64,000 nucleotides of DNA, taken from the NCBI GenBank assembly GCA_009760855.2, contig WPIO01000043.1:1736001-1800000 (forward strand), written 5' to 3'. A model generated the notes under the pieces. That model was not told where the DNA came from, ran no database searches, and worked only from the letters and a program-made list of their open reading frames with translations. Positions 1 to 64,000 of the stretch are shown here, one piece after another (position 1 is the stretch's first letter; every line of letters begins with the position of its first letter). Position numbers and translations under genes: made by a program. The DNA comes from Cristatella mucedo. Taxonomy: Eukaryota > Bryozoa > Phylactolaemata > Cristatellidae.

Positions 1-775
1 CCATCCACAAGACTCATCCTCGATCTAGTAAAATATCAGCAGCAGTTGGCTGGTGTCAAATGGCTAAAGTTTTTGGTATTGGTTGATAACTATTTGGATT
101 AGACAGACTAGACTGCAATTGGCATTGGCTGGCTTCGGGGCAAACAACGATAACCTTTGACTATTCTCGAGCAGCTGTGCTTTGCCCACTATGCATTTGC
201 TGTGGGCAAGAATGATGCAGCTTAGTGCCACAAAATGACTGCAGAGTATGGACAGAGTAATTATGAAAGCTAATACTTAACAGCAAAGTAGATCTCTGAG
301 ATGTCGTGCTCGCAGCTGAGTTCTGTTTCTGCTGCAAACCCAGTTGCACGTGTTTCAACTTACCCTTAGCATGAAACAAAGTAAAGATGAGCTGATATAT
401 TATCTTATTAAATAAATAAATAAATAAATATATATATATATATTATCACTATATATTATCTTTCCACTTGACGGATGTGTGCCATCTGAGAGGGCCTTCG
501 AGGCCATCATCTGCTGGCAGCAGGCAATAAACAATTGTCTGCTGAAGGGCTCAAGTCGTCTTGACCTGGGTTCTGAGTGTCAGCACTGTCAGCACCTGAC
601 CCTAAGCTAAGACCTAGTGGCACGGTTCTAGCTGGTGCTAGAAGGTTTATTTGCTGCAAGAAATTGTGTACTGGACATTGACCATGAGGCCATACACGAG
701 GCAGTGGATGGCAGCGTCCTGCTGTCATTCTTCTTCAAACTGAAGGTTCGCACTCACCCTTATGCCTTATTGTAG
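1..775. other. No recognisable exon
   Basis: The SLC26 exon upstream of 776 should end in phase 1 and encode a GTSRH-like motif. I looked for it here and did not find it, so it probably lies to the left. The only structure seen is the simple repeat at 412-444. Confidence 0.6.
412..444. repeat. (AAAT)n followed by (AT)n
   Basis: AAATAAATAAATAAATA then AT dinucleotides. Confidence 0.9.
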
Positions 776-1095
776 GCGTCTTTGCCGTGGCGTCAATGAT
801 GATCGCAAGCTCCATAGATATTGCCATGCTGCCTCGAGCAGAGACGTCGGGTGCCACTCTCCTTTCCAACTCGACGGCACAAACGTCGCCGGCGACGACA
901 GCGGCCTCGTCACCACTGGCGTCCACTGAGCACACGGCATTTGGCTGGTTCTCGCCTGTCGGAGGCAGTGGCAGCAACGGGAGCGGTCCCAAAGCGCCCG
1001 CGTCGGCCCCTTTAAACGGCCAGGCCGAAGATTTGGATGCTCAGCAGCGCGTCGTGCTGGCCTGCTCGCTGAGTCTGCTCGTCGGACTCATGCAG
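776..1095 (+). CDS. SLC26 exon 1 (first visible): membrane segment plus long extracellular loop
   Basis: The acceptor is TTATTGTAG and the donor follows CAG at 1095. The exon enters with two bases of a split codon and leaves in phase 0. It starts VFAVASMMIASS, which matches the family's conserved segment after GTSRH. A Ser/Thr/Ala/Gly-rich loop follows with an N-glycosylation sequon (Asn-Ser-Thr), then the next membrane segment, SLSLLVGLMQ. The loop of about 65 residues is longer than I would expect for this position. The missing upstream exon must end in phase 1. Confidence 0.88.
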
Positions 1096-3313
1096 GTTGG
1101 CAAGATTTTAATGGAGATTTTTTATATGTGCTGCCCAGTCTGGCTCGCCATATTTGCCTTCTCCAACAACAGTTCGTGTCTGCGACGGCTCAAAGCCAGA
1201 TGGGCTGTCGCCATTAAATGCACATGCATGCCGAGGGGGAGGGGTCAGTGACTTGTCCATGTCTTTATTTCTTGTTTTCTTTTCGATTGAGTCACTAGTG
1301 CATGGCTAGCAGCATTCTGTCTAGCGTGCCTCTTCAGTCGCACCCTCCCCCAAAAGTGATTTGCCTGCACTCACAAGGTCGAGGTTTGGCCAATCCTTAG
1401 ACCCATATCTAGGCGTTACAGTTCTCAGCCTGTCACAATTGGGGGAAGGGTGTTACTCACCATGGGTCCTAATAACTAGCTGCCCCAAGTAGCTTCTTAT
1501 GTGCTTCTGCATGGCTGTCTATGCAAGACTCTTTGAAGTGATGATTGAAATTCTGTTAAGCACATTAATCACTATAACAATAGTATTAATATATTAATAG
1601 CAGCAGCTTAATGATAGCATACTTGGTCAGCACTAAGAGAACAAAGTCTCTTTCTGGGTACTTCATATGTTGGAAAACAAGCATGAAACCTTGCTTGTTA
1701 TGGGTTCTTTGTTGTTTCTTCTCTGTCAGCAAGTTCCTAAGCGTTTCGATAAGTATTTAAATTTCCTAGGAAGCAGAATAAAAAAATTTATTATTAACAT
1801 CGATTGCTTGTGTAGTGTACTTTATGCTTAAGTGGCATAATGCACTAACTATCGCCATACCTGTATGCTTCTTTGTCATAGAGCAAACAATAATGAAAAT
1901 GGATCTGAATTAGGACGGTTATAATATTATTAATGATAGGTCTCCTGCATCGCATGCTAAAATAATCTTATCTATTCAGTGCTTAACGGCTTGCTGCTGA
2001 AGAAGCAAAATTATAACCGTTTGCATGCTCACACTAGCATGCACAAGTTCACGAGACAAAAACTCAATGCTGATACTTAATATGATCCCTGGTTAGTAGC
2101 ACTCACTGCTTGATGCACAAATTCACTGAGGTGCTATACAACAGAAATTCACTCTTGTTCTTCGTCAAGACGTGCACCGTTATAAAGGACGTACGTGAAA
2201 ATTAACAAATGCAGAGCACAGGTGTAGAGGAATCGATAGATTGATAGCTTCTTTTTGAATATAGCCTATTAGAATACGGTGGGATATTAGTTGGTAGTAA
2301 GTTTCATGCTTTAAAAGCATAGTAAGTATAGGGAGGGTCTCCAAGAGAGTTGTAATTAGTTAAGGGCATATCGACCAGACTAAGGAGAGCAGGTGGTGGA
2401 TGCAATTGGATGTCCAATACAAAATAGGCCATAGCAAGAGCATGAACATGTGAAGTGAGTGACCAAATTTAAATCAATACCCTGCTAGATTTGCAGCCAG
2501 TGCAGATTGAGGAGCTGTGGTATAATGTGGCAGTTGGGCCCTATATGACAGATAAACCGTGGTGCCACGTTTTGTACCGTTTTGCATCATAATGCAAAGC
2601 CAGGATAACCTACAGTTCGTGAGATAACAAAATCTACTCCAGATGTTTGCGAATGTACTGACCAGTTTTATCGTGGTGGTTTATGGGTTACACACGTGAA
2701 AGTAGGCAGACTCGACTGTCGCGCTGATGTGCTCATCTTTTAAAAGCCAATTTGGAAAAGAATGCCCAAGATTCCATGCAGTGACTACTGGAGAGATGCT
2801 GGTCGAGCCGATTGTTATCATATTTTCATTGATGCCTCTAAATACTAGAACAGTCCTTGGTAAATAACCATCCAGTGTGCAAACAGTAATTATGAACTAC
2901 TTTGAGAGTAAGATCAAATTGAACTAGCACTGTGAGACTTCCACTTAGCAAAGCAAGCAAAAATCAGGACGACATAGTTGCTTACCCTAAAATTATGCAA
3001 AGCCTGTGTTGAAGGCATCCGTAAAGTAGCATAACAGATGTATGAGATAAGCGACAGCTTATTTTTTAGCTAAATTTTGAGGTTTAGTCCTGGGATTGAG
3101 GTGATGGCCTTTGACGACCGAGGTCGTAGGGCTCAATTCCTGTTGCTTATGAGGTGAAGCACCTGCATAGAGACTCGAGTTATCTTAAGGCAATAAAAGT
3201 GGATATATATATATATATTATTGGATTTATATAATATATTGTTATATATATATTATTGGATATATATTATATTATTATATATATATTATTGGATATATAT
3301 ATATATATATATC

Positions 3314-3351
<38 letters not shown>

Positions 3352-3780
3352 GATCGTACCACTCGCTTTTCGGAATCCAACAGTCTAGAAATACCTCGCA
3401 CAAACCTTAAATCCTTTGGAGACCGTGCATTTAGCTCGTATGCTCCCACAGCCTGGAACTCCCTCCCGACCTGCATCAGAACATCCCCTGACCTGACCAC
3501 ATTTAAAAGAAACTTAAAAACATACCTATTTAGGACAGCATTTAGTGGGTCCTTGTGATTCGTCCTCGATGTGCTTATGCGTGCTGACACTGTTCATGCT
3601 GCCACTGACCACATTTGCATGCTGACCCAGTGCATGTAACCCCTAACCATGTTATTCATTTTGTTTGTTTTTCAAGCATGATTTTACTTACTATTCTATT
3701 GCGTATCACTTTGCAGCAAATGTAAAGCGCCTAGAAAGAGATTAAGTTCTCTGAGGGCGCTTTATCAAGTGCAATATTAT

Positions 3781-3837
<57 letters not shown>

Positions 3838-6800
3838 CACTGCATGCCCACGTCATATGAAGGATAAGAAACACACAGTCCACGATGTTTGGTGGGTTGT
3901 GATGCTACTGTCAGTCATTCTGAGGCCAACCGGAAGCATACTACCTTCCCTCCCCCCCCCCCCGTTTACGACCCTTTTACGACCTGTATAGCCCCCCACG
4001 AAATCTTACCTTCTGCTGCCCATTTCATGTCGAAGGCCAGTTTTACCACGAATTCACTTGCTACAACTTTTTCAGTATTTGTCAAGAAAGGTATTAAAGT
4101 AGGTTTTCAATTTGTGTTTCGGCAGGATTATTTTGTCTTTCTTATATCTGAAATGATTAGGAACTCAAAAATCAAATGTTATGCCCATCTTCTCTCACAG
4201 AAAAATAGTTCACTTTTTAGCCCAGGCATGATGCTGTGATGAAGGTCTGGAAGCTAGCTAAACACACCGTGAACTTGCTATTGGTTGAGCAAAGCATGAT
4301 ATCAGAGCATAAATATTTACCGGGCAGGTGCCTGGGGAGCTTCATCGTCCAAGCTTAGGGGGAGATACAAGAGTCACCCCTCTTATGGCGATCGATGCTC
4401 TTGTTGGCAACAACAGGATGACTAGCAGAGATCATAGCAAATGTCACCTTGGTGACCACAGTGCTGTCAAGCTGTGCTGCTGCCCAATGAAAAACAACCG
4501 AGAGGCTTCTGTAGCATTAGTTTGAATTAGTGTCGCTTTTAGATGTGCTGCTACTGCTGGCATCATACTCGAGCTATCAGAGCACTATCCTAAAAGGAGG
4601 GGGCCCTGGATAAGATGCACGGATATTATTTCGTCAAGGCATGCTTCAATGGACCGTGTCCTTGTTACGTGTGAAGGACTCTGGTAGCTATCAAAAGCTG
4701 CCAAGGCTTTGAGTGCAATATAAAAAACTCTTCGGGGTAACACCCATTTAGTCTGTAATATTTCAGAATTACAGATGGAGATGCATACATGTACAGCCAT
4801 TTTTTTTAGCGCAATACAAATTAAAGCATTCGACTGTATGTGCTTTTCAAATGACTGTGTGGTGTGAAGCTAAGCAGCTAAGCCATCTTGGAGCAGCATG
4901 AACGTTTCGCGTACTACCATAATTATGGTCGTGCCTACAACGATGCCTCTTTTGTTTGCGTCCAACTAAGGTATTGATGGGTGTTCTAAAGCTTGGCTTC
5001 GTTACCATCTACTTATCAGACTCGCTAATAAGTGGCTTCACTACGGGAGTTGCCTGCCACATATTTACCAGCCAGATTCCATCTCTCTTGGGCATCAAGG
5101 TCGACAGATTCAATGGGCCACTAAAAGTTGCCTACGTAAGCTGCTTGCTTGCTCTGATGCTGAAACAGGCCACAGAAAACTGTTCGTGCATCTGCCACAA
5201 GCTCAGCCTTACAAACATCGTTTCAGACATATGCGAGTCTTTTCTCTCGCATCACCACCATCAAGGTGGTGGAACCCGTCATGGGCATCATTGCACTGGG
5301 CATACTCGTTGCTGTAAAAGAGGGCATCAACGAGAAATTTAAGAAGAAAATGAAAATGCCAATACCGATTGAGCTGATTCTGGTGAACTATTGCTCGTAG
5401 TCTTGATCTTGCATGTCTATATTCGAAGTCGGCCTGCTTAGTACTTCATTGTTGCGATGCTTGTGCTGATGCTTGTGCCAAGTGATGCTCGTTTTTGACA
5501 GTTTTAAATCTTTTTTCCTGTGGCATCTCTTAATTTATAATAATAATAATATACTTAATACAATTGATATAGCGTGACCAGAGAGCTCAATCTCTTTCTA
5601 GGCACTTTATATTTGCTGCAAAGGAAGCGCAATCGAATGGTTAGTGGTGGCATCTCAACGAAAGCAAGCATAATATGGTTAGGTATGGCATGCACCGGGT
5701 GGCAGCATGGACAGTGTCGGGAATGACGAGCCACACGGACCCACTAATGCCGTGATAAATAGATGCGCTTTTAGGATCTTTTTAAATGTATTCAAGTCAG
5801 GGAATGTCGTGACTCAAGTCGGAAGTGAGTTCCAGGCTTTGGGAAAATTTGTGCTAAGCCTACGGTCTCCAAAGGATTTGACGTTCGTACTAATTATAGG
5901 TAAAGGATTAGAGTCCGATAAGCAGGTGGTACGATGCTTAGCCTGTTGGGGGACTAGATCTGATAGGTAGGCTGGCACCAAAGAATGGACGGACCTAAAA
6001 GTGAGTGACACAATCTTGAAGTCGATGCGTTGCTTGACCGGGAGCTAGTGCAAGTCGGCGAGAAGTGGTGTGATGTGGAAACTGCGACTCTCACGACAGC
6101 CAAGCCTAGCTGCAAAGTTTATCACCAGCTGTGAACGTCTTACTGCACAGGTCTGCAGACCAGCAAGCACTTGTAAAAAGGAATCATCTACAATAAATTC
6201 GGCCACAGTAATTTCTTTAATGATGTCATCTGTGGCATTTGTATGAGAAGCCAACCTTTGCCGCGGGTTCTTAACAATGAGTATGTACTTGAAATCAAAA
6301 TATGTTTCCATGCAGAAATGTTTTATCATAGCTTGACGATGCTGTCTTATATGTTAGTCTTTGTTGTGCCTTTTCCAAATCTGCCCTATTGAATTCAAAT
6401 CTTGCCGTGCTACCATGGTAGTCAGCTGGGATCACTTTAGAAATGCCAAGAAGAAATGCAGGAATTATATAAGAGTCCAGTCAGGTCCTGTATCATTAAA
6501 ATGCACTTTTCAAATTGCCACAGACATTTATTACCCAATAGATGCAGCAGTAGTTGTATCAATGAGCAGCAAGCATCAGGAAGCAGCAAGAAGCTGCAGC
6601 TAGCACCAGCACCATGAGCTATCGGCAATCAAAATCAGTAGCAAACCGCATAAATTAGCTGTAGCAGCAAGCAGCAGGTCTTAGCAGCAGCCTTTATAAG
6701 CTTGTTAATGTCCTGCTGAGCGAAAGTGCACTTTTATTATTGTGTATGTTTGCCTGAAGTTGCTGCATCAGTGTCTAAGTCGCCATTTAATAAAGAGGCT

Positions 6801-9800
6801 GTCAAATCAGCTAGTATTCGTATATTTAAATAGTATGCTTCATCAAGCACTTATTCATGAAACTTCTGCATGTGCTATTGTGTACATGCCTTTATAATTG
6901 CTACTGTTTTAAGACTACTTAATGTAGATGCAGGCAGACGTATTGGGTGTTTGTCTTTTGAAATGCAGAAGGTATTATTTTGTCTAGTTTTGTCCTACAT
7001 TTTTCGGCAAGCTGGGTAGCCCTCTTCACCTGTGCTTTCGAGTCCACATCTTGATTGGTTTCACAAATCTAGACTTTTCATTGTTGCCTGCTGGAAACTG
7101 CATCCATGTAGATTTTGTGATGACACTGCTGTTCTGCATGGGCTGTACATATTTCTCAAAGTGTTGCCCATTTCTAGTAAACTGATACTGTGTAGTGCAT
7201 TGTCACGACCTTAGTTGGATGTGCACGAATAAGGTATTTTATTAGCTTGACATCTGCCTGGTGCACATGTTTGGCTAGTGTTGCTGGGGTTTAATAATAG
7301 TAATTATAATAAGAATAATAACAATAATAAACAATACTATTGTATTTATATAGAACCGTCAGAGAACTGTGTCTCTCTTAGGCACTTTCCAGATGCAGCA
7401 TATACAGCATTACCAAATAATTGGTGGTAACATTAGCATGCATCAGGCATATGAAGCAGGCACAGCACATAAAGTACAAATCACGAAGACCCACCAAATG
7501 CTGTAATAAACAGGTGTGTTTTAATTTTTAAGCTTCTTTAAATGTCCTCATGTCAGGGAACAATGCGATGTGGGTCGGTAGTGAGCTCCCGGCTTTGGGA
7601 GCGTAGGCACTAAGGAAGTGGTTCTCAACCTTCCTAATGCCGGGACCCTATATAGTTCCTCGTGTTGTGGCAACCCCAACCACAAAATCATTGTGTGAAA
7701 TAGTGGAAATGGCTGTTTTTCGATGGTCTCAGGCGGCCCCTCTGAAATGGTCGTTCGACCCCAAAGGTGTCGCGACCCACAGGTTGAGAACCACTGAACT
7801 ATAGGCATGGTCTCCAGTGGCTTTGAGGTTCGTACCAGGTATGGCTAAACGATTCGAGTCTGAACAGCTGGTTGTGCAATTCTTTGCATGGTGGGGAGTA
7901 GTTCTGATAGGTAGGCTGGAGCCAGAGAATGAAGAGACCTAAAGGTAATTACAAGACCTTGAAGTGTGTAATAAGACTGACATATAATTTACTAATATAT
8001 CTCGTTTGTATATCACCACAAGAGAACTTAATCTCCGGTCAGGCACTTCACTTGTGCCACGGGGTTCGAGACTACGACCTCTGTCATCAAATACATTCAC
8101 CATGACCTCGGTTGTTAAGGGGCGAAGAATAGTGTGGATCTACCTTGCATCATTATTTTCTTGTGAGGATGTCTCCTATCTCTTGTTTATACCTATACTC
8201 ACTGGCATAGTCATATTTCAAGATAATCTTTCAGTCGAATTTAGTGTTCTAAGAGATGGAAACCTTGAAGCAAGACTCATTTCCTACTTGAAACAAAATT
8301 TTACAATACACCAGGACCTTGTCTCAATGTCTTCCAGAAGGAATCTCAATTTCGTACATAACTGATAATTCCATGATTAATTCCTTCTCCGAAATTCAGA
8401 CTTAAGTAGAGTCTCTCTGGTTCTTTTGCTTGATCTTTCGGCAGCATTTTATATGATTTGATCATTAAGTCCTTCTCCAGTGCGTCCCACCTTACCTAGG
8501 CATCACTGGCACCACATGCACTGCAATTGTGTAGGTCACATCTTAGTGAAAAACTTGAGAGTTTTAAAGTCAACGGCCAAAAATCATCCAAGTTTTAAGC
8601 ATCAAGTATGGTGTAGGTGTGGGCTCTGGGCTCGGGCCGCTCTTTTTTACAGTTTATACTCTCCCTTTTGCCCAATGTGATCGCCAAGCACAATATACTC
8701 TTCCACTTCTATACAGACGATACTCAGTTGTCCTTTGCTTTGATCTCTATCAGCCGAAGAGCCCGTCAAACTCGCTTGCTGCATGCTTTGCTGACATCTG
8801 CACTCGCAACACAGCAAACTTTCTCAAGTTTAATGACGATATAACAACGTACTAGTCAATGCCACACCTATTGTGATGCGAAATAGAAAAGCCTACGATG
8901 CTCCGGCACAGAGAAGCTTGGCTGCAGAGTCTTGCACCTTCTGTAAGCACCTGAAGTGAGTTATCTCCTCCTCTCATTTCACAAAGCCATAAAGACTAAC
9001 TGGATGTTATGCAGGAGAGTTTTTTATCGCACTGAAATATAGCTTAATATATAAAATATAGCCTAAAATAGCCTAAGTGGCTCTGCAGTAGTCAACAGAC
9101 TTTATCTTATGTTAGAAAGACAAAGTGAGAAGCATGGCTGGGTTATGATGGCAGTCAAAGAAGTAAGTGGCATGGAAGCAGCAGGCCAGAAAGACTGGAA
9201 AGGATGTATCACAGTCGGCTGCAGGATTATAATCCTGCACCCAGTGTGGAACATCCTATAATTATAGATGTCGTTGCATAAAAATGGCACCCGACTCTTC
9301 TCATGATAGTGGTCACCACATTGACATGCTTACTTAGCAGAATGTGTAAAGTGCCTAGAGCGAGCTCTAGTTCTCTTAGGGTGCTATACAAATATCTTAT
9401 TATTATTTTTATTATTAATAATTATCCTTGGAAAACTAGTAGGCTTTGCCAGTCAAGATAGATACTGTTTCTTTTCTCTGTTTGATGGGTTCAGCCCATA
9501 ACAGCTTCTGAACAGTCGTTGACATGTCTATCGAAAACGATTACCGGTCAGCTGATTCTGATAAAACATCTTCATTTATCTAGTAGCTTGTGTGCCCTAG
9601 GGGCCACCACTTGCTAGCTACATAGGATTTCCTAGTGTGGGACTGAGTTTTTGAATTTAGTAATGAAATGCAAGCAAATAACGCAGGCTAAGACCCAGGG
9701 ACTGCTCTTAAGCTTATTGCCAGTTTTTGCCCCTAGGTCTTAGCCTAAAAAAAATACTAGCTGATTAAACAGCCTCCTTTTGTATAGCGACAGAAGAGCC

Positions 9801-12800
9801 TTTACGGCTATCACCACCGCTTGCAGTGGCGATAAAGGATCGCCCACCGCAGGAATCGAACCCACGACCTCGGGACCGAGGTCGGGAAAGCAACCGCCTT
9901 ACCTAGTGTGCCATCACGGCTCACCAACGTCCCTTTTTGCGATCCAGGTCGTCGTTCAGAGTCCTGCAGGAGGCAATCTGCCATTACCCACAGTAAGCTG
10001 GAGCATAGCTACTGAAGTTATTCTGCCATTGGATAAATGAAGCTCTTTAATTAGCAGACCTCTAATTTTTGCTTGGTACTTTACCACCGTGGTAATCTTG
10101 CTTTGTCAATATGCATTTGTTTTCAGGCATGATTGCAGTGCCCATCCTGTCACTGTCTCTTTCTGCTGCTACTTTCTCTTGCGTCCAGTCTTGCTGTTGC
10201 TCTGTATGTGTCTGCCACATGTCTTGCTGTGTCTGTCCCACGCCTCGCTGTGTCTGACCCTCATCTCGCTATGTCTGCTCCTCATCTGGCTGTGTCTGCC
10301 ACTCATCTTGCTGTGTCTGCTCCACGCCTCTCTGTGTCTTCACAACGTCTCTCTGTGCCTGCCCCATGTCTCTCTGTGCCTGCCCCAGATCTCTCTGTAT
10401 CTGCCCATCATCTCTCTGTCTGCCCCACATCTCTCTGTATCTGATGCCGACCGATGCAAACTGGGCAGCAAAGTTGCCAGTGCTGGTTTTGTTGTTATGG
10501 AGTCACTTTTACTCCCAAGCTGAATCGACACCTTTAATAGGGATGGCAGGCATTTAAGGAGTATAGCAGAGAAAAGTCAACCATAGTGAGAAATGAGGCA
10601 TCCCGACATCTCTACAGGTTGTGCCACTGGCCACAAATGCGCTAGGATGGCTCCTCCCCAGGAAGCAGACGATGGGATGGACTACTTTGGACTTTGGGAT
10701 GGACTAGTTTTTTTAACTACGAGCTACGAGCACCAGAGTTGCTTATATCTTTAGCCCAGACTTAAGCAGGTACCAGGCATTGTGGTAGCTAGTGGTGTTG
10801 CTTCCTAATACTGGTCTAGCTGCTGCTCTGCTTTGGATAGCTGCTGTTGCTCGTGGATAGGATCTTACTCCCTCTTCATACCCTTATGCATCCTTTTAAA
10901 TTTTTCTTTTGAATATGCATGAGCTGTCCTGTATCTTCCTCACTTCTAGAAAAAGGCGCTGTTGGAGTGAGCAATATGGTGTATCTATCTGTTGATCTAC
11001 AATATCGTGAGAACTTGCAATTAACGAACAGCTTGCCAGTGGTAGTAGCTTGACCACTCTGAGAATTGTGTTGCTTTCCGGCAACTTCTCGGCACTCTCG
11101 TAAAAAATATATAATTCATTTGTATAGCACCCCAAGAGAACTTTATCTCTATTCAGGCGCTTCACATGTGCCTTGGGGCTCATTCCACGACCTCAGCCAG
11201 ACCTTCGTCAGCTGAGTTATGACTTTTTTTTTACAGGTCATAGCAGCAACAATGGTATCATATTTTTTTAATCTCGACAAAAATTACAAAGTCAAGGTCG
11301 TCGGCAACATACCAGCTGGGTAAGCTGTTCACATACTGTGAGCTGCACTTGCTGTAATTAATGGTTGTAGTCTGCTGCAGAGGCAGTGCTGTCCATCGGC
11401 TGCCTGGGTTTAGTAGGACGATTTTTCGAAGTAATGGTCGGATGAATAGCCGCCTCATTTACACAGTGACAAAAGAGCTTTAGGGGCTATCACTTCTGCT
11501 TTCACTAGCCAGTGAAGCATCACCTGATATTGGACAGTGGTTAGCTTTGTTGAGCTCCTGCTTAGTGGCTATACCTACTAGCAAAACCATCGTACTTTAT
11601 TTTGAAATCATGCTTCATTCCTCCTACTCTCTTCTGTGCTAGCATGATTATCATAATATATTTTTATAAACTATATGCAGCCTATAGTAGCTAAGAGATC
11701 AAAATCTCTTTCTGGGCTCATTTATATTTACTGGATGTACATTTCTTACATGCCTGAACGTTTTGTGGTAATAACATGCAGAATTTGAGAATGCATGACA
11801 ATATATAGCCGATTTAACAGCCTCTTTTGTATAGTGACAGAAGAGTCTGTATGGCTATCTCGATATCTTGCAGATACATGCATAGTGGCAATAAGGGATC
11901 ACCCTGTGCAGGATTCCCAGCCATGACTTCGGGACCGAGTTCACAAAAATCCGATTCACGCAGAAGAAACTTGTTGCCGAAGCTATTCGGCTGCATCTTG
12001 TGTAGCTTATGTCTGTTTTTGAATACTGTTGACTATGATTGACTGCTGTAAGGCAGGCAATATAATAACAATAATAACAATAATAGTTCACTTGATAAAG
12101 CGCCCTCAGAGAACTCAATCTCTTTCTAGATGCTTTACATTTGATGCAAAGGGAAACGCCATTGAATGATGAGTGGATATCATACTTGATAAGCAACATG
12201 AATAACATGGTTAGGGGTGGCATGCACAGGGTCAGCATGCAAGTCTGGTTAGTAGCAGCATGCACAGTGTCAGCATGCATAAGCCCATCAAGGACAAATC
12301 ACTGGGACCCACTAAATGCTGTCCTCAAAAGGTGCGTTTTTAAGTTCTTTTTAAATGTGCTCAAGTCAGGGATGTTGAGATGCCAGTCGGGAGTGAATTC
12401 CAGGCTTTGGGAGCATACGAACCAAATGTACGGTCTCCAAAGGATTTGAGGTTTGTGTGAGGTATTGGTAAACAGTTAGATTCCGAAAAGTAGGTAGTGC
12501 AATGCTTAGCCTGGTGGGGGAGTAGATCTGATAGATAGGCTGGTGCCAAAGAATGAAGGGACCTAAAAGTGAGCAACAGAACCTTGAAGTCGATCCGTTG
12601 CTTTGCTGGTAGCCAGTGCAAGTCGGCGAGAAGTGGTGTGATGTGGCAACTGCGAACCTCACGATAGACAAGGCTAGCTGCAGAGTTTTGCGCCAACTGT
12701 AAGTGCCTCACTGCGCATGATGGTAGGCCAGCAAGCAGTGAGATAAAGAAGTCAATACAAATTGTCACAAATGCTTGGACCAACTTAGATGTGGTGTCCT

Positions 12801-15800
12801 TATCTAAACAAGCCCGAATTTTAGCAATATTAAGGAGCTGAAAGTAGGCAGACTTGACTGTGGAGCTGATGTGGTCGTCTAACGAAAGGTAACTGTGGAA
12901 CATGTGGATGGTCGGTAGTCAGTTGCAGAGCCAGAATTTAATCTAGGAAGCAATGCCTTCACAATTTTTATGTCTGGGTTGAGGCTATTGGGTTTAAGAT
13001 TTTCATGTAGGCAGCACTAGACCTATAAACAATTATAAAGCAGAATCATAGTGTTTATTGGATACGAACAGCCCATCAAATATAATTAAGACCTGATGTC
13101 GGCTTTGGTGACCGCTGGGTAGGGGCAGAATAGAAATATTTAGCAGCCCAGGTTGCTGTCAGCTGTAGGGGGAATGCCCCCCCCACTGGGTCCCCTACTG
13201 TTTGTAGTAGCTTGCATCAGTAAACTGGTAAGATACTGTTTTGTTGCACACTTTTTTCTTTTGTTTATACTACTTTAACTAATCCCTGCATCGTGAAGTA
13301 GCAGATGTCTGCATATAGGCTTACCTATTTTAATTCACTTGAGTTATGGCATCACAATGTAGCTAACAGGAGAAAACTAATGCTAAAACTGGTAGTGGAA
13401 CTGCAGACTAAGTACTACTTAAGCCACCCTGCTGCCCTTAACGTCTTGCCTGGCTTATTTCGCTACCAAACTGAGTGCTGCTAGAGCTATCCACACTACC
13501 ATGCTTAAGTGAATCTGATCTTGGTCTGCTTTGTGACCGGATTGTTATGTGCACGTTTTAGGTTTGCTGTTCCAGAAGTTCCCGAATTTCGCACTTTTGG
13601 CCGGCTTGTCTCCAGTGCGTTTGCTCTGGCCGTCGTGATATTTGCTGTTTCTGTGTCCCTTGCCAAAACATTCGCTAAGCGGAATAACTACGAAGTTGAT
13701 GCCAACCAAGTAAGACTGCTAGCTGGCTTGTAGTAGCTGAATTAGAAAATGCCCCCCCCCCTGCTTAAGCCAGGTGCTGCTTCTTGCATGTGCAGCTTCC
13801 TCAGCATGCGAAGCGATTGGTCGGCTCCAGCAATGTCAAATTCTGCTTATTTAATAAAAGGGCCCGGACTTGCTATAGTGTTGAAAGGCATTTCACTTTG
13901 AAAGTTGCTGCAATGGTTGTGGGTAGGATGGACTAAGGGTGCCGATGGCACCTGCGTATGAGTAAAAACAAGCAGCAAGTGAGTTGGTTCAGCAGTGATG
14001 TTGATACAGCAGTTAGAGATCTGTAGTGGCCGTCGCCTGTTTGGAGTCAGTCATAAGTATCTGCAGCGGCACGACTCGAACCTACAATGTGTGAACACCC
14101 CTCCCACGGATAACACCCAGCGACTTAGGCAGACCAGTTAAAGATGTGCTGGGTGAATTCATGCTGAGCTAGACCTGCTAATTAACTGCTGCATAATGGG
14201 AAGCCTACCTTTAGTTTGCTCTTGCTTGCATCAAGCATTATGATACATTTTAATTTAGCGCCGACTTTATTGATTATCAAGATGGAATGCTTATTGCTGG
14301 CGACGTGATGATCTGTGATGATTTTCCACTTATTAGACAGGTTTATTAAATTAAAAATTTAATTAGTAAATCACTTTCGATTAAAATGGATATGATGACA
14401 TGCCTAGGACTGACTGCTGTGCTTTTAGTAAACATTTCCTTGTATGACTCCTTGCAATGAGCATGGAAATAGCTGGAGACAAGGGATTTTCCGAGCTGAT
14501 TGCATGATCTGTTGCAAATGACAGTTGTGCAATCACTTGCTGACAGTGTGTGCTTTTCTTGGCCAGTCTTGGTCACTATCATGTGTTACACTTTGGCGTA
14601 GTCAATTGCTAATAAAGTGATAAAACGAATTCGAAACTGTCGATCGCCAGATCGAACCCTGAAGGGTAGGGTCGTCCAACATGCTGTTGCTCTGCGGTGA
14701 TAAGCAAAGCCACTGGCAGGGCTTCGATGGTGGCTGTGTAAAGGTCGGGGGGGGGGGGCAAGAAACTGCCACTTTGGAGCACTGATTATGCACACCAGCA
14801 AGACAGGCAAGGCCCACCAGAACACTTTGACAAGCATTCCTTTCTCTTGCTAAATGACCGACCGAGCCGCCTTTGACAGACAGCTATTCCCCCCCCCCCA
14901 GTTTGAGCCGTGCAGTGCACAGATTAGGGCAGCTGTTCGCCGCGGCTTGGCAGCTGGCGGCCAGCCGAAGCCGACTGCCTAGACTGTAGGCTTGCTTCGA
15001 CAGTTTCAGCAGAGCTGCTGATCGATCGTGATTACTTAAGAAGCTACTCGATGTGAGCATAAGTGTATGTGTGTGTGTGTTTGTGTGTGTGTTTGTGTGT
15101 GTGTATGTTTGTGTGTGTGTGTGTTTGTGTGTGTGTGTTTGTGTGTGTGTGTGTACGCATGCTTGTGCATCTGTTTTCTGTGTGTTGCAAGTGCTTGGAT
15201 GAGTACGTTCGTGTGTGACTGCACGACATTTGCGTTCTTGAGCGCTGACGTTTTTCTTGCCGGCAGTTGTAATCTTGACAGACTGCCCTTGGTGGGTCAA
15301 AGTACCATAGACTACTTAGCTTATTGCCCTTGACACGTGTGCAAAACTATTGCCATTGCCAGTGTGCAAAGAACTGCTACCCATCTTGTGGTTTACAGCA
15401 GCGTCCCCAGTCTACCGCTAGTAAATTTGCCTTAGAGGACTTGACGTAGCAGCAGACGTGTTCTAGTGCTCCCTTTCTTTTATTCCCCTTTCCCAGACCT
15501 CTATGTGAAAGGATAGGTGGGTGATCAGTGTAATCATGTCAGGAGTTACATTAGATTAACAGCTCTGGAATGACAAGCCTCTCTCCTGGCAAATCGTGTA
15601 TGCACAGCCAAAGGCACATGCATCTGCTCTAGGAAGACTAGAAGAAATAGCAATGCGGCTCCGGACTTTGGTGCCTTTATGAAATATATAACCGAGCTAT
15701 CGGTCGGATTTAAATATCTTCAAACGCCCTAACGCAACGAATTCTTCTATTGGTACACTGAGCTCCCAGGTTCGGCAGCATTTTTTATGCTTTCACTTTT

Positions 15801-18800
15801 ATGAGCAATATTGACACGTTGAGTAATCACGGTTTGGTTTGGAGGTACCGTGCGCAGAGGCTGCTTAACGTTCTCCCGTATCATTATTTAGCTGCTCGTC
15901 CTCTGGACGGGTCGAAACCGTTGAGTTTTAAACCACTGCCTTCTGTGTCCCTTTTCCCCCCAGTACTCTGTAATATGTAATGTATCTCCGTCTGTAACTC
16001 CACAAAGTCAAAAAGACCATGTGGGTGTTACGAAGGAGAGTTTTGTATTTGCGCACTCACAGTCTAAGCGGCTTTCGGTACGCATTCGGTAGCCAACAGA
16101 CTTTGTCTCACACAACAAAGAGAAAGTGGGAAGCATAGCAGAGTCAGGAGAGCAGTTGAGGTAGTGAGTAGCATGGAAATAGCAGCTCAGGACCGCTGAA
16201 AAGGATGAGCCATAGTCGGCAGTAGAAGAGTAGTTGTTGTTGCATGAGAAGATTGACTTCAAGGTTTTGTCGATCACTTTTACATCACTTCATTCTTTGG
16301 CTCCAGCCTATCTCTCAGATATACTCCCCCATCAGGCAAGCATCGCATCACCCGCTTTTCGGAATCCAAGTCTACAAATACCTTGTACAAACCTCAAATC
16401 CTTTGGAGACCGTGCATTTAGTTAGTATGCTCCCAAAGCCTAGAACTCCCTCCCGACCTGTGTCAGAACATCCCCTGACCTGACCACATTTAAAAAAGAA
16501 GTTAAACACCTATTTAGGACAGCATTTACTGGGTCTCTGTGATTCGTCCTTGATGTGCTTATGCGTGCTGACACTGTGCATGCTGCCACTAACCACATTT
16601 GCATGCTGACCCTGTGCATGTCACCCCTAACCATGTTATTCATTTTGTTTGTTTATCAAGCATGATATTAATCCCCATTCAATTGCATTTCCTTTTGCAG
16701 CAAATGTAAAGCGCCTAGAAAGAGATTGAGTTCTCTGATGGCGCTTTATCAAGTGCACTATTATTATTATTATTAATTGTGGAAGCGAGTTCCACAGTCT
16801 AGGACCTCCGGAGCTAAAGCTTCTGTCGCCAACGATCTTTAAGCAAAGGAATGGAACAACTAATTTATTGTCCACACAGGACCTGAGGGCGCAAACAGGC
16901 TGAAACTGGTGCAGCAGTTCAGCTAGGTACGAAGGAGCCAAGCCGTGGCTGGCCTTGTGGGTCAGCATAAGAACTTTGCTCTGTATCCGTTGCTCAACCG
17001 GCATCCATCCTAACTCTTTTAGCAAAGGAGACACGTGCTCAAACCTCTGGGACTTGAAGACTAGCCTTGCAGCCATATTCATAGTCTGCTGCAGTGGCCT
17101 AATAGCTTTCTTTGGCAGCCCAGCCAAAAGGGAATTACAATAATCAAGCCGAGACAGAACTAAGGAGCTAGTTGAATTTTTTACAAGCAACTGTTGGAGA
17201 CAAAGGTGTGAATGTGCACTGCATTTATTCTAGTATTAGTAATGACACTTATTGTAATAAGTCGTTAGTATAACACCCTACGAGAGCCAGATCTCTATCC
17301 ATATGCTCTACAACTCGATGTGAGAGAAGCACTAACTAAGAGTTTATGGCAAGCAAAGTACAAGAGGATACTGAAGGCCTCTGGTTTGTAGATTTGTCCG
17401 AGTCAACTTCCTGTTTTAGCTTAAGCTGATCATGGGTTAGAAAGTGTAATGCTAATAACATTAGCCGATGCGTTGTAGGAGCTGATTGCATACGGAATGA
17501 CAAATGCAGTCTCCTCTTTCTTCGGATGCTTTCCATCGTGCTCGTCCCTGTCACGCTCGGCGATACAGGAAAACCAGGGTGGAAAGACGCAGGTTGGTAC
17601 AATGGTCAGATCCTGCTTGATTTGCAGCTCCTCTGGATTTGATCTTAGTTGGCTCCAGGTGTACAACAGATTACATTGTGCCTGTTTGTACTCACGCTGT
17701 CACTCACCCAATCAGCTGCCGGTTCTTCAGGTCGCCAGCATCATTTCGGCTATCCTAATTCTCGTGGTGCTTCTGTGGATGGGTCCACTACTGGAGGCCT
17801 TGCCCGGGGTGAGTTTTGGTTTCTTACCATCGCTCGAGCATTTCTGAGTGGACTTGTATGCCTCGTGGTGCTTGCAGTTTGAATTTTTCCGGCTTTCAGA
17901 CCGTGGAAGTTGTTGTCTCAATTACATGATATAGACCTGGCAAACACAGCCGATCTTTTAAGTGTAGTCTTAACTATATAAGTAATAATAATAATAATAA
18001 TAATGCACTTGATAAAGCACCCTCAGAGAACTCAATCTCTTTCTAGGCGCTTTACATTTACTATAGTGGGAAACATGATTAAATAGTGAGTAATGTCATG
18101 CTTGATAAACAACATGAATAACATGGTTAGGGGTGACATGCACAGGGTCAGCATGCAAATGTGGTTAGTGGCAGCATGCACAGTGTCAGCACTCATAAGC
18201 ACATGAAGGACGAATCACAGGGAGTCACTAAATACTGTCCTAAATAGGTGAGTTTTTAAGTTTTTTTTTAATGTGGTCAAGTCAAAGGACGTTCTGACGC
18301 AAGTCGGGAGTGAGTTCCAGGCTTTGGGAGCATACAAACTAAATGCACGGTCTCCAAAGGATTTAAGGTATACCCTAAGCAATGCTGACTCTGTGGAGTG
18401 ATTAGCTCTAAAGCCAGACTGGAACTTACTAGCAAGGTGTGAGCATTCGAAATATGAGTTTAGCTGGTCTGCCACGACCCGTTCCAGTGTCTTTGATAGG
18501 AATGGTAGAAGGGAGACTGGGCAGTAGTTGCTCAAGTTCTCTTGGTCTAGTGTTGCTTTCTTGAGAAGTGTCCTGACTACAGCTTTTTTGAAAGGTGCTG
18601 GGACATTACCTGAGGCTAATGACATATTAATTATGTTAGTTATGCATGGCAACAGCAGATCAATGTAACGTAAGCGAAGGACAGTGGGAATAGGGTCCAA
18701 AGCACTTGTTGTCTTATTTGATTGGGATATGAACTTCAGGACGAGATCACTAGTGACCTGCTTAAATGTAGATATTGAGGTGCAGCCTGGAATCGGGGAA

Positions 18801-21800
18801 CAGCATTCTAGGAGGGTGTTGTCATCGCAGGGATGGACCCCCTGATCTGGTCTAACTTCTGCACAAAGAATCGAGAGAAGCGATCGGCTAGATCATCACA
18901 AGGATCATCAGGTATGGAGCTAATCTGGGAGCGGTTGAGGAGATGGTTAATCGTCGACATCAGCATTTTTGGATTATGCATCCGTGATTCAACAATGTTT
19001 TTTATAGAAGCTAGACTTGGCTTTTGGTAGGATCGATTGGTACGACCTACAGCAGTCTTCATATCCCTTTCGATGGACAGTCAGTCCTGATTTTTTGTAT
19101 GCTTTTCAAGCTTGGGCTTAGTAGACCTGGTTAATTTAATGTCTGTGGTAAACCACAGGCCGTCTGGGCGAGGGCGCACAGTGCGCTTTTTCAGAGGTGT
19201 AAATTTGTCAGCATATCAGCTAGTGCCGTTTTGTAGCTATCTACCAATGATGACAGATCTGAAGGAGGACTGAGCAGCAGAGGCGAAGTAGATATTTTCG
19301 AGCCGACCGCATCGATGTCATGGGTTGAGGTTTCGCGATTCACAGGTTATTTTAGAGGAGGAGGTGGGCACACACTGTAGATTGAATGAGATCTGCATGT
19401 GGTCAGATAAGCAGGATTTGGGAATAATTGGTGATGACAAAGTGCAGTTGCATGTGAAAATCTGGTCGAGTGTGTGACCCTTGATGTGAGTAGGGCCATG
19501 CACATGAGCCACAAGAGATAATGAGGCAGTCAGCTGACGAAATTCACTTATCAAAGTGAATGTTGAAATCATCCATAACGAGGAAGGATCGATTTCTTGC
19601 ACACAGAATCGAATTGAGGTCGGAAAAATCTGAGACAAAGGAGGATTTGGTACCTGGTGGGCGATAGACTACTGCCACCATCGGTAGCTCGTTTTCCGGT
19701 GAGACCAAGACAATTGATTCTAAAGACTGCTTCGAGGGTACTGCGAATGGCTTGAAGTTGAATTTTGAGTGCACGATAACAGCAACTCCACCTCTAGTTT
19801 TGATTGATGTAGGGTTGTGAAAGAACGAGAAACCAGATGGGGTAGCTTGTTTAATTGTAGGGCAGTTTATCGATATTTGCCAATTTTCAGTTTAGGCGAG
19901 CTGGTCGAGACCATTTTCAGAAATAAAGTTGCTTATTACTAGACGTTTATTGCACATTGAGCAAGGATTCTAAAGGCAAGCGTTACGTCTGGCCGATGGA
20001 GTTGTAACAGGCCTGATGACCACTAAGTTAGAGAGATTCACAGTGACACATGTGGGGGAGCATGCTGAGCGGTTCGAGACAATGCTTGGAATACCAAACG
20101 AGCGAGTACTCAGCTCACAGTTCCAGCCCAACGAGCGGCATCTAAGCTGGCGGCTCAGGCCACCGTGGCGGCTTCGGGGTGCTTTTCTTTTTCTAATGCA
20201 TAATTCACGAATCTTAGCAACAGCATTAATATCTAGGAATGCATTTGATCTACGACGAGGAAGCGATAGCAGCTGCTGACGATCATTGCTAACATGCAGG
20301 TTAGTAGCTGCCGGCGTAGCTAAGGCAGCTGCCTGCTTGGGAGACCCAGCAGCCCGAAGCGATGAGCGATTAGATATCCATAGGCACGTAATTTCTTACG
20401 TGCTATGGTCAAATAACAATCGGAATAACTTTAAACAGGTCTTAGCTGTATCGTTTCGGTATACGATGTTCGCAAGAACTTTGGTTTTCGGAAGAATTCT
20501 GAACGAACACGAACGCAAGTGAGAGAGCTGTATGTCAGGAGGCGAAAATGTAGAGCAAAACGATTGCCTTATGTTAGTGGAGTTACTGATAAAGGCACAT
20601 CAATTACTTGAAGTCTTGTCACTGTCAACTTAATTGATAATCCTGAGATTTTGTGATCATATGCGTGTATAATTTCTTTTAAAGAGAACCACAGCTTCCA
20701 GTGACAACGATACATCGATACACAATGCAGCCTCTACAGAGAGAGATTGGCTGGCACAGGTGTGTTTCGAAGTTCAGTGTTGACTAAGACCCACAGAAAA
20801 TGTCGTCAATCATGTGTCATGCTATAACTACCCACTTACTAGGTTCTCGGTAATAATAATAATAATAATAATATTGCACTTGATAAAGCGCCCTCAGAGA
20901 ACTTAATCTCTTTCTAGGCGCTTTACATTTGCTGCAATCGGTTTATCTAATCGGTAAATCTAATGTTGCTTAGAAATTGAAAAGCATAACTCAAGATCCA
21001 GCACATCCCATGTAGCTTCTGCACACAATTGCTTTGATCTGCCGTGATGGCACACTAGGTAAGGCGGTTGCTTTCATGACCTCGGTCCTGAGGTCGTAGG
21101 TTCGATTCCTGCGGTGGGCGATTCTTTATCACCACTGCAAGTGGTGGTGATAGCCATAAAGGCTCTTCTGTCGCTATACAAAAAGAGGCTGTTTAATAAG
21201 CTAGGATTTATTAATATTATTTATTATCTATTTCAACCTGACCTTTCTATAGCTGATCGCATCAGCTCCATAATAAAATACCTACTTTCAGCTATGTAAC
21301 ATTACAAAAATCAAGATTTGCTTAGATAAGGATGCAACATCTAGGCTCGCGAATGAGTTTCTGACATCCCTTCTAGGCTTTTACATTTCATTGCTCACAG
21401 CTCTTCTTGCCTGTGCAAAAAGAGGCTTAACGTTTCTGCAAAACTCTCTGGATAGGCTTTGTCTGTCGTGATCAGCTCAACTACCTTAGTGGGCTACTTT
21501 CCACCCACCGACCTTCGCTAGCCCCCCTTAAGTAGCATATTGACTTAAAGGTTCTGTTACGTACCTGTAGATCTCTTCATTCTCTTGCTGTGGCCAACCT
21601 GTCAGAAATACTTCCTGATCAGGTTTGCACTGTACCATCCCCTCTTCTGACTCAAGCTGCTTACTTGTACCTTTAAGCAGCCTGAAAATTCTTTTGGATA
21701 CCGTGCCTTCAGCTTGCAAGCTCCCAGAGCCTGGAACTCAATTCCGACTGTCGTCATGTAAATTACCGACTTTACGTCATTTAAATTTAACTAAAACCCC

Positions 21801-24096
21801 TCACCCCTCACAGTATTTGCTAGGTCTCTAGGAATATCCTTTTGTGCTTGTCTATGGTCACACTGCTTTCTAGCCCTAACCAATTGACATCCTCCTTTCC
21901 TGATTTACAAATTGGCCAAAAGAAGATATAATTCTCTCTCGCCTGCTTTAAAATGAGTTATTAGTATTATACCAATCACGACTGGTGTTTGAACTTTACA
22001 CAATCATTATTTGGTCCAATCGGATATTAATTTCCTGTCTCATTCATGGGTTTTTCTTCGTTGCCTATTTTGGAGTATTAAAGATAACGATAGATCCATA
22101 ATGTTTTACATGGATCCTTTTTAAATAACACTGATGATACTTTCCTGCTCAAGGGGAGGGGGTCAAACTGTTTAGTCCAAGTCTCATTGATCTGCAACAT
22201 AGGTAAGGCAGACTCTTAAGCACGATGGCTTATGCAAAAGACAAATCTGGCATTACATAATTTGCATCGTGCTGATCATAGGAATCCACACGACCTGTTT
22301 GTCAATACAGATGCTGTTTTATATACTGGTTTCAAAGTGAAGGCTACTTGAGCTATCAAGAAGATTGCTTTGCAAGTCTAAAAATGAGGCCCATGCACAT
22401 TATCCCAGCTTAGTTCTTTTCTCTCTCTCTACTCCCTGCTCTCCTAGTTTTCTCTGGGTGCCTTGAATCCACACTGGTTATATTGTGTATGGCTTCTAGA
22501 GAAGTAAAAATGACCGATATATAGTGTCTGTACATTTGTTCACGTATTAATGACATGTGCACTAGTCTGTTTTATAGCAAAGTGTGTGACCACTTTCTGT
22601 TTGCCTCTCTTTGCTTGCCCTTATTCCCATTTTTTTACTGCTACCGTTTTTACATTCCATATTGCCATCTAAATTTTGCATGCAGTGCTGCAATTGATTT
22701 CCCGGTCTTTGTATTGTAGTGCATACTGGCTGCAATCATCATTGTCGGGCTGAAGGGAACGTTCATGCAGTTTAATCAACTCAAACCACTTTGGATAGTG
22801 GCCAAGCATGATTTCGTGAGCATTTGCTGAGGCTGTCGCTTTAGTTCAAGTAGCAAAGTGGAGGCATGATTGAAGCGATCTATGCAATTTTGTTATAAAT
22901 AAAACTCACACGACAATTTTACTGCCATTATTGCAGGCCATTTGGATGGTTACATTTACTGCCGTTGTCATTATCGATGTCGACATTGGCCTCTTGATTG
23001 CCGTGGCATTCGGCCTGCTCACCGTTGTTTTCAGAAGTCAAACGTGAGACTTTGTTGCTGCCCACAGCTCCCATTTACTGGCGATACACTTGTGCAGTTT
23101 TTTTTAGCAGCTTTATGTTTTTTGTCGCTCTATTCTGTTCTGAAGCTTTTAAAATTGTCAATGTTAGTGAATAATGGTTCAAATTTGTGTCCTGAATGTG
23201 TTCTTGCATTTATGAACTTTATGACTTGACGACACCGACCATGCTAGATAGCACAGATTTTTTGATCAGGCTCACACAATCAGTTACCAAATTATCTTAA
23301 TTGGCCAAGATACAGACTTCATCCGTATCTATATATACACCGATACCAGCTAGCCTGCACAGCCTCTGGGCTTGGTATTCCTTGGCATTTTCGAAATTTA
23401 AGATCGTATCGTGTGCAAGCTCAGCATTGGTTGGGGCTTCCGATTGACCGAAATGGCGTCTTCGGAATGCCATCTAAATCAGCCATGGTTTGGATTGATG
23501 CTCTTGTTGTTGGCTATGCTGCTAGCTAATTATCATTTTGTGGTCCGTTGGAGAACTGCTACTGGGTTTAGGGAGCCTAAGGTCAGTAAGTATGGACAGC
23601 GTAGCTAGCAGTCGGCTGTCACTGAATGCCCTACCTATCAGATTTACTCCCCCGCCAGGCTAAAAGTCGTACCTCAAGCTGAATCACATCTCCAAGTACA
23701 CCTTGCATGAACCTCAAATCTCTTGGAGACCTTGCCATTTGTTCGCACGGTCCCAAAGCCCGGAACTCACTTCCGACTGGCATAACGACACCTCTTACTT
23801 GACGATATTTCAAAAGAAGCTATGCATTTCTTTATCAAAGAATGTAGTGAGTCCATATGATTCGTCTTTTATGAGCTTATGCTTGCTGAGACTGTGCATG
23901 CTGCCATCAACAATACTTACATGCTGACCCTGTGCATGTCACCTCTAACCATGCTATGCTTGTTGACATTTAGCATGCTACTGCTAACCATTCGACCATG
24001 TTTCCTTTAAAGCACAGGTGAAGTGCCAAGAAAGACATTCAGCTTTCTGAATATTAATACCAATAGCACCAAAAATACTTAATGAACATCATTAAT

Positions 24097-24150
<54 letters not shown>

Positions 24151-27100
24151 CACACATACAAATATATATACACATACATAAAGCTGTACATAAATTTAAA
24201 GCCAGGGCTTTAAAGCCCGGAGTTTAAAAGTTGTGCTGAGCTTTGAATACAATTAGTTGTGCATTATTTGATCGGCCATGTGATAATGTGACCCTTTGAT
24301 TATTGGAGATATTGATATCCACTTTTCTTATAATATCATGTCACTTGTAGTTTGCGTGTGCTTCATTGCAGTGCCTACACTTGCCTGCTGGGGAGAATCC
24401 CACACACCGACCTATATAAGGATAAGAGTGTCTACAACACGGTACGAGAAACCACTTGCCTGCTGTCCCATACCATGTCTGAGCTTGGCTCGGCCAGGCT
24501 CACCAGCAGCCGTGGCAGTGCCTGACAAAGGCTTGCAGCTATGTACTTGACCTCGGCATGCTGCTATGTTTTTCATTAGTCGGTGGTGAGATTCACGATG
24601 GCAAACCAAATTTGAGCCTATGGAAGCTCCTCTAACCCCTGCATGGCAAGCACAGGTTGTTGTACCAGAGCCGTACTGCCCCTGAGCAATGCCCTGTCGA
24701 CAGACTGCTCTGGCATCAGGCCTTAGCCTAATTGGGTAGTGTGGTGCTGGTGTGTCATTCGATCTTGCTTTCCTCACTTCGATAGCCAGGCAGTAATCCC
24801 CTATTGCAAACTGTAAGTGACTAGTAGTGACCAGAAATCGATTCCGTAGATTTGTTGACCACTCTGACTGGACCGACCGTCAAAGCAGCCAAAACATGCA
24901 AAGGACAAAGACTGAAGAAATTCGGAAAGTAACATGTGGTTTTAGGTTGTTTTTTTTAGGTCCTCAAGTTATGGGATGTCATGACGTCGGTTGAGAGTGA
25001 GTTCTATGCTTTAAGAGCATAATAGCTGGAGGACCAAATGCCAATTGATTAGAGGTTGGCATGAGACACAGGCTAAGCACTTTTAGTAAGATGAGTGTAT
25101 GCTTAGATGCAGAACGCGGAAGTAGGACGTATTTCTGGTAGGTATTCTACAGTGAGATAATGAAATACCCTAAAAGTAGGTGACAGAAACTTGATGTCGA
25201 TGTGCCAGCCACCTGATGGAAGGTCAGGACAGGTCGGCGAGCTGCAGAGTTTTAGCCCAATAGTGAAAGTTAATCCATGTTGGTGCAGCTTCCAGTTGCT
25301 GCGGTCACTTGGCCACAATGTAGCCTGCCGCATCTGTTGCAGGTCGAAGAGCTGCAAGGCGTTCGTGTGTTCCGCATGGACTCACCTCTGCATTACATAA
25401 ACGTCGAGCACTTTCGGCACAAGCTCTACAAGCTAACTGGCATCAACCCCCGGCAGCTGCTCGAAGGCAGGAACAAAGTGCAGAGAGAGCTGGACATTGA
25501 GCTTGCCACTGCGGCAGCGCTCACAACTGGGACAGCAGCCCAGAGGCAGCGGCAGATGCCATGCCGGTCCTGCACTGCTAGATTCGGACACTTCATGGTA
25601 AGAGCGAGGCTTGTCTGTGATTGCATACATGCTCAGGGATCGCAGCATTCTTGTCGTTTCTGCAGCTTTCTGGTTTTCTCATTTGCATGTGGCAACTAGG
25701 CTCTGCTTTTGCTACCATTAAACACACTACTTAGCTATCGGTTATCCTAGATCACTCACTGGCTGGCAGCTGGAATCTTATCCCACTTGCAAGACAGTAC
25801 AGAATCGGTTGCCTTTTCAGCTAGGGTGTTGTGAGCATCATTGTGTGAGTATTGCTAAACAGCAAACGACTTGGAACTCTCGGAATGCTACTGAATTGAA
25901 CAGCAGTTAATCAACTCAAGTCCTGCAGACGTTAATGCTAACCGGAGCTTCATGTCGTCTAGGGCTCAGGAGCGCTGTGCTCTGATTGGTTAGCATTGTT
26001 GCTAACGCATAGCTGTAGGAACGTTGTGCCCCGATTGGCTAATCAAGGTTGGGAGGGCCCTCAAGCCTACTACTGGCAGATAACAACATTTAGGCACCGC
26101 ACTGTCGTAGGCTGGGGTATGCATTATCACATCGCGATCTCAACAAGGGTAATAGCACCAAGTAGCAGCAATAGATGGTTTACTGGCCCAGTGCTGGGTT
26201 CCGGAGCACCTTGCAAATGGGGTCTGAGTCCATGCAAAAGGGTTCCAGAAGCTCAATACAGTAAGAATACCTCTTACGTGGGATCGCTGCACCTGGGATA
26301 CATGAAGCACTGGGTAAGGAAGTTCTGTACGAAGTTGGCGCACGTTTTAGATAGCCGGCACCCACACCTTTAAGATAGCCAACACACCGGTAGCCTAAGA
26401 GCTTCCAACGAACCCCCTTATACTTTATTGCAATCGCCCTAGCTGTGCATCGTCGGCTGTGCTTGCATCAGTCTACTGGAACGAGGCGTTTACTACTCGC
26501 CACTCACCGGGCTACCGTAATAGCTTCTTTGCCCAATTTAATACCTAAATAGCATGCATAGCCGGAACACTGTCGGCTTGCATTCGCTAGGTCGCAGCCA
26601 AATTTTGAAACTTTCTTTTGGCTGAGATTTCAAGTTTGTCGCCTGTCGCTTGAGATCGGCTGTCGGAGATCAGTGACATATGCTTCTTCCCACTGCCGAA
26701 TCAATGGATTTTGCACTACAGTCACTGATCGGCACCTCTACAGAGTCATCACATTTATGCGTGCTGACACTGCCATACATGCAGCTGCTAGCCACCTTTG
26801 CATACTGACCCTGTGCCTGTCACCTCTAACCGTGCTATTGGCTTGCTGACATTGTCATGGCATGACTATATATTTGCTAAATTAACATGGTTACGTGGTT
26901 GAGAGTGTGACCCTTGATGTAAGTAGGATCACTCACATGAGCTACAAGAGAAAATGAGTCATTCAATGCTAGAAATTCGGAGCTTATGGCATCAGATAGG
27001 TTATCAAAATGAACGTTAACATAATAATAATAATAATAATAATTCACTTGATAAAGCGCCCTCAGAGAACTTAATCTCTCTCTAGGCGCTTTACATTTGC

Positions 27101-29587
27101 TGTAAAGTGAAATGCAATTGAATGGTAAGTAAAATCTTGCTTGAAAAACAAACGAAATGAATAATATGGTTAGGGGTGACATGCACAGGGTCAGCATGCA
27201 AATGTGGTTAGTGGCAGCATGCACAGTGTCAGCACGCATAAGCACATCAAGGACAAATCACAGGGACCCACTAAATGCCGTCCTAAATAGGTGTGTTTTT
27301 AGGTTTTTTTAAATGTGGTCAGGTCAAGGGATGTTCTGACGCAGGTCGGAGGGAGTTCCAGGCTTTGGGAGCATATGAACTAAATGCACGGTCTCCAAAG
27401 GATTTAAGATTTGTATGAGGTATTTCTAGACTGTTGGATTCCGAAAAGCAGGTGGTACAATGCTTGGCCTGATGGGGTAGTATATCTGACAGATAGGCTG
27501 GAGCCATAGGGTGAAGGGACCTAAAAGTGAGCGACAAAACCTTGAAGTCAATCCGTTGCTTGACTGGTAGCCAGTGCAGGTCGGCGAGAAGTGGAGTAAT
27601 GTGGCAACTGCGACGCTCACGACAGACAAGCCTAGCTGCAGAGTTTTGCACCAGCTGCAATCGCCTGATCGCACATGCTGGTAGGCCAGTAAGCAGTGAG
27701 TTGCAGAAATCGAGACGGGATGTTACAAATGCATGGACCAACTTGGACGTAGTATCTTTATCTAAACAAGCCCGAATTTTAGCATCACTCATCAATAGAA
27801 AAGATCGACTTCTCACACGCAAAGTCAAAATGAGGTAAGAGCAATCTAAGATAAAAGTGGACTTGGTAACTGGGGGACGAGAGGCTAATGTCTCGATTAA
27901 CAGCTTATTGTCGGATGAACCTGAAGCAAGCGATTTGTAAGACTGCTTCGAGGGAACTGCAAGCGGTTTGAAATTGAGGGAGGGCTAGGCGACAATGGTG
28001 ACGCAACCACCGGTTTCGATTGATCTAAGGGTATTGAAAAAGGAGAAGTCTATAGTCGGTTGGGTAAGAGATTTTAGCTAAATGTTGAACTAGGTAAACA
28101 GGTCTATTACATTCTTAGTAACTATCTCACATATTATTAATGGCTTGTTGCAGATTGAACGAAAAGTCTGTAGAAGAGCATTAAGATGGCTCCCCATAGT
28201 TATAGAGTGCGTGATTACCACTAAGTTAGAGTAACTGGATGTAGTGTTGATCTCTACTATTTAAAGCGAGTCTGTATTTCAGTCAAGTGCCAAGATGATA
28301 GCATTGTGTTTTGTGACAATACTTCCAAGAGTGACGTATAATAGATGAGTAAATTTTGTGGCAATACTTCCAAGAGTGACGTGTAATAGATGAGTAAATT
28401 TATGTGCAATATTGTATTTCTACTTTTACACAGCAAAGCCAGTCCATAGGAAGTGAGATCTATAGGAAGTGAGGAAGTGATACTACTAACAGTATTAAGA
28501 CATGTGCGTTAGTATCTGAGAGAACATATTGCTCTAAATACATTCACTCACCCCACGTCTGTCCAAGGGCAGTTAACTGTTTCCGAAATTTCATGGTCAC
28601 CAAAGCCCCTCCCTGCACGATCGCCTCGTTCAGGGGCAGTTCGAGGCAGCCCACGATTAATTAATTCCGTCATCCTCATCCTTTTATATTAGCAAGGTAG
28701 GTTTAGATCATATGTGTTGAATCTTATGTTTGCTCTAGCGCCTGACCACTGGCATGGAGTGCATTTGCTCCCTGTGGCTTGTTTGCAGGGGGCGACCTGC
28801 TGCCGGTCGGCCAAAGATGCCGCTACAATCGTGAACAACGAATTGTCGCTTATGGTCGATCATACTCACGTGGTTGTCGGCGCATTGCCGGTGCCTCCCG
28901 AGCAGAGTCCTGACTGGCCGGCATGCAGCGTCCAGTTCATCGTCATCGACTGCAGCACGATGAGCTACGTCGACTTGGCCGGCATCAACACGCTGAGGGC
29001 TGTGAGTGCTGCTGCGCGTTGCAGCAGTCTGGGAAATGCACTCTTGTGCTCGCGATGCTCTGTCAATCCAAGATGCAATTCACATAAATCCTTAGCTCGA
29101 CGATTCCTGCCGTCACGGCAGCATCTAACATGGAGACATTGAATTCGAAACGACTAGCCCAGCTGTTATTCTCAGAGTATGCTTCATCTATGTATATCGT
29201 TCTTTAAATGCCCATGCGTGCAGCAATTGTGTATTTTATCGTCACCAGAAAAAAGAAAGAAAGAAAAAGCCATATAGGGGGCTTCATGAGCAGCAGGAGG
29301 CTATTGTGGGTTTCCTGTTATCAACTGCAGACCGAAGCTGAAAGCCGAGTTTCGACTCAATTAAGTGCATCGATCCTCACATTGGTCGGATTATCAACCC
29401 GATCTAATGGCTAGTGTGGCCGGCCATGGGCTGTCTTACGTGCAGATGCTGCTCATATGCTCAGCAAAATGCTTAAAAACAGCATAAGAAACGACGGACA
29501 GAAGTCCGGACTAGTGGCTGGCTACTGAGGAGAGCTTAGTAGTGGTTTCTGGGATAACGAAGTTACACTGGACAACTCCCACCATTG

Positions 29588-29659
<72 letters not shown>

Positions 29660-29669
29660 CTCTCTCTCG

Positions 29670-29700
<31 letters not shown>

Positions 29701-29701
29701 G

Positions 29702-29737
<36 letters not shown>

Positions 29738-32700
29738 TGGGCTCTGTGAGAATAGAGATGGTGTTCATTCGCCACCAGCTGAAGCTTCAACGAATAGAGG
29801 ATGTGTCCTCATTGGTTCATCTAATACTGATTGGAGCCTCCTACTAATCCTACATGCAATCTCCTTGGTTGTCGTGACCGCATCCGAGTGCAGCCTTCTT
29901 CTTGTGCTGTGCTAGTTACTTCTTTAACTGCTAACTGCAGAATTTGACCCCAGAAACCGGTACAACCAGGAAAGATGTGGCTTATATTCCAACTTAAAGT
30001 CAGCATCCACTTCCACTGCAAATGAATGACATTTCTGTCCCTTGCTCTTGCACTGGACAGCTAATTCTTAGTAACTGCTAACATTTCTTTCATGTGAAGC
30101 ATTTTCTCCCAATGCTCGGTCAATAAGAATCATGGTTTGCTTGAACACTGACTTAATGTGATTCTTTTGCATTTGTAACAAAACATTATAGTTATGATAA
30201 ACAGATGATAACAGATAACAGATGATAACAGATGATAAACAGATAAGTTGCTGTACAACTGCCCAATCGCTGTTGTTTTTGTTATTTTTTACCAAGGTCA
30301 CATGGAGGGTTCATCTGCATATCACTTGTCAGCGATCTTTTCTATGCCTGTGCCTGTGCAGTTGCCAAGTCGTGGACTTTATAAGCCAATCTGCTGATAT
30401 AATAAATAGAGATTAAGTTCTCTTGGGGCGCTATATAAATGAATTATATTTTAGCGCCGAGCTGGTTTGGTCTAGCGGTTGAGGTGCTCGCCCCGACCAA
30501 GGTCTGACTGAGGTCATGGGCTCAAGCCCCGAGGCATACGTGAAGCGCCTGAATAGAGACCAAGTTCTCTTGGGGCGCTATATAAATGAATTATATTTAT
30601 TTATATTTATAATGAAATTGTGCAGTAGCTTGGTGGATTGCTTCCTGTGGGGAGCTGTGCAATAGCTGGCCGGAAAATTTCTTGTAAAGGTGTTTCGCAA
30701 GAGGCAGCTTGATCATCCTGTGAAGGAGTTTTGCCATAGATAGCCGGATTACTTCCTGTGAGAAAGTGAACAGCGGCTAGTCGGATTGCCACATGTGAGC
30801 CATTGTTTGTCTTCAGATGTAACCCATATTTACATCATGTCAGAGCAATTATTACTTGACCTTGCTGGATTCAGCAGCTAATAGCTGACCCCTGTGTCGG
30901 GCACAGCTTTGCCTGGCTTGGTGGGGAGAATTACAACAACCCTTCCCCTTCAAGCTGTGGCTCTGTGCCCCTTTCAGGGCCTTAACGCTACAAGAGGAAA
31001 TTGCAGTCATTCTATGGCTTAATGTAAGTAAGGAATCTCTGACAAAAAGACACCGACTTTCAATGATTTCCAATATTTGCATAGACGGTGTAATTGTGCC
31101 ACGTTTTCACATGTAGCTCATCGTTTCCAATCCATATGAAGTGCCTACAATGGATTTAGTTCTTCTCGAGTCCCACGCCTATGCATTATACATATATAGT
31201 TAATGAAAATAATATATAATAATAATATTATGCTTGATAAAGCATCATCGGAGAACTCAAATGTTATTCTAGGCACTTTACTTTTGCTGCAAAGGAAGCA
31301 TGACCGAATGGTTAGTGGTATTAATCTAAATAAACAACAAGATTGACATGGTTAGGATTGACCTGCATAGGGTCAGTATGCAAATATGGTTAGTGTCAGT
31401 ATGCACAGTGACAGCTCCCATAAGCACATACAGGTTGAATCACAGGGACCCACTGAATGCTGTGATAAGTAGATGCGCTTTTAGTTTCTTTTTAAATGTG
31501 GACAAGTCAGGAGATGTCGTGATGCAAGTTGGAAGAGTTCCAGCCTTTAGGAGCATATGAACTAAAGGCATGGTCTCCAAAAGATTTGAGATTTGTATAT
31601 GAGGTGTGGATAAACAGTTGGATTCCGAAAAGCAGGTGATACGATGCTTTGTCTGGTGGGGAAGTAAATCTGACAGATAGGCTGGAGCCAAAAATGAATG
31701 TACGTAAAAGTGGTTGACACAATCGTGAAATCGATCCGTTGCTTGACTGAGAGGGAGCCAGTGCAGGTCGGCAAGAAGCCATGTGTGGCATCTTCGACGC
31801 TCATGATAGACAAGCCTAGCTGCAGAGTTTTCTACCAGCTGAAAGTGCATGATTGCACGGGCCGGTAGACCATCAAGCAGTGAGTTACAGAAGTCAAGAC
31901 TGGATGTAGCAAATACTTGGACCAATTTAGACATGGTATCCCTGTGTGAGCAAGCCAGAATTTTAGCAACGTCATGTAGCCGTGGTAGCTCACTGGGTCA
32001 GGCGATTGCTTTTCGTGACCTCGGGCCCGAGTTCGTGGGTTCGAATCCTTTGGTGGGTGATCCTGTATCTCTGCTGAAAGTGGAGGTGATAGCCATAATA
32101 ATAATGATAATAAGAATAATGTACTTGACAAAGCGCCCCCAGATAACTCAATCTCTTTCTAGGCGCTTTACATTTGCTGCAAAGGGAAATGCAATTAAAT
32201 GGTAAGTAAAATAATGCTTGAAAAACAAACAAAATGATTAACGTGGTTAGGGGTGACATGCACAGGGTCAGCATGCAAATGTGGTTAGTGGCAGCATGCA
32301 CAGTGTCAGCACGCATAAGCACGTGAAGGACGAATCCATAAAGGTTCTTCTGTTGCTATAAAAAGAGGCTGTTAAATCAGCTAGTATTTTTTATATGTTT
32401 CATGTAGTTGAAAGTAGGCAGACTTGAGCTTGGAGCTGATGCTGTCGTCTAATGAAAGGTCACTTTGGAACATGACACCTAGATTTCGTGTGGATTCAAC
32501 TGAAGATGTGCTAGCAGAGCTGATTTTAAGCTTTAACCTTTCAATAACCTATTAACCTTCCAATTTCTGAATCACACTTGGTCTGCCCATAACTAGTAAG
32601 TTGGTTTTATCATCGTTCAATTGAAGAAAGTTGGCCACCATGCTTGTGTAGATGTCATCAATACGTGCAGTCAAGGAGTTTAGAGAATTCTAAGTGCTGG

Positions 32701-35700
32701 ACGGCTGGGATTGATCAAAGCAAGGTTACAACTGAGTGCCTACATTGTGCTTGGCCTTCACATTGTCAAGAAGGAGAGTATACATCGTAACAAGAACTGA
32801 ACCAAGCACGGATCACTGAGTCACCCCATATTTCAGAGGTTCTTTGGATTATCAATGTACATTCACATCAATACTCTGGAGTCTCACATTGAGATAAGAC
32901 CTGAACCATTGCAATGCAGTGCTAGTGATGCCCAGGCGAGATGAGAGGTGCTGAAGAAAGACTTGGTGATCGATATATTTAAAAGCTGCCAAACAATCGA
33001 GCAAAACAAGTAGAGATGCTCTACCTAAGTCTGTATTTGTAAGTAGGTCGTTATACACCCGAAGCAACGGCGATTTTGTGGAGTGATTAGCTCTAAAACC
33101 ATACTGCAACCTACTAGCGAGGTTGAAGTTTCAATATATGAGTTCAGCTGTCTTGCCACGACTCGTTCCACCGTCTTTGAAATTTGATAGGAATGGTAGA
33201 AGGGAGACTGTGGGGAAGTTTCTTGAGTTCTCTCGCTTTAGTGTAGGTGTCTTGAGTAGCAGCCCGACTACAGCCTTTTTGAGATGTTCTGGGACATGAC
33301 CTGAGGCAAATGACAAATGTATGATTGTATGCTAGGCAGCAGCAGATCAATGCATGGTCGAAGCAGGACAGTGGGAATAGGGCCCAGAGGACTAGTTATT
33401 AATACATATATAGTTTAAATGCCTGCAACTAGACATTTTTTGCTCACGTAAACGTAGCTTATTCCTGGGATGTGCCCCAAAAGATCTCAATATATGTAAA
33501 CCACCTTGACAGAGAACTAATTCTCTCAGGGCAGAGAGTTACTTCTCTTAGGGGTCTTTGCAAATGTCATAATTTCGTCATCGTAATTACTTCTACTTAG
33601 ATTGGCTTCAGTCGAAGCCTACTGTTGAAGTAGGTAAAAGAGAAAGTGCTAACAGCTGAAGCTCTTATCGGTAACTTTCTCATTACACTCACGTTCTTAA
33701 TAGGAGAAATAGGAAGGTAGACAGATTTTAGCTTTTCCATGGTATACACACTTTGACACACCTTGATCAACAGAGCTCGCTTTTTCCGTGACTGTTTATG
33801 AGAATTTCTGTATGGGACATCCCGCATTAAAAAAAATGAAAAAAAGATTACTGGATCTTTAAGCCTCATCTATTTAGATGCAGAAGAACATAGCTGCCAT
33901 TACTTTGGTCTGCATTTTGGGTCATATAAATTTGCCTGCTTCGGGACTCAAACCCGCGACCCAGGTAGTTAAGTGCAAGGCTGCCTCTGATCCAGTTAGC
34001 AGATGCTCTTCGGCTGTCAATTAAGAGTTTACCCGCATTTCTAGCGGTCCATTATTGCTTGCCAACAACTATCAGCTGGCGTTATGCAGGTGGTCATATT
34101 CTCATGTTTTGCAGATGTACGACGAATACAAGAAAGTCGGCATTGGCATGCTTTTTGCGAATTGCAAAGGTAAAGGTAGTGGCTGCTCACTATTCGCTGG
34201 TAGTACTCGTGACTTCTCTATTGAGCTGAGTTTGGCTGAATGTTGGGAGATCTAGCTTTTGTACAGCATGTGCATTAGTTGAATGTCCGTAAGACGTGTT
34301 TGCACACACATATGAACATGACGTACATACAATCGCACGTACTTTTCCAGACCAGCATATTAGAGTGTACACACGGACATGCTTACAGGCAAACACATCC
34401 GTACTGGCTTATCAGTAAATTTACCCAAAGTGCCTGCTTATCTGTAATTAGATGAGCTCACTTTTTGACCTGTTGCCTTATAGCTCATGATGTATCTTCG
34501 TTGTAGCCGGTGTACGTCAAATGTTTGCTCGTTCGGAACTGTATGCCACCGTGCCAAAGACATCGGTATATGTAACGATTCACGATGCTGTCATTGCTGC
34601 ACTGCAGCAGTTAAACGATGACAAACAACTAGACAAGGTATATAGCATGACCATCTGCTTAGACCTGATAAAAAATACAGACTCAGATCATCCAATACTT
34701 ATTCTTGTCATACGTATTCTTAAGTTTGATAACTATTCATGTGCTTGTGAACAAACACTCAAGATTCCTTTATTTTATGATTGTCTACTTGTTTACTAAT
34801 CTGGTTTCATTACTGAAGATGCCCCTATCTCTTCTTTGTGCAATTAATAATAACAGTAATAATAATAATACACTTGTTAAAGTGCCCTCGGAGAAGTCAA
34901 CCTCTTTCTACGTACTTTGCATTTGCTGCAAAGTAACATGAGTTCTGCTTTTCTCATACAAATTCAAGAAGCATAGACTCTGCTTGCCCGTCTTTCTTGG
35001 TGAAATTTAGGCATTACTCATAAAAAAAATTCAAGTCATATTAACCCAATATCCATTGTGTATCGCTGTGACTGATTTTTCATCCCATTTTTGGATGTTT
35101 TTAAGTATGTGTCGACATTCCGACATTTCTTGGATGCTTTCATTCTTTCTAACTGATGATAGCAATAATAATGCACTTGATAAAGCACCCTCAGAAAACT
35201 CAATCTTTTCCTAGGTGCTTTACATTTGTCAACCATGTGTGGAATTATTCAGTTTGAGTTCCTACTAACCCAATCGTATGGTCTACCTAATTTTAATTTC
35301 TTGTTTGTTCATTGATGGCTAGCATAAGGGCTATGCAAGGTAATAACCATTATATATATATAATTCATTTATATAGTGCCCTAAGAGAACTTAATCTCTA
35401 CTCAGGCACTTCACATATGCCTCGGGGCTCGAGCCCACGACCTCGGTCAGACCTTGGTCGGGGCGAGCACCTTGGCCGCTTGTTGTTCAAAGCAGGCTCT
35501 GCTAGTGCAAATATTTGTGTTGCTTTTGGCAGTAGTCACGAGCAGTCACTCATTTAAGCAGAAGTGCTGCTGTATCTATTAGGACTGTGACAGAAATGAT
35601 CACATTCGAAGAAAAAGCAGTCTTGAATGCTGTAGTTAGTCTTGCCATATGCAGTATATTCGGTTTTTTCGTGTGCCACTGTACACCCGAGTGTCATGAG

Positions 35701-36203
35701 ATGCCGGCTTGTTCTTGCGTGTGAGACTGTGTGCGTACTAAAAGTCGCTTAGGCATTTTGACATTCAAGCAGAGACCGTCTAGTTCACCGACTGTGCTGT
35801 TTTTGTCGCAGTGTTGAGCTGCTGGCTTAGAACTTCTTATGCAATACAATACTGCAATGCCTTTCCAAACACTGAGATACATTGTATAATCTGTTTTCAG
35901 TACCAGGAGGACATTATAGCAGGGTCTACTGCCCACATCGCTCCTTTTGCTGATCAGTTCGATGACGTATACATAGAAACAACGATAGCCGAGTTGCCGA
36001 TCGACGACCCGCAGGTTGCAGGCACCGACAGTGGCGAGGTGATGCCACTGCACGAGGAGTCACTGCACGAGGAGTCACTGCACGAGGAGTCACTGCACGA
36101 GGAGTCACTGCACGACCAACTGTCCCAGCCGGCTGACTCGATGCCGATTGCCGACGTTAACTTTGATTTACACTCTGAGCCCCAGGCTGGTGGTCCCACG
36201 TGA
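776..36203 (+). CDS. SLC26 (SulP) family anion transporter, 15 exons, 5' end outside window
   Basis: Membrane anion exchanger or channel of the SLC26/SulP family (sulfate, chloride, bicarbonate, oxalate or iodide, depending on the member). Exons: 776-1095, 4971-5135, 5227-5382, 11237-11319, 13562-13709, 17479-17592, 17731-17808, 22720-22815, 22937-23043, 24372-24441, 25343-25597, 28789-29001, 34115-34169, 34507-34637, 35901-36203. Every junction has AG/GT borders, and the phases chain without conflict into 763 codons plus TGA. Family landmarks in order are FAVASMM, GLMQVLMGVLKLGF, LISGFTTGVACHIF, PIPIEL, GNIPAGF, SLAKTFAKRNNYEVDANQ, SRSAIQENQGGKTQ, VIIDVDIGLLIAVAFGLLTV and GRIPHTDLYKD. A STAS domain then spans exons 11-14 (FIVIDCSTMSYVDLAGINTL). 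Family members are usually about 700-1000 residues, so roughly 100-170 N-terminal residues are missing, including the sulfate-transporter signature. I cannot assign a subfamily. The substrate is therefore unknown. Confidence 0.93.
2235..2900 (-). mobile_element. Decayed LINE-1 3' part
   Basis: Scattered matches to LINE-1 in order: AAGTTTCATGCTTT.AAGCAT, GCCAGTGCAGATTGAGGAG, AAAGTAGGCAGACTCGACTG, AGATGCTGG. It is old and interrupted. Confidence 0.55.
3085..3200 (+). mobile_element. Decayed SINE-1 copy
   Basis: GACCGAGGTCGTAGGGCTCA, then GTGAAGCACCTGCATAGAGA. The tail merges into the (TA)n tract. Confidence 0.55.
3203..3345. repeat. (TA)n with interspersed TATTGGA
   Basis: AT dinucleotide tract with recurrent TTATTGGATA interruptions and a self-complementary CCAATAATA/TATTATTGG pair. 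It is likely to form hairpins. Confidence 0.9.
3346..3790 (+). mobile_element. LINE-1 3' end
   Basis: Plus strand. It carries the C-terminal frame (SLEIPRTNLKSFGDRAFSS; AWNSLPTCIRTSPDLTTFKR), 3' UTR, stem-loop (AAAGCGCCTAGAAAGAGATT..TCTCTGAGGGCGCTTT) and (TTA)n. It is flanked on both sides by (TA)n tracts. Confidence 0.85.
3783..3833. repeat. (TA)n microsatellite
   Basis: Uninterrupted AT dinucleotides directly after a LINE-1 (TTA)n tail. Such tracts often seed from retroelement tails. Confidence 0.95.
4971..5135 (+). CDS. SLC26 exon 2
   Basis: This exon has 55 codons and phase 0 at both ends. It reads VLMGVLKLGFVTIYLSDSL, then ISGFTTGVACHIFTSQIPSL and GIKVDRFNGPLKVAY. This is the strongest SLC26 block in the window. 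The RGFTTAAAVHVF-like motif and the following G-V/I-K are hallmarks of the family. The donor is TAC|GTAAGC. Confidence 0.93.
5227..5382 (+). CDS. SLC26 exon 3
   Basis: This exon has 52 codons and phase 0 at both ends. The acceptor is GTTTCAG. It begins TYASLFSRITTIKVVEPV, continues with MGIIALGILVAVKEGINE and ends FKKKMKMPIPIELIL. The VAVKE...F..K.P.PIPIEL pattern is diagnostic for SLC26. An open frame reading through from exon 2 into intron 2 is spurious, because the true exon is in a different frame. Confidence 0.92.
5540..6140 (-). mobile_element. LINE-1 3' end
   Basis: (TAA)n at 5540, 3' UTR, then the C-terminal frame on the minus strand (FRSVHSLVPAYLSDLVPQQA; NVKSFGDRRLSTNFPKAWN). It lies just downstream of SLC26 exon 3 in intron 3. 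Confidence 0.8.
6788..6826 (+). mobile_element. SINE-2 3' end scrap
   Basis: AATAAAGAGGCTGTCAAATC then AGCTAGTATT matches the last 35 bp of SINE-2. Confidence 0.5.
7300..7975 (-). mobile_element. LINE-1 3' end hosting SPIN
   Basis: (TAA)n and 3' UTR from 7300 to 7615, then SPIN, then continuation GGCATGGTCTCCAGTGGCTTTG and GATAGGTAGGCTGGAGCC to about 7975. Confidence 0.75.
7616..7796. mobile_element. SPIN-type hAT element, 181 bp non-autonomous, nested in LINE-1
   Basis: The ends are near-perfect inverted repeats (AGTGGTTCTCAACCTTC and GGTTGAGAACCACTG). The interior carries the SPIN-like strings CTAATGCCGGGACCCT, CGATGGTCTCAGGCGGCCCC and GGTCGTTCGACCCC. It interrupts LINE-1 3' sequence. The flanks CACTAAGG and AACTATAG are both derivable from the uninterrupted LINE-1 string AACTAAAG, so they form an 8-bp target duplication as hAT elements make. 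It has no coding capacity. Confidence 0.85.
8003..8090 (-). mobile_element. SINE-1 copy, truncated
   Basis: Minus strand. GTATATCACCACAAGAGAAC, then CTTGTGCCACGGGGTTCGAG. Confidence 0.7.
8370..8860 (+). mobile_element. LINE RT fragment
   Basis: Plus strand with frame slips. It shows GLGPLFFTVYTLP, then sequence equivalent to the FYxDDT catalytic motif and NFLKFNDD. It is non-functional. Confidence 0.65.
8978..9240 (-). mobile_element. LINE-2 3' tail fragment
   Basis: It aligns with 15998-16225 and 48240-48385 (AAGTGAGAAGCATGGC; GGAAAGGATGTATCACAGTC). Confidence 0.6.
9770..9935 (-). mobile_element. SINE-2 copy
   Basis: Minus strand. CTTTTGTATAGCGACAGAAG, then GCAGGAATCGAACCCACGAC and CTAGTGTGCCATCACGGC. 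Confidence 0.85.
10197..10442 (+). repeat. 21-bp minisatellite, about 12 units
   Basis: Units such as CTGTGTCTGCCCCACGTCTCT, with variants, repeated head to tail. One unit near the 3' end is 2 bp short. The 21-bp period keeps several frames open, so long ORFs here are artefacts. Confidence 0.9.
11105..11205 (-). mobile_element. SINE-1 copy abutting SLC26 exon 4
   Basis: Minus strand. It has the stem-loop tail and GTGCCTTGGGGCTCATTCCA. It ends about 30 bp before the exon 4 acceptor and so lies close to the branch-point zone. Confidence 0.75.
11237..11319 (+). CDS. SLC26 exon 4 (small, split-glycine exit)
   Basis: This exon has 27 codons plus GG. It reads VIAATMVSYFFNLDKNYK then VKVVGNIPA, and corresponds to the family's V.IGT..SY......Y...VVG.IP.G segment. 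The acceptor is a polypyrimidine tract ending TTACAG and the donor is GG|GTAAGC. It sits directly beside a SINE-1 copy (11105-11205). It is easy to miss by ORF length but closes the frame between exons 3 and 5. Confidence 0.9.
11455..11530 (-). mobile_element. SINE-2 fragment
   Basis: Minus strand. GTGACAAAAGAGCTTTAGGG and the short palindromic body only. Confidence 0.5.
11808..11965 (-). mobile_element. SINE-2 copy
   Basis: Minus strand. AACAGCCTCTTTTGTATAGT, CACCCTGTGCAGGATTCCCA, TTCGGGACCGAG. Confidence 0.78.
12061..12930 (-). mobile_element. LINE-1 3' end, 870 bp
   Basis: (TAA)n at 12061. Minus-strand frame 12361-12903 carries VKSAYFQLLNIAKIRACLD, SLVYREVRSCHITPLLADLH and LKSFGDRTFGSYAPKAWNSL. 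Confidence 0.85.
13562..13709 (+). CDS. SLC26 exon 5
   Basis: The first base completes the Gly codon from exon 4, giving IPAGFAVPEVPEFRTFG across the join. The exon then reads RLVSSAFALAVVIFAVSVS and LAKTFAKRNNYEVDANQ. The SLAK.FA...Y.VD.NQ block is a classic family motif. The donor is CAA|GTAAGA. An alternative acceptor 14 bases downstream (TTCCAG) would break the phase with exon 4. Confidence 0.92.
13710..15060. other. SLC26 intron 5, left part
   Basis: Mostly unique sequence with short C or G homopolymer runs (13751, 14747, 14890). A GGGTTCGATCT string on the minus strand near 14655 hints at an old tRNA-like SINE but has no supporting A-box. Confidence 0.5.
15065..15156. repeat. (TG)n microsatellite with TTTG interruptions
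   Basis: GTGTGTTTGTGTGTGTG blocks in SLC26 intron 5. Confidence 0.95.
15990..17190 (-). mobile_element. LINE-2 copy, split by a LINE-1 insertion
   Basis: Minus strand. The part 16774-17190 carries the RT C-terminal frame (SRLDYCNSLLAGLPKKAIR; ARLVFKSQRFEHVSPLLKEL; LAPSYLAELLHQFQPVCALR; RSFSSGGPRLWNSLP). The part 15990-16235 carries its 3' tail (shared with 48240-48390 and 8978-9240). The copy at 48.4 kb shows the two halves are contiguous when undisturbed. Confidence 0.8.
16236..16773 (+). mobile_element. LINE-1 3' end inserted in LINE-2
   Basis: Plus strand. It starts ATTGACTTCAAGG, covers the C-terminal frame (LKSFGDRAFS), the 3' UTR and the stem-loop, and ends in (TTA)n at 16758-16773. 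Confidence 0.85.
17479..17592 (+). CDS. SLC26 exon 6
   Basis: This exon has 38 codons and phase 0 at both ends. It begins ELIAYGMTNAVSSFFGCFP and ends SLSRSAIQENQGGKTQ. It carries the conserved QE(L) continuation of exon 5 and the SLSRSAVQ...GGKTQ motif of the transport domain. The acceptor is CGTTGTAG and the donor GTTGGT is slightly unusual. Confidence 0.93.
17731..17808 (+). CDS. SLC26 exon 7 (membrane segment)
   Basis: This exon has 26 codons and phase 0 at both ends. It reads VASIISAILILVVLLWMG then PLLEALPG. It is one hydrophobic helix followed by the family's GPLFE.LP turn. The intron to exon 6 is only 138 bp, the second shortest here. The donor is GGG|GTGAGT. Confidence 0.92.
17984..20270 (-). 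mobile_element. LINE-1 copy with endonuclease, RT part and 3' end; internal deletion
   Basis: Minus-strand non-LTR retrotransposon of the jockey superfamily (CR1/L2-like). From 5' to 3' it shows endonuclease (ICNKRLV at about 19.95 kb; VAVVYRPPGT and FLVMDDFNIHFDK at 19.54-19.77 kb; LVAHVHGPTHIKGHTLDQ), then early RT (DPIPTVLRLRYIDLLLPCI; LSNYCPVSLLPFLSKTLE; FQSGFRANHSTESALLRV). A sudden join to the C-terminal end (SFGDRAFSLYAPKAWNSLP) follows, and a (TAA)n tail lies at 17984. The catalytic RT core is missing. It lies in SLC26 intron 7. Confidence 0.85.
20848..20938 (-). mobile_element. Minimal LINE-1 3' tail
   Basis: (TAA)n plus the stem-loop TTGATAAAGCGCCCTCAGAG...CTCTTTCTAGGCGCTTTAC only. 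It is a severe 5' truncation. Confidence 0.8.
21040..21212 (+). mobile_element. SINE-2 (tRNA-derived), full copy
   Basis: CCGTGATGGCACACTAGGTA head, B-box GTAGGTTCGATTCCTGCG. The unique body has a small palindrome (CACCACTGCAAGTGGTGGTG) and the end reads CTATACAAAAAGAGGCTG. Its 3' end does not match LINE-1. Confidence 0.85.
21213..22719. other. SLC26 intron 7, right part
   Basis: The part 21385-21960 has a very worn LINE-like order (TTCCACCCACCGACCTTCGC, then CTCCCAGAGCCTGGAACTC) on the plus strand. From 21960 to 22719 I see nothing. Confidence 0.5.
22720..22815 (+). CDS. SLC26 exon 8
   Basis: This exon has 32 codons, phase 0. It reads CILAAIIIVGLKGTFMQF then NQLKPLWIVAKHDF. It matches the C.LAAII.VALKGM..Q......W....D segment of SLC26. 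The acceptor is GTATTGTAG and the donor is TTC|GTGAGC. Confidence 0.92.
22937..23043 (+). CDS. SLC26 exon 9
   Basis: This exon has 35 codons plus two bases of a split Thr. It reads AIWMVTFTAVVIIDVDIGLL then IAVAFGLLTVVFRSQ. It is the last membrane segments of the transport domain, including the conserved D-(I/L)-D-(I/L)-G. It follows exon 8 after a 121-bp intron. Confidence 0.92.
23625..24065 (+). mobile_element. Decayed LINE-1 3' end
   Basis: Plus strand. It has ACCTCAAATCTCTTGGAGACC, CCCAAAGCCCGGAACTC, the 3' UTR with the TGCTGACCCTGTGCATGTCA string, then a worn stem-loop. Confidence 0.7.
24099..24148. repeat. (CA)n microsatellite
   Basis: A run of about 25 CA dinucleotides after a LINE-1 3' end. 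Confidence 0.95.
24372..24441 (+). CDS. SLC26 exon 10 (linker to STAS)
   Basis: One base completes the split Thr, followed by 23 codons: AYTCLLGRIPHTDLYKDKSV then YNT. It corresponds to the family's LG.IP.T.(I/L)Y.D segment just before STAS. The acceptor is TTCATTGCAG and the donor is ACG|GTACGA. Confidence 0.9.
24935..25260 (-). mobile_element. Decayed LINE-1 fragment just before exon 11
   Basis: Minus strand. Matches include CTCAAGTTATGGGATGTC, GAGTGAGTTCTATGCTTTAAG and GGACAGGTCGGCGAG. Confidence 0.6.
25343..25597 (+). CDS. SLC26 exon 11 (STAS, first part)
   Basis: This exon has 85 codons, phase 0. It begins VEELQGVRVFRMDSPLHYIN and continues VEHFRHKLYKLTGINPRQL, matching the STAS start (G(I/V)...R...PL.F.N...F...). 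After this a Gln/Arg/Ala-rich segment (NKVQRELDIELATAAAL, then TAAQRQRQMP) begins the variable intervening sequence found in animal SLC26 STAS domains. The donor is ATG|GTAAGA. Confidence 0.92.
25965..26140 (-). repeat. Unnamed interspersed repeat, copy A
   Basis: Its reverse complement aligns with 40915-41060, sharing AATGCATACCCCAGCCTACG and the following ACAGTGC..., the ATTGTTATCTGCCAGTA / ATTGTGTACTGCCGGTA pair, and CAATCGG..C.CA.C.TTCCT. No terminal repeats or coding are visible. Confidence 0.6.
26740..26880 (+). mobile_element. LINE-1 3' UTR fragment
   Basis: Plus strand. TTTATGCGTGCTGACACTG and CACCTCTAACCGTGCTATT match the LINE-1 3' UTR. Confidence 0.6.
26890..28260 (-). mobile_element. 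Older LINE-1 endonuclease fragment, split by a younger LINE-1
   Basis: The part 27793-28260 carries early endonuclease (FSFFNTLRSIETGG; LILTLRVRSRSFLLMSD), and 26890-27017 carries its direct continuation (NVHFDNLSDAISSEFLAL; SDPTYIKGHTLNHV). Comparison with the copy near 19.55 kb shows the break falls inside the GDFN-like metal-site motif. Confidence 0.8.
27018..27792 (-). mobile_element. 5'-truncated LINE-1 inserted in an older LINE-1
   Basis: (TAA)n tail at 27018, 3' stem-loop, 3' UTR and C-terminal frame (AKIRACLDKDTTSKLVHAF; RLDFCNSLLTGLPACAIRRL; DILPHQAKHCTTCFSESN; SFGDRAFSSYAPKAWNSL). It is a good-quality copy with a nearly unbroken frame to the end of the ORF. Confidence 0.85.
28313..28406 (+). 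repeat. Two-unit tandem repeat, about 46 bp
   Basis: GACAATACTTCCAAGAGTGA...AGATGAGTAAATTT and GGCAATACTTCCAAGAGTGA...AGATGAGTAAATTT lie directly in tandem with only a few differences. Confidence 0.85.
28789..29001 (+). CDS. SLC26 exon 12 (STAS, variable loop and core)
   Basis: This exon has 71 codons, phase 0. The first half continues the variable STAS loop. The second half is the STAS core: VQFIVIDCSTMSYVDLAG then INTLRA, equivalent to (I/V)ILD.S.(M/V).(F/Y)(V/I)D..G...L. The acceptor is TTTGCAG and the donor is GCT|GTGAGT. Confidence 0.93.
29591..29735. repeat. (CT)n microsatellite
   Basis: About 145 bp of CT with a few CGCT/CTTT interruptions, in SLC26 intron 12. Long RE- or SL-repeat ORFs on either strand are artefacts. 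Confidence 0.95.
30455..30612 (+). mobile_element. SINE-1 (tRNA-derived), full copy
   Basis: A-box TGGTCTAGCGG and B-box GGGCTCAAGCCCC, then the LINE-1-like stem-loop tail AAGCGCCTGAATAGAGACCA...TTCTCTTGGGGCGCTATAT. A second, tail-only copy lies at 30408-30450 immediately before it. Confidence 0.85.
31980..32399 (+). mobile_element. SINE-2 copy, itself split by a truncated LINE-1
   Basis: Head CCGTGGTAGCTCACTGGGTC, B-box GGTTCGAATCC at about 32039, body to 32098, then 32336-32399 with the family's end (TTCTTCTGTTGCTATA, AAAGAGGCTGTTAAATCAGC). It is flanked by TCATGTAG duplications. Confidence 0.85.
32099..32335 (-). mobile_element. 5'-truncated LINE-1 3' end inside SINE-2
   Basis: A (TAA)n tail and the LINE-1 3' stem-loop, then 3' UTR up to GTGAAGGACGAATC. 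CCATAA lies at both borders (32093-32098 and 32336-32341), the probable target duplication. Confidence 0.85.
34115..34169 (+). CDS. SLC26 exon 13 (STAS helix, 55 nt)
   Basis: This exon has 18 codons plus one base: MYDEYKKVGIGMLFANCK. It matches the family's Y...(K/E).G(I/V)...(L/F)A.C strand. The Met here is internal, not a start. The acceptor is TTTTGCAG and the donor is G|GTAAAG. It is too short to be found by ORF length. Confidence 0.9.
34507..34637 (+). CDS. SLC26 exon 14 (end of STAS)
   Basis: Two bases complete the split Ala, then 43 codons. These include GVRQMFARSELYATVPKTSV, YVTIHDAVIAALQQLNDDK and QLDK. It corresponds to (V)...L.RS......P....F.(T/S)(V/I)HDAV at the end of the STAS domain. 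The acceptor is CGTTGTAG and the donor is AAG|GTATAT. Confidence 0.92.
34848..34938 (-). mobile_element. Minimal LINE-1 3' tail
   Basis: (TAA)n, then the worn stem-loop and TTTGCTGCAAAG. It lies just after SLC26 exon 14. Confidence 0.7.
35162..35232 (-). mobile_element. Minimal LINE-1 3' tail
   Basis: AATAATAATGCACTTGATAA, then the stem-loop and nothing more. Confidence 0.7.
35358..35490 (-). mobile_element. SINE-1 copy
   Basis: Minus strand. TATATAATTCATTTATATAG tail, GCCTCGGGGCTCGAGCCC, GACCTTGGTCGGGGCGAGCA. Confidence 0.82.
35901..36203 (+). CDS. SLC26 terminal exon: acidic C-terminal tail and stop
   Basis: Phase 0 entry after TTTTCAG, 100 codons, then TGA at 36201-36203. The tail is acidic and disordered-looking (QFDDVYIETTIAELPIDD). 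It carries four exact copies of LHEES (15-bp units, 36048-36107) and a degenerate fifth. The last residues are QAGGPT, which is not an obvious PDZ-binding end. I saw no clear polyadenylation signal in the next few hundred bases. Confidence 0.85.
   Translation, partial: YQEDIIAGSTAHIAPFADQFDDVYIETTIAELPIDDPQVAGTDSGEVMPLHEESLHEESLHEESLHEESLHDQLSQPADSMPIADVNFDLHSEPQAGGPT
36048..36107 (+). repeat. Coding 15-bp tandem repeat, four exact units (LHEES)
   Basis: The unit CTGCACGAGGAGTCA is repeated four times without a mismatch, then a fifth unit diverges to CTGCACGACCAACTG. The period is a multiple of three, so the frame of the SLC26 tail is kept. Identity at every third position points to recent expansion. 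Confidence 0.95.
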
Positions 36204-36904
36204 TGCATTTACCGTGGTTTCTGTTACAAAGACGTTTCGTTGTTGATACGAGACTCGTGCAGAGTCTGCTAATCCATCGAAGCTAGTTTAAATAGGTTCG
36301 TAGCTCACTATGTTTAGTGGTATAATCCCATGGCATGGCACAAGCAGAGATCGGCTTTGGCTACTGCTTGCCCTGGTCACTTTGCTGTGGATGCTGCCTG
36401 CAGGCTATCGACTAACCTGGCTGGTTGTTTGATTGCAAGTGATGCTCTGTGGTCTGCAGTGTGTGCACAGCGAGGTCGCGTGTCTTTGCTAAAACGTCAT
36501 AGCCAGCCGCACTGGTCTTTCTTGTAGTAGCCTGAGATCTTGCCACTAGCGCTGTCCGACTTACTACTTAAGTAGGCTCTAGCAAGGATGGCAACCAGCC
36601 AGCATCTATTGCTGCTGCTTTGAGCATGCAAATTGAATTTCGGATGCATTGTTTTAATTTTTTATCCTTCCGGACTGCTCGTTCGTGAGGTAGATAGGTT
36701 TTGGTGCTGCTGTTGCATCATGTCGCAGACACAGCAGTTGTTGGCATGGTTGCTATCCTTAGCCGTAGGCTGGCTGACAAACATCTACTTATATTTTGGA
36801 TCGCCGTTCTATTTTTCTTTACCAGACGGCTCGATTTTGTGCTATGTATTTAAAGAAAGGTGAGCTGCTCTCGCAGTGTATGTCTAAAGGTCAGAATTGA
36901 TTAA

Positions 36905-37440
36905 ACAGGTAAATGATATGCTTTTTTAAAATGCTTTCAAGTCAGGTGATGTCGTGACCCCAGTCGGGAATCATTTCCAGCAGGCATTAGGAACATACGA
37001 ACTAAAGACGTGATCCACTAAGGATTTCAGATACGTCTGATGACTGGCTGTGTTTGAAACCTGTTATATAATAATAATAATAGTAAGGATACATTTGATA
37101 AAGCACCCTCAGAGAGCTCAATCTCTTTCTAGGCACTTTGCAATTGCTGCAAAGGAAGCATAAAATGGTTAGTGGTAGCATGCTCAATAAACAGCAAGAA
37201 TAGCATGGCTGGGGGTGCCGTGCATAGTGTCAGCTTGCAAGTATGCACTAGTGGCCGCATGTACAGTGTCAGTACCTGTAAGCACATACAGGAAGAATCT
37301 CAGGGACCAAGCAAATGCTGTAATAAATATGTACGTTTTTAGTTTCTTTTTAAATGTGCGCAAGTCAGGTATTGTCGTGAGGCAAGTCGGGAGTGAGTTC
37401 CAAGCTTTGGGAGCATAAGAACTAAAAGCACGGTCTCCTA
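36905..37440 (-). mobile_element. Two adjacent LINE-1 fragments
   Basis: The part 36905-37055 is a C-terminal fragment. From about 37062 a second copy starts with (TAA)n and runs through the 3' UTR to the AGCACGGTCTCC point. Both are on the minus strand. Confidence 0.7.
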
Positions 37441-38199
37441 ATTAATGTTCTCCAAGTATACCGCGGCTCTGGAAAGGCTAGCGAAAGCATACATAATTGA
37501 CTGTCAACTTCTAGCAACACGAATATTGATTATAAGAATAATACTGACGTTTGTAGGGCTATCTGGTGAATACAATATCGCTCTCAGTACATTACGTGTG
37601 CTGCAAAGCGTATCCTCTTATCGGCTTATCCGTAGACCCTTTTTCGAGCCTTGTTGAATACTTTCATTGAAGTCATCAGACTCAGTTGCAGCAAGAAAAT
37701 GAATAGAACGCCTGAATCACATGTATGCACTCAAAGAAGAATGGCAGTTTTCTGCCTGAAAATAAGCCTTTCAAAGTCTGTAATTATAATCCCAGCGGAA
37801 AAAAAAACTTGCATAGGTCTTAATGTGTCGTAGTTTCGCCGCCTACATATATTTAATCGAGGCTTTAAAAAAATACGTGCAGCCCGTCCATTCAGCCCAT
37901 TCATCCTACATTGCGTTTCCGAGCGCTCACGGAGTGTGCAAAGAAACCAAATTCAGTGAGCACGAGCAGCATTATTAGAACCTAAACTTAAGTGGTACCT
38001 TTTTAGGTTGCAGCTAGGCAAGCGACTTTCAATGAAACTTGCTTAGCCTACAGTTAAAGTTAAAGCATTCATTTATATAGGCAGATTGTACAATATGGTC
38101 GGCAACTTGTTTCACAGCTCATCTTTTTGGTGTGCTCAACATTATGCGAAACGTAATTATTGAGTTTACATAGCCGACATGGCCCGACTGCATTGCCTA

Positions 38200-39190
38200 A
38201 TGAGCTGGTACGCAGGTCACCCGTCGGCCGGCGCTGAGTGATGCGAGCGGAAGGCCGAAGCGGAACAAGATTGCAGCTTAGCCACGCCTACGGATTTTCA
38301 TGAGGTTCGTGGTAATTGTAGAATGCTGCAGCCGTGCTTAATATTTAGGAGGCAGTATGCAAAATATTCAAATGAACAACTTGATCAGAATCGCTGCAGT
38401 CATGTTCCAGAGAAGGAAATTAATGGCGTAGCCCGGGGGTTTAAAGATGGATGTCCGCACAAGCAGACGAACCCTTCCTAGCGGAGCTGCGGTGGCTCCG
38501 ACTCTGCCTATTCCGCCTTTAAGCAGCCTATTTAACCTTCGCTTTAGCCGTCTTTCGGGATGGTGGCCGAGATCGTCGGGTAAAACTGTCGCGAATTTTG
38601 TACTCGCCCAAGGTGGCAGCTCAAGCATTATGGAAACGAACGTCGAATTCAACGTGGCCTGACGGCTGCAAGTTTCTTTGGTCCGGATGTTAGTAGCGCG
38701 TTGCGCAGAGGTCGTGGGGCTTACTCCGGCTACTTTCCCACGCCGTATACACGTCGCGTGCGTTAGAGAGGCGCGGCTCTGTCGACGCCACGGCCTCGGC
38801 TTCGCAAGTGTCCCGCAAGGTCTACCTTGCAACCCTAACCGAAATAGCTGGCGAACTCTATCGCGGGCTACGCAAGCTGCCTAGCCGCGGTGACCTGCGG
38901 CGGCCGCGTACGAGTCCGGAACGGGCCCTTTGTGGAATCCTTACCTAGCGCCAAGCCTAGCTAGAAACCCGGACGCAAGCGGGTAGCACGCTCTAAGTTG
39001 CATTTAGCCGTCTATCGCTGGACACTGCGACGTCTCAAAATTCTCTGGGTCGTCGCTCAGCGGCAGCCAGCGGCCTGGAGTGGTCGACGTGCATTTGGGC
39101 TGAGCGCTAGCCTTCTACCGTCGCGACCGAGCCGTAAACATGCTGCCCCAATCTGCCTACGAGTACACTACAGAGTTCTCGCATTCTCGC
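38200..39190. other. CpG-rich block without supported gene
   Basis: CpG is frequent here compared with the flanks (for example GGCCGGCGCTGAGTGATGCG and AGCCGCGGTGACCTGCGGCG). ORFs exist on both strands but show no family. It could be a promoter-proximal island, a GC-rich mobile element or an old pseudogene. Confidence 0.45.
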
Positions 39191-39224
39191 TAGATCTCTT
39201 ACAAACTGTCACTCTTACCTGCTC

Positions 39225-39228
<4 letters not shown>

Positions 39229-39274
<46 letters not shown>

Positions 39275-39300
39275 CTCTCGCTCTCTCGCTCTCTCGCACT
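39229..39300. repeat. (CT)n microsatellite with CTCTCG units
   Basis: CT run followed by four CTCTCG-type octamer repeats. Confidence 0.93.
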
Positions 39301-39502
39301 CATCGTCTCTCCGTCTCATTTAACAGAACAGAGAAAGTCACTTAATCCAGCCGTAATATGAACAGAGTTTTTGAGGAAGCTAAGTGTTTGTCGTAGTTTC
39401 CATTCAGGAAAATCTGGCATCCAAGACCAAATCTTACCACTGAACGTCTAGTTTGCCAATCGGTGCATAAAACTATCTTGGCTTGTTAAACAAAATGTAG
39501 CA

Positions 39503-39645
39503 CAGCTGGTTTGGTCTAGCGGTTAATGTGCTCGCCCCGACCAAGGTCTAACTGAGGTCGTGGGCTCAAGCCCCGAGGCATACGTATGACCCTGAATAGA
39601 GATTAAGTTCTCTTGGGGTGCTATGTAAATGAATTATATATATAT
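39503..39645 (+). mobile_element. SINE-1 copy
   Basis: GCTGGTTTGGTCTAGCGG head, GGGCTCAAGCCCCGAGGCAT, and stem-loop tail ending in TA repeats. Confidence 0.85.
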
Positions 39646-42180
39646 GTATATACAGCTACATGACATCAATCAGGTAGTGACAGCCTATACTATAATATAA
39701 TAATAAGGTAAACATGAACAAACAATTTCAAGCCAGGATCTTCAACCAAAACCAGGATTACATTAGGAACACAGAGGAGTAGAGCTTTTCCACTGCAATG
39801 GCGTTGTTAGAAGGCATGCAGACAATTTAATGATGAATCTTGCTTGTCCGTATGTTTCACGAGCTCTTTAGCGAAAATACTTGCAAGACTGCCGGAAAAA
39901 TAGAGAAGTGAGGCGGGGGGGGGGGTAAATAGGTGGTACTTAGGATAAGCAGTTTGCATTTCAAGTTTTGGTGGAGCGTTATGCACTGAAGCAATCCATT
40001 CAGAGAGCGAAGCATATCAAATCAGGGCCATAGCAGGGGAAAATTTGTCGACCGACGAAGACCGCTGGCGGTTAGATAAAAGAGTGTAAGGCTGAAGAGA
40101 TTTCTTAACTTGATTAATGATTAATTGCATCTCTTTGCTGGTTCAATTATTGTGCTCATGTAATCTGACATAAATGTGTGAGTATCTGAAACAGTACCTG
40201 TGGGCTGCAAATAATGGTTCTATCAAAGATGGGAGATTAATTTTTGTCAGCTACGTAGCCGATGAATAGCGAATGAAGTAAGCTATTCGAAGCAAACGGA
40301 TATTTAATGAATTTCTTATGGATCATGGATGATTTTTATTATCTCCATTATTAAAACGGAGTTTTAGCCTGTGACCATCCTAGTTCCATCGACTCGTAGA
40401 AACGCCTTATCGCTATCGTGCTCATATTGCCTTCGTCAGTGCTTTTTAGCTAAGAGTAAGATCGAGTACTGAAGATATAATCGCCGTATTCTCCAAGATT
40501 CTTAATTCAGATCAAGACAAACTGCGCCGCAATACTACTGTGACAACTTCATTAAAGTGCATTTTTAATAGCACGTACCTAAAACATACTCTGCACTAAG
40601 CTTACACGAAGGAGAGGCAACGGTAAAAGAGATCGTATGTCTTTTTCTGACCTGGAAAGCAAGCTAACAACAACTCGCTGGGGCGGTAACCCATTGCTAT
40701 AAATGAAGGTCAAGAACTTGGCCCCGGAGTACCTCTGCTGATGAGACCGGCATTCCGGAGACAGTCAAACGAGGGTGGGTGGTGTCAGTGAAAGAAGAAA
40801 GACCTAAGATCATGTACGTGAATACTAAAAATATCGGCCAACGAAGAATGCATGATTTTCAGGCTTGGCTTGAGCCCTGGCCTGGCTTTTTAGATTTGGC
40901 TGGGGAGAAATGCTGAAATCGTGATGTGAGAATGCATACCCCAGCCTACGGCAGTGCCGAGGTTAAATATTGTGTACTGCCGGTACTGATCTGGGGGCCT
41001 CCTGCCGACCTCGGCAATTCAATCGGAACGCAGCATTCCTGAGGTGCAGATGATGGAAGTTCTGATTAGTCTGTGACGGAGTTGATTATAGCACACTGCG
41101 GTTGCGTCCGCGAGCTCCAAGATGTTTGCTGTTTAGCATTACGCCCACACTCTTCATTTCGTCCACGCTTCTCAACGCAGCATCTGAGGAGCACGTTTAC
41201 AGAGAACGCTAGAAACGCTCCGCGGAACGGAGCGTCGCAGTAGTAGCCAGATCCCAGTCTAGGCAGTAGTGGTTTGCTCTTTAATCAGAGCCCCTTTGCA
41301 ACTGATAACAGTGAAATGTTTAAAGTACTACAGGTTTTCCGGCGCTTGGTTGAAAAATGCAACTGATGTTCGCAAATGGAAGTTCTAGGAATAATCACTA
41401 CTAGACAAACCTAATTATAATGATAATAGGATTCGTGCATTATACCTGCTGACAATCTTTGATCTGACGTCATCAAAAAAGCTTACGTATGAATACCGTT
41501 ACCATAAAGTAAATTGAGGCTCGTGCAACCTTAATATAAACAGGATTCCACACACAACAGGTAGAGTGCAGCCATTTAATAACGCACACTTGAAGTCCAT
41601 TCAAGCACTTTATTTGATTTATTCATAAACTGCAATGCGGTATACAAAAGTGGCATTTAATTCCGCTTACTAGTGGATATTGGGTATGCATAGCACAGGT
41701 TATGAAAATGATTAAAGTTAATGCAGGGATATCACATTTTGATCGTTGTGTGCCGAAGTACATTACAAATATGACCAAACTATTTTGGGTATCAACTCAA
41801 TATAACTCGGTCGACTAGGTGAGTCACTTTGGCTTACTTTCCTCGCTGGTAGGCCTGAAGTCATTGCACGCCTGGCCCTAACTCACCACAAGATCCCTTA
41901 CGACCGTGCTCGCTTGCTACCAGCTCGAGTTCAAGTAAACAGTGCTATTCGGTAGGGAGCTGGTGTTACTGCTAGGTTTCACGAGTAAGCTGTCGCCAGT
42001 CCCTCTGTACAGCTTGAGGTGCCTTCCGATGCAGCCCAAAACATGCATGCTCTTATTCCTAACCGTAGAGAACGTTCTTTGTGTCCGCTCTATAATGATC
42101 TCACCAGCTTGCCGAAACGCGCCCCGCTAGGGCTGCTTCTAATGCCTTCTTTTACCATAGTAGCGGTAAACTGGTAATAA
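39646..42180. other. Intergenic, mostly unique
   Basis: Apart from a short G run near 39914 and the dispersed repeat at 40915, I see no exon, RNA or mobile element. Confidence 0.6.
40915..41060 (+). repeat. Unnamed interspersed repeat, copy B
   Basis: Partner of 25965-26140 in opposite orientation. Confidence 0.6.
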
Positions 42181-42860
42181 CCTCATTAAACCTCCTATAA
42201 CCAGTGGCGACGGCGGCCGCCGCCGACTTCCGTCGTCGCAGGCTGTAGTTCGTTTGCATGTGGGCTGGTACCGCTTCTTTCCTCGACCCTGGTGGGAGCA
42301 TCCCCGAGAGGGGCCTGTGCACAGCTGTGGTCAGCTTCTAATGAGGCGTTGACACAGGCCGATAACCAACTGGTGAACAGATGGTGGATTCACCATCGGG
42401 TTCGGCCAAGGGACAGCCTGGGTCGAGGAGAGTCGAGCGAGAGTAGGGGCCGAGGGGAGCCGTGCGCTCTTAGGCTCCAGGCGTTGGTAATAAACTGTCG
42501 GTATTGGGCATCGGCTGGCTCTCTGCTGTGCGAACAAACTACACAGGTGACGGAAGCGAAGCTGAGAGGCGACGAAGACCGCTTCGGCGGCAGCGATGCC
42601 AGGGCTTGGCTCTGAGCTTGGCTCTGAGCTTGGCCGGGAGTTACGTGGCTATCACTCATTAGCCGGCACCGATCGCCGCATCTCTCGGAGGCGCTGCTGC
42701 CACAGGAAAAGTCGAGTCGACGGCCCATGTTGAAACGGCGCGGACGCGAAGCCACCACTGTATCGTTGCCTCAGGCACGGTCCGGGATATCTTGGCTCCT
42801 TTGAATCACCGAGTCCTTTGTGAGAGCACTTATCACCCATGCAGAGCATCATTTTCATCA
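42180..42860. other. Second CpG-rich block
   Basis: Starts GGCGACGGCGGCCGCCGCCG. Overlapping ORFs occur on both strands, which is typical of GC-rich noncoding DNA. No domain is visible. Confidence 0.45.
42601..42636 (+). repeat. 12-bp tandem repeat
   Basis: CTTGGCTCTGAG repeated, ending in GAGCTTGGCC, within the CpG-rich block. Confidence 0.75.
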
Positions 42861-42917
42861 CTGTAGCAACCCGGTGGGTTTACTTGTTTATACCTCAGCG
42901 GTTGGAGATTTTACATA

Positions 42918-42975
42918 CTAATAATAATAATAATGCACTTGATAAAGCACCCTTAACTCAGAGAACTCAACTGCC
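42918..42975 (-). mobile_element. Minimal LINE-1 3' tail
   Basis: (TAA)n plus TGCACTTGATAAAGCACCCT, then a short insertion and loss of similarity. Confidence 0.65.
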
Positions 42976-43592
42976 AGTCGTAGTCCTTTGAACGTTTAAA
43001 TCATAGGATACCGCAGGAATCTGCTCAAGGTCCGCTTCTATATCTAATTTAAACGTTACCTCTTACCGAATCGTACAACACCTGAGCTCAATCTGCTCTG
43101 CTTTAATTTACTTAATTTAATTTAATAAACTTCCCAAGACAGGCACATACATTGAAGTGCATTATTTACTTCAATATTGCTGTATCTGTAATATTACCAA
43201 CGTAGTCCCTGCCATTTTGAAGCTTTGGCAGCGCACAGACGATATGGAAACACTGAGGCTCTATAACAACTGTGTATGTGCCTTTCTTGTGAAGTTGCCT
43301 TCGGTTTCATTGTTTTATTTACAGGTTTATATATTGATGGTTACGGCTATATAGGTTTATTTTTTGATTGAGGGTGATTCACTTCCTAGAGAGAAGGGTG
43401 CAGAGGATTCCATGTTCATTCTGAGAGAACTTTTTCAAGACATCGGAATGCCAGCCCAAATATGCAAATGATCTTGGACATTCGTTGTGTCCGTACGTCA
43501 CTAACTTCCCTTTGGAGCTTCAAACCACAGAGTATTCGGCTGACTTCAAGCCTAGAAAGTAAGTTCCAGTTTATGGTTATAGCTAGTCATTG

Positions 43593-43745
43593 CCGAGCTG
43601 GTTTGATCTAGTGGTTAAGGTGCTCGCTCCGACCAAGGTCTGACTGAGGTCGTGGGCTCGAGCCCCGAGGCATATGTGAAGCGCCTGAATAGAGATTAAG
43701 TTCTCTTGGGGCGCTATATAAATGAATTATATTATTATTACTATA
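43593..43745 (+). mobile_element. SINE-1 copy, best preserved
   Basis: GCCGAGCTGGTTTGATCTAG head, GGGCTCGAGCCCCGAGGCAT, intact 3' stem-loop, then ATTATATTATTATTA. The tail ends in TTA units like the LINE-1 tail. Confidence 0.87.
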
Positions 43746-43799
43746 TCATTATTCCGCAGAGTGATCTTTAACCAATGTGTGTAACGACCTTCTCATTAA

Positions 43800-44095
43800 T
43801 GCATACCTAGGTCTCTCTGCTTGTCTTGCATGATCTTTCGGCAGCATTTGATACTCTTGATCACAAAGTTATTCACGAGCGGCTCGGATCTTGCCTCGGC
43901 ATCACTGGGACTACACTTCAAGGGTTTAGGGCTTCTCTCTTTGGGAAACTCCGGAGCATTGATGTGAACGAAACCTTATCGTACGAGGAACCACTTTAGT
44001 ACAGGGTATCTCGGGGGCTATGTCTCCAACAAACCTCAAATCCTTTGGAGACTTCAAATCCTTTGGAATCGATTTAGCTCGTTTACTCCCTCCCA
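43800..44095 (+). mobile_element. LINE-1 RT fragment joined to a C-terminal scrap
   Basis: Plus strand. It shows GATCTTTCGGCAGCATTTGA, then CCTCGGCATCACTGGGACTA, a break near 43995, then AACCTCAAATCCTTTGGAGA. Confidence 0.65.
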
Positions 44096-44394
44096 GCCAC
44101 AACTCATCCCGTGAGTTGGTGGGAGAACAGTGCCGGCCAGTGGATAAACCATGGCCGCCAGACTACAGCTGACCACCGGCCTGTACCAAGATCACAGCCA
44201 CCAGCTGTTAGACCCTGGGGTGGTTTAGGGCAATACCGGTCTGCCTGCACTGGCAGTGTGCCGGCGAGCCCAATGTCTATGATCGAATCATGCATACCTA
44301 GAAACAAAAAACACACTCAGTTAAACTCAACCTTTGGGAAAAGTGATTAGGGTTGATGGAAAGGATATCACCTTTGTGCTGTAGATTCTCAGCT

Positions 44395-45500
44395 GTATTT
44401 GTCAAACTTTAGGAATCTGTTGCAGTAACTGATAAACTGAATGCATGCCTTGCCGGCATTTGACCCTGGATGATGGAAAATGTCTTAAAACTAATGATGA
44501 AAAAAATGAACTATTGCTCGTAAGACACTATAACCGTGTAGCTGCATTAGAAAAGCTTTGCTATTCTAATAGGTGATGGTGTTGCGAGACCATCACCACG
44601 TGCTCAAAATTTAGGTGTCGTTTTTGAAAACTGCCTAAATTTTAAAGCTTCATTCAGAAGACTACTTGTACAGCTAGCCATTACGTCCGATCTCGAATTA
44701 AGATTGGGAGCCGTCTTCCACGGCGGCTTTAACTAGCGCCTTAGTTCTGTCTCGGCTTGATTGTAATTTCCTTTTGGCTGGACTTCCAAGAAAAGCAAAT
44801 AGGCCACTGCAGATGGCTATGAATATGGATTCAACTCTAGTTGATCAATCCTAGAGATTCGACCTCGTGTCTCCTTTGCTATAAGAGCTAAGATGGCTGG
44901 CGGCTGATCGACGGATATAGGAGCAAAGTTCTTATGCTGACCCACAAGGCCCACCACGGCTTGGCTCCTCCATACCTAGCCGAACCGCTGCATCATTCTC
45001 CGCCTCCTCCTGCCCCAGGTCCTGTATGGACAATAACGCAGCACTTCAATTACCCCGCTTAAAGACGTTTGACGACAGAAGCTTTTGCTCTGTAGGTCCT
45101 AGACCAGTGGTTCCCAACCTTTCTAATGCCGCGACCCTTTAATACAGTTCTCACTTTGTGGCGACCCCAACCATAAAATTATTACGTGCGAAATTTGAAA
45201 TACGTGTTTTCCGATGGTCTTAGGTGATCTCCGTGAAAGGGTCGTTCGACCCCCAAAGGGGTCTCAACTTACCGTTGATAACCACTGTCACAGACTGTAG
45301 AACGAGCTTCCACGATTCTTTCGCAACGACAACTGCTCTCCTGCTGCCGACCGTGGAAAAATTTTCCAGCCATCCTGAGCTGCTAAGTCCATGCTACTCA
45401 ATACCTCAACTGCTCTCTTGAATCTGTTATGCTTCCCACTTTCTCTTTGCCGTGTTAGATGAAGACTGTTGGCTACTGAATGCTGTGAGTGAGCTTTACC
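44395..45500 (+). mobile_element. LINE-2 copy, split by SPIN
   Basis: Plus strand, decayed. It shows RT-distal sequence equivalent to SRLDCNFLLAGLPRKANRPL, then the GGTCCTAGAC-TGTAGAAC site broken by SPIN (45105-45287). The LINE-2 3' tail (AGCCATCCTGAGCTGCTA; CCCACTTTCTCTTTGCCGTG) continues to about 45500. Confidence 0.75.
45105..45287. mobile_element. SPIN-type hAT element, 183 bp non-autonomous, nested in LINE-2
   Basis: It starts CAGTGGTTCCCAACCTTTC and ends GTTGATAACCACTG. The interior has CTAATGCCGCGACCCTTTA, CCATAAAATTATTACGTG, TTTTCCGATGGTCTTAGG and GGGTCGTTCGACCCCCAAAG, closer to the SPIN sequence I know than the copy at 7616. Flanks are TCCTAGAC and TCACAGAC. The undisturbed LINE-2 copies read GTCCTAGACTGTGGAAC here, which confirms an 8-bp target duplication. 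Confidence 0.87.
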
Positions 45501-45674
45501 AAAGTCTCATGCAAAATACCCACATAGTCTTTGCGGAATTACAGATGGAGATTCATTACATTAATTATCATTCCCAGTGGTTGAATACAAATAGAGAGCA
45601 GCAACGGACCGAGGACGGACCTTTATTAGTTTACAGTCATGATCGGTCTGGCGGGTGTGACCTGACCCTCACTC

Positions 45675-45921
45675 TGTAGTTTGATTGCCCTCGCGTACTG
45701 CACAAAACACCAGCCGACGAGCAACACCACCAAATTTATTCTACCTACACATGGTACAGGGCTAAGCACGACTCTCCTCGCCCCTCTCGCTCACCGGAGT
45801 CCCCCCCGACTCCCTTGTCAAAACAACCATTTATAGCACGTCCCGGCTGCTTACCACATCGAGTGTCACTGCCCACTCGTTCAGCGATCAGGGGCAGTGT
45901 CATCAATTAAATAAAACCACA
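45675..45921 (-). repeat. LTR (3' LTR in element orientation)
   Basis: Direct repeat of 47036-47279, with the shared strings TGTAGTTTGATTGCC, CACCAGCCGACGAGCAACAC and TCAATTAAATAAAACCAC. Confidence 0.85.
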
Positions 45922-46807
45922 TGCCCACTTGATCTGGAGATCAATTAACGACGTAGCCAGAGCAGCAAGCAGCAGTTCTTCTCCACTGCTTTGACAACGA
46001 GAGGGCTAAACATTAAGCACATTGTCCTCATAGCGCGCCGGTGGCGTCAGGCCACATCTTAGCCGTAGCTGTCCGCCGCGCTCGTCTGCTCTGGCCATAC
46101 TACCAGGGCAAGCATCGAAGTGTGCGTTGAGGAGTTCGTTGGCGATTGGTACTGGTCTGATGTCCGCTAGGTGGCGGCGGATTTCATCAATTTGAATGCC
46201 AACTGCTTCCGCCGGGGCAGTAACTGTCCCCTTAATTATTAGGATAAGTAACGGCTGCTCGGAGGAGGCGGGCGACCGCACGGCCTGTGGAAACAAGCCG
46301 GCTGCGTTTGACAGATGCGTTCATGCGTCGTGGGGCCACATATTTCTCCATCGCTGGCGCCTCGTCGGGAGGCACAGCCTCGAAGCACAATGGTGCATCC
46401 CACACCACCGCCACTTCGCAAGCCACTACCTCGTCTCCGGGCGCCCCCACCGCCGCGTCTCCGGACGCCGCCGCGTTTCCGACCTGCACCACATCTCTGA
46501 CTTGCTCCGAGTCATAACCCACCGGTTCTTCGCATGCCAGCGTCACCTCCACGACTTCCGCTACCTCGCAGGCCGTTGCCTCGTTGCACACCACGTGCAC
46601 CTGGCAAACCGTCACAGCCTGGATCGCTGTCACAGCGCTCCACACGGTGGCATCCTGGTAAACCGTTGTCGCCCGGCACATCGTCGGCGATTGCTGATAT
46701 TGCTTCTGGTCCCTTTTGTCACATCCCTCTCTCCGACAAGCATTTGCTAACTCAGCGCTCTGCAGTCGCGCTTTACCTACAGGGCTAGCCAGCGCTGTTA
46801 CCAGAGC

Positions 46808-47002
46808 CTAGCGAAGCAGACGGTAGTCATCCTTGATTGCCTTCGGCATGTAAGAGTATGCATAGAAGGCGCTTCCTTCCAGGAAGATAGGCATATACTT
46901 GTGCCAGACTGTCGGATTGACACCGAACAGCTCGAGCCTCCTCTCCGAGTCAAGCAGCCAAGTTGTGAAGTCATCACCGACTTGAAAATGCTCAAGCAAC
47001 AT
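46808..47002 (-). pseudogene. Gag-like fragment of the LTR element
   Basis: This is a 64-residue frame with VGDDFTTWLLDSERRLELFG, WHKYMPIFLEGSAFYAYSY and KDDY. It resembles the conserved N-terminal part of retrotransposon gag proteins (F..WL..FE......G......W...L...L.G.A...Y). It stops early, so it is a truncated gag. Confidence 0.55.
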
Positions 47003-47035
47003 TGCTGTAGGTCACCGCCGGCGCCGGAAATAGCT

Positions 47036-47279
47036 TGTAGTTTGATTGCCGTCGCGCACTGCACAAAACACCAGCCGACGAGCAACACCACCAGTTTATT
47101 CTACCTACACACGGTGCAGGGCGAAGCACGACTCTCCTCGCCCCTTTCGCCAACCGGAGTCCCCCAACTCCCTTGTCAAAACAACCACTAATGGCACGTC
47201 CCGGCTGCTTACCACATCGAGTGTCATAGCCCACTCATACAGCGACCAGGGGCAGTGTCATCAATTAAATAAAACCACG
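47036..47279 (-). repeat. LTR (5' LTR in element orientation)
   Basis: Direct repeat of 45675-45921. It is placed 5' because the gag-like frame lies just inside it on the minus strand. Confidence 0.85.
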
Positions 47280-47309
47280 AACTCGACCCGGATTAAACGA
47301 AATCAGACA

Positions 47310-47700
47310 AGTACAATTTAAACTAAGCCAGTGCCCCGTCTACCAGACTGGTCGTTGTTTTCAATCGCTCAAATAGAACACTGCGATCAATGGTGTCGAA
47401 CGCGACAGATAGATCTACCAGTACTAGGGCAGTGACATTCCTGTCACCATTTCGGCAATGGCGGTAATTAGTAACACGGAGGGAAGCAGTTTTAGTGGAG
47501 TGCTGCCGCTTGATTCCCGATTACAATTTCTTGACTTTTAATTCTTTCAAATGTATTTTACCAGCTGGCTAGTGAATGTTTTCAAGAATCTTTATCAAAA
47601 AAATGAAAGATGAGGGGAAACTGGGCGATAGTTCGCTGTCTTTTAAATCTGTTTTGAGTTCAACTGGCAGAACTCTGATTTCGAGTGAAAAACGCCCTGG
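47310..47700 (-). mobile_element. LINE RT fragment (LINE-2-like)
   Basis: Minus-strand translation shows VDLSVAFDTIDRSVLFERLK and, further upstream, a decayed YRPVSLLPSLSK-like block, both conserved RT motifs. It directly abuts the LTR element. Confidence 0.65.
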
Positions 47701-48234
47701 CTGTTTTAAGCTTTCGGGTTTAGACTCAAAGGAAGTCTTTGATATCGACTAGATCTGCATCAGACTCCGATTATTTTGAAATGTTCAAGTGTCAGCTTAA
47801 CACCGCGCGTTTTTTGAAGTTTTTTGTAAATTGAAAGGAATCACCCCGACTCTTTACACGGTCAGAATGTACAGGAACATGTTTTCAAAAGTACTCCGAA
47901 GTGTCATGTTCGCTGCATCAGTGAGGGTATTGAGGCTGTCGTATAAGTGAACCGTGGATTTTTTGGGAGCGGACAATTAGCAGGCGGAATTTAAGAAGCT
48001 GCCCAGTAACTTCGTGAGGCAGATAAAGTGGCTTGCATTCAAGTCGGCATGAAGCCGGTTCGGCTGAAGTAGCCCCTTCGAATCTGAATCGGACCTTGAT
48101 ATCTCTTACCGGCCGATGTTTCGCAACATGCTGAGGCAAGGCAGGTGAGCTACTACCGAAACGTGGCTAATCAGCTCATTAGGCTTCGGGGTCGTAGGTT
48201 TTATAGCCGAGCTGTTGATAGGACAAACACATTC

Positions 48235-48597
48235 TTTAGCCGAAATACTTCATCTCAATCAGCGAAGAGAAAATAAGAGGCATAGCAGAGTCAGGAAAGT
48301 AGTCGAGGTAGTAAGTAACGTGGAGGTAGCAGCTCAGGATGGCTGGAAAGGATGTGCCGTAGTCGGCATCAGGAGAGTAGCTGTCTTTGCTTAAGAGTTG
48401 TGGAAGTGAGTTCCACAGTCTAGGACTTGCAGAGCTAAAGCTTCCATCGCTGTCTTATAGTAAAGTAAGGGACAAGCTAATTTATTATGCATACACGACC
48501 TGAGGGCAGGAGGAGGCTTAAACTGGTGCAGCAGTTCAGTTATGTATGAAGTAGCCAAGCCACGGTAGGCCTCGTTGATCAGTGTCAGAACATGCTG
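48235..48597 (-). mobile_element. LINE-2 3' end
   Basis: Minus strand. It has the C-terminal frame (matching AGTTCCACAGTCTAGGAC and TGGTGCAGCAGTTCAG) and 3' tail. It serves as the undisturbed reference for the split copies at 16 kb and 45 kb. Confidence 0.75.
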
Positions 48598-48599
48598 AT

Positions 48600-49262
48600 G
48601 TGATAGCCAAACACAATCTAGGCTTTAACTTCTATGCAGATGATTTTCTGGCGTACATTCTTTTTGATCCATTCGAGCGCTCGCGCACTCGAGCACGCCC
48701 AATTATCCACACGCCCTTTCTGCAAGTATTGATGACTTCCTCAGTTGAATGGCAGCAAACGTTTTTAAATTAAACTATCACTAAACCACGTTTCCAGTTA
48801 TAGGAAACCAAGTTTGATTCAGAAAATGGATTACCAAAAGCTCAAAATTGACTAAGCCAGTGAATCGTAAAGTGAACCGTTATAACTTAAATTTTTTAGC
48901 CATACCTCATACAAAACCCAAAAAATTGAATAGAGCCTAAAGTTTTTACGCTTCCAATTCCTGGAACGCACTATCGAAGCAGGTCACAACGTACCCTTTC
49001 GTGATGACATTAGAAAAGAAGCTGAAAACGGCCCTGTTTATAAAAGCACTTGTTGGGTCTTGATGAGTTGTTATTTTCGTGCATGTACCTGCTTACAATA
49101 TGAGTGCTGCTTTCGGATGTTACCACTAATAGTTTGGTAATGTTTTCTATGCAACTGTTAAGTGCTTCTATCGTGATTTATTTGCAAATAATATCAAGTC
49201 CCGAGAAAAGATTGAATTCTCCGAGATTGAGATAACAAATATGCAATAAAAATAATAATAAT
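48600..49262 (+). mobile_element. LINE-1 RT fragment with YADD motif and 3' tail
   Basis: Plus strand. VIAKHNLGFNFYADDFLAYI contains the RT catalytic YADD. Worn C-terminal sequence follows, ending in (AAT)n at 49247-49262. Confidence 0.75.
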
Positions 49263-50690
49263 ACCTATTATCTCAAGATCACTAATCTCAGCAGCAAGAC
49301 AAGCCCACTGCTACAGAAAAACACCTTTTCGGCCGGACACGCACAGCACTAGGCTAAATGCAACCCGTTGCGTGGCTATAGAGCTGCTACAAAAGAGAAA
49401 CAAGATAAACAAGAAGAGTCACATTTGACTCTGATGGCTAAGACTTTCCCTGCTATTCCCACTTTAGGGTTCATCTTCAAAAGAATAACCAAGTGCTGTT
49501 TATTTGTCCGAAAAGGTAAAGAAAAGACAATCTTGACTTGCGTTATGAAATCATTCCCAGGTTCGAGTTGTAGGTATCCCAGTTCACGAAAACTGCCTTC
49601 TCATATCTAGATAATATCGTCTTTTGGTTACATAATAATTGGCCCAACATTACAGCTGTGTTGTCATAGCACTACCCGTTAAGTAAGCATAACTTGTGTG
49701 ATCTAAAAGTGTGTCGGTGCTCAGCCACTGCACGCCGGTTCACCCTTTATGAGGGGTAGAAGGTCGGGCAGGCTTTGGCTCGACACAGTCCGCCTGTGTT
49801 AGGCAGGAGAGAGCGAGCGGAAGGTGGGGCAGCTGGAACGCTGAAAGAACGGTGAATGACTGTGTGTTTTTTGAGTTTAGAGCGCCAGCCGAATATACGG
49901 TAGTTCAAGCCCCCCTCGGTTTTTAGTGTCCTCAAGTGTGAGCAGCACAGAGCCTCAAGCTACAGCTTGGTCTAAGTCTGTCCGTAAACATTCTTAAACT
50001 AGTTCAGCCAGAAAATTTTAAGTCAGTTGAAGCAAGGACTTTTTTTGAAATCAAGAATTGCATTCTCACGGAGAAAATTCAAAATTTTTCCACCATTCAC
50101 TATGCTTTTGGCGCCCGCTTGATCTCAGAGCCCGGGAACATCCGTTCCCCTGCCAACCCCTTCCAACGCCTCCGACCGAGGCCGTGAAGCTCCGAAGCTA
50201 CAGTTCTTACCGGACGCTCAGCTGTACCAATTGCACCGGGTGGCTTCACAATCGTCCACGGGCGAGCAACATCCAGGGCCCAAGTCACATAAAAAACTGG
50301 CAACCGGTTGCCGCAGAGACCTGGCCAATAGTTAAACAATATGCTTCTGAAAGCTGGCGACGCTGTATCACCCGAAAGGCACCTAAGAATAAGCAAAGAA
50401 AACCCACTATGGAAGCCTGAAGTTGAGCACTACACGGCAGTGAAAAAACAGCGTATGCAATCAATATTGAGTGGCTGTCATCGTAGGCCGTTAAACAGCA
50501 CATGCCGCCCTCATTGGCGATTGTTTATAGGACACGAAATTGCCTGGAGATAGAGTAATTCATTCAAGGACACTATGGTCACGCATTATTGCTACTGCTG
50601 TTAGTATTATAAGTGTGATTTTTCAGTAAGTACTCCATGATTTGCCGCTTACAATTTCCAGTTTTTACGAACTTAGTAATGACATTAAAT
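49263..50690. other. Intergenic, upstream of the Ig gene
   Basis: The part 50100-50430 is GC-richer and open on both strands without a family match. Any promoter of the Ig gene would lie here, but I cannot point to one. Confidence 0.5.
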
Positions 50691-50696
50691 TTTCAG

Positions 50697-50789
50697 AGGA
50701 AGACCGGCCAATTAAATTTGCGAATTTCTGCAATTGTGGAAAAATGGTTTTCTGGCTCTTCGTGTTCTGCATCGGATCGATTCATATGG
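50697..50789 (+). CDS. Ig-superfamily gene, signal-peptide exon
   Basis: ATG at 50744 opens MVFWLFVFCIGSIHM plus the first base of Gly, a short hydrophobic secretion signal. The donor is G|GTATGT in phase 1. A TTTTCAG acceptor at 50690-50696 makes 50697-50743 a likely 5' UTR part of the same exon. A signal peptide ending in phase 1 just ahead of an Ig exon is the standard layout of Ig-superfamily genes, and the next exon enters in phase 1. The start is inferred from this context. There is no expression support. Confidence 0.55.
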
Positions 50790-51365
50790 GTATGTATTGA
50801 TCTGATTTTTCCGTACAAGTGCACACATTTTCTCATTTATAAAAATATAAGCCAACTAAAATAGTTTATATGCCTTTATTCAGGCTTTTGCATTACAACA
50901 CATGAATCAAGCCGGCCTTAAACTAATTTGAAGAACTACCTTTCTTCGTTGTGGATCAATTCGTTTCGGATCTTTAATATAACCTGATGAATTCAATAAC
51001 TAATTTCAGATCAGCCATGGCCATAACTAATAATTTTACAACCTCCATATGACGTTTAAATTTTGCAGAGTATGTTAGTCGATTAACATTCCATGCTCCT
51101 GCAATTGTAGATGCTGCCAAATAGCCTGTATTGTCTCATTTCTCTAACCTCAGTAAAGTGCTCGATCTACTTCTGTTTAACTACCACTAATGAGATTGTT
51201 TCATTTTCATTCTAAGGCATACATTGACAAAATATGGGCTATATTGAGATAGTGGACTACCTAGTGAGTCACCTTGGCATAGTCAGTGCTCATGCTACAA
51301 TAACAGTGGCATTTCTAAGACTCACAGGAAAATTCGCAATCATTTAAAATTTCCAACCGAACAGA

Positions 51366-51925
51366 AATAATAATATCAGTAATATCCTAGATAAAGCACC
51401 CTAAAATAACTCAATCTCTTCCTAGCACTTCACTTTTGGTACTAAGACAACTTGATCAAACGGTGAGTGATATCACGCTTGATAAATAACATGAATAACA
51501 TGGTTAGGGGTAACAAGCGCAGGGTTAGCATGCAAGTGCGGTTAGTGGCAGCATGCACAGTGTCAGCACGCATAAGCACATACAAGACGAATCACAGGGA
51601 CCCACTGCATGCTGTCACAAATAGGTGCGATTTAATTTATTTTTGTCTGTCGTGAGCGTCGCAGTTGCCACATTATAACACTTCTCGCCGACCTGCACTG
51701 GCTCCCAGTCAATCAATACATCAACTTCAAGGTTTTTTTCACTCACTTTTAGTTCCCTTCATTCTTTGACTCCAACCTACTTATCAGACCAGTCTTCCAC
51801 CAGGCTAAACATCATAACACCTGATTTTCGTAATCTAGCTCTAAATATGGCTCTAAAGCAAGACTGAAACTTACTAACAAGGCTGGAAGTTTAAAAAGTT
51901 CAGCTGGTCTGCCACGATTTGTTTT
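51366..51925 (-). mobile_element. LINE-1 copy with an inverted middle segment
   Basis: The part 51366-51645 is 3' UTR on the minus strand. The part 51646-51840 is the C-terminal region on the plus strand (CGTGAGCGTCGCAGTTGCCA; CTGCACTGGCTCCCAGTCAA). The part 51850-51925 is RT on the minus strand again (CTCTAAAGCAAGACTGAAAC). Confidence 0.7.
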
Positions 51926-52297
51926 CTGTAATTAAAATTAAGTGCCATGCTGCAAATTAGTAATGGGATGTTTTACAGTTGATTATCGTTAACATGCAGC
52001 TATTATTACGAATACGATGATTTAATTTTATCGTATGCGTCCCGGTTAAGCAGACCCAGGACATTGTATAGCTATGCCGGCGTACTGCTGCAATGAACTC
52101 ACTGCCAGCTTTAAGAATTGCTATGGCTTGATATTTATTAAACGGCAGCCGAGTTCGAGCATCTTTTACTGACAAACTTTCTACTGTATTTTCCTGCTTC
52201 CATTTAATTTCCTCGTGTTTTTAACCATATGAATATTGCTAAGGACCGAGTATTAGCAGAGCCTCTCCTTATAGCTTCTTTCTGTGTGAGTTTTTAG

Positions 52298-52669
52298 GGA
52301 CAGTACATGCACTCACATGGCTGACAATAAACGGGGAAGGAGTTTCAATCTATGAAACGGCAAATATCCCGTTGAAATCTCTGACTCTCCTGTGCAATTT
52401 GGAAACACTAACAAATAGAAATAAGGAAAACCCACCACCTTATTTATTCATATATAAGGCTCAAGATGACTTATCAAATCACTTTTCTACCGACTTCTCA
52501 CTTAATTGGACTGCAGTATATGGAATGTCTGAAACCTTGGAGGAGCAGGTTTTTTATGAATCCGATCGCATCAAGGCCACGGGTATCCAAAAGAACTCAC
52601 CGGGAAACATATCTTCAGAAATCTTCAAACAAACGTCTACATTATTTTCATCAGGGATTACTATATCAG
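52298..52669 (+). CDS. Ig-superfamily gene, exon 2 (N-terminal half of a divergent Ig domain)
   Basis: The acceptor is GTTTTTAG and the donor is TCAG|GTAAAG. It enters and leaves in phase 1 with 123 codons. It begins TVHALTWLTINGEGVSIY, then IPLKSLTLLCNLETLT, resembling Ig strands A' and B with the first conserved Cys. A C-strand-like PYLFIYKAQDD follows. It has Asn-X-Ser/Thr sites (NWT, NIS). The later part (GMSETLEEQVFYESDRIKA) has no family I can name. The long insertion-rich layout recalls the IgSF domains of snail FREP proteins; that link is inference. Confidence 0.55.
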
Positions 52670-54539
52670 GTAAAGTGTCCTGCTATCTCAAGTGTGTGCA
52701 AACATTTTTTATGATACACTTTAACATTAGCTGCTATAAATAAGCTATAAACAATATAAATAAATAAGCTATACATCTACCGGGTCAAGGTCGCATCTAC
52801 CATCTCATTATCTGCATTGCGGATATCTTAAGTTGTCACAATGGTAGTCAATATTTCGTTTTATTTGAAACTGTGATGTTATGCAGGATTTTAAGTATAA
52901 GCTCCCTAATTAGGTGACTCCTATATCACCTGCCAATAACTGGCATTACACTGCAGTTTACATATCCACCCTTGTTGGATATCTAAGCGTAGATGTTAGT
53001 GGACGTGGGTCTGTCGATGGCCGTCAGAAAGTTGGGTTAGCCAAGAGAGATTCTGCATGCTGTTCCTCTTGTCGCCAGTTTCACCCGTTCTTTTGTCGAA
53101 GTCAATGCCTGAACGACACGTCGGTTTTTCGCTTCTATGAGAATGAGCCGGGGACAGTGCTTCAATCTTTGTCGGCCTTCGAAAAAAACTTATTTCAGAT
53201 TACTTGCTGCATGCATACATATTTGAAATTTGAAAGAAAGATAGCTTTCCTAAATTGAATGGAGACGAAAAGCCATTCAAAACATGTGTGATGACAAAGT
53301 CAAATTTTTTCCCAAGATAATATTTAAAAATCTTTTAGGCTCACTAAAATAGCCTTACGTTGAATGACCTTGTCTAACTTCTCAGTATGCATTCACTTGT
53401 ATCTAGCTCTGCATGTAACTACATGTAGCCGCTCCGCTTAAGCAGACATTACTTTCAACATCTTGATACTGCTATTTCAAAGAAATAGTAGCTGCCTGTG
53501 GCATAACGATGGCTACAGACTTCCTTTAAAGTAATAAATAAATTATGAGAATAGATGAGAACAGCGGAGGAGCCTGACCTGCATGGTATCAGCATTAGTA
53601 ATTGTATACCCTAATATAGTACTATTTCGTTGCGTCCATTATTTACATGTGCGGTGATACGATAGCTGAAAAGGAGATATGCGATGCCAGTAGTAGAGTA
53701 GATTTTGAGTAAGACTTGTCGAAGAGAGTATCGAATTGCAGTAGATACTGCGCAAAAACCTCCATTGAAGCAGTTTTTAAATAAAAATTGAACAGCTAAT
53801 CTATTGATTTGAGACATCTAGACAGCTTGAAGATGCTAAACCTGACAAAGCAATTCCACTAGGCACGAGTCACCCAATAGATAGTTGAACCCCATGGTCA
53901 GAGTCAATGATTTGCTCTGAATTGGTTAATCAACCTGGTGCGATCGAAGATTTTTTAGCATAGTGACGATCGCACGAAAACAATTTCCGCAAAAGTAAAC
54001 ATGCTTTTATTCTGGGCATTTTATAGATGTTTACAAAGGGGTTCCCATTGGCTAGCGATAAAATGCACTATGGCTCGTGCACCAGAACGAGCTGGACAGT
54101 TCGCAAGAACGATGCTAATATTACCATAAAAGGTTTGCTTTCATTTTTTTTCATGACAGAATGTCAGTGCAAGTAGTTTTGTTAGTTGTCAATTGATTGC
54201 AGATTTCGGGATCATCAAACTCGAATCGAGGTCTCCAAAGAGATTGAGGATTGGTTTTAGGAATGCACCACTCACGCGTGTCTAGTTTTACAGGCCATTT
54301 TAGGAGACCTCGGAGGTAGAATGACATTCCGAATTTAAGGCAAAATGTCAATGCAATCGATATCTTACTGATTTAACTGCATTCAAGCGCAATATAGGCT
54401 TTTATTTCTAGGCAAATGAAAAGCTGCCCCACCCCGAACTTTGATCGCTACCAGCCTTCCCAGCTTTTCCGGCAGCGTTTTCTAATCGACCACTTTGCTG
54501 CACGCGTAGCAAGCTTTTGACGGCTTCTGATGGCTGGAA

Positions 54540-55245
54540 AATTTCTCAAATTCAATGATGACGCCAACCAATTTAATAGCCTTGTAAAAACATAGTTTAA
54601 ATTATTCATTTGTATGCTTACTGTGAATTAAAAATGTGCACACCTGCCTATTGAAATAGTTAATCCGGAATGATTTTTAACGTATGATTTGTACAGCTGC
54701 CCAAAAACTAGGTGTCTTGTTCTCAACTGACCTTCCAATAGACAGCCACCCAAGCTCCGTATTATAGTCTGCCTAGCTCCCCTATTCAGTAAAATTGCAA
54801 GCAATTGTGTCTGCTTAGACAGGGAAATCACACGTACGTTGGTCGACGCATTTGAGAATTCTGATCTTGACTACTTAACCGTACTGTTTGCAGGTCTCCT
54901 AGCCCGAATAAATTAGGCGTTTACAGTTGGTGCAAAATATGCCGCTAGACTTGGTTGTCGATAAATTCTCATCTTCCACATTGCACCTCTCATGGCTGAT
55001 CTGATCTAGCTTCCGATCGGCAGAAGATTTATTTTAAGGTTTGGTCGCTAACTATCAGGTCCGGTTATTCTCTGGGACTCGTCTTCTTCAGCTGAAATGC
55101 TTCTCTGTCAGACACAGCATCTGCTCTTCCGACTCAACAGTTCAGCTGGGCCTCGAAACCAGCTTCCAATTAATGTCGAGACCTTGCCTTTCTTCGTATG
55201 CTCCTGTAGCCTAGAAGACTATCCCGAGTGACGTTATGAAATCCG
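54540..55245 (+). mobile_element. Old decayed LINE copy inside the Ig gene
   Basis: Plus strand. CTCAAATTCAATGATGACGC, then AAACTAGGTGTCTTGTTCTC and CAGTTGGTGCAAAATATGCC follow the LINE RT-distal order, with many gaps. Confidence 0.55.
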
Positions 55246-55770
55246 ATGATTTGATGAATTTTACAAAAATATAAAGCCGCACGCATTCTTCACACCATCC
55301 GCTTGGTATTTGTGAATATATCATATAATATGTCATTAGTCTGATTATGCTTGCTAACACGATGTAAGCTATCACTAATGATGATTCCATGTTTCTTTTC
55401 AAGAAAAGGTAAACTGAAAATGGACTTTTCTTCTAAGAGCGTAATACACACGGATTTCTATCGTTACTATCGTTATGCTGCAAATGCATTAACCAGTTTT
55501 GCAGTTGTGGGATTGCCTCAGAAAGGCTGCATTTATGATGCGTTAGGTAGCTGATTGTAGATGGAATTTACTACAGAGCTAATATGATCCTCCAGAGAGA
55601 TGAAACTTTAGAAAATAAAACTCACAATGTGTAGGGCTAAAATAGGAGATTTTAGGCCAGTCATAATTCAGGAGAGGGGTGTCATAAATTTGATTATTCG
55701 GTGCCAGCCGCAGAAAATAAGAATTTTTGCCGTGTATGCTACAAAGGATTCTGAACAGTTTCATATGCAG

Positions 55771-55817
55771 ATTGCGGTTTGAAGAGACCGAAGATCTGTG
55801 GGTTATCTCCATAAAAA
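55771..55817 (+). CDS. Ig-superfamily gene, small exon (Ig strands D-E)
   Basis: This is a 47-nt exon between ATATGCAG and A|GTAAGC. It reads RLRFEETEDLWVISIK and joins in frame to the exon at 56154 to give DLWVISIK-ILQPRDTGFYYC, a textbook Ig E-F strand pattern. Entry needs a preceding exon ending in phase 2. The exon at 52298 ends in phase 1, so at least one exon between them is missing from my model. Confidence 0.5.
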
Positions 55818-56153
55818 GTAAGCATAGACTGTGCTTTGCAGATACATCGGCCAAAGAGAGTGCATACAGTTCAGAAAGATGTGGAATAAAGTCATTTCCT
55901 CATTTCCAGGAGTAACTTTGGTAGTCAGTTATCGTGTAGTTGTGCTAGCTATGAGAGTCTATGGTCGAGCTCATGCACCATACGTGCACATACTCTGTTG
56001 TGAAACTGTACACATATTTTAGCAAACGTGATGCATACAATTTATACTGCATTTGCATCCGTACTTTGCCAATTAATTCGCAGCTAGTTTCTCTGTGTTT
56101 ATTTCCATGAGGTCCCTAAAATAAATATTGTATCTTGAGTTTTAAAAATTTAG

Positions 56154-56261
56154 TTTTGCAGCCAAGGGATACAGGCTTCTACTACTGCCACGCATTCTAC
56201 GTGCAAGACGGAGGCTTAATCAGCCAAGAGGTATCTGACAGGGTGCACATAATCGTTCAAG
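56154..56261 (+). CDS. Ig-superfamily gene, exon with the second Ig cysteine
   Basis: The acceptor is AAAATTTAG and the donor is CAAG|GTAATG. It enters with two bases and leaves in phase 1, as Ig domain ends usually do. It reads LQPRDTGFYYCHAFYVQ then DGGLISQEVSDRVHIIVQ. D-T-G-F-Y-Y-C is the conserved Ig F-strand motif (D-x-G-x-Y-x-C). A second acceptor eight bases downstream (TTTTGCAG) would break the frame with the previous exon. Confidence 0.65.
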
Positions 56262-58840
56262 GTAATGCTAACTACTTTGGAAACGAGCAGCAAACTAAAA
56301 TTCTATATCACTATGTCTCGTTAGTTCCCCAGGTATTTCCTCTTTGACATTTGGTGACTAAGATTAGCTGACGAAAGGAGAAATGTAGCTAAATTTTTTA
56401 ATCAAGCTGACGTTTCTCCGAGAATTATTTCTGAAGCATAGGTGGCTGTTCTCATCAAATGCTAAATGGCACCTGTAAAATCCACGGCATTATCAACATT
56501 TTACTATTGTAACATTCAACTTCAAGAGCCAGATGATAGGACAGAAGTACGAGGTCATTTATTAAAAATCCTCCGAAGGCATGCGGTAGTAAGTTTGTGA
56601 ATGGGCTCACTCTTCTATGACAAAAAAGTTCATCAAAAATTTCCCATAGGCACGCTGCCTATATCAAAACACCATGGTTTCCAGTATACATTACATTTAC
56701 AATAAATAATCCCATTTACGAGTAATCTTTTCTCACAAGAAATTTGGATTTTAGATGTAGTACTTATAGAATGTATGCATTTTGTCTTCACCGTGTAGAG
56801 TTTATTCGGTTAGGGTTCATGGTTTAAGGGTTAGTGCATAGGGGATCAATAGAAACTGTAAACATTAAAGATATCACAAAAAGTATGTATTTAAATAAAA
56901 TATAAACAGATGGAGATGGTCATGCTTAACATTCTGCTATGACTATCTTGCCGAGGGTAGAGACCACGTTAGTTCTGTGCATACACGAAGCCGCATTAGC
57001 TGGTAAAAGTTCTCCCTTATATCAGTGATTACCAAACGTAGAACTTTGATTACTGAAAATAAATTCACAAACACAAGTAACTTTTAAAGAAACTAAAATA
57101 TTTGATTCGCCCACCTATAATTTAGGCAAAGAGGGGCATGGGCGAAAATAAAAAATATGCACAGTGTCCAAGTCAAAATGCTTCGGGATTTTTCGGCTTT
57201 ATTTTAACCTAAAAAGATGTAATTTGAACTAACTTATGTGCTACTGATGCATTAATTACACTTCGTATTGCTCTTTAATTAGCTTGTATGTGCTGGAATA
57301 ATAATTATAATATGGCTTTCATTTGTTGAAGCATGGCAGCTGTATTTTCTAAAATTCAAGGTTTGTTTAAAAAATTGCTAACTTTTAAAGACAGAGTATT
57401 TTTTCAATTTTAGAAATTGCTATTAATTATAATTTCCCTATCGAAACGACGAATGTCTTAACAACTGGTGAGTAAGAAATCAGAACCCAATAAAGTCCAC
57501 ATGACTGGCTCAAAACAGCAGCTGAGCCAGTCAACTTTACCGCATGGTTTCAGATTTGCAATTTTTCCTAACAACATACAGACACAACTGTAATGTGCAT
57601 GGAATACATGCTAAAAAGTAGTATTTGCAGGTGAGTTTATATACATGTAGCATTTTACGAAGTTACGTTACATAACATTCAAGGTTTCGTCACGCTTACG
57701 CATAAAAAGGATAATTCGGTAAACCAAAACAAATTTTTAAACAAAGGTGCATTTTTAGTATCTTCTTAAATAAAAATGTATCGTCGTTAATTGGAATATT
57801 AGATTGTTCCCTCTATAATGACACAATGATAAGCAGGCTTTGGTAATTATTATTTTTTAATAGCTTGCATTATGCCAACGCATTTCATTTCGAGACTTTC
57901 GTCTGTTTACGCTGTGGATACACCAGGAATAAGCTTCAAGTGGCTTAATTCGGTGAATGCCCTCCTAGTTTTACGGAAAATAATTCCTGCTATGGCAGCA
58001 TCGCATATAAATCAGCTTCTTTGACCGGCTGATATGCAAATGCATCCTGAAAAAATCCCAAGTCTCTGCAACTGGTAGGCTTGTTGAAAAAGGTAAACTA
58101 ACATTCAAAATAAAATAGTAGCTCCTGATCTATATCTGAAAAATTTTTTTTTTTTTTTATCAGAACCAAACGTACTCACCTGGGTGACTTAAGTCTGGGC
58201 CTCGAACCTACTTCTCATCTCATGTTGAACAAACATTCAGTTCCTAATCTCGTTAAGCCTGAAACTCATTCCAGGTACTCGTCACAATATCGCTTGATTA
58301 ACAAATTTACATACAATACAAAAGATTTCACAATTGCAGCTAATAACAATACTGATATGTAACGGTATTGTGCGATCTACAATACGCATGATTCTGTGTG
58401 GTCTAGATAGCCAAGAATGAATAGATATGAACATAATTTTAAATGTGAAAGCCATTAATACTGTTCTAAGCACATTTTCTGAGATAGAGCATAGAGTTAA
58501 GAAATGTAATTTTCGTAAATGTACTAATGTTAAATCGTACCAGAGTATTTCTTCCAGAATAAATTATTTTAAAGGGACATTCTTTAAAATAAATTAAAAT
58601 GTATTGAATAGCTTTAAAAAAACTGCTAGCAGTATTAAACGTTGTAGGATACATGGATACAGTGTATCTATATAATGAAACCGTTCTTACATTCTTAAGA
58701 TTTTCAGCTGGCTTGAGACATCACGCACTTCCTAGAAAATGTGGTTGTCTTGGTTTATTAAACAAATAATAGCTATATTTTGCATAGCCTACTCTGAGAG
58801 CTCAATCTACATCACGAGCTTCAAAGATAAGGTAAAAGTG
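56262..58840. other. Ig-gene introns, AT-rich
   Basis: Contains the 54-nt exon at 57414. Otherwise it is AT-rich unique sequence with a poly-T run at 58146-58159. Confidence 0.6.
57414..57467 (+). CDS. Ig-superfamily gene, 54-nt phase 1-1 exon (stalk or interceding region)
   Basis: The acceptor is TTTCAATTTTAG and the donor is ACTG|GTGAGT. It enters and leaves in phase 1, in frame with the Ig exon before it, and gives EIAINYNFPIETTNVLTT. It has the same length, phases and ending as the exon at 62547, so the two are probably duplicates. No domain is recognised. Confidence 0.5.
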
Positions 58841-58845
58841 TCATT

Positions 58846-61825
<2,980 letters not shown>

Positions 61826-61937
61826 ATTACAGAAAATAACGGCGATGCAAAGTACGTCAGAATAGATCACACAACTTTTACCGAATATAACTTATCTCAA
61901 ATTCATGCACACCTATTTTAAGAATAGCCGCAGTTAA

Positions 61938-62055
61938 AAAATATAACTCACTTGTACAGTGCTATAACAGTACTTTATGTCTATTCAGGCGGTTCACCTT
62001 TGCCTCTTGGTTCGAGCCCAAGACCTCGGCGTAACCATGGTTGGGGCGAGCACGT
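61938..62055 (-). mobile_element. SINE-1 copy
   Basis: Minus strand. TATAACTCACTTGTACAGTG tail, CTTGGTTCGAGCCCAAGACC B-box and GGTTGGGGCGAGCACG. Confidence 0.75.
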
Positions 62056-62546
62056 TTACGACTTGGCCAAATCCGTATCAACTGGTATGGTATGCGATAT
62101 TGCTCTTTCTAAACCGATCGGCAGCAGGTCCTGCTATTTTGTGTTCGATCTAAAGCGTTCGCTACTGTAAACCTGGCAGGCTATATGCATGTGGTAAAAT
62201 CGTGGAAGATTGCACGGGTGTTCGGCGAAGCTACTTGGGATTGTCACTCCTTCTAATGAGACTATGCCATCATATTATCAAGCTGCACTGCCGCTTGGCA
62301 GTAGTCGGCACTTTAAGCTTTTGTCATTGTGCCGAGATGCTTACCATAGTCATGATAGATATGGGCTAGCAAAGGCTTTGGATCATATTTACAGCTGACT
62401 TATGTCGAAGTATTGTTTAATGTGACCTTCCTCCAAAACTGGCTTGCGATCTGAATACACTATATTTGGCACGATTCAGTTAATATGATGTCATTGAAGA
62501 AATTATTGAATTGCATTTGTACATTTGAAAACGTGTCTGATTTTAG

Positions 62547-62600
62547 AAAAGCAAGCAACGCACGTGGATCAACTGAAAGTATCCGAAGTCACACCAACTG
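62547..62600 (+). CDS. Ig-superfamily gene, second 54-nt phase 1-1 exon
   Basis: The acceptor is CTGATTTTAG and the donor is ACTG|GTAAGC. It gives EKQATHVDQLKVSEVTPT in phase 1-1. Its length is identical to that of the exon at 57414 and it shares the (A)CCAACTG|GT ending. A LINE copy fills the intron between the two. Confidence 0.5.
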
Positions 62601-62790
62601 GTAAGCTAGACTGTAGACGCTTAATTTTCCAATTAAATATTCGTTTGTAACAAGCTGCTTTGCCCTCTAGCATAGGAAAAGTCTAATAACTTCGGAAACT
62701 AAGCCAAAGTGTCCTTACATACTAATATCTCCTGAAAGATTTATGCCTCAACAGTAATTATTATTCTGTTAGAGAGAGAATGAAGGATGG

Positions 62791-63195
62791 TAATAATAAT
62801 AATAATAACACACTCTATAAAACACCCTCAGAGAAGTCAATCTCTTACGAGGCACTTTAAATTTTCTGCAAAGGAAACACAATAGATTGGTTAGTGATAG
62901 CATGCTTGAGAAACAAAAAGAAAAACATGGTTAGGAGTGATATGCACAGGGTCAGCATGCAAGTGTGGCAGCATGCAGCAGTGTCAACACGCATAGGCGC
63001 ATAAAGGCCGAATCTCAGGGATCCACTGAATGCTCTAGTAAATGAGTGAATTTTTAATTTCATTTTAAATGTGCTCAAGTCAGGGGATGTCGTTACGGAA
63101 TCAAGGAGTAGGTTCCAGGCTTTGGGAGCATACCAACTAAAGGCACGGTCTCCTAAGGATATGAGGTTTGTACGATGTATAGGTAAACAGATATC
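62791..63195 (-). mobile_element. LINE-1 3' end
   Basis: (TAA)n, stem-loop, 3' UTR and the start of the C-terminal frame (NLISLGDRAFSWYAPKAWN). Confidence 0.75.
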
Positions 63196-63389
63196 TCTTA
63201 AAAAGCTAGCTGCACATGCGATGTGCAACTCTTTGTTTACAAAGGCATGCAGATTAATAAGCCATTCAACGAACTTTTATCCAGTATTTATTGAAAGGAA
63301 GCATGTCCTACTAAAAATTTGCTTGACCGAGTTTGGCTTAAAGTAACCGGTGCGTGATTTTCAAATATTATTTTTTCGTACGAAAACAG

Positions 63390-63425
63390 CTCCTCACATT
63401 ACTAATTGGAGAAGGCACGAGCAAG
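63390..63425 (+). CDS. Possible 36-nt phase 1-1 exon of the Ig-superfamily gene
   Basis: The acceptor is GAAAACAG and the donor is CAAG|GTAGGT. It is open in phase 1-1 (PHITNWRRHEQ). The polypyrimidine tract is weak. It is listed only because its phases fit the chain. Confidence 0.25.
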
Positions 63426-63687
63426 GTAGGTTTTCAAATCAAGTTCTACACATATGATTTAGGTCTTTAAAAAGAGTTGTCTCCTGCATCTTATAAAAAC
63501 TGGCCTAGTTATTTCCATTACATAAAACGAATATTTAAATAGCTCTGAATCATTTCGCTTTGAAAGTTCATGTTGAAAGATATTTTGAATGTTTTTCAGG
63601 TAGCTCTATATATTCTGAAAGAATTGACGAGTTTGTTAACATGGCTGACTGCTTTTAAAAAAGCTGGAAACGCTTCTTACCTTACAG

Positions 63688-63739
63688 GACAAAGTTATGC
63701 CCGATATAACTCTAAAGTAATTGGCAGTCACATCAAAAG
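63688..63739 (+). pseudogene. Decayed or divergent third copy of the 54-nt exon
   Basis: The acceptor is ACCTTACAG and the donor is AAAG|GTAGCA, 52 nt. Its 3' part aligns with the exon at 62547 (AGTCACAYCAAMWG before the donor). It is two bases short, and in the aligned frame it contains TAA. In the frame expected from phase 1 it is open but exits in phase 2. It may be a relic or an exon with a shifted phase. Confidence 0.35.
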
Positions 63740-63869
63740 GTAGCAAGATGTTAACATTTAAAAATTAAAACGAATGCATTTGCATTGAACTGTTAGCGAA
63801 CTTATTTACAGATGCTGTAAAGGCAGGGTGATCCCATAATTAGCAGTAACCTAAATAGTTTTAAGAAGC

Positions 63870-63960
63870 GTTACATGGTGGGAGATGGCATGCACAATGC
63901 CATAATTTAAAATATGCTTATTGGTAGCTTGGACATTGTCAGCATTGGCAAATACTTTTC
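63870..63960 (-). mobile_element. Decayed LINE-1 3' UTR scrap
   Basis: ACATGGTGGGAGATGGCATG and the following TGCACAATG...GTCAGCATTGG echo the LINE-1 3' UTR. Confidence 0.45.
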
Positions 63961-64000
63961 AAATATATAGGGTAGAAAAAAAGAACGAAGAGACCTACAA

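Follow-up and report, generated by a model that had tools for sequence, protein, structure and literature searches.

Is a short inverted-repeat element at positions 45105–45287 of an invertebrate contig a member of SPIN, and if so, how did it reach this lineage? Textbooks cite SPIN as an example of DNA transposons that have crossed between animal phyla, by routes that are still debated. The stretch of DNA analysed here (the window; 64,000 bp, C376:1736001-1800000) belongs to a genome of 572,011,866 bases in 688 contigs, and the element is considered below with respect to its insertion site, its relatives in this genome, its resemblance to SPIN and its probable origin.

The element and its insertion site

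The element, designated copy 2, is complete, lies on the forward strand and is 183 bp in length. The sequence runs from CAGTGG, starting at 45105, to CCACTG, finishing at 45287 (opening CAGTGGTTCCCAAC, closing GTTGATAACCACTG), and its 5' terminal inverted repeat (45105–45118, forward strand) is 86% complementary to the 3' terminal inverted repeat (45274–45287, reverse strand) with which it pairs. The left copy of the target site duplication, TCCTAGAC (45097–45104), is identical to the empty-site sequence described below; the right copy, TCACAGAC (45288–45295), has two changed letters, such that six of eight letters still agree. At 183 bp, copy 2 is too small to accommodate any transposase and has no gene of its own.

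Copy 2 interrupts a LINE fragment, of a class that we take to be LINE-2; Pfam assigned no family to the four LINE fragments submitted. The left part of this fragment (44728–45104, forward strand) aligns with 17176-16775 on the reverse strand, and its last part also aligns with 48591-48230 on the same strand. The right part (45296–45561, forward strand) aligns with 48591-48230 and with 16243-15975, both on the reverse strand. When the flanks of copy 2 were joined, one duplication taken out and the resulting sequence aligned to the LINE copies of the window, two uninterrupted copies were identified as empty sites: the first (16775–17176, reverse strand) aligns at 81% over 404 columns and is unbroken across the junction, and the second (48230–48591, reverse strand) aligns at 74% over 366 columns. 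The target TCCTAGAC is present only once in each of these copies, indicating that the 8-bp duplication of copy 2 is real. The first-pass annotation had described a SPIN-type hAT transposon at this position, and had compared its target duplication with intact LINE-2 copies in the window: the inverted repeats, the unbroken alignments and the single targets bear out the element and its insertion.

The window contains a second copy of the same element (copy 1; 7616–7796, forward strand, 181 bp), which is 78% identical to copy 2 (E value 1e-33) and lies inside another LINE copy. Copy 1 likewise interrupts a LINE for which there is an empty site; its duplication (CACTAAGG / AACTATAG) agrees at five of eight letters.

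Consensus, ends and target sites of the family

All of the 40 candidates that were scored (the best 40 of 2,101 from a first look at the genome) match copy 2, the other 39 at 84-89% identity. A consensus was built from 41 aligned copies, consisting of 39 fetched genomic copies and both copies from the window. This consensus is 187 bp in length, and over the first 16 letters of its inverted ends 15 agree. Copy 2 aligns with it from end to end with 163 matches, 20 mismatches and 4 gaps.

The flanks of the family show the same type of duplication as those of copy 2. Left and right flanks agree at six or more of eight letters in 29 of the 41 copies (8/8 in 8 copies, 7/8 in 15 and 6/8 in 6), compared to 100 of 1,640 pairs in a control of mispaired flanks; agreement is below 6/8 in the remaining 12 copies and in 9 of 20 copies of a second, spaced sample (described below). 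In 35 of the 41 copies the left flank has the dinucleotide TA at its positions 4-5, whereas the frequency of TA in the flanks is 6%. The 8-bp target site duplication and short terminal inverted repeats are those of the hAT superfamily, and a duplication centred on TA (nnnTAnnn) is that of the Buster group. This is also the target duplication given for TcBuster in a paper that puts SPIN in the Buster family (PMC3499496). TcBuster is described in the same paper as an active transposon system (PMC3499496), while the 183-bp element is too short to encode a transposase. Being short (187 bp in the consensus), non-coding and high in copy number, the family consists of MITEs.

Copy number and divergence

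A genome-wide count and an estimate of divergence, both proposed as checks in the first-pass annotation, are now available and describe a large family. With no more than one mismatch allowed, an 18-letter word from the 5' end occurs 1,026 times in the genome, a word of the same length from the interior 838 times and one from the 3' end 981 times, with no occurrences of the reversed control in each case. These counts are lower bounds, as decayed copies slip past 18-letter words.

Median divergence from the consensus among the 41 aligned copies is 6.4%, a value that is biased low because the 39 fetched copies were picked for their likeness to copy 2. A fairer sample was drawn from 20 sites spaced along approximately 100 of the 1,026 word matches (an exact 18-letter word was still needed for inclusion): 15 of these 20 sites hold full-length copies, whose median divergence from the consensus is 8.4%, and the flanks agree at six or more of eight letters in 11 of the 20. 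For copy 2 itself, 20 of the 183 sites compared depart from the consensus (approximately 11%). Divergences of about 8% for the sampled full-length copies and about 11% for copy 2 suggest that the MITE burst was not recent and that the family is probably inactive.

Comparison with SPIN

The SPIN reference used here was a provisional text (110 letters of the 5' end and 89 letters of the 3' end), which we assume to be faithful. Against this provisional text, the MITE consensus agrees at 80 of 81 aligned letters at the 5' end and at 85 of 85 at the 3' end, while the agreement of copy 2 with it is lower, at 74 of 81 letters and 76 of 89, respectively. Such a difference is expected if copy 2 has decayed from the family that the provisional text describes. 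The MITE consensus has no alignment to letters 82-110 of the provisional 5' text, and the 187-bp form differs from that text in having its own 21-letter interior (consensus positions 82-102). Searches for SPIN in plasmids, phages, and viral and prokaryote contigs gave no match, apart from one search with 15 viral-contig matches that rest on a short AT-rich word.

Judged by this agreement, the family to which the provisional text belongs is present in this genome. The family name SPIN, which is taken from the provisional reference, is very probably right, and the SPIN reading of the first-pass annotation is supported by the comparison of the 41-copy consensus with the provisional ends, by the TA-centred 8-bp duplication and by a longer copy containing interior sequence of the provisional reference (see below). 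That annotation would have been refuted by an identity confined to the terminal repeats; identity to the provisional text instead extends over 166 end letters and into the interior of the longer form. Copy 2 would be an ordinary decayed MITE of a known family in a host that is possibly new, and not a new type of element.

SPIN reportedly occurs in the pond snail Lymnaea, and in print it is named from squamate reptiles. Non-autonomous SPIN elements are described from tetrapods and from Rhodnius prolixus (PMC11614815, citing Gilbert 2010). The family in this genome resembles these elements in its nearly identical ends (by the provisional text), its hAT inverted repeats and 8-bp duplication, and its combination of a short, non-coding, high-copy form with a longer form that carries interior sequence of the provisional SPIN text; it differs from them in that its host appears to be a lophotrochozoan. 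A hAT element with identity to SPIN and approximately 1,000 copies is described from Biomphalaria glabrata (PMC5440852). Compared by description with that element, the present family is alike in having a lophotrochozoan host and a similar copy number, but its host is not a pulmonate and has a different mitochondrial gene order.

A longer form of the element

A 608-bp copy on contig C44 (L131) was picked out because its 5' and 3' words are approximately 500 bases apart. Its flanks, read by eye, are CTCCAGAC / CTCTAGAC. The provisional 5' SPIN text, set down before the sequence of L131 was seen, aligns with this copy over 109 letters at 94.5%, and 28 of these letters are interior sequence absent from the MITE. 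A longer provisional SPIN text of 311 letters, which entered the comparison only after the sequence of L131 had been seen, matches at 173 of 192 letters over its positions 1-192 and at 78 of 83 over positions 229-311; the 36 letters between them (193-228) have no alignment anywhere in L131. Of the 111 letters that form the interior of this longer text, 97 match (E value 2e-36, five loci searched), and this interior has no match in the window.

A genome search with the L131 interior gave at least 47 matches (from the best 40 of 104 candidates), 27 of which span its first 103-111 letters. On contig C133, two such matches occur in the right order over a span of 2.9 kb, separated by 2.5 kb; this pair could be a full-length copy, two neighbouring copies or a copy containing an insertion. 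The genome possibly still holds longer, and perhaps full-length, SPIN copies among its approximately 1,000 or more MITEs. With the long form and the candidate full-length copy in hand, a tree of SPIN copies could test which lineages were donors and which were recipients.

hAT transposases in the genome

A profile search of the genome with PF05699 gave at least 138 matches among 150 scored of 766 candidates. At least 63 of these, with scores of 69 bits or more, appear to form a single, very young hAT family. Members of this family (L063-L082) are found on many contigs: compared with L068, 19 loci show 99.0-99.9% identity over approximately 2.0-2.2 kb; open frames reach 635-642 aa, and the family may still be active. 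As a partner for SPIN it was rejected, since SPIN ends are absent from all 20 fetched loci, each taken with 1.5 kb to either side. The dimerisation domain of the young family was also found at C44:3588049-3588285 within a 1,947-aa open frame, which could be a fusion.

From the weaker PF05699 matches, 20 loci of approximately 6 kb were taken, holding 21 of the 75 weaker matches; no SPIN ends were found at these loci, and at least four of them are fragments of the young family. Five of the 20 (L086, L092, L095, L096 and L100) belong to an older hAT family of approximately 2.3 kb, also without SPIN ends and rejected as a partner. Its compared copies are 82-89% alike, and in both L092 and L100 the 3' end reads ...CCCACCCCTG (...TTTGCCCACCCCTG). 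Its protein presumably resembles Charlie8/GTF2IRD2.

The search for a hAT transposase that had been recommended by the first-pass annotation met two other hAT families and found no SPIN-ended transposase at the 40 hAT loci examined (20 of which reached only 1.5 kb to either side). The result is similar to that for Biomphalaria, for which the published account states that no intact DNA-transposon transposase was found (PMC5440852).

Origin of the family

Taken as a whole, the evidence makes it very likely that the element is a decayed SPIN-family hAT MITE, that it was moved in trans by a Buster-type transposase, and that its family multiplied in this genome and was horizontally acquired. By this mechanism, a Buster-type hAT transposase supplied in trans (an enzyme suggested by the anatomy of the element) would recognise the inverted ends, excise the element and join it into a TA-centred 8-bp site; the ends, the TA, the duplication and the empty site are all observed. 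Repeated movement of this kind would have multiplied the family to the 1,000 or more copies that are counted. Entry into this invertebrate lineage would most likely have been by horizontal transfer rather than by inheritance from a common ancestor, since the non-coding ends are nearly the same, letter by letter, as those of the provisional text for vertebrate SPIN. A large burst in one more lophotrochozoan lineage would extend the SPIN transfer network by a host. A further reading, less likely than not, is that the host is a ribbon worm (Nemertea), a phylum with no SPIN record in the papers searched, and that SPIN colonised it from outside; this soft-bodied predator would then be a node of the network lying apart from the routes through blood-feeders and snails.

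Three other explanations were considered. The best of them, although improbable, is that the element belongs to a different, Charlie-like hAT family that has only terminal motifs in common with SPIN: hAT ends starting with CAGTGGTTCTCAA occur in several families, and the SPIN comparison uses a provisional reference text. Against this, agreement with the provisional text spans the whole of the 81- and 85-letter ends as well as the interior of the longer copy, and the fetched loci of the two other hAT families in this genome all lack SPIN ends.

Vertical inheritance from an animal ancestor, with no horizontal transfer at any point, is less probable again. It would accommodate the SPIN-type elements that are in print from more than one invertebrate (PMC5440852, PMC11614815). 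The distance of the sampled copies from the family consensus, however, is only about 8%. Moreover, unselected non-coding sequence would not retain identity of approximately 99%, as seen here to the provisional ends, from the time of the animal ancestor.

Contamination or a chimeric contig, an idea that draws on SPIN being best known from vertebrates (squamates are named in print), hardly merits belief given that the matches listed for the 1,026 5' words are spread over dozens of contigs, that both window copies sit in host LINEs with empty sites alongside, and that the 1.5-kb flanks of six of seven other copies match repeats of the window (L020 by only two short matches; the exception is L017, with none). 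Chimerism at the junctions, which had been named beforehand as grounds for abandoning the SPIN reading, is excluded by the empty sites, the host repeats in the flanks and the spread of copies. Horizontal acquisition of a SPIN-family MITE is the preferred reading.

Mitochondrial contig and other features

The mitochondrial contig (C688) is 21,008 bases in length with a 44% GC content and reads under the invertebrate code. It contains a perfect tandem duplication of 2,119 bases and a third, inverted copy of approximately 1.8 kb. The cox1 gene was identified by family search, the other protein genes by eye from translations, and the tRNAs are ARAGORN predictions (for tRNA P, one overlapping prediction competes). 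One block has the order nad1-P-nad6-cob-S2-T-nad4L-nad4-H-nad5, in which P and T are encoded on the opposite strand. Both cox3-K-A-N and I-nad3 are on the main strand, with atp6 and cox1 between N and I; nad2 and cox2 are reversed, cox2 is single, and cox1 shares its strand with nad5 and cob.

The mitochondrion of Lineus viridis has the same nad1-to-nad5 block, except for a Y after nad1, and has only P and T reversed (PMC2728741). Its protein-gene order is described as common to the brachiopod Terebratulina and to certain gastropods, Conus among them (PMC2728741). The present contig differs from the plain ribbon-worm layout in the placement of atp6 and cox1 between N and I and in the reversal of nad2 and cox2. 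Nemertea would accordingly be a tentative best guess for the host, favoured by the strand of a single tRNA and other slight signs. It is also unlike Chaetoderma nitidulum, which is described as having a duplicated cox2 and an aculiferan order, and it fits neither the three-block Aculifera order nor the pulmonate order as published. Further cox1 matches were found off the mitochondrial contig (C166:4375626-4376390, and on C83, C549 and C299); these are probably nuclear copies.

Within the window, an Rfam search at gathering thresholds and ARAGORN found nothing. Exons of an SLC26 (sulfate/anion transporter) gene are present at 4923-5339 and 28693-29139, with a Sulfate_transp match at 1.1e-13 and a STAS match just under the cut-off. 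A perfect 15-bp tandem repeat of 4.7 copies (36046-36115) lies in an open frame and reads as EESLH repeats.
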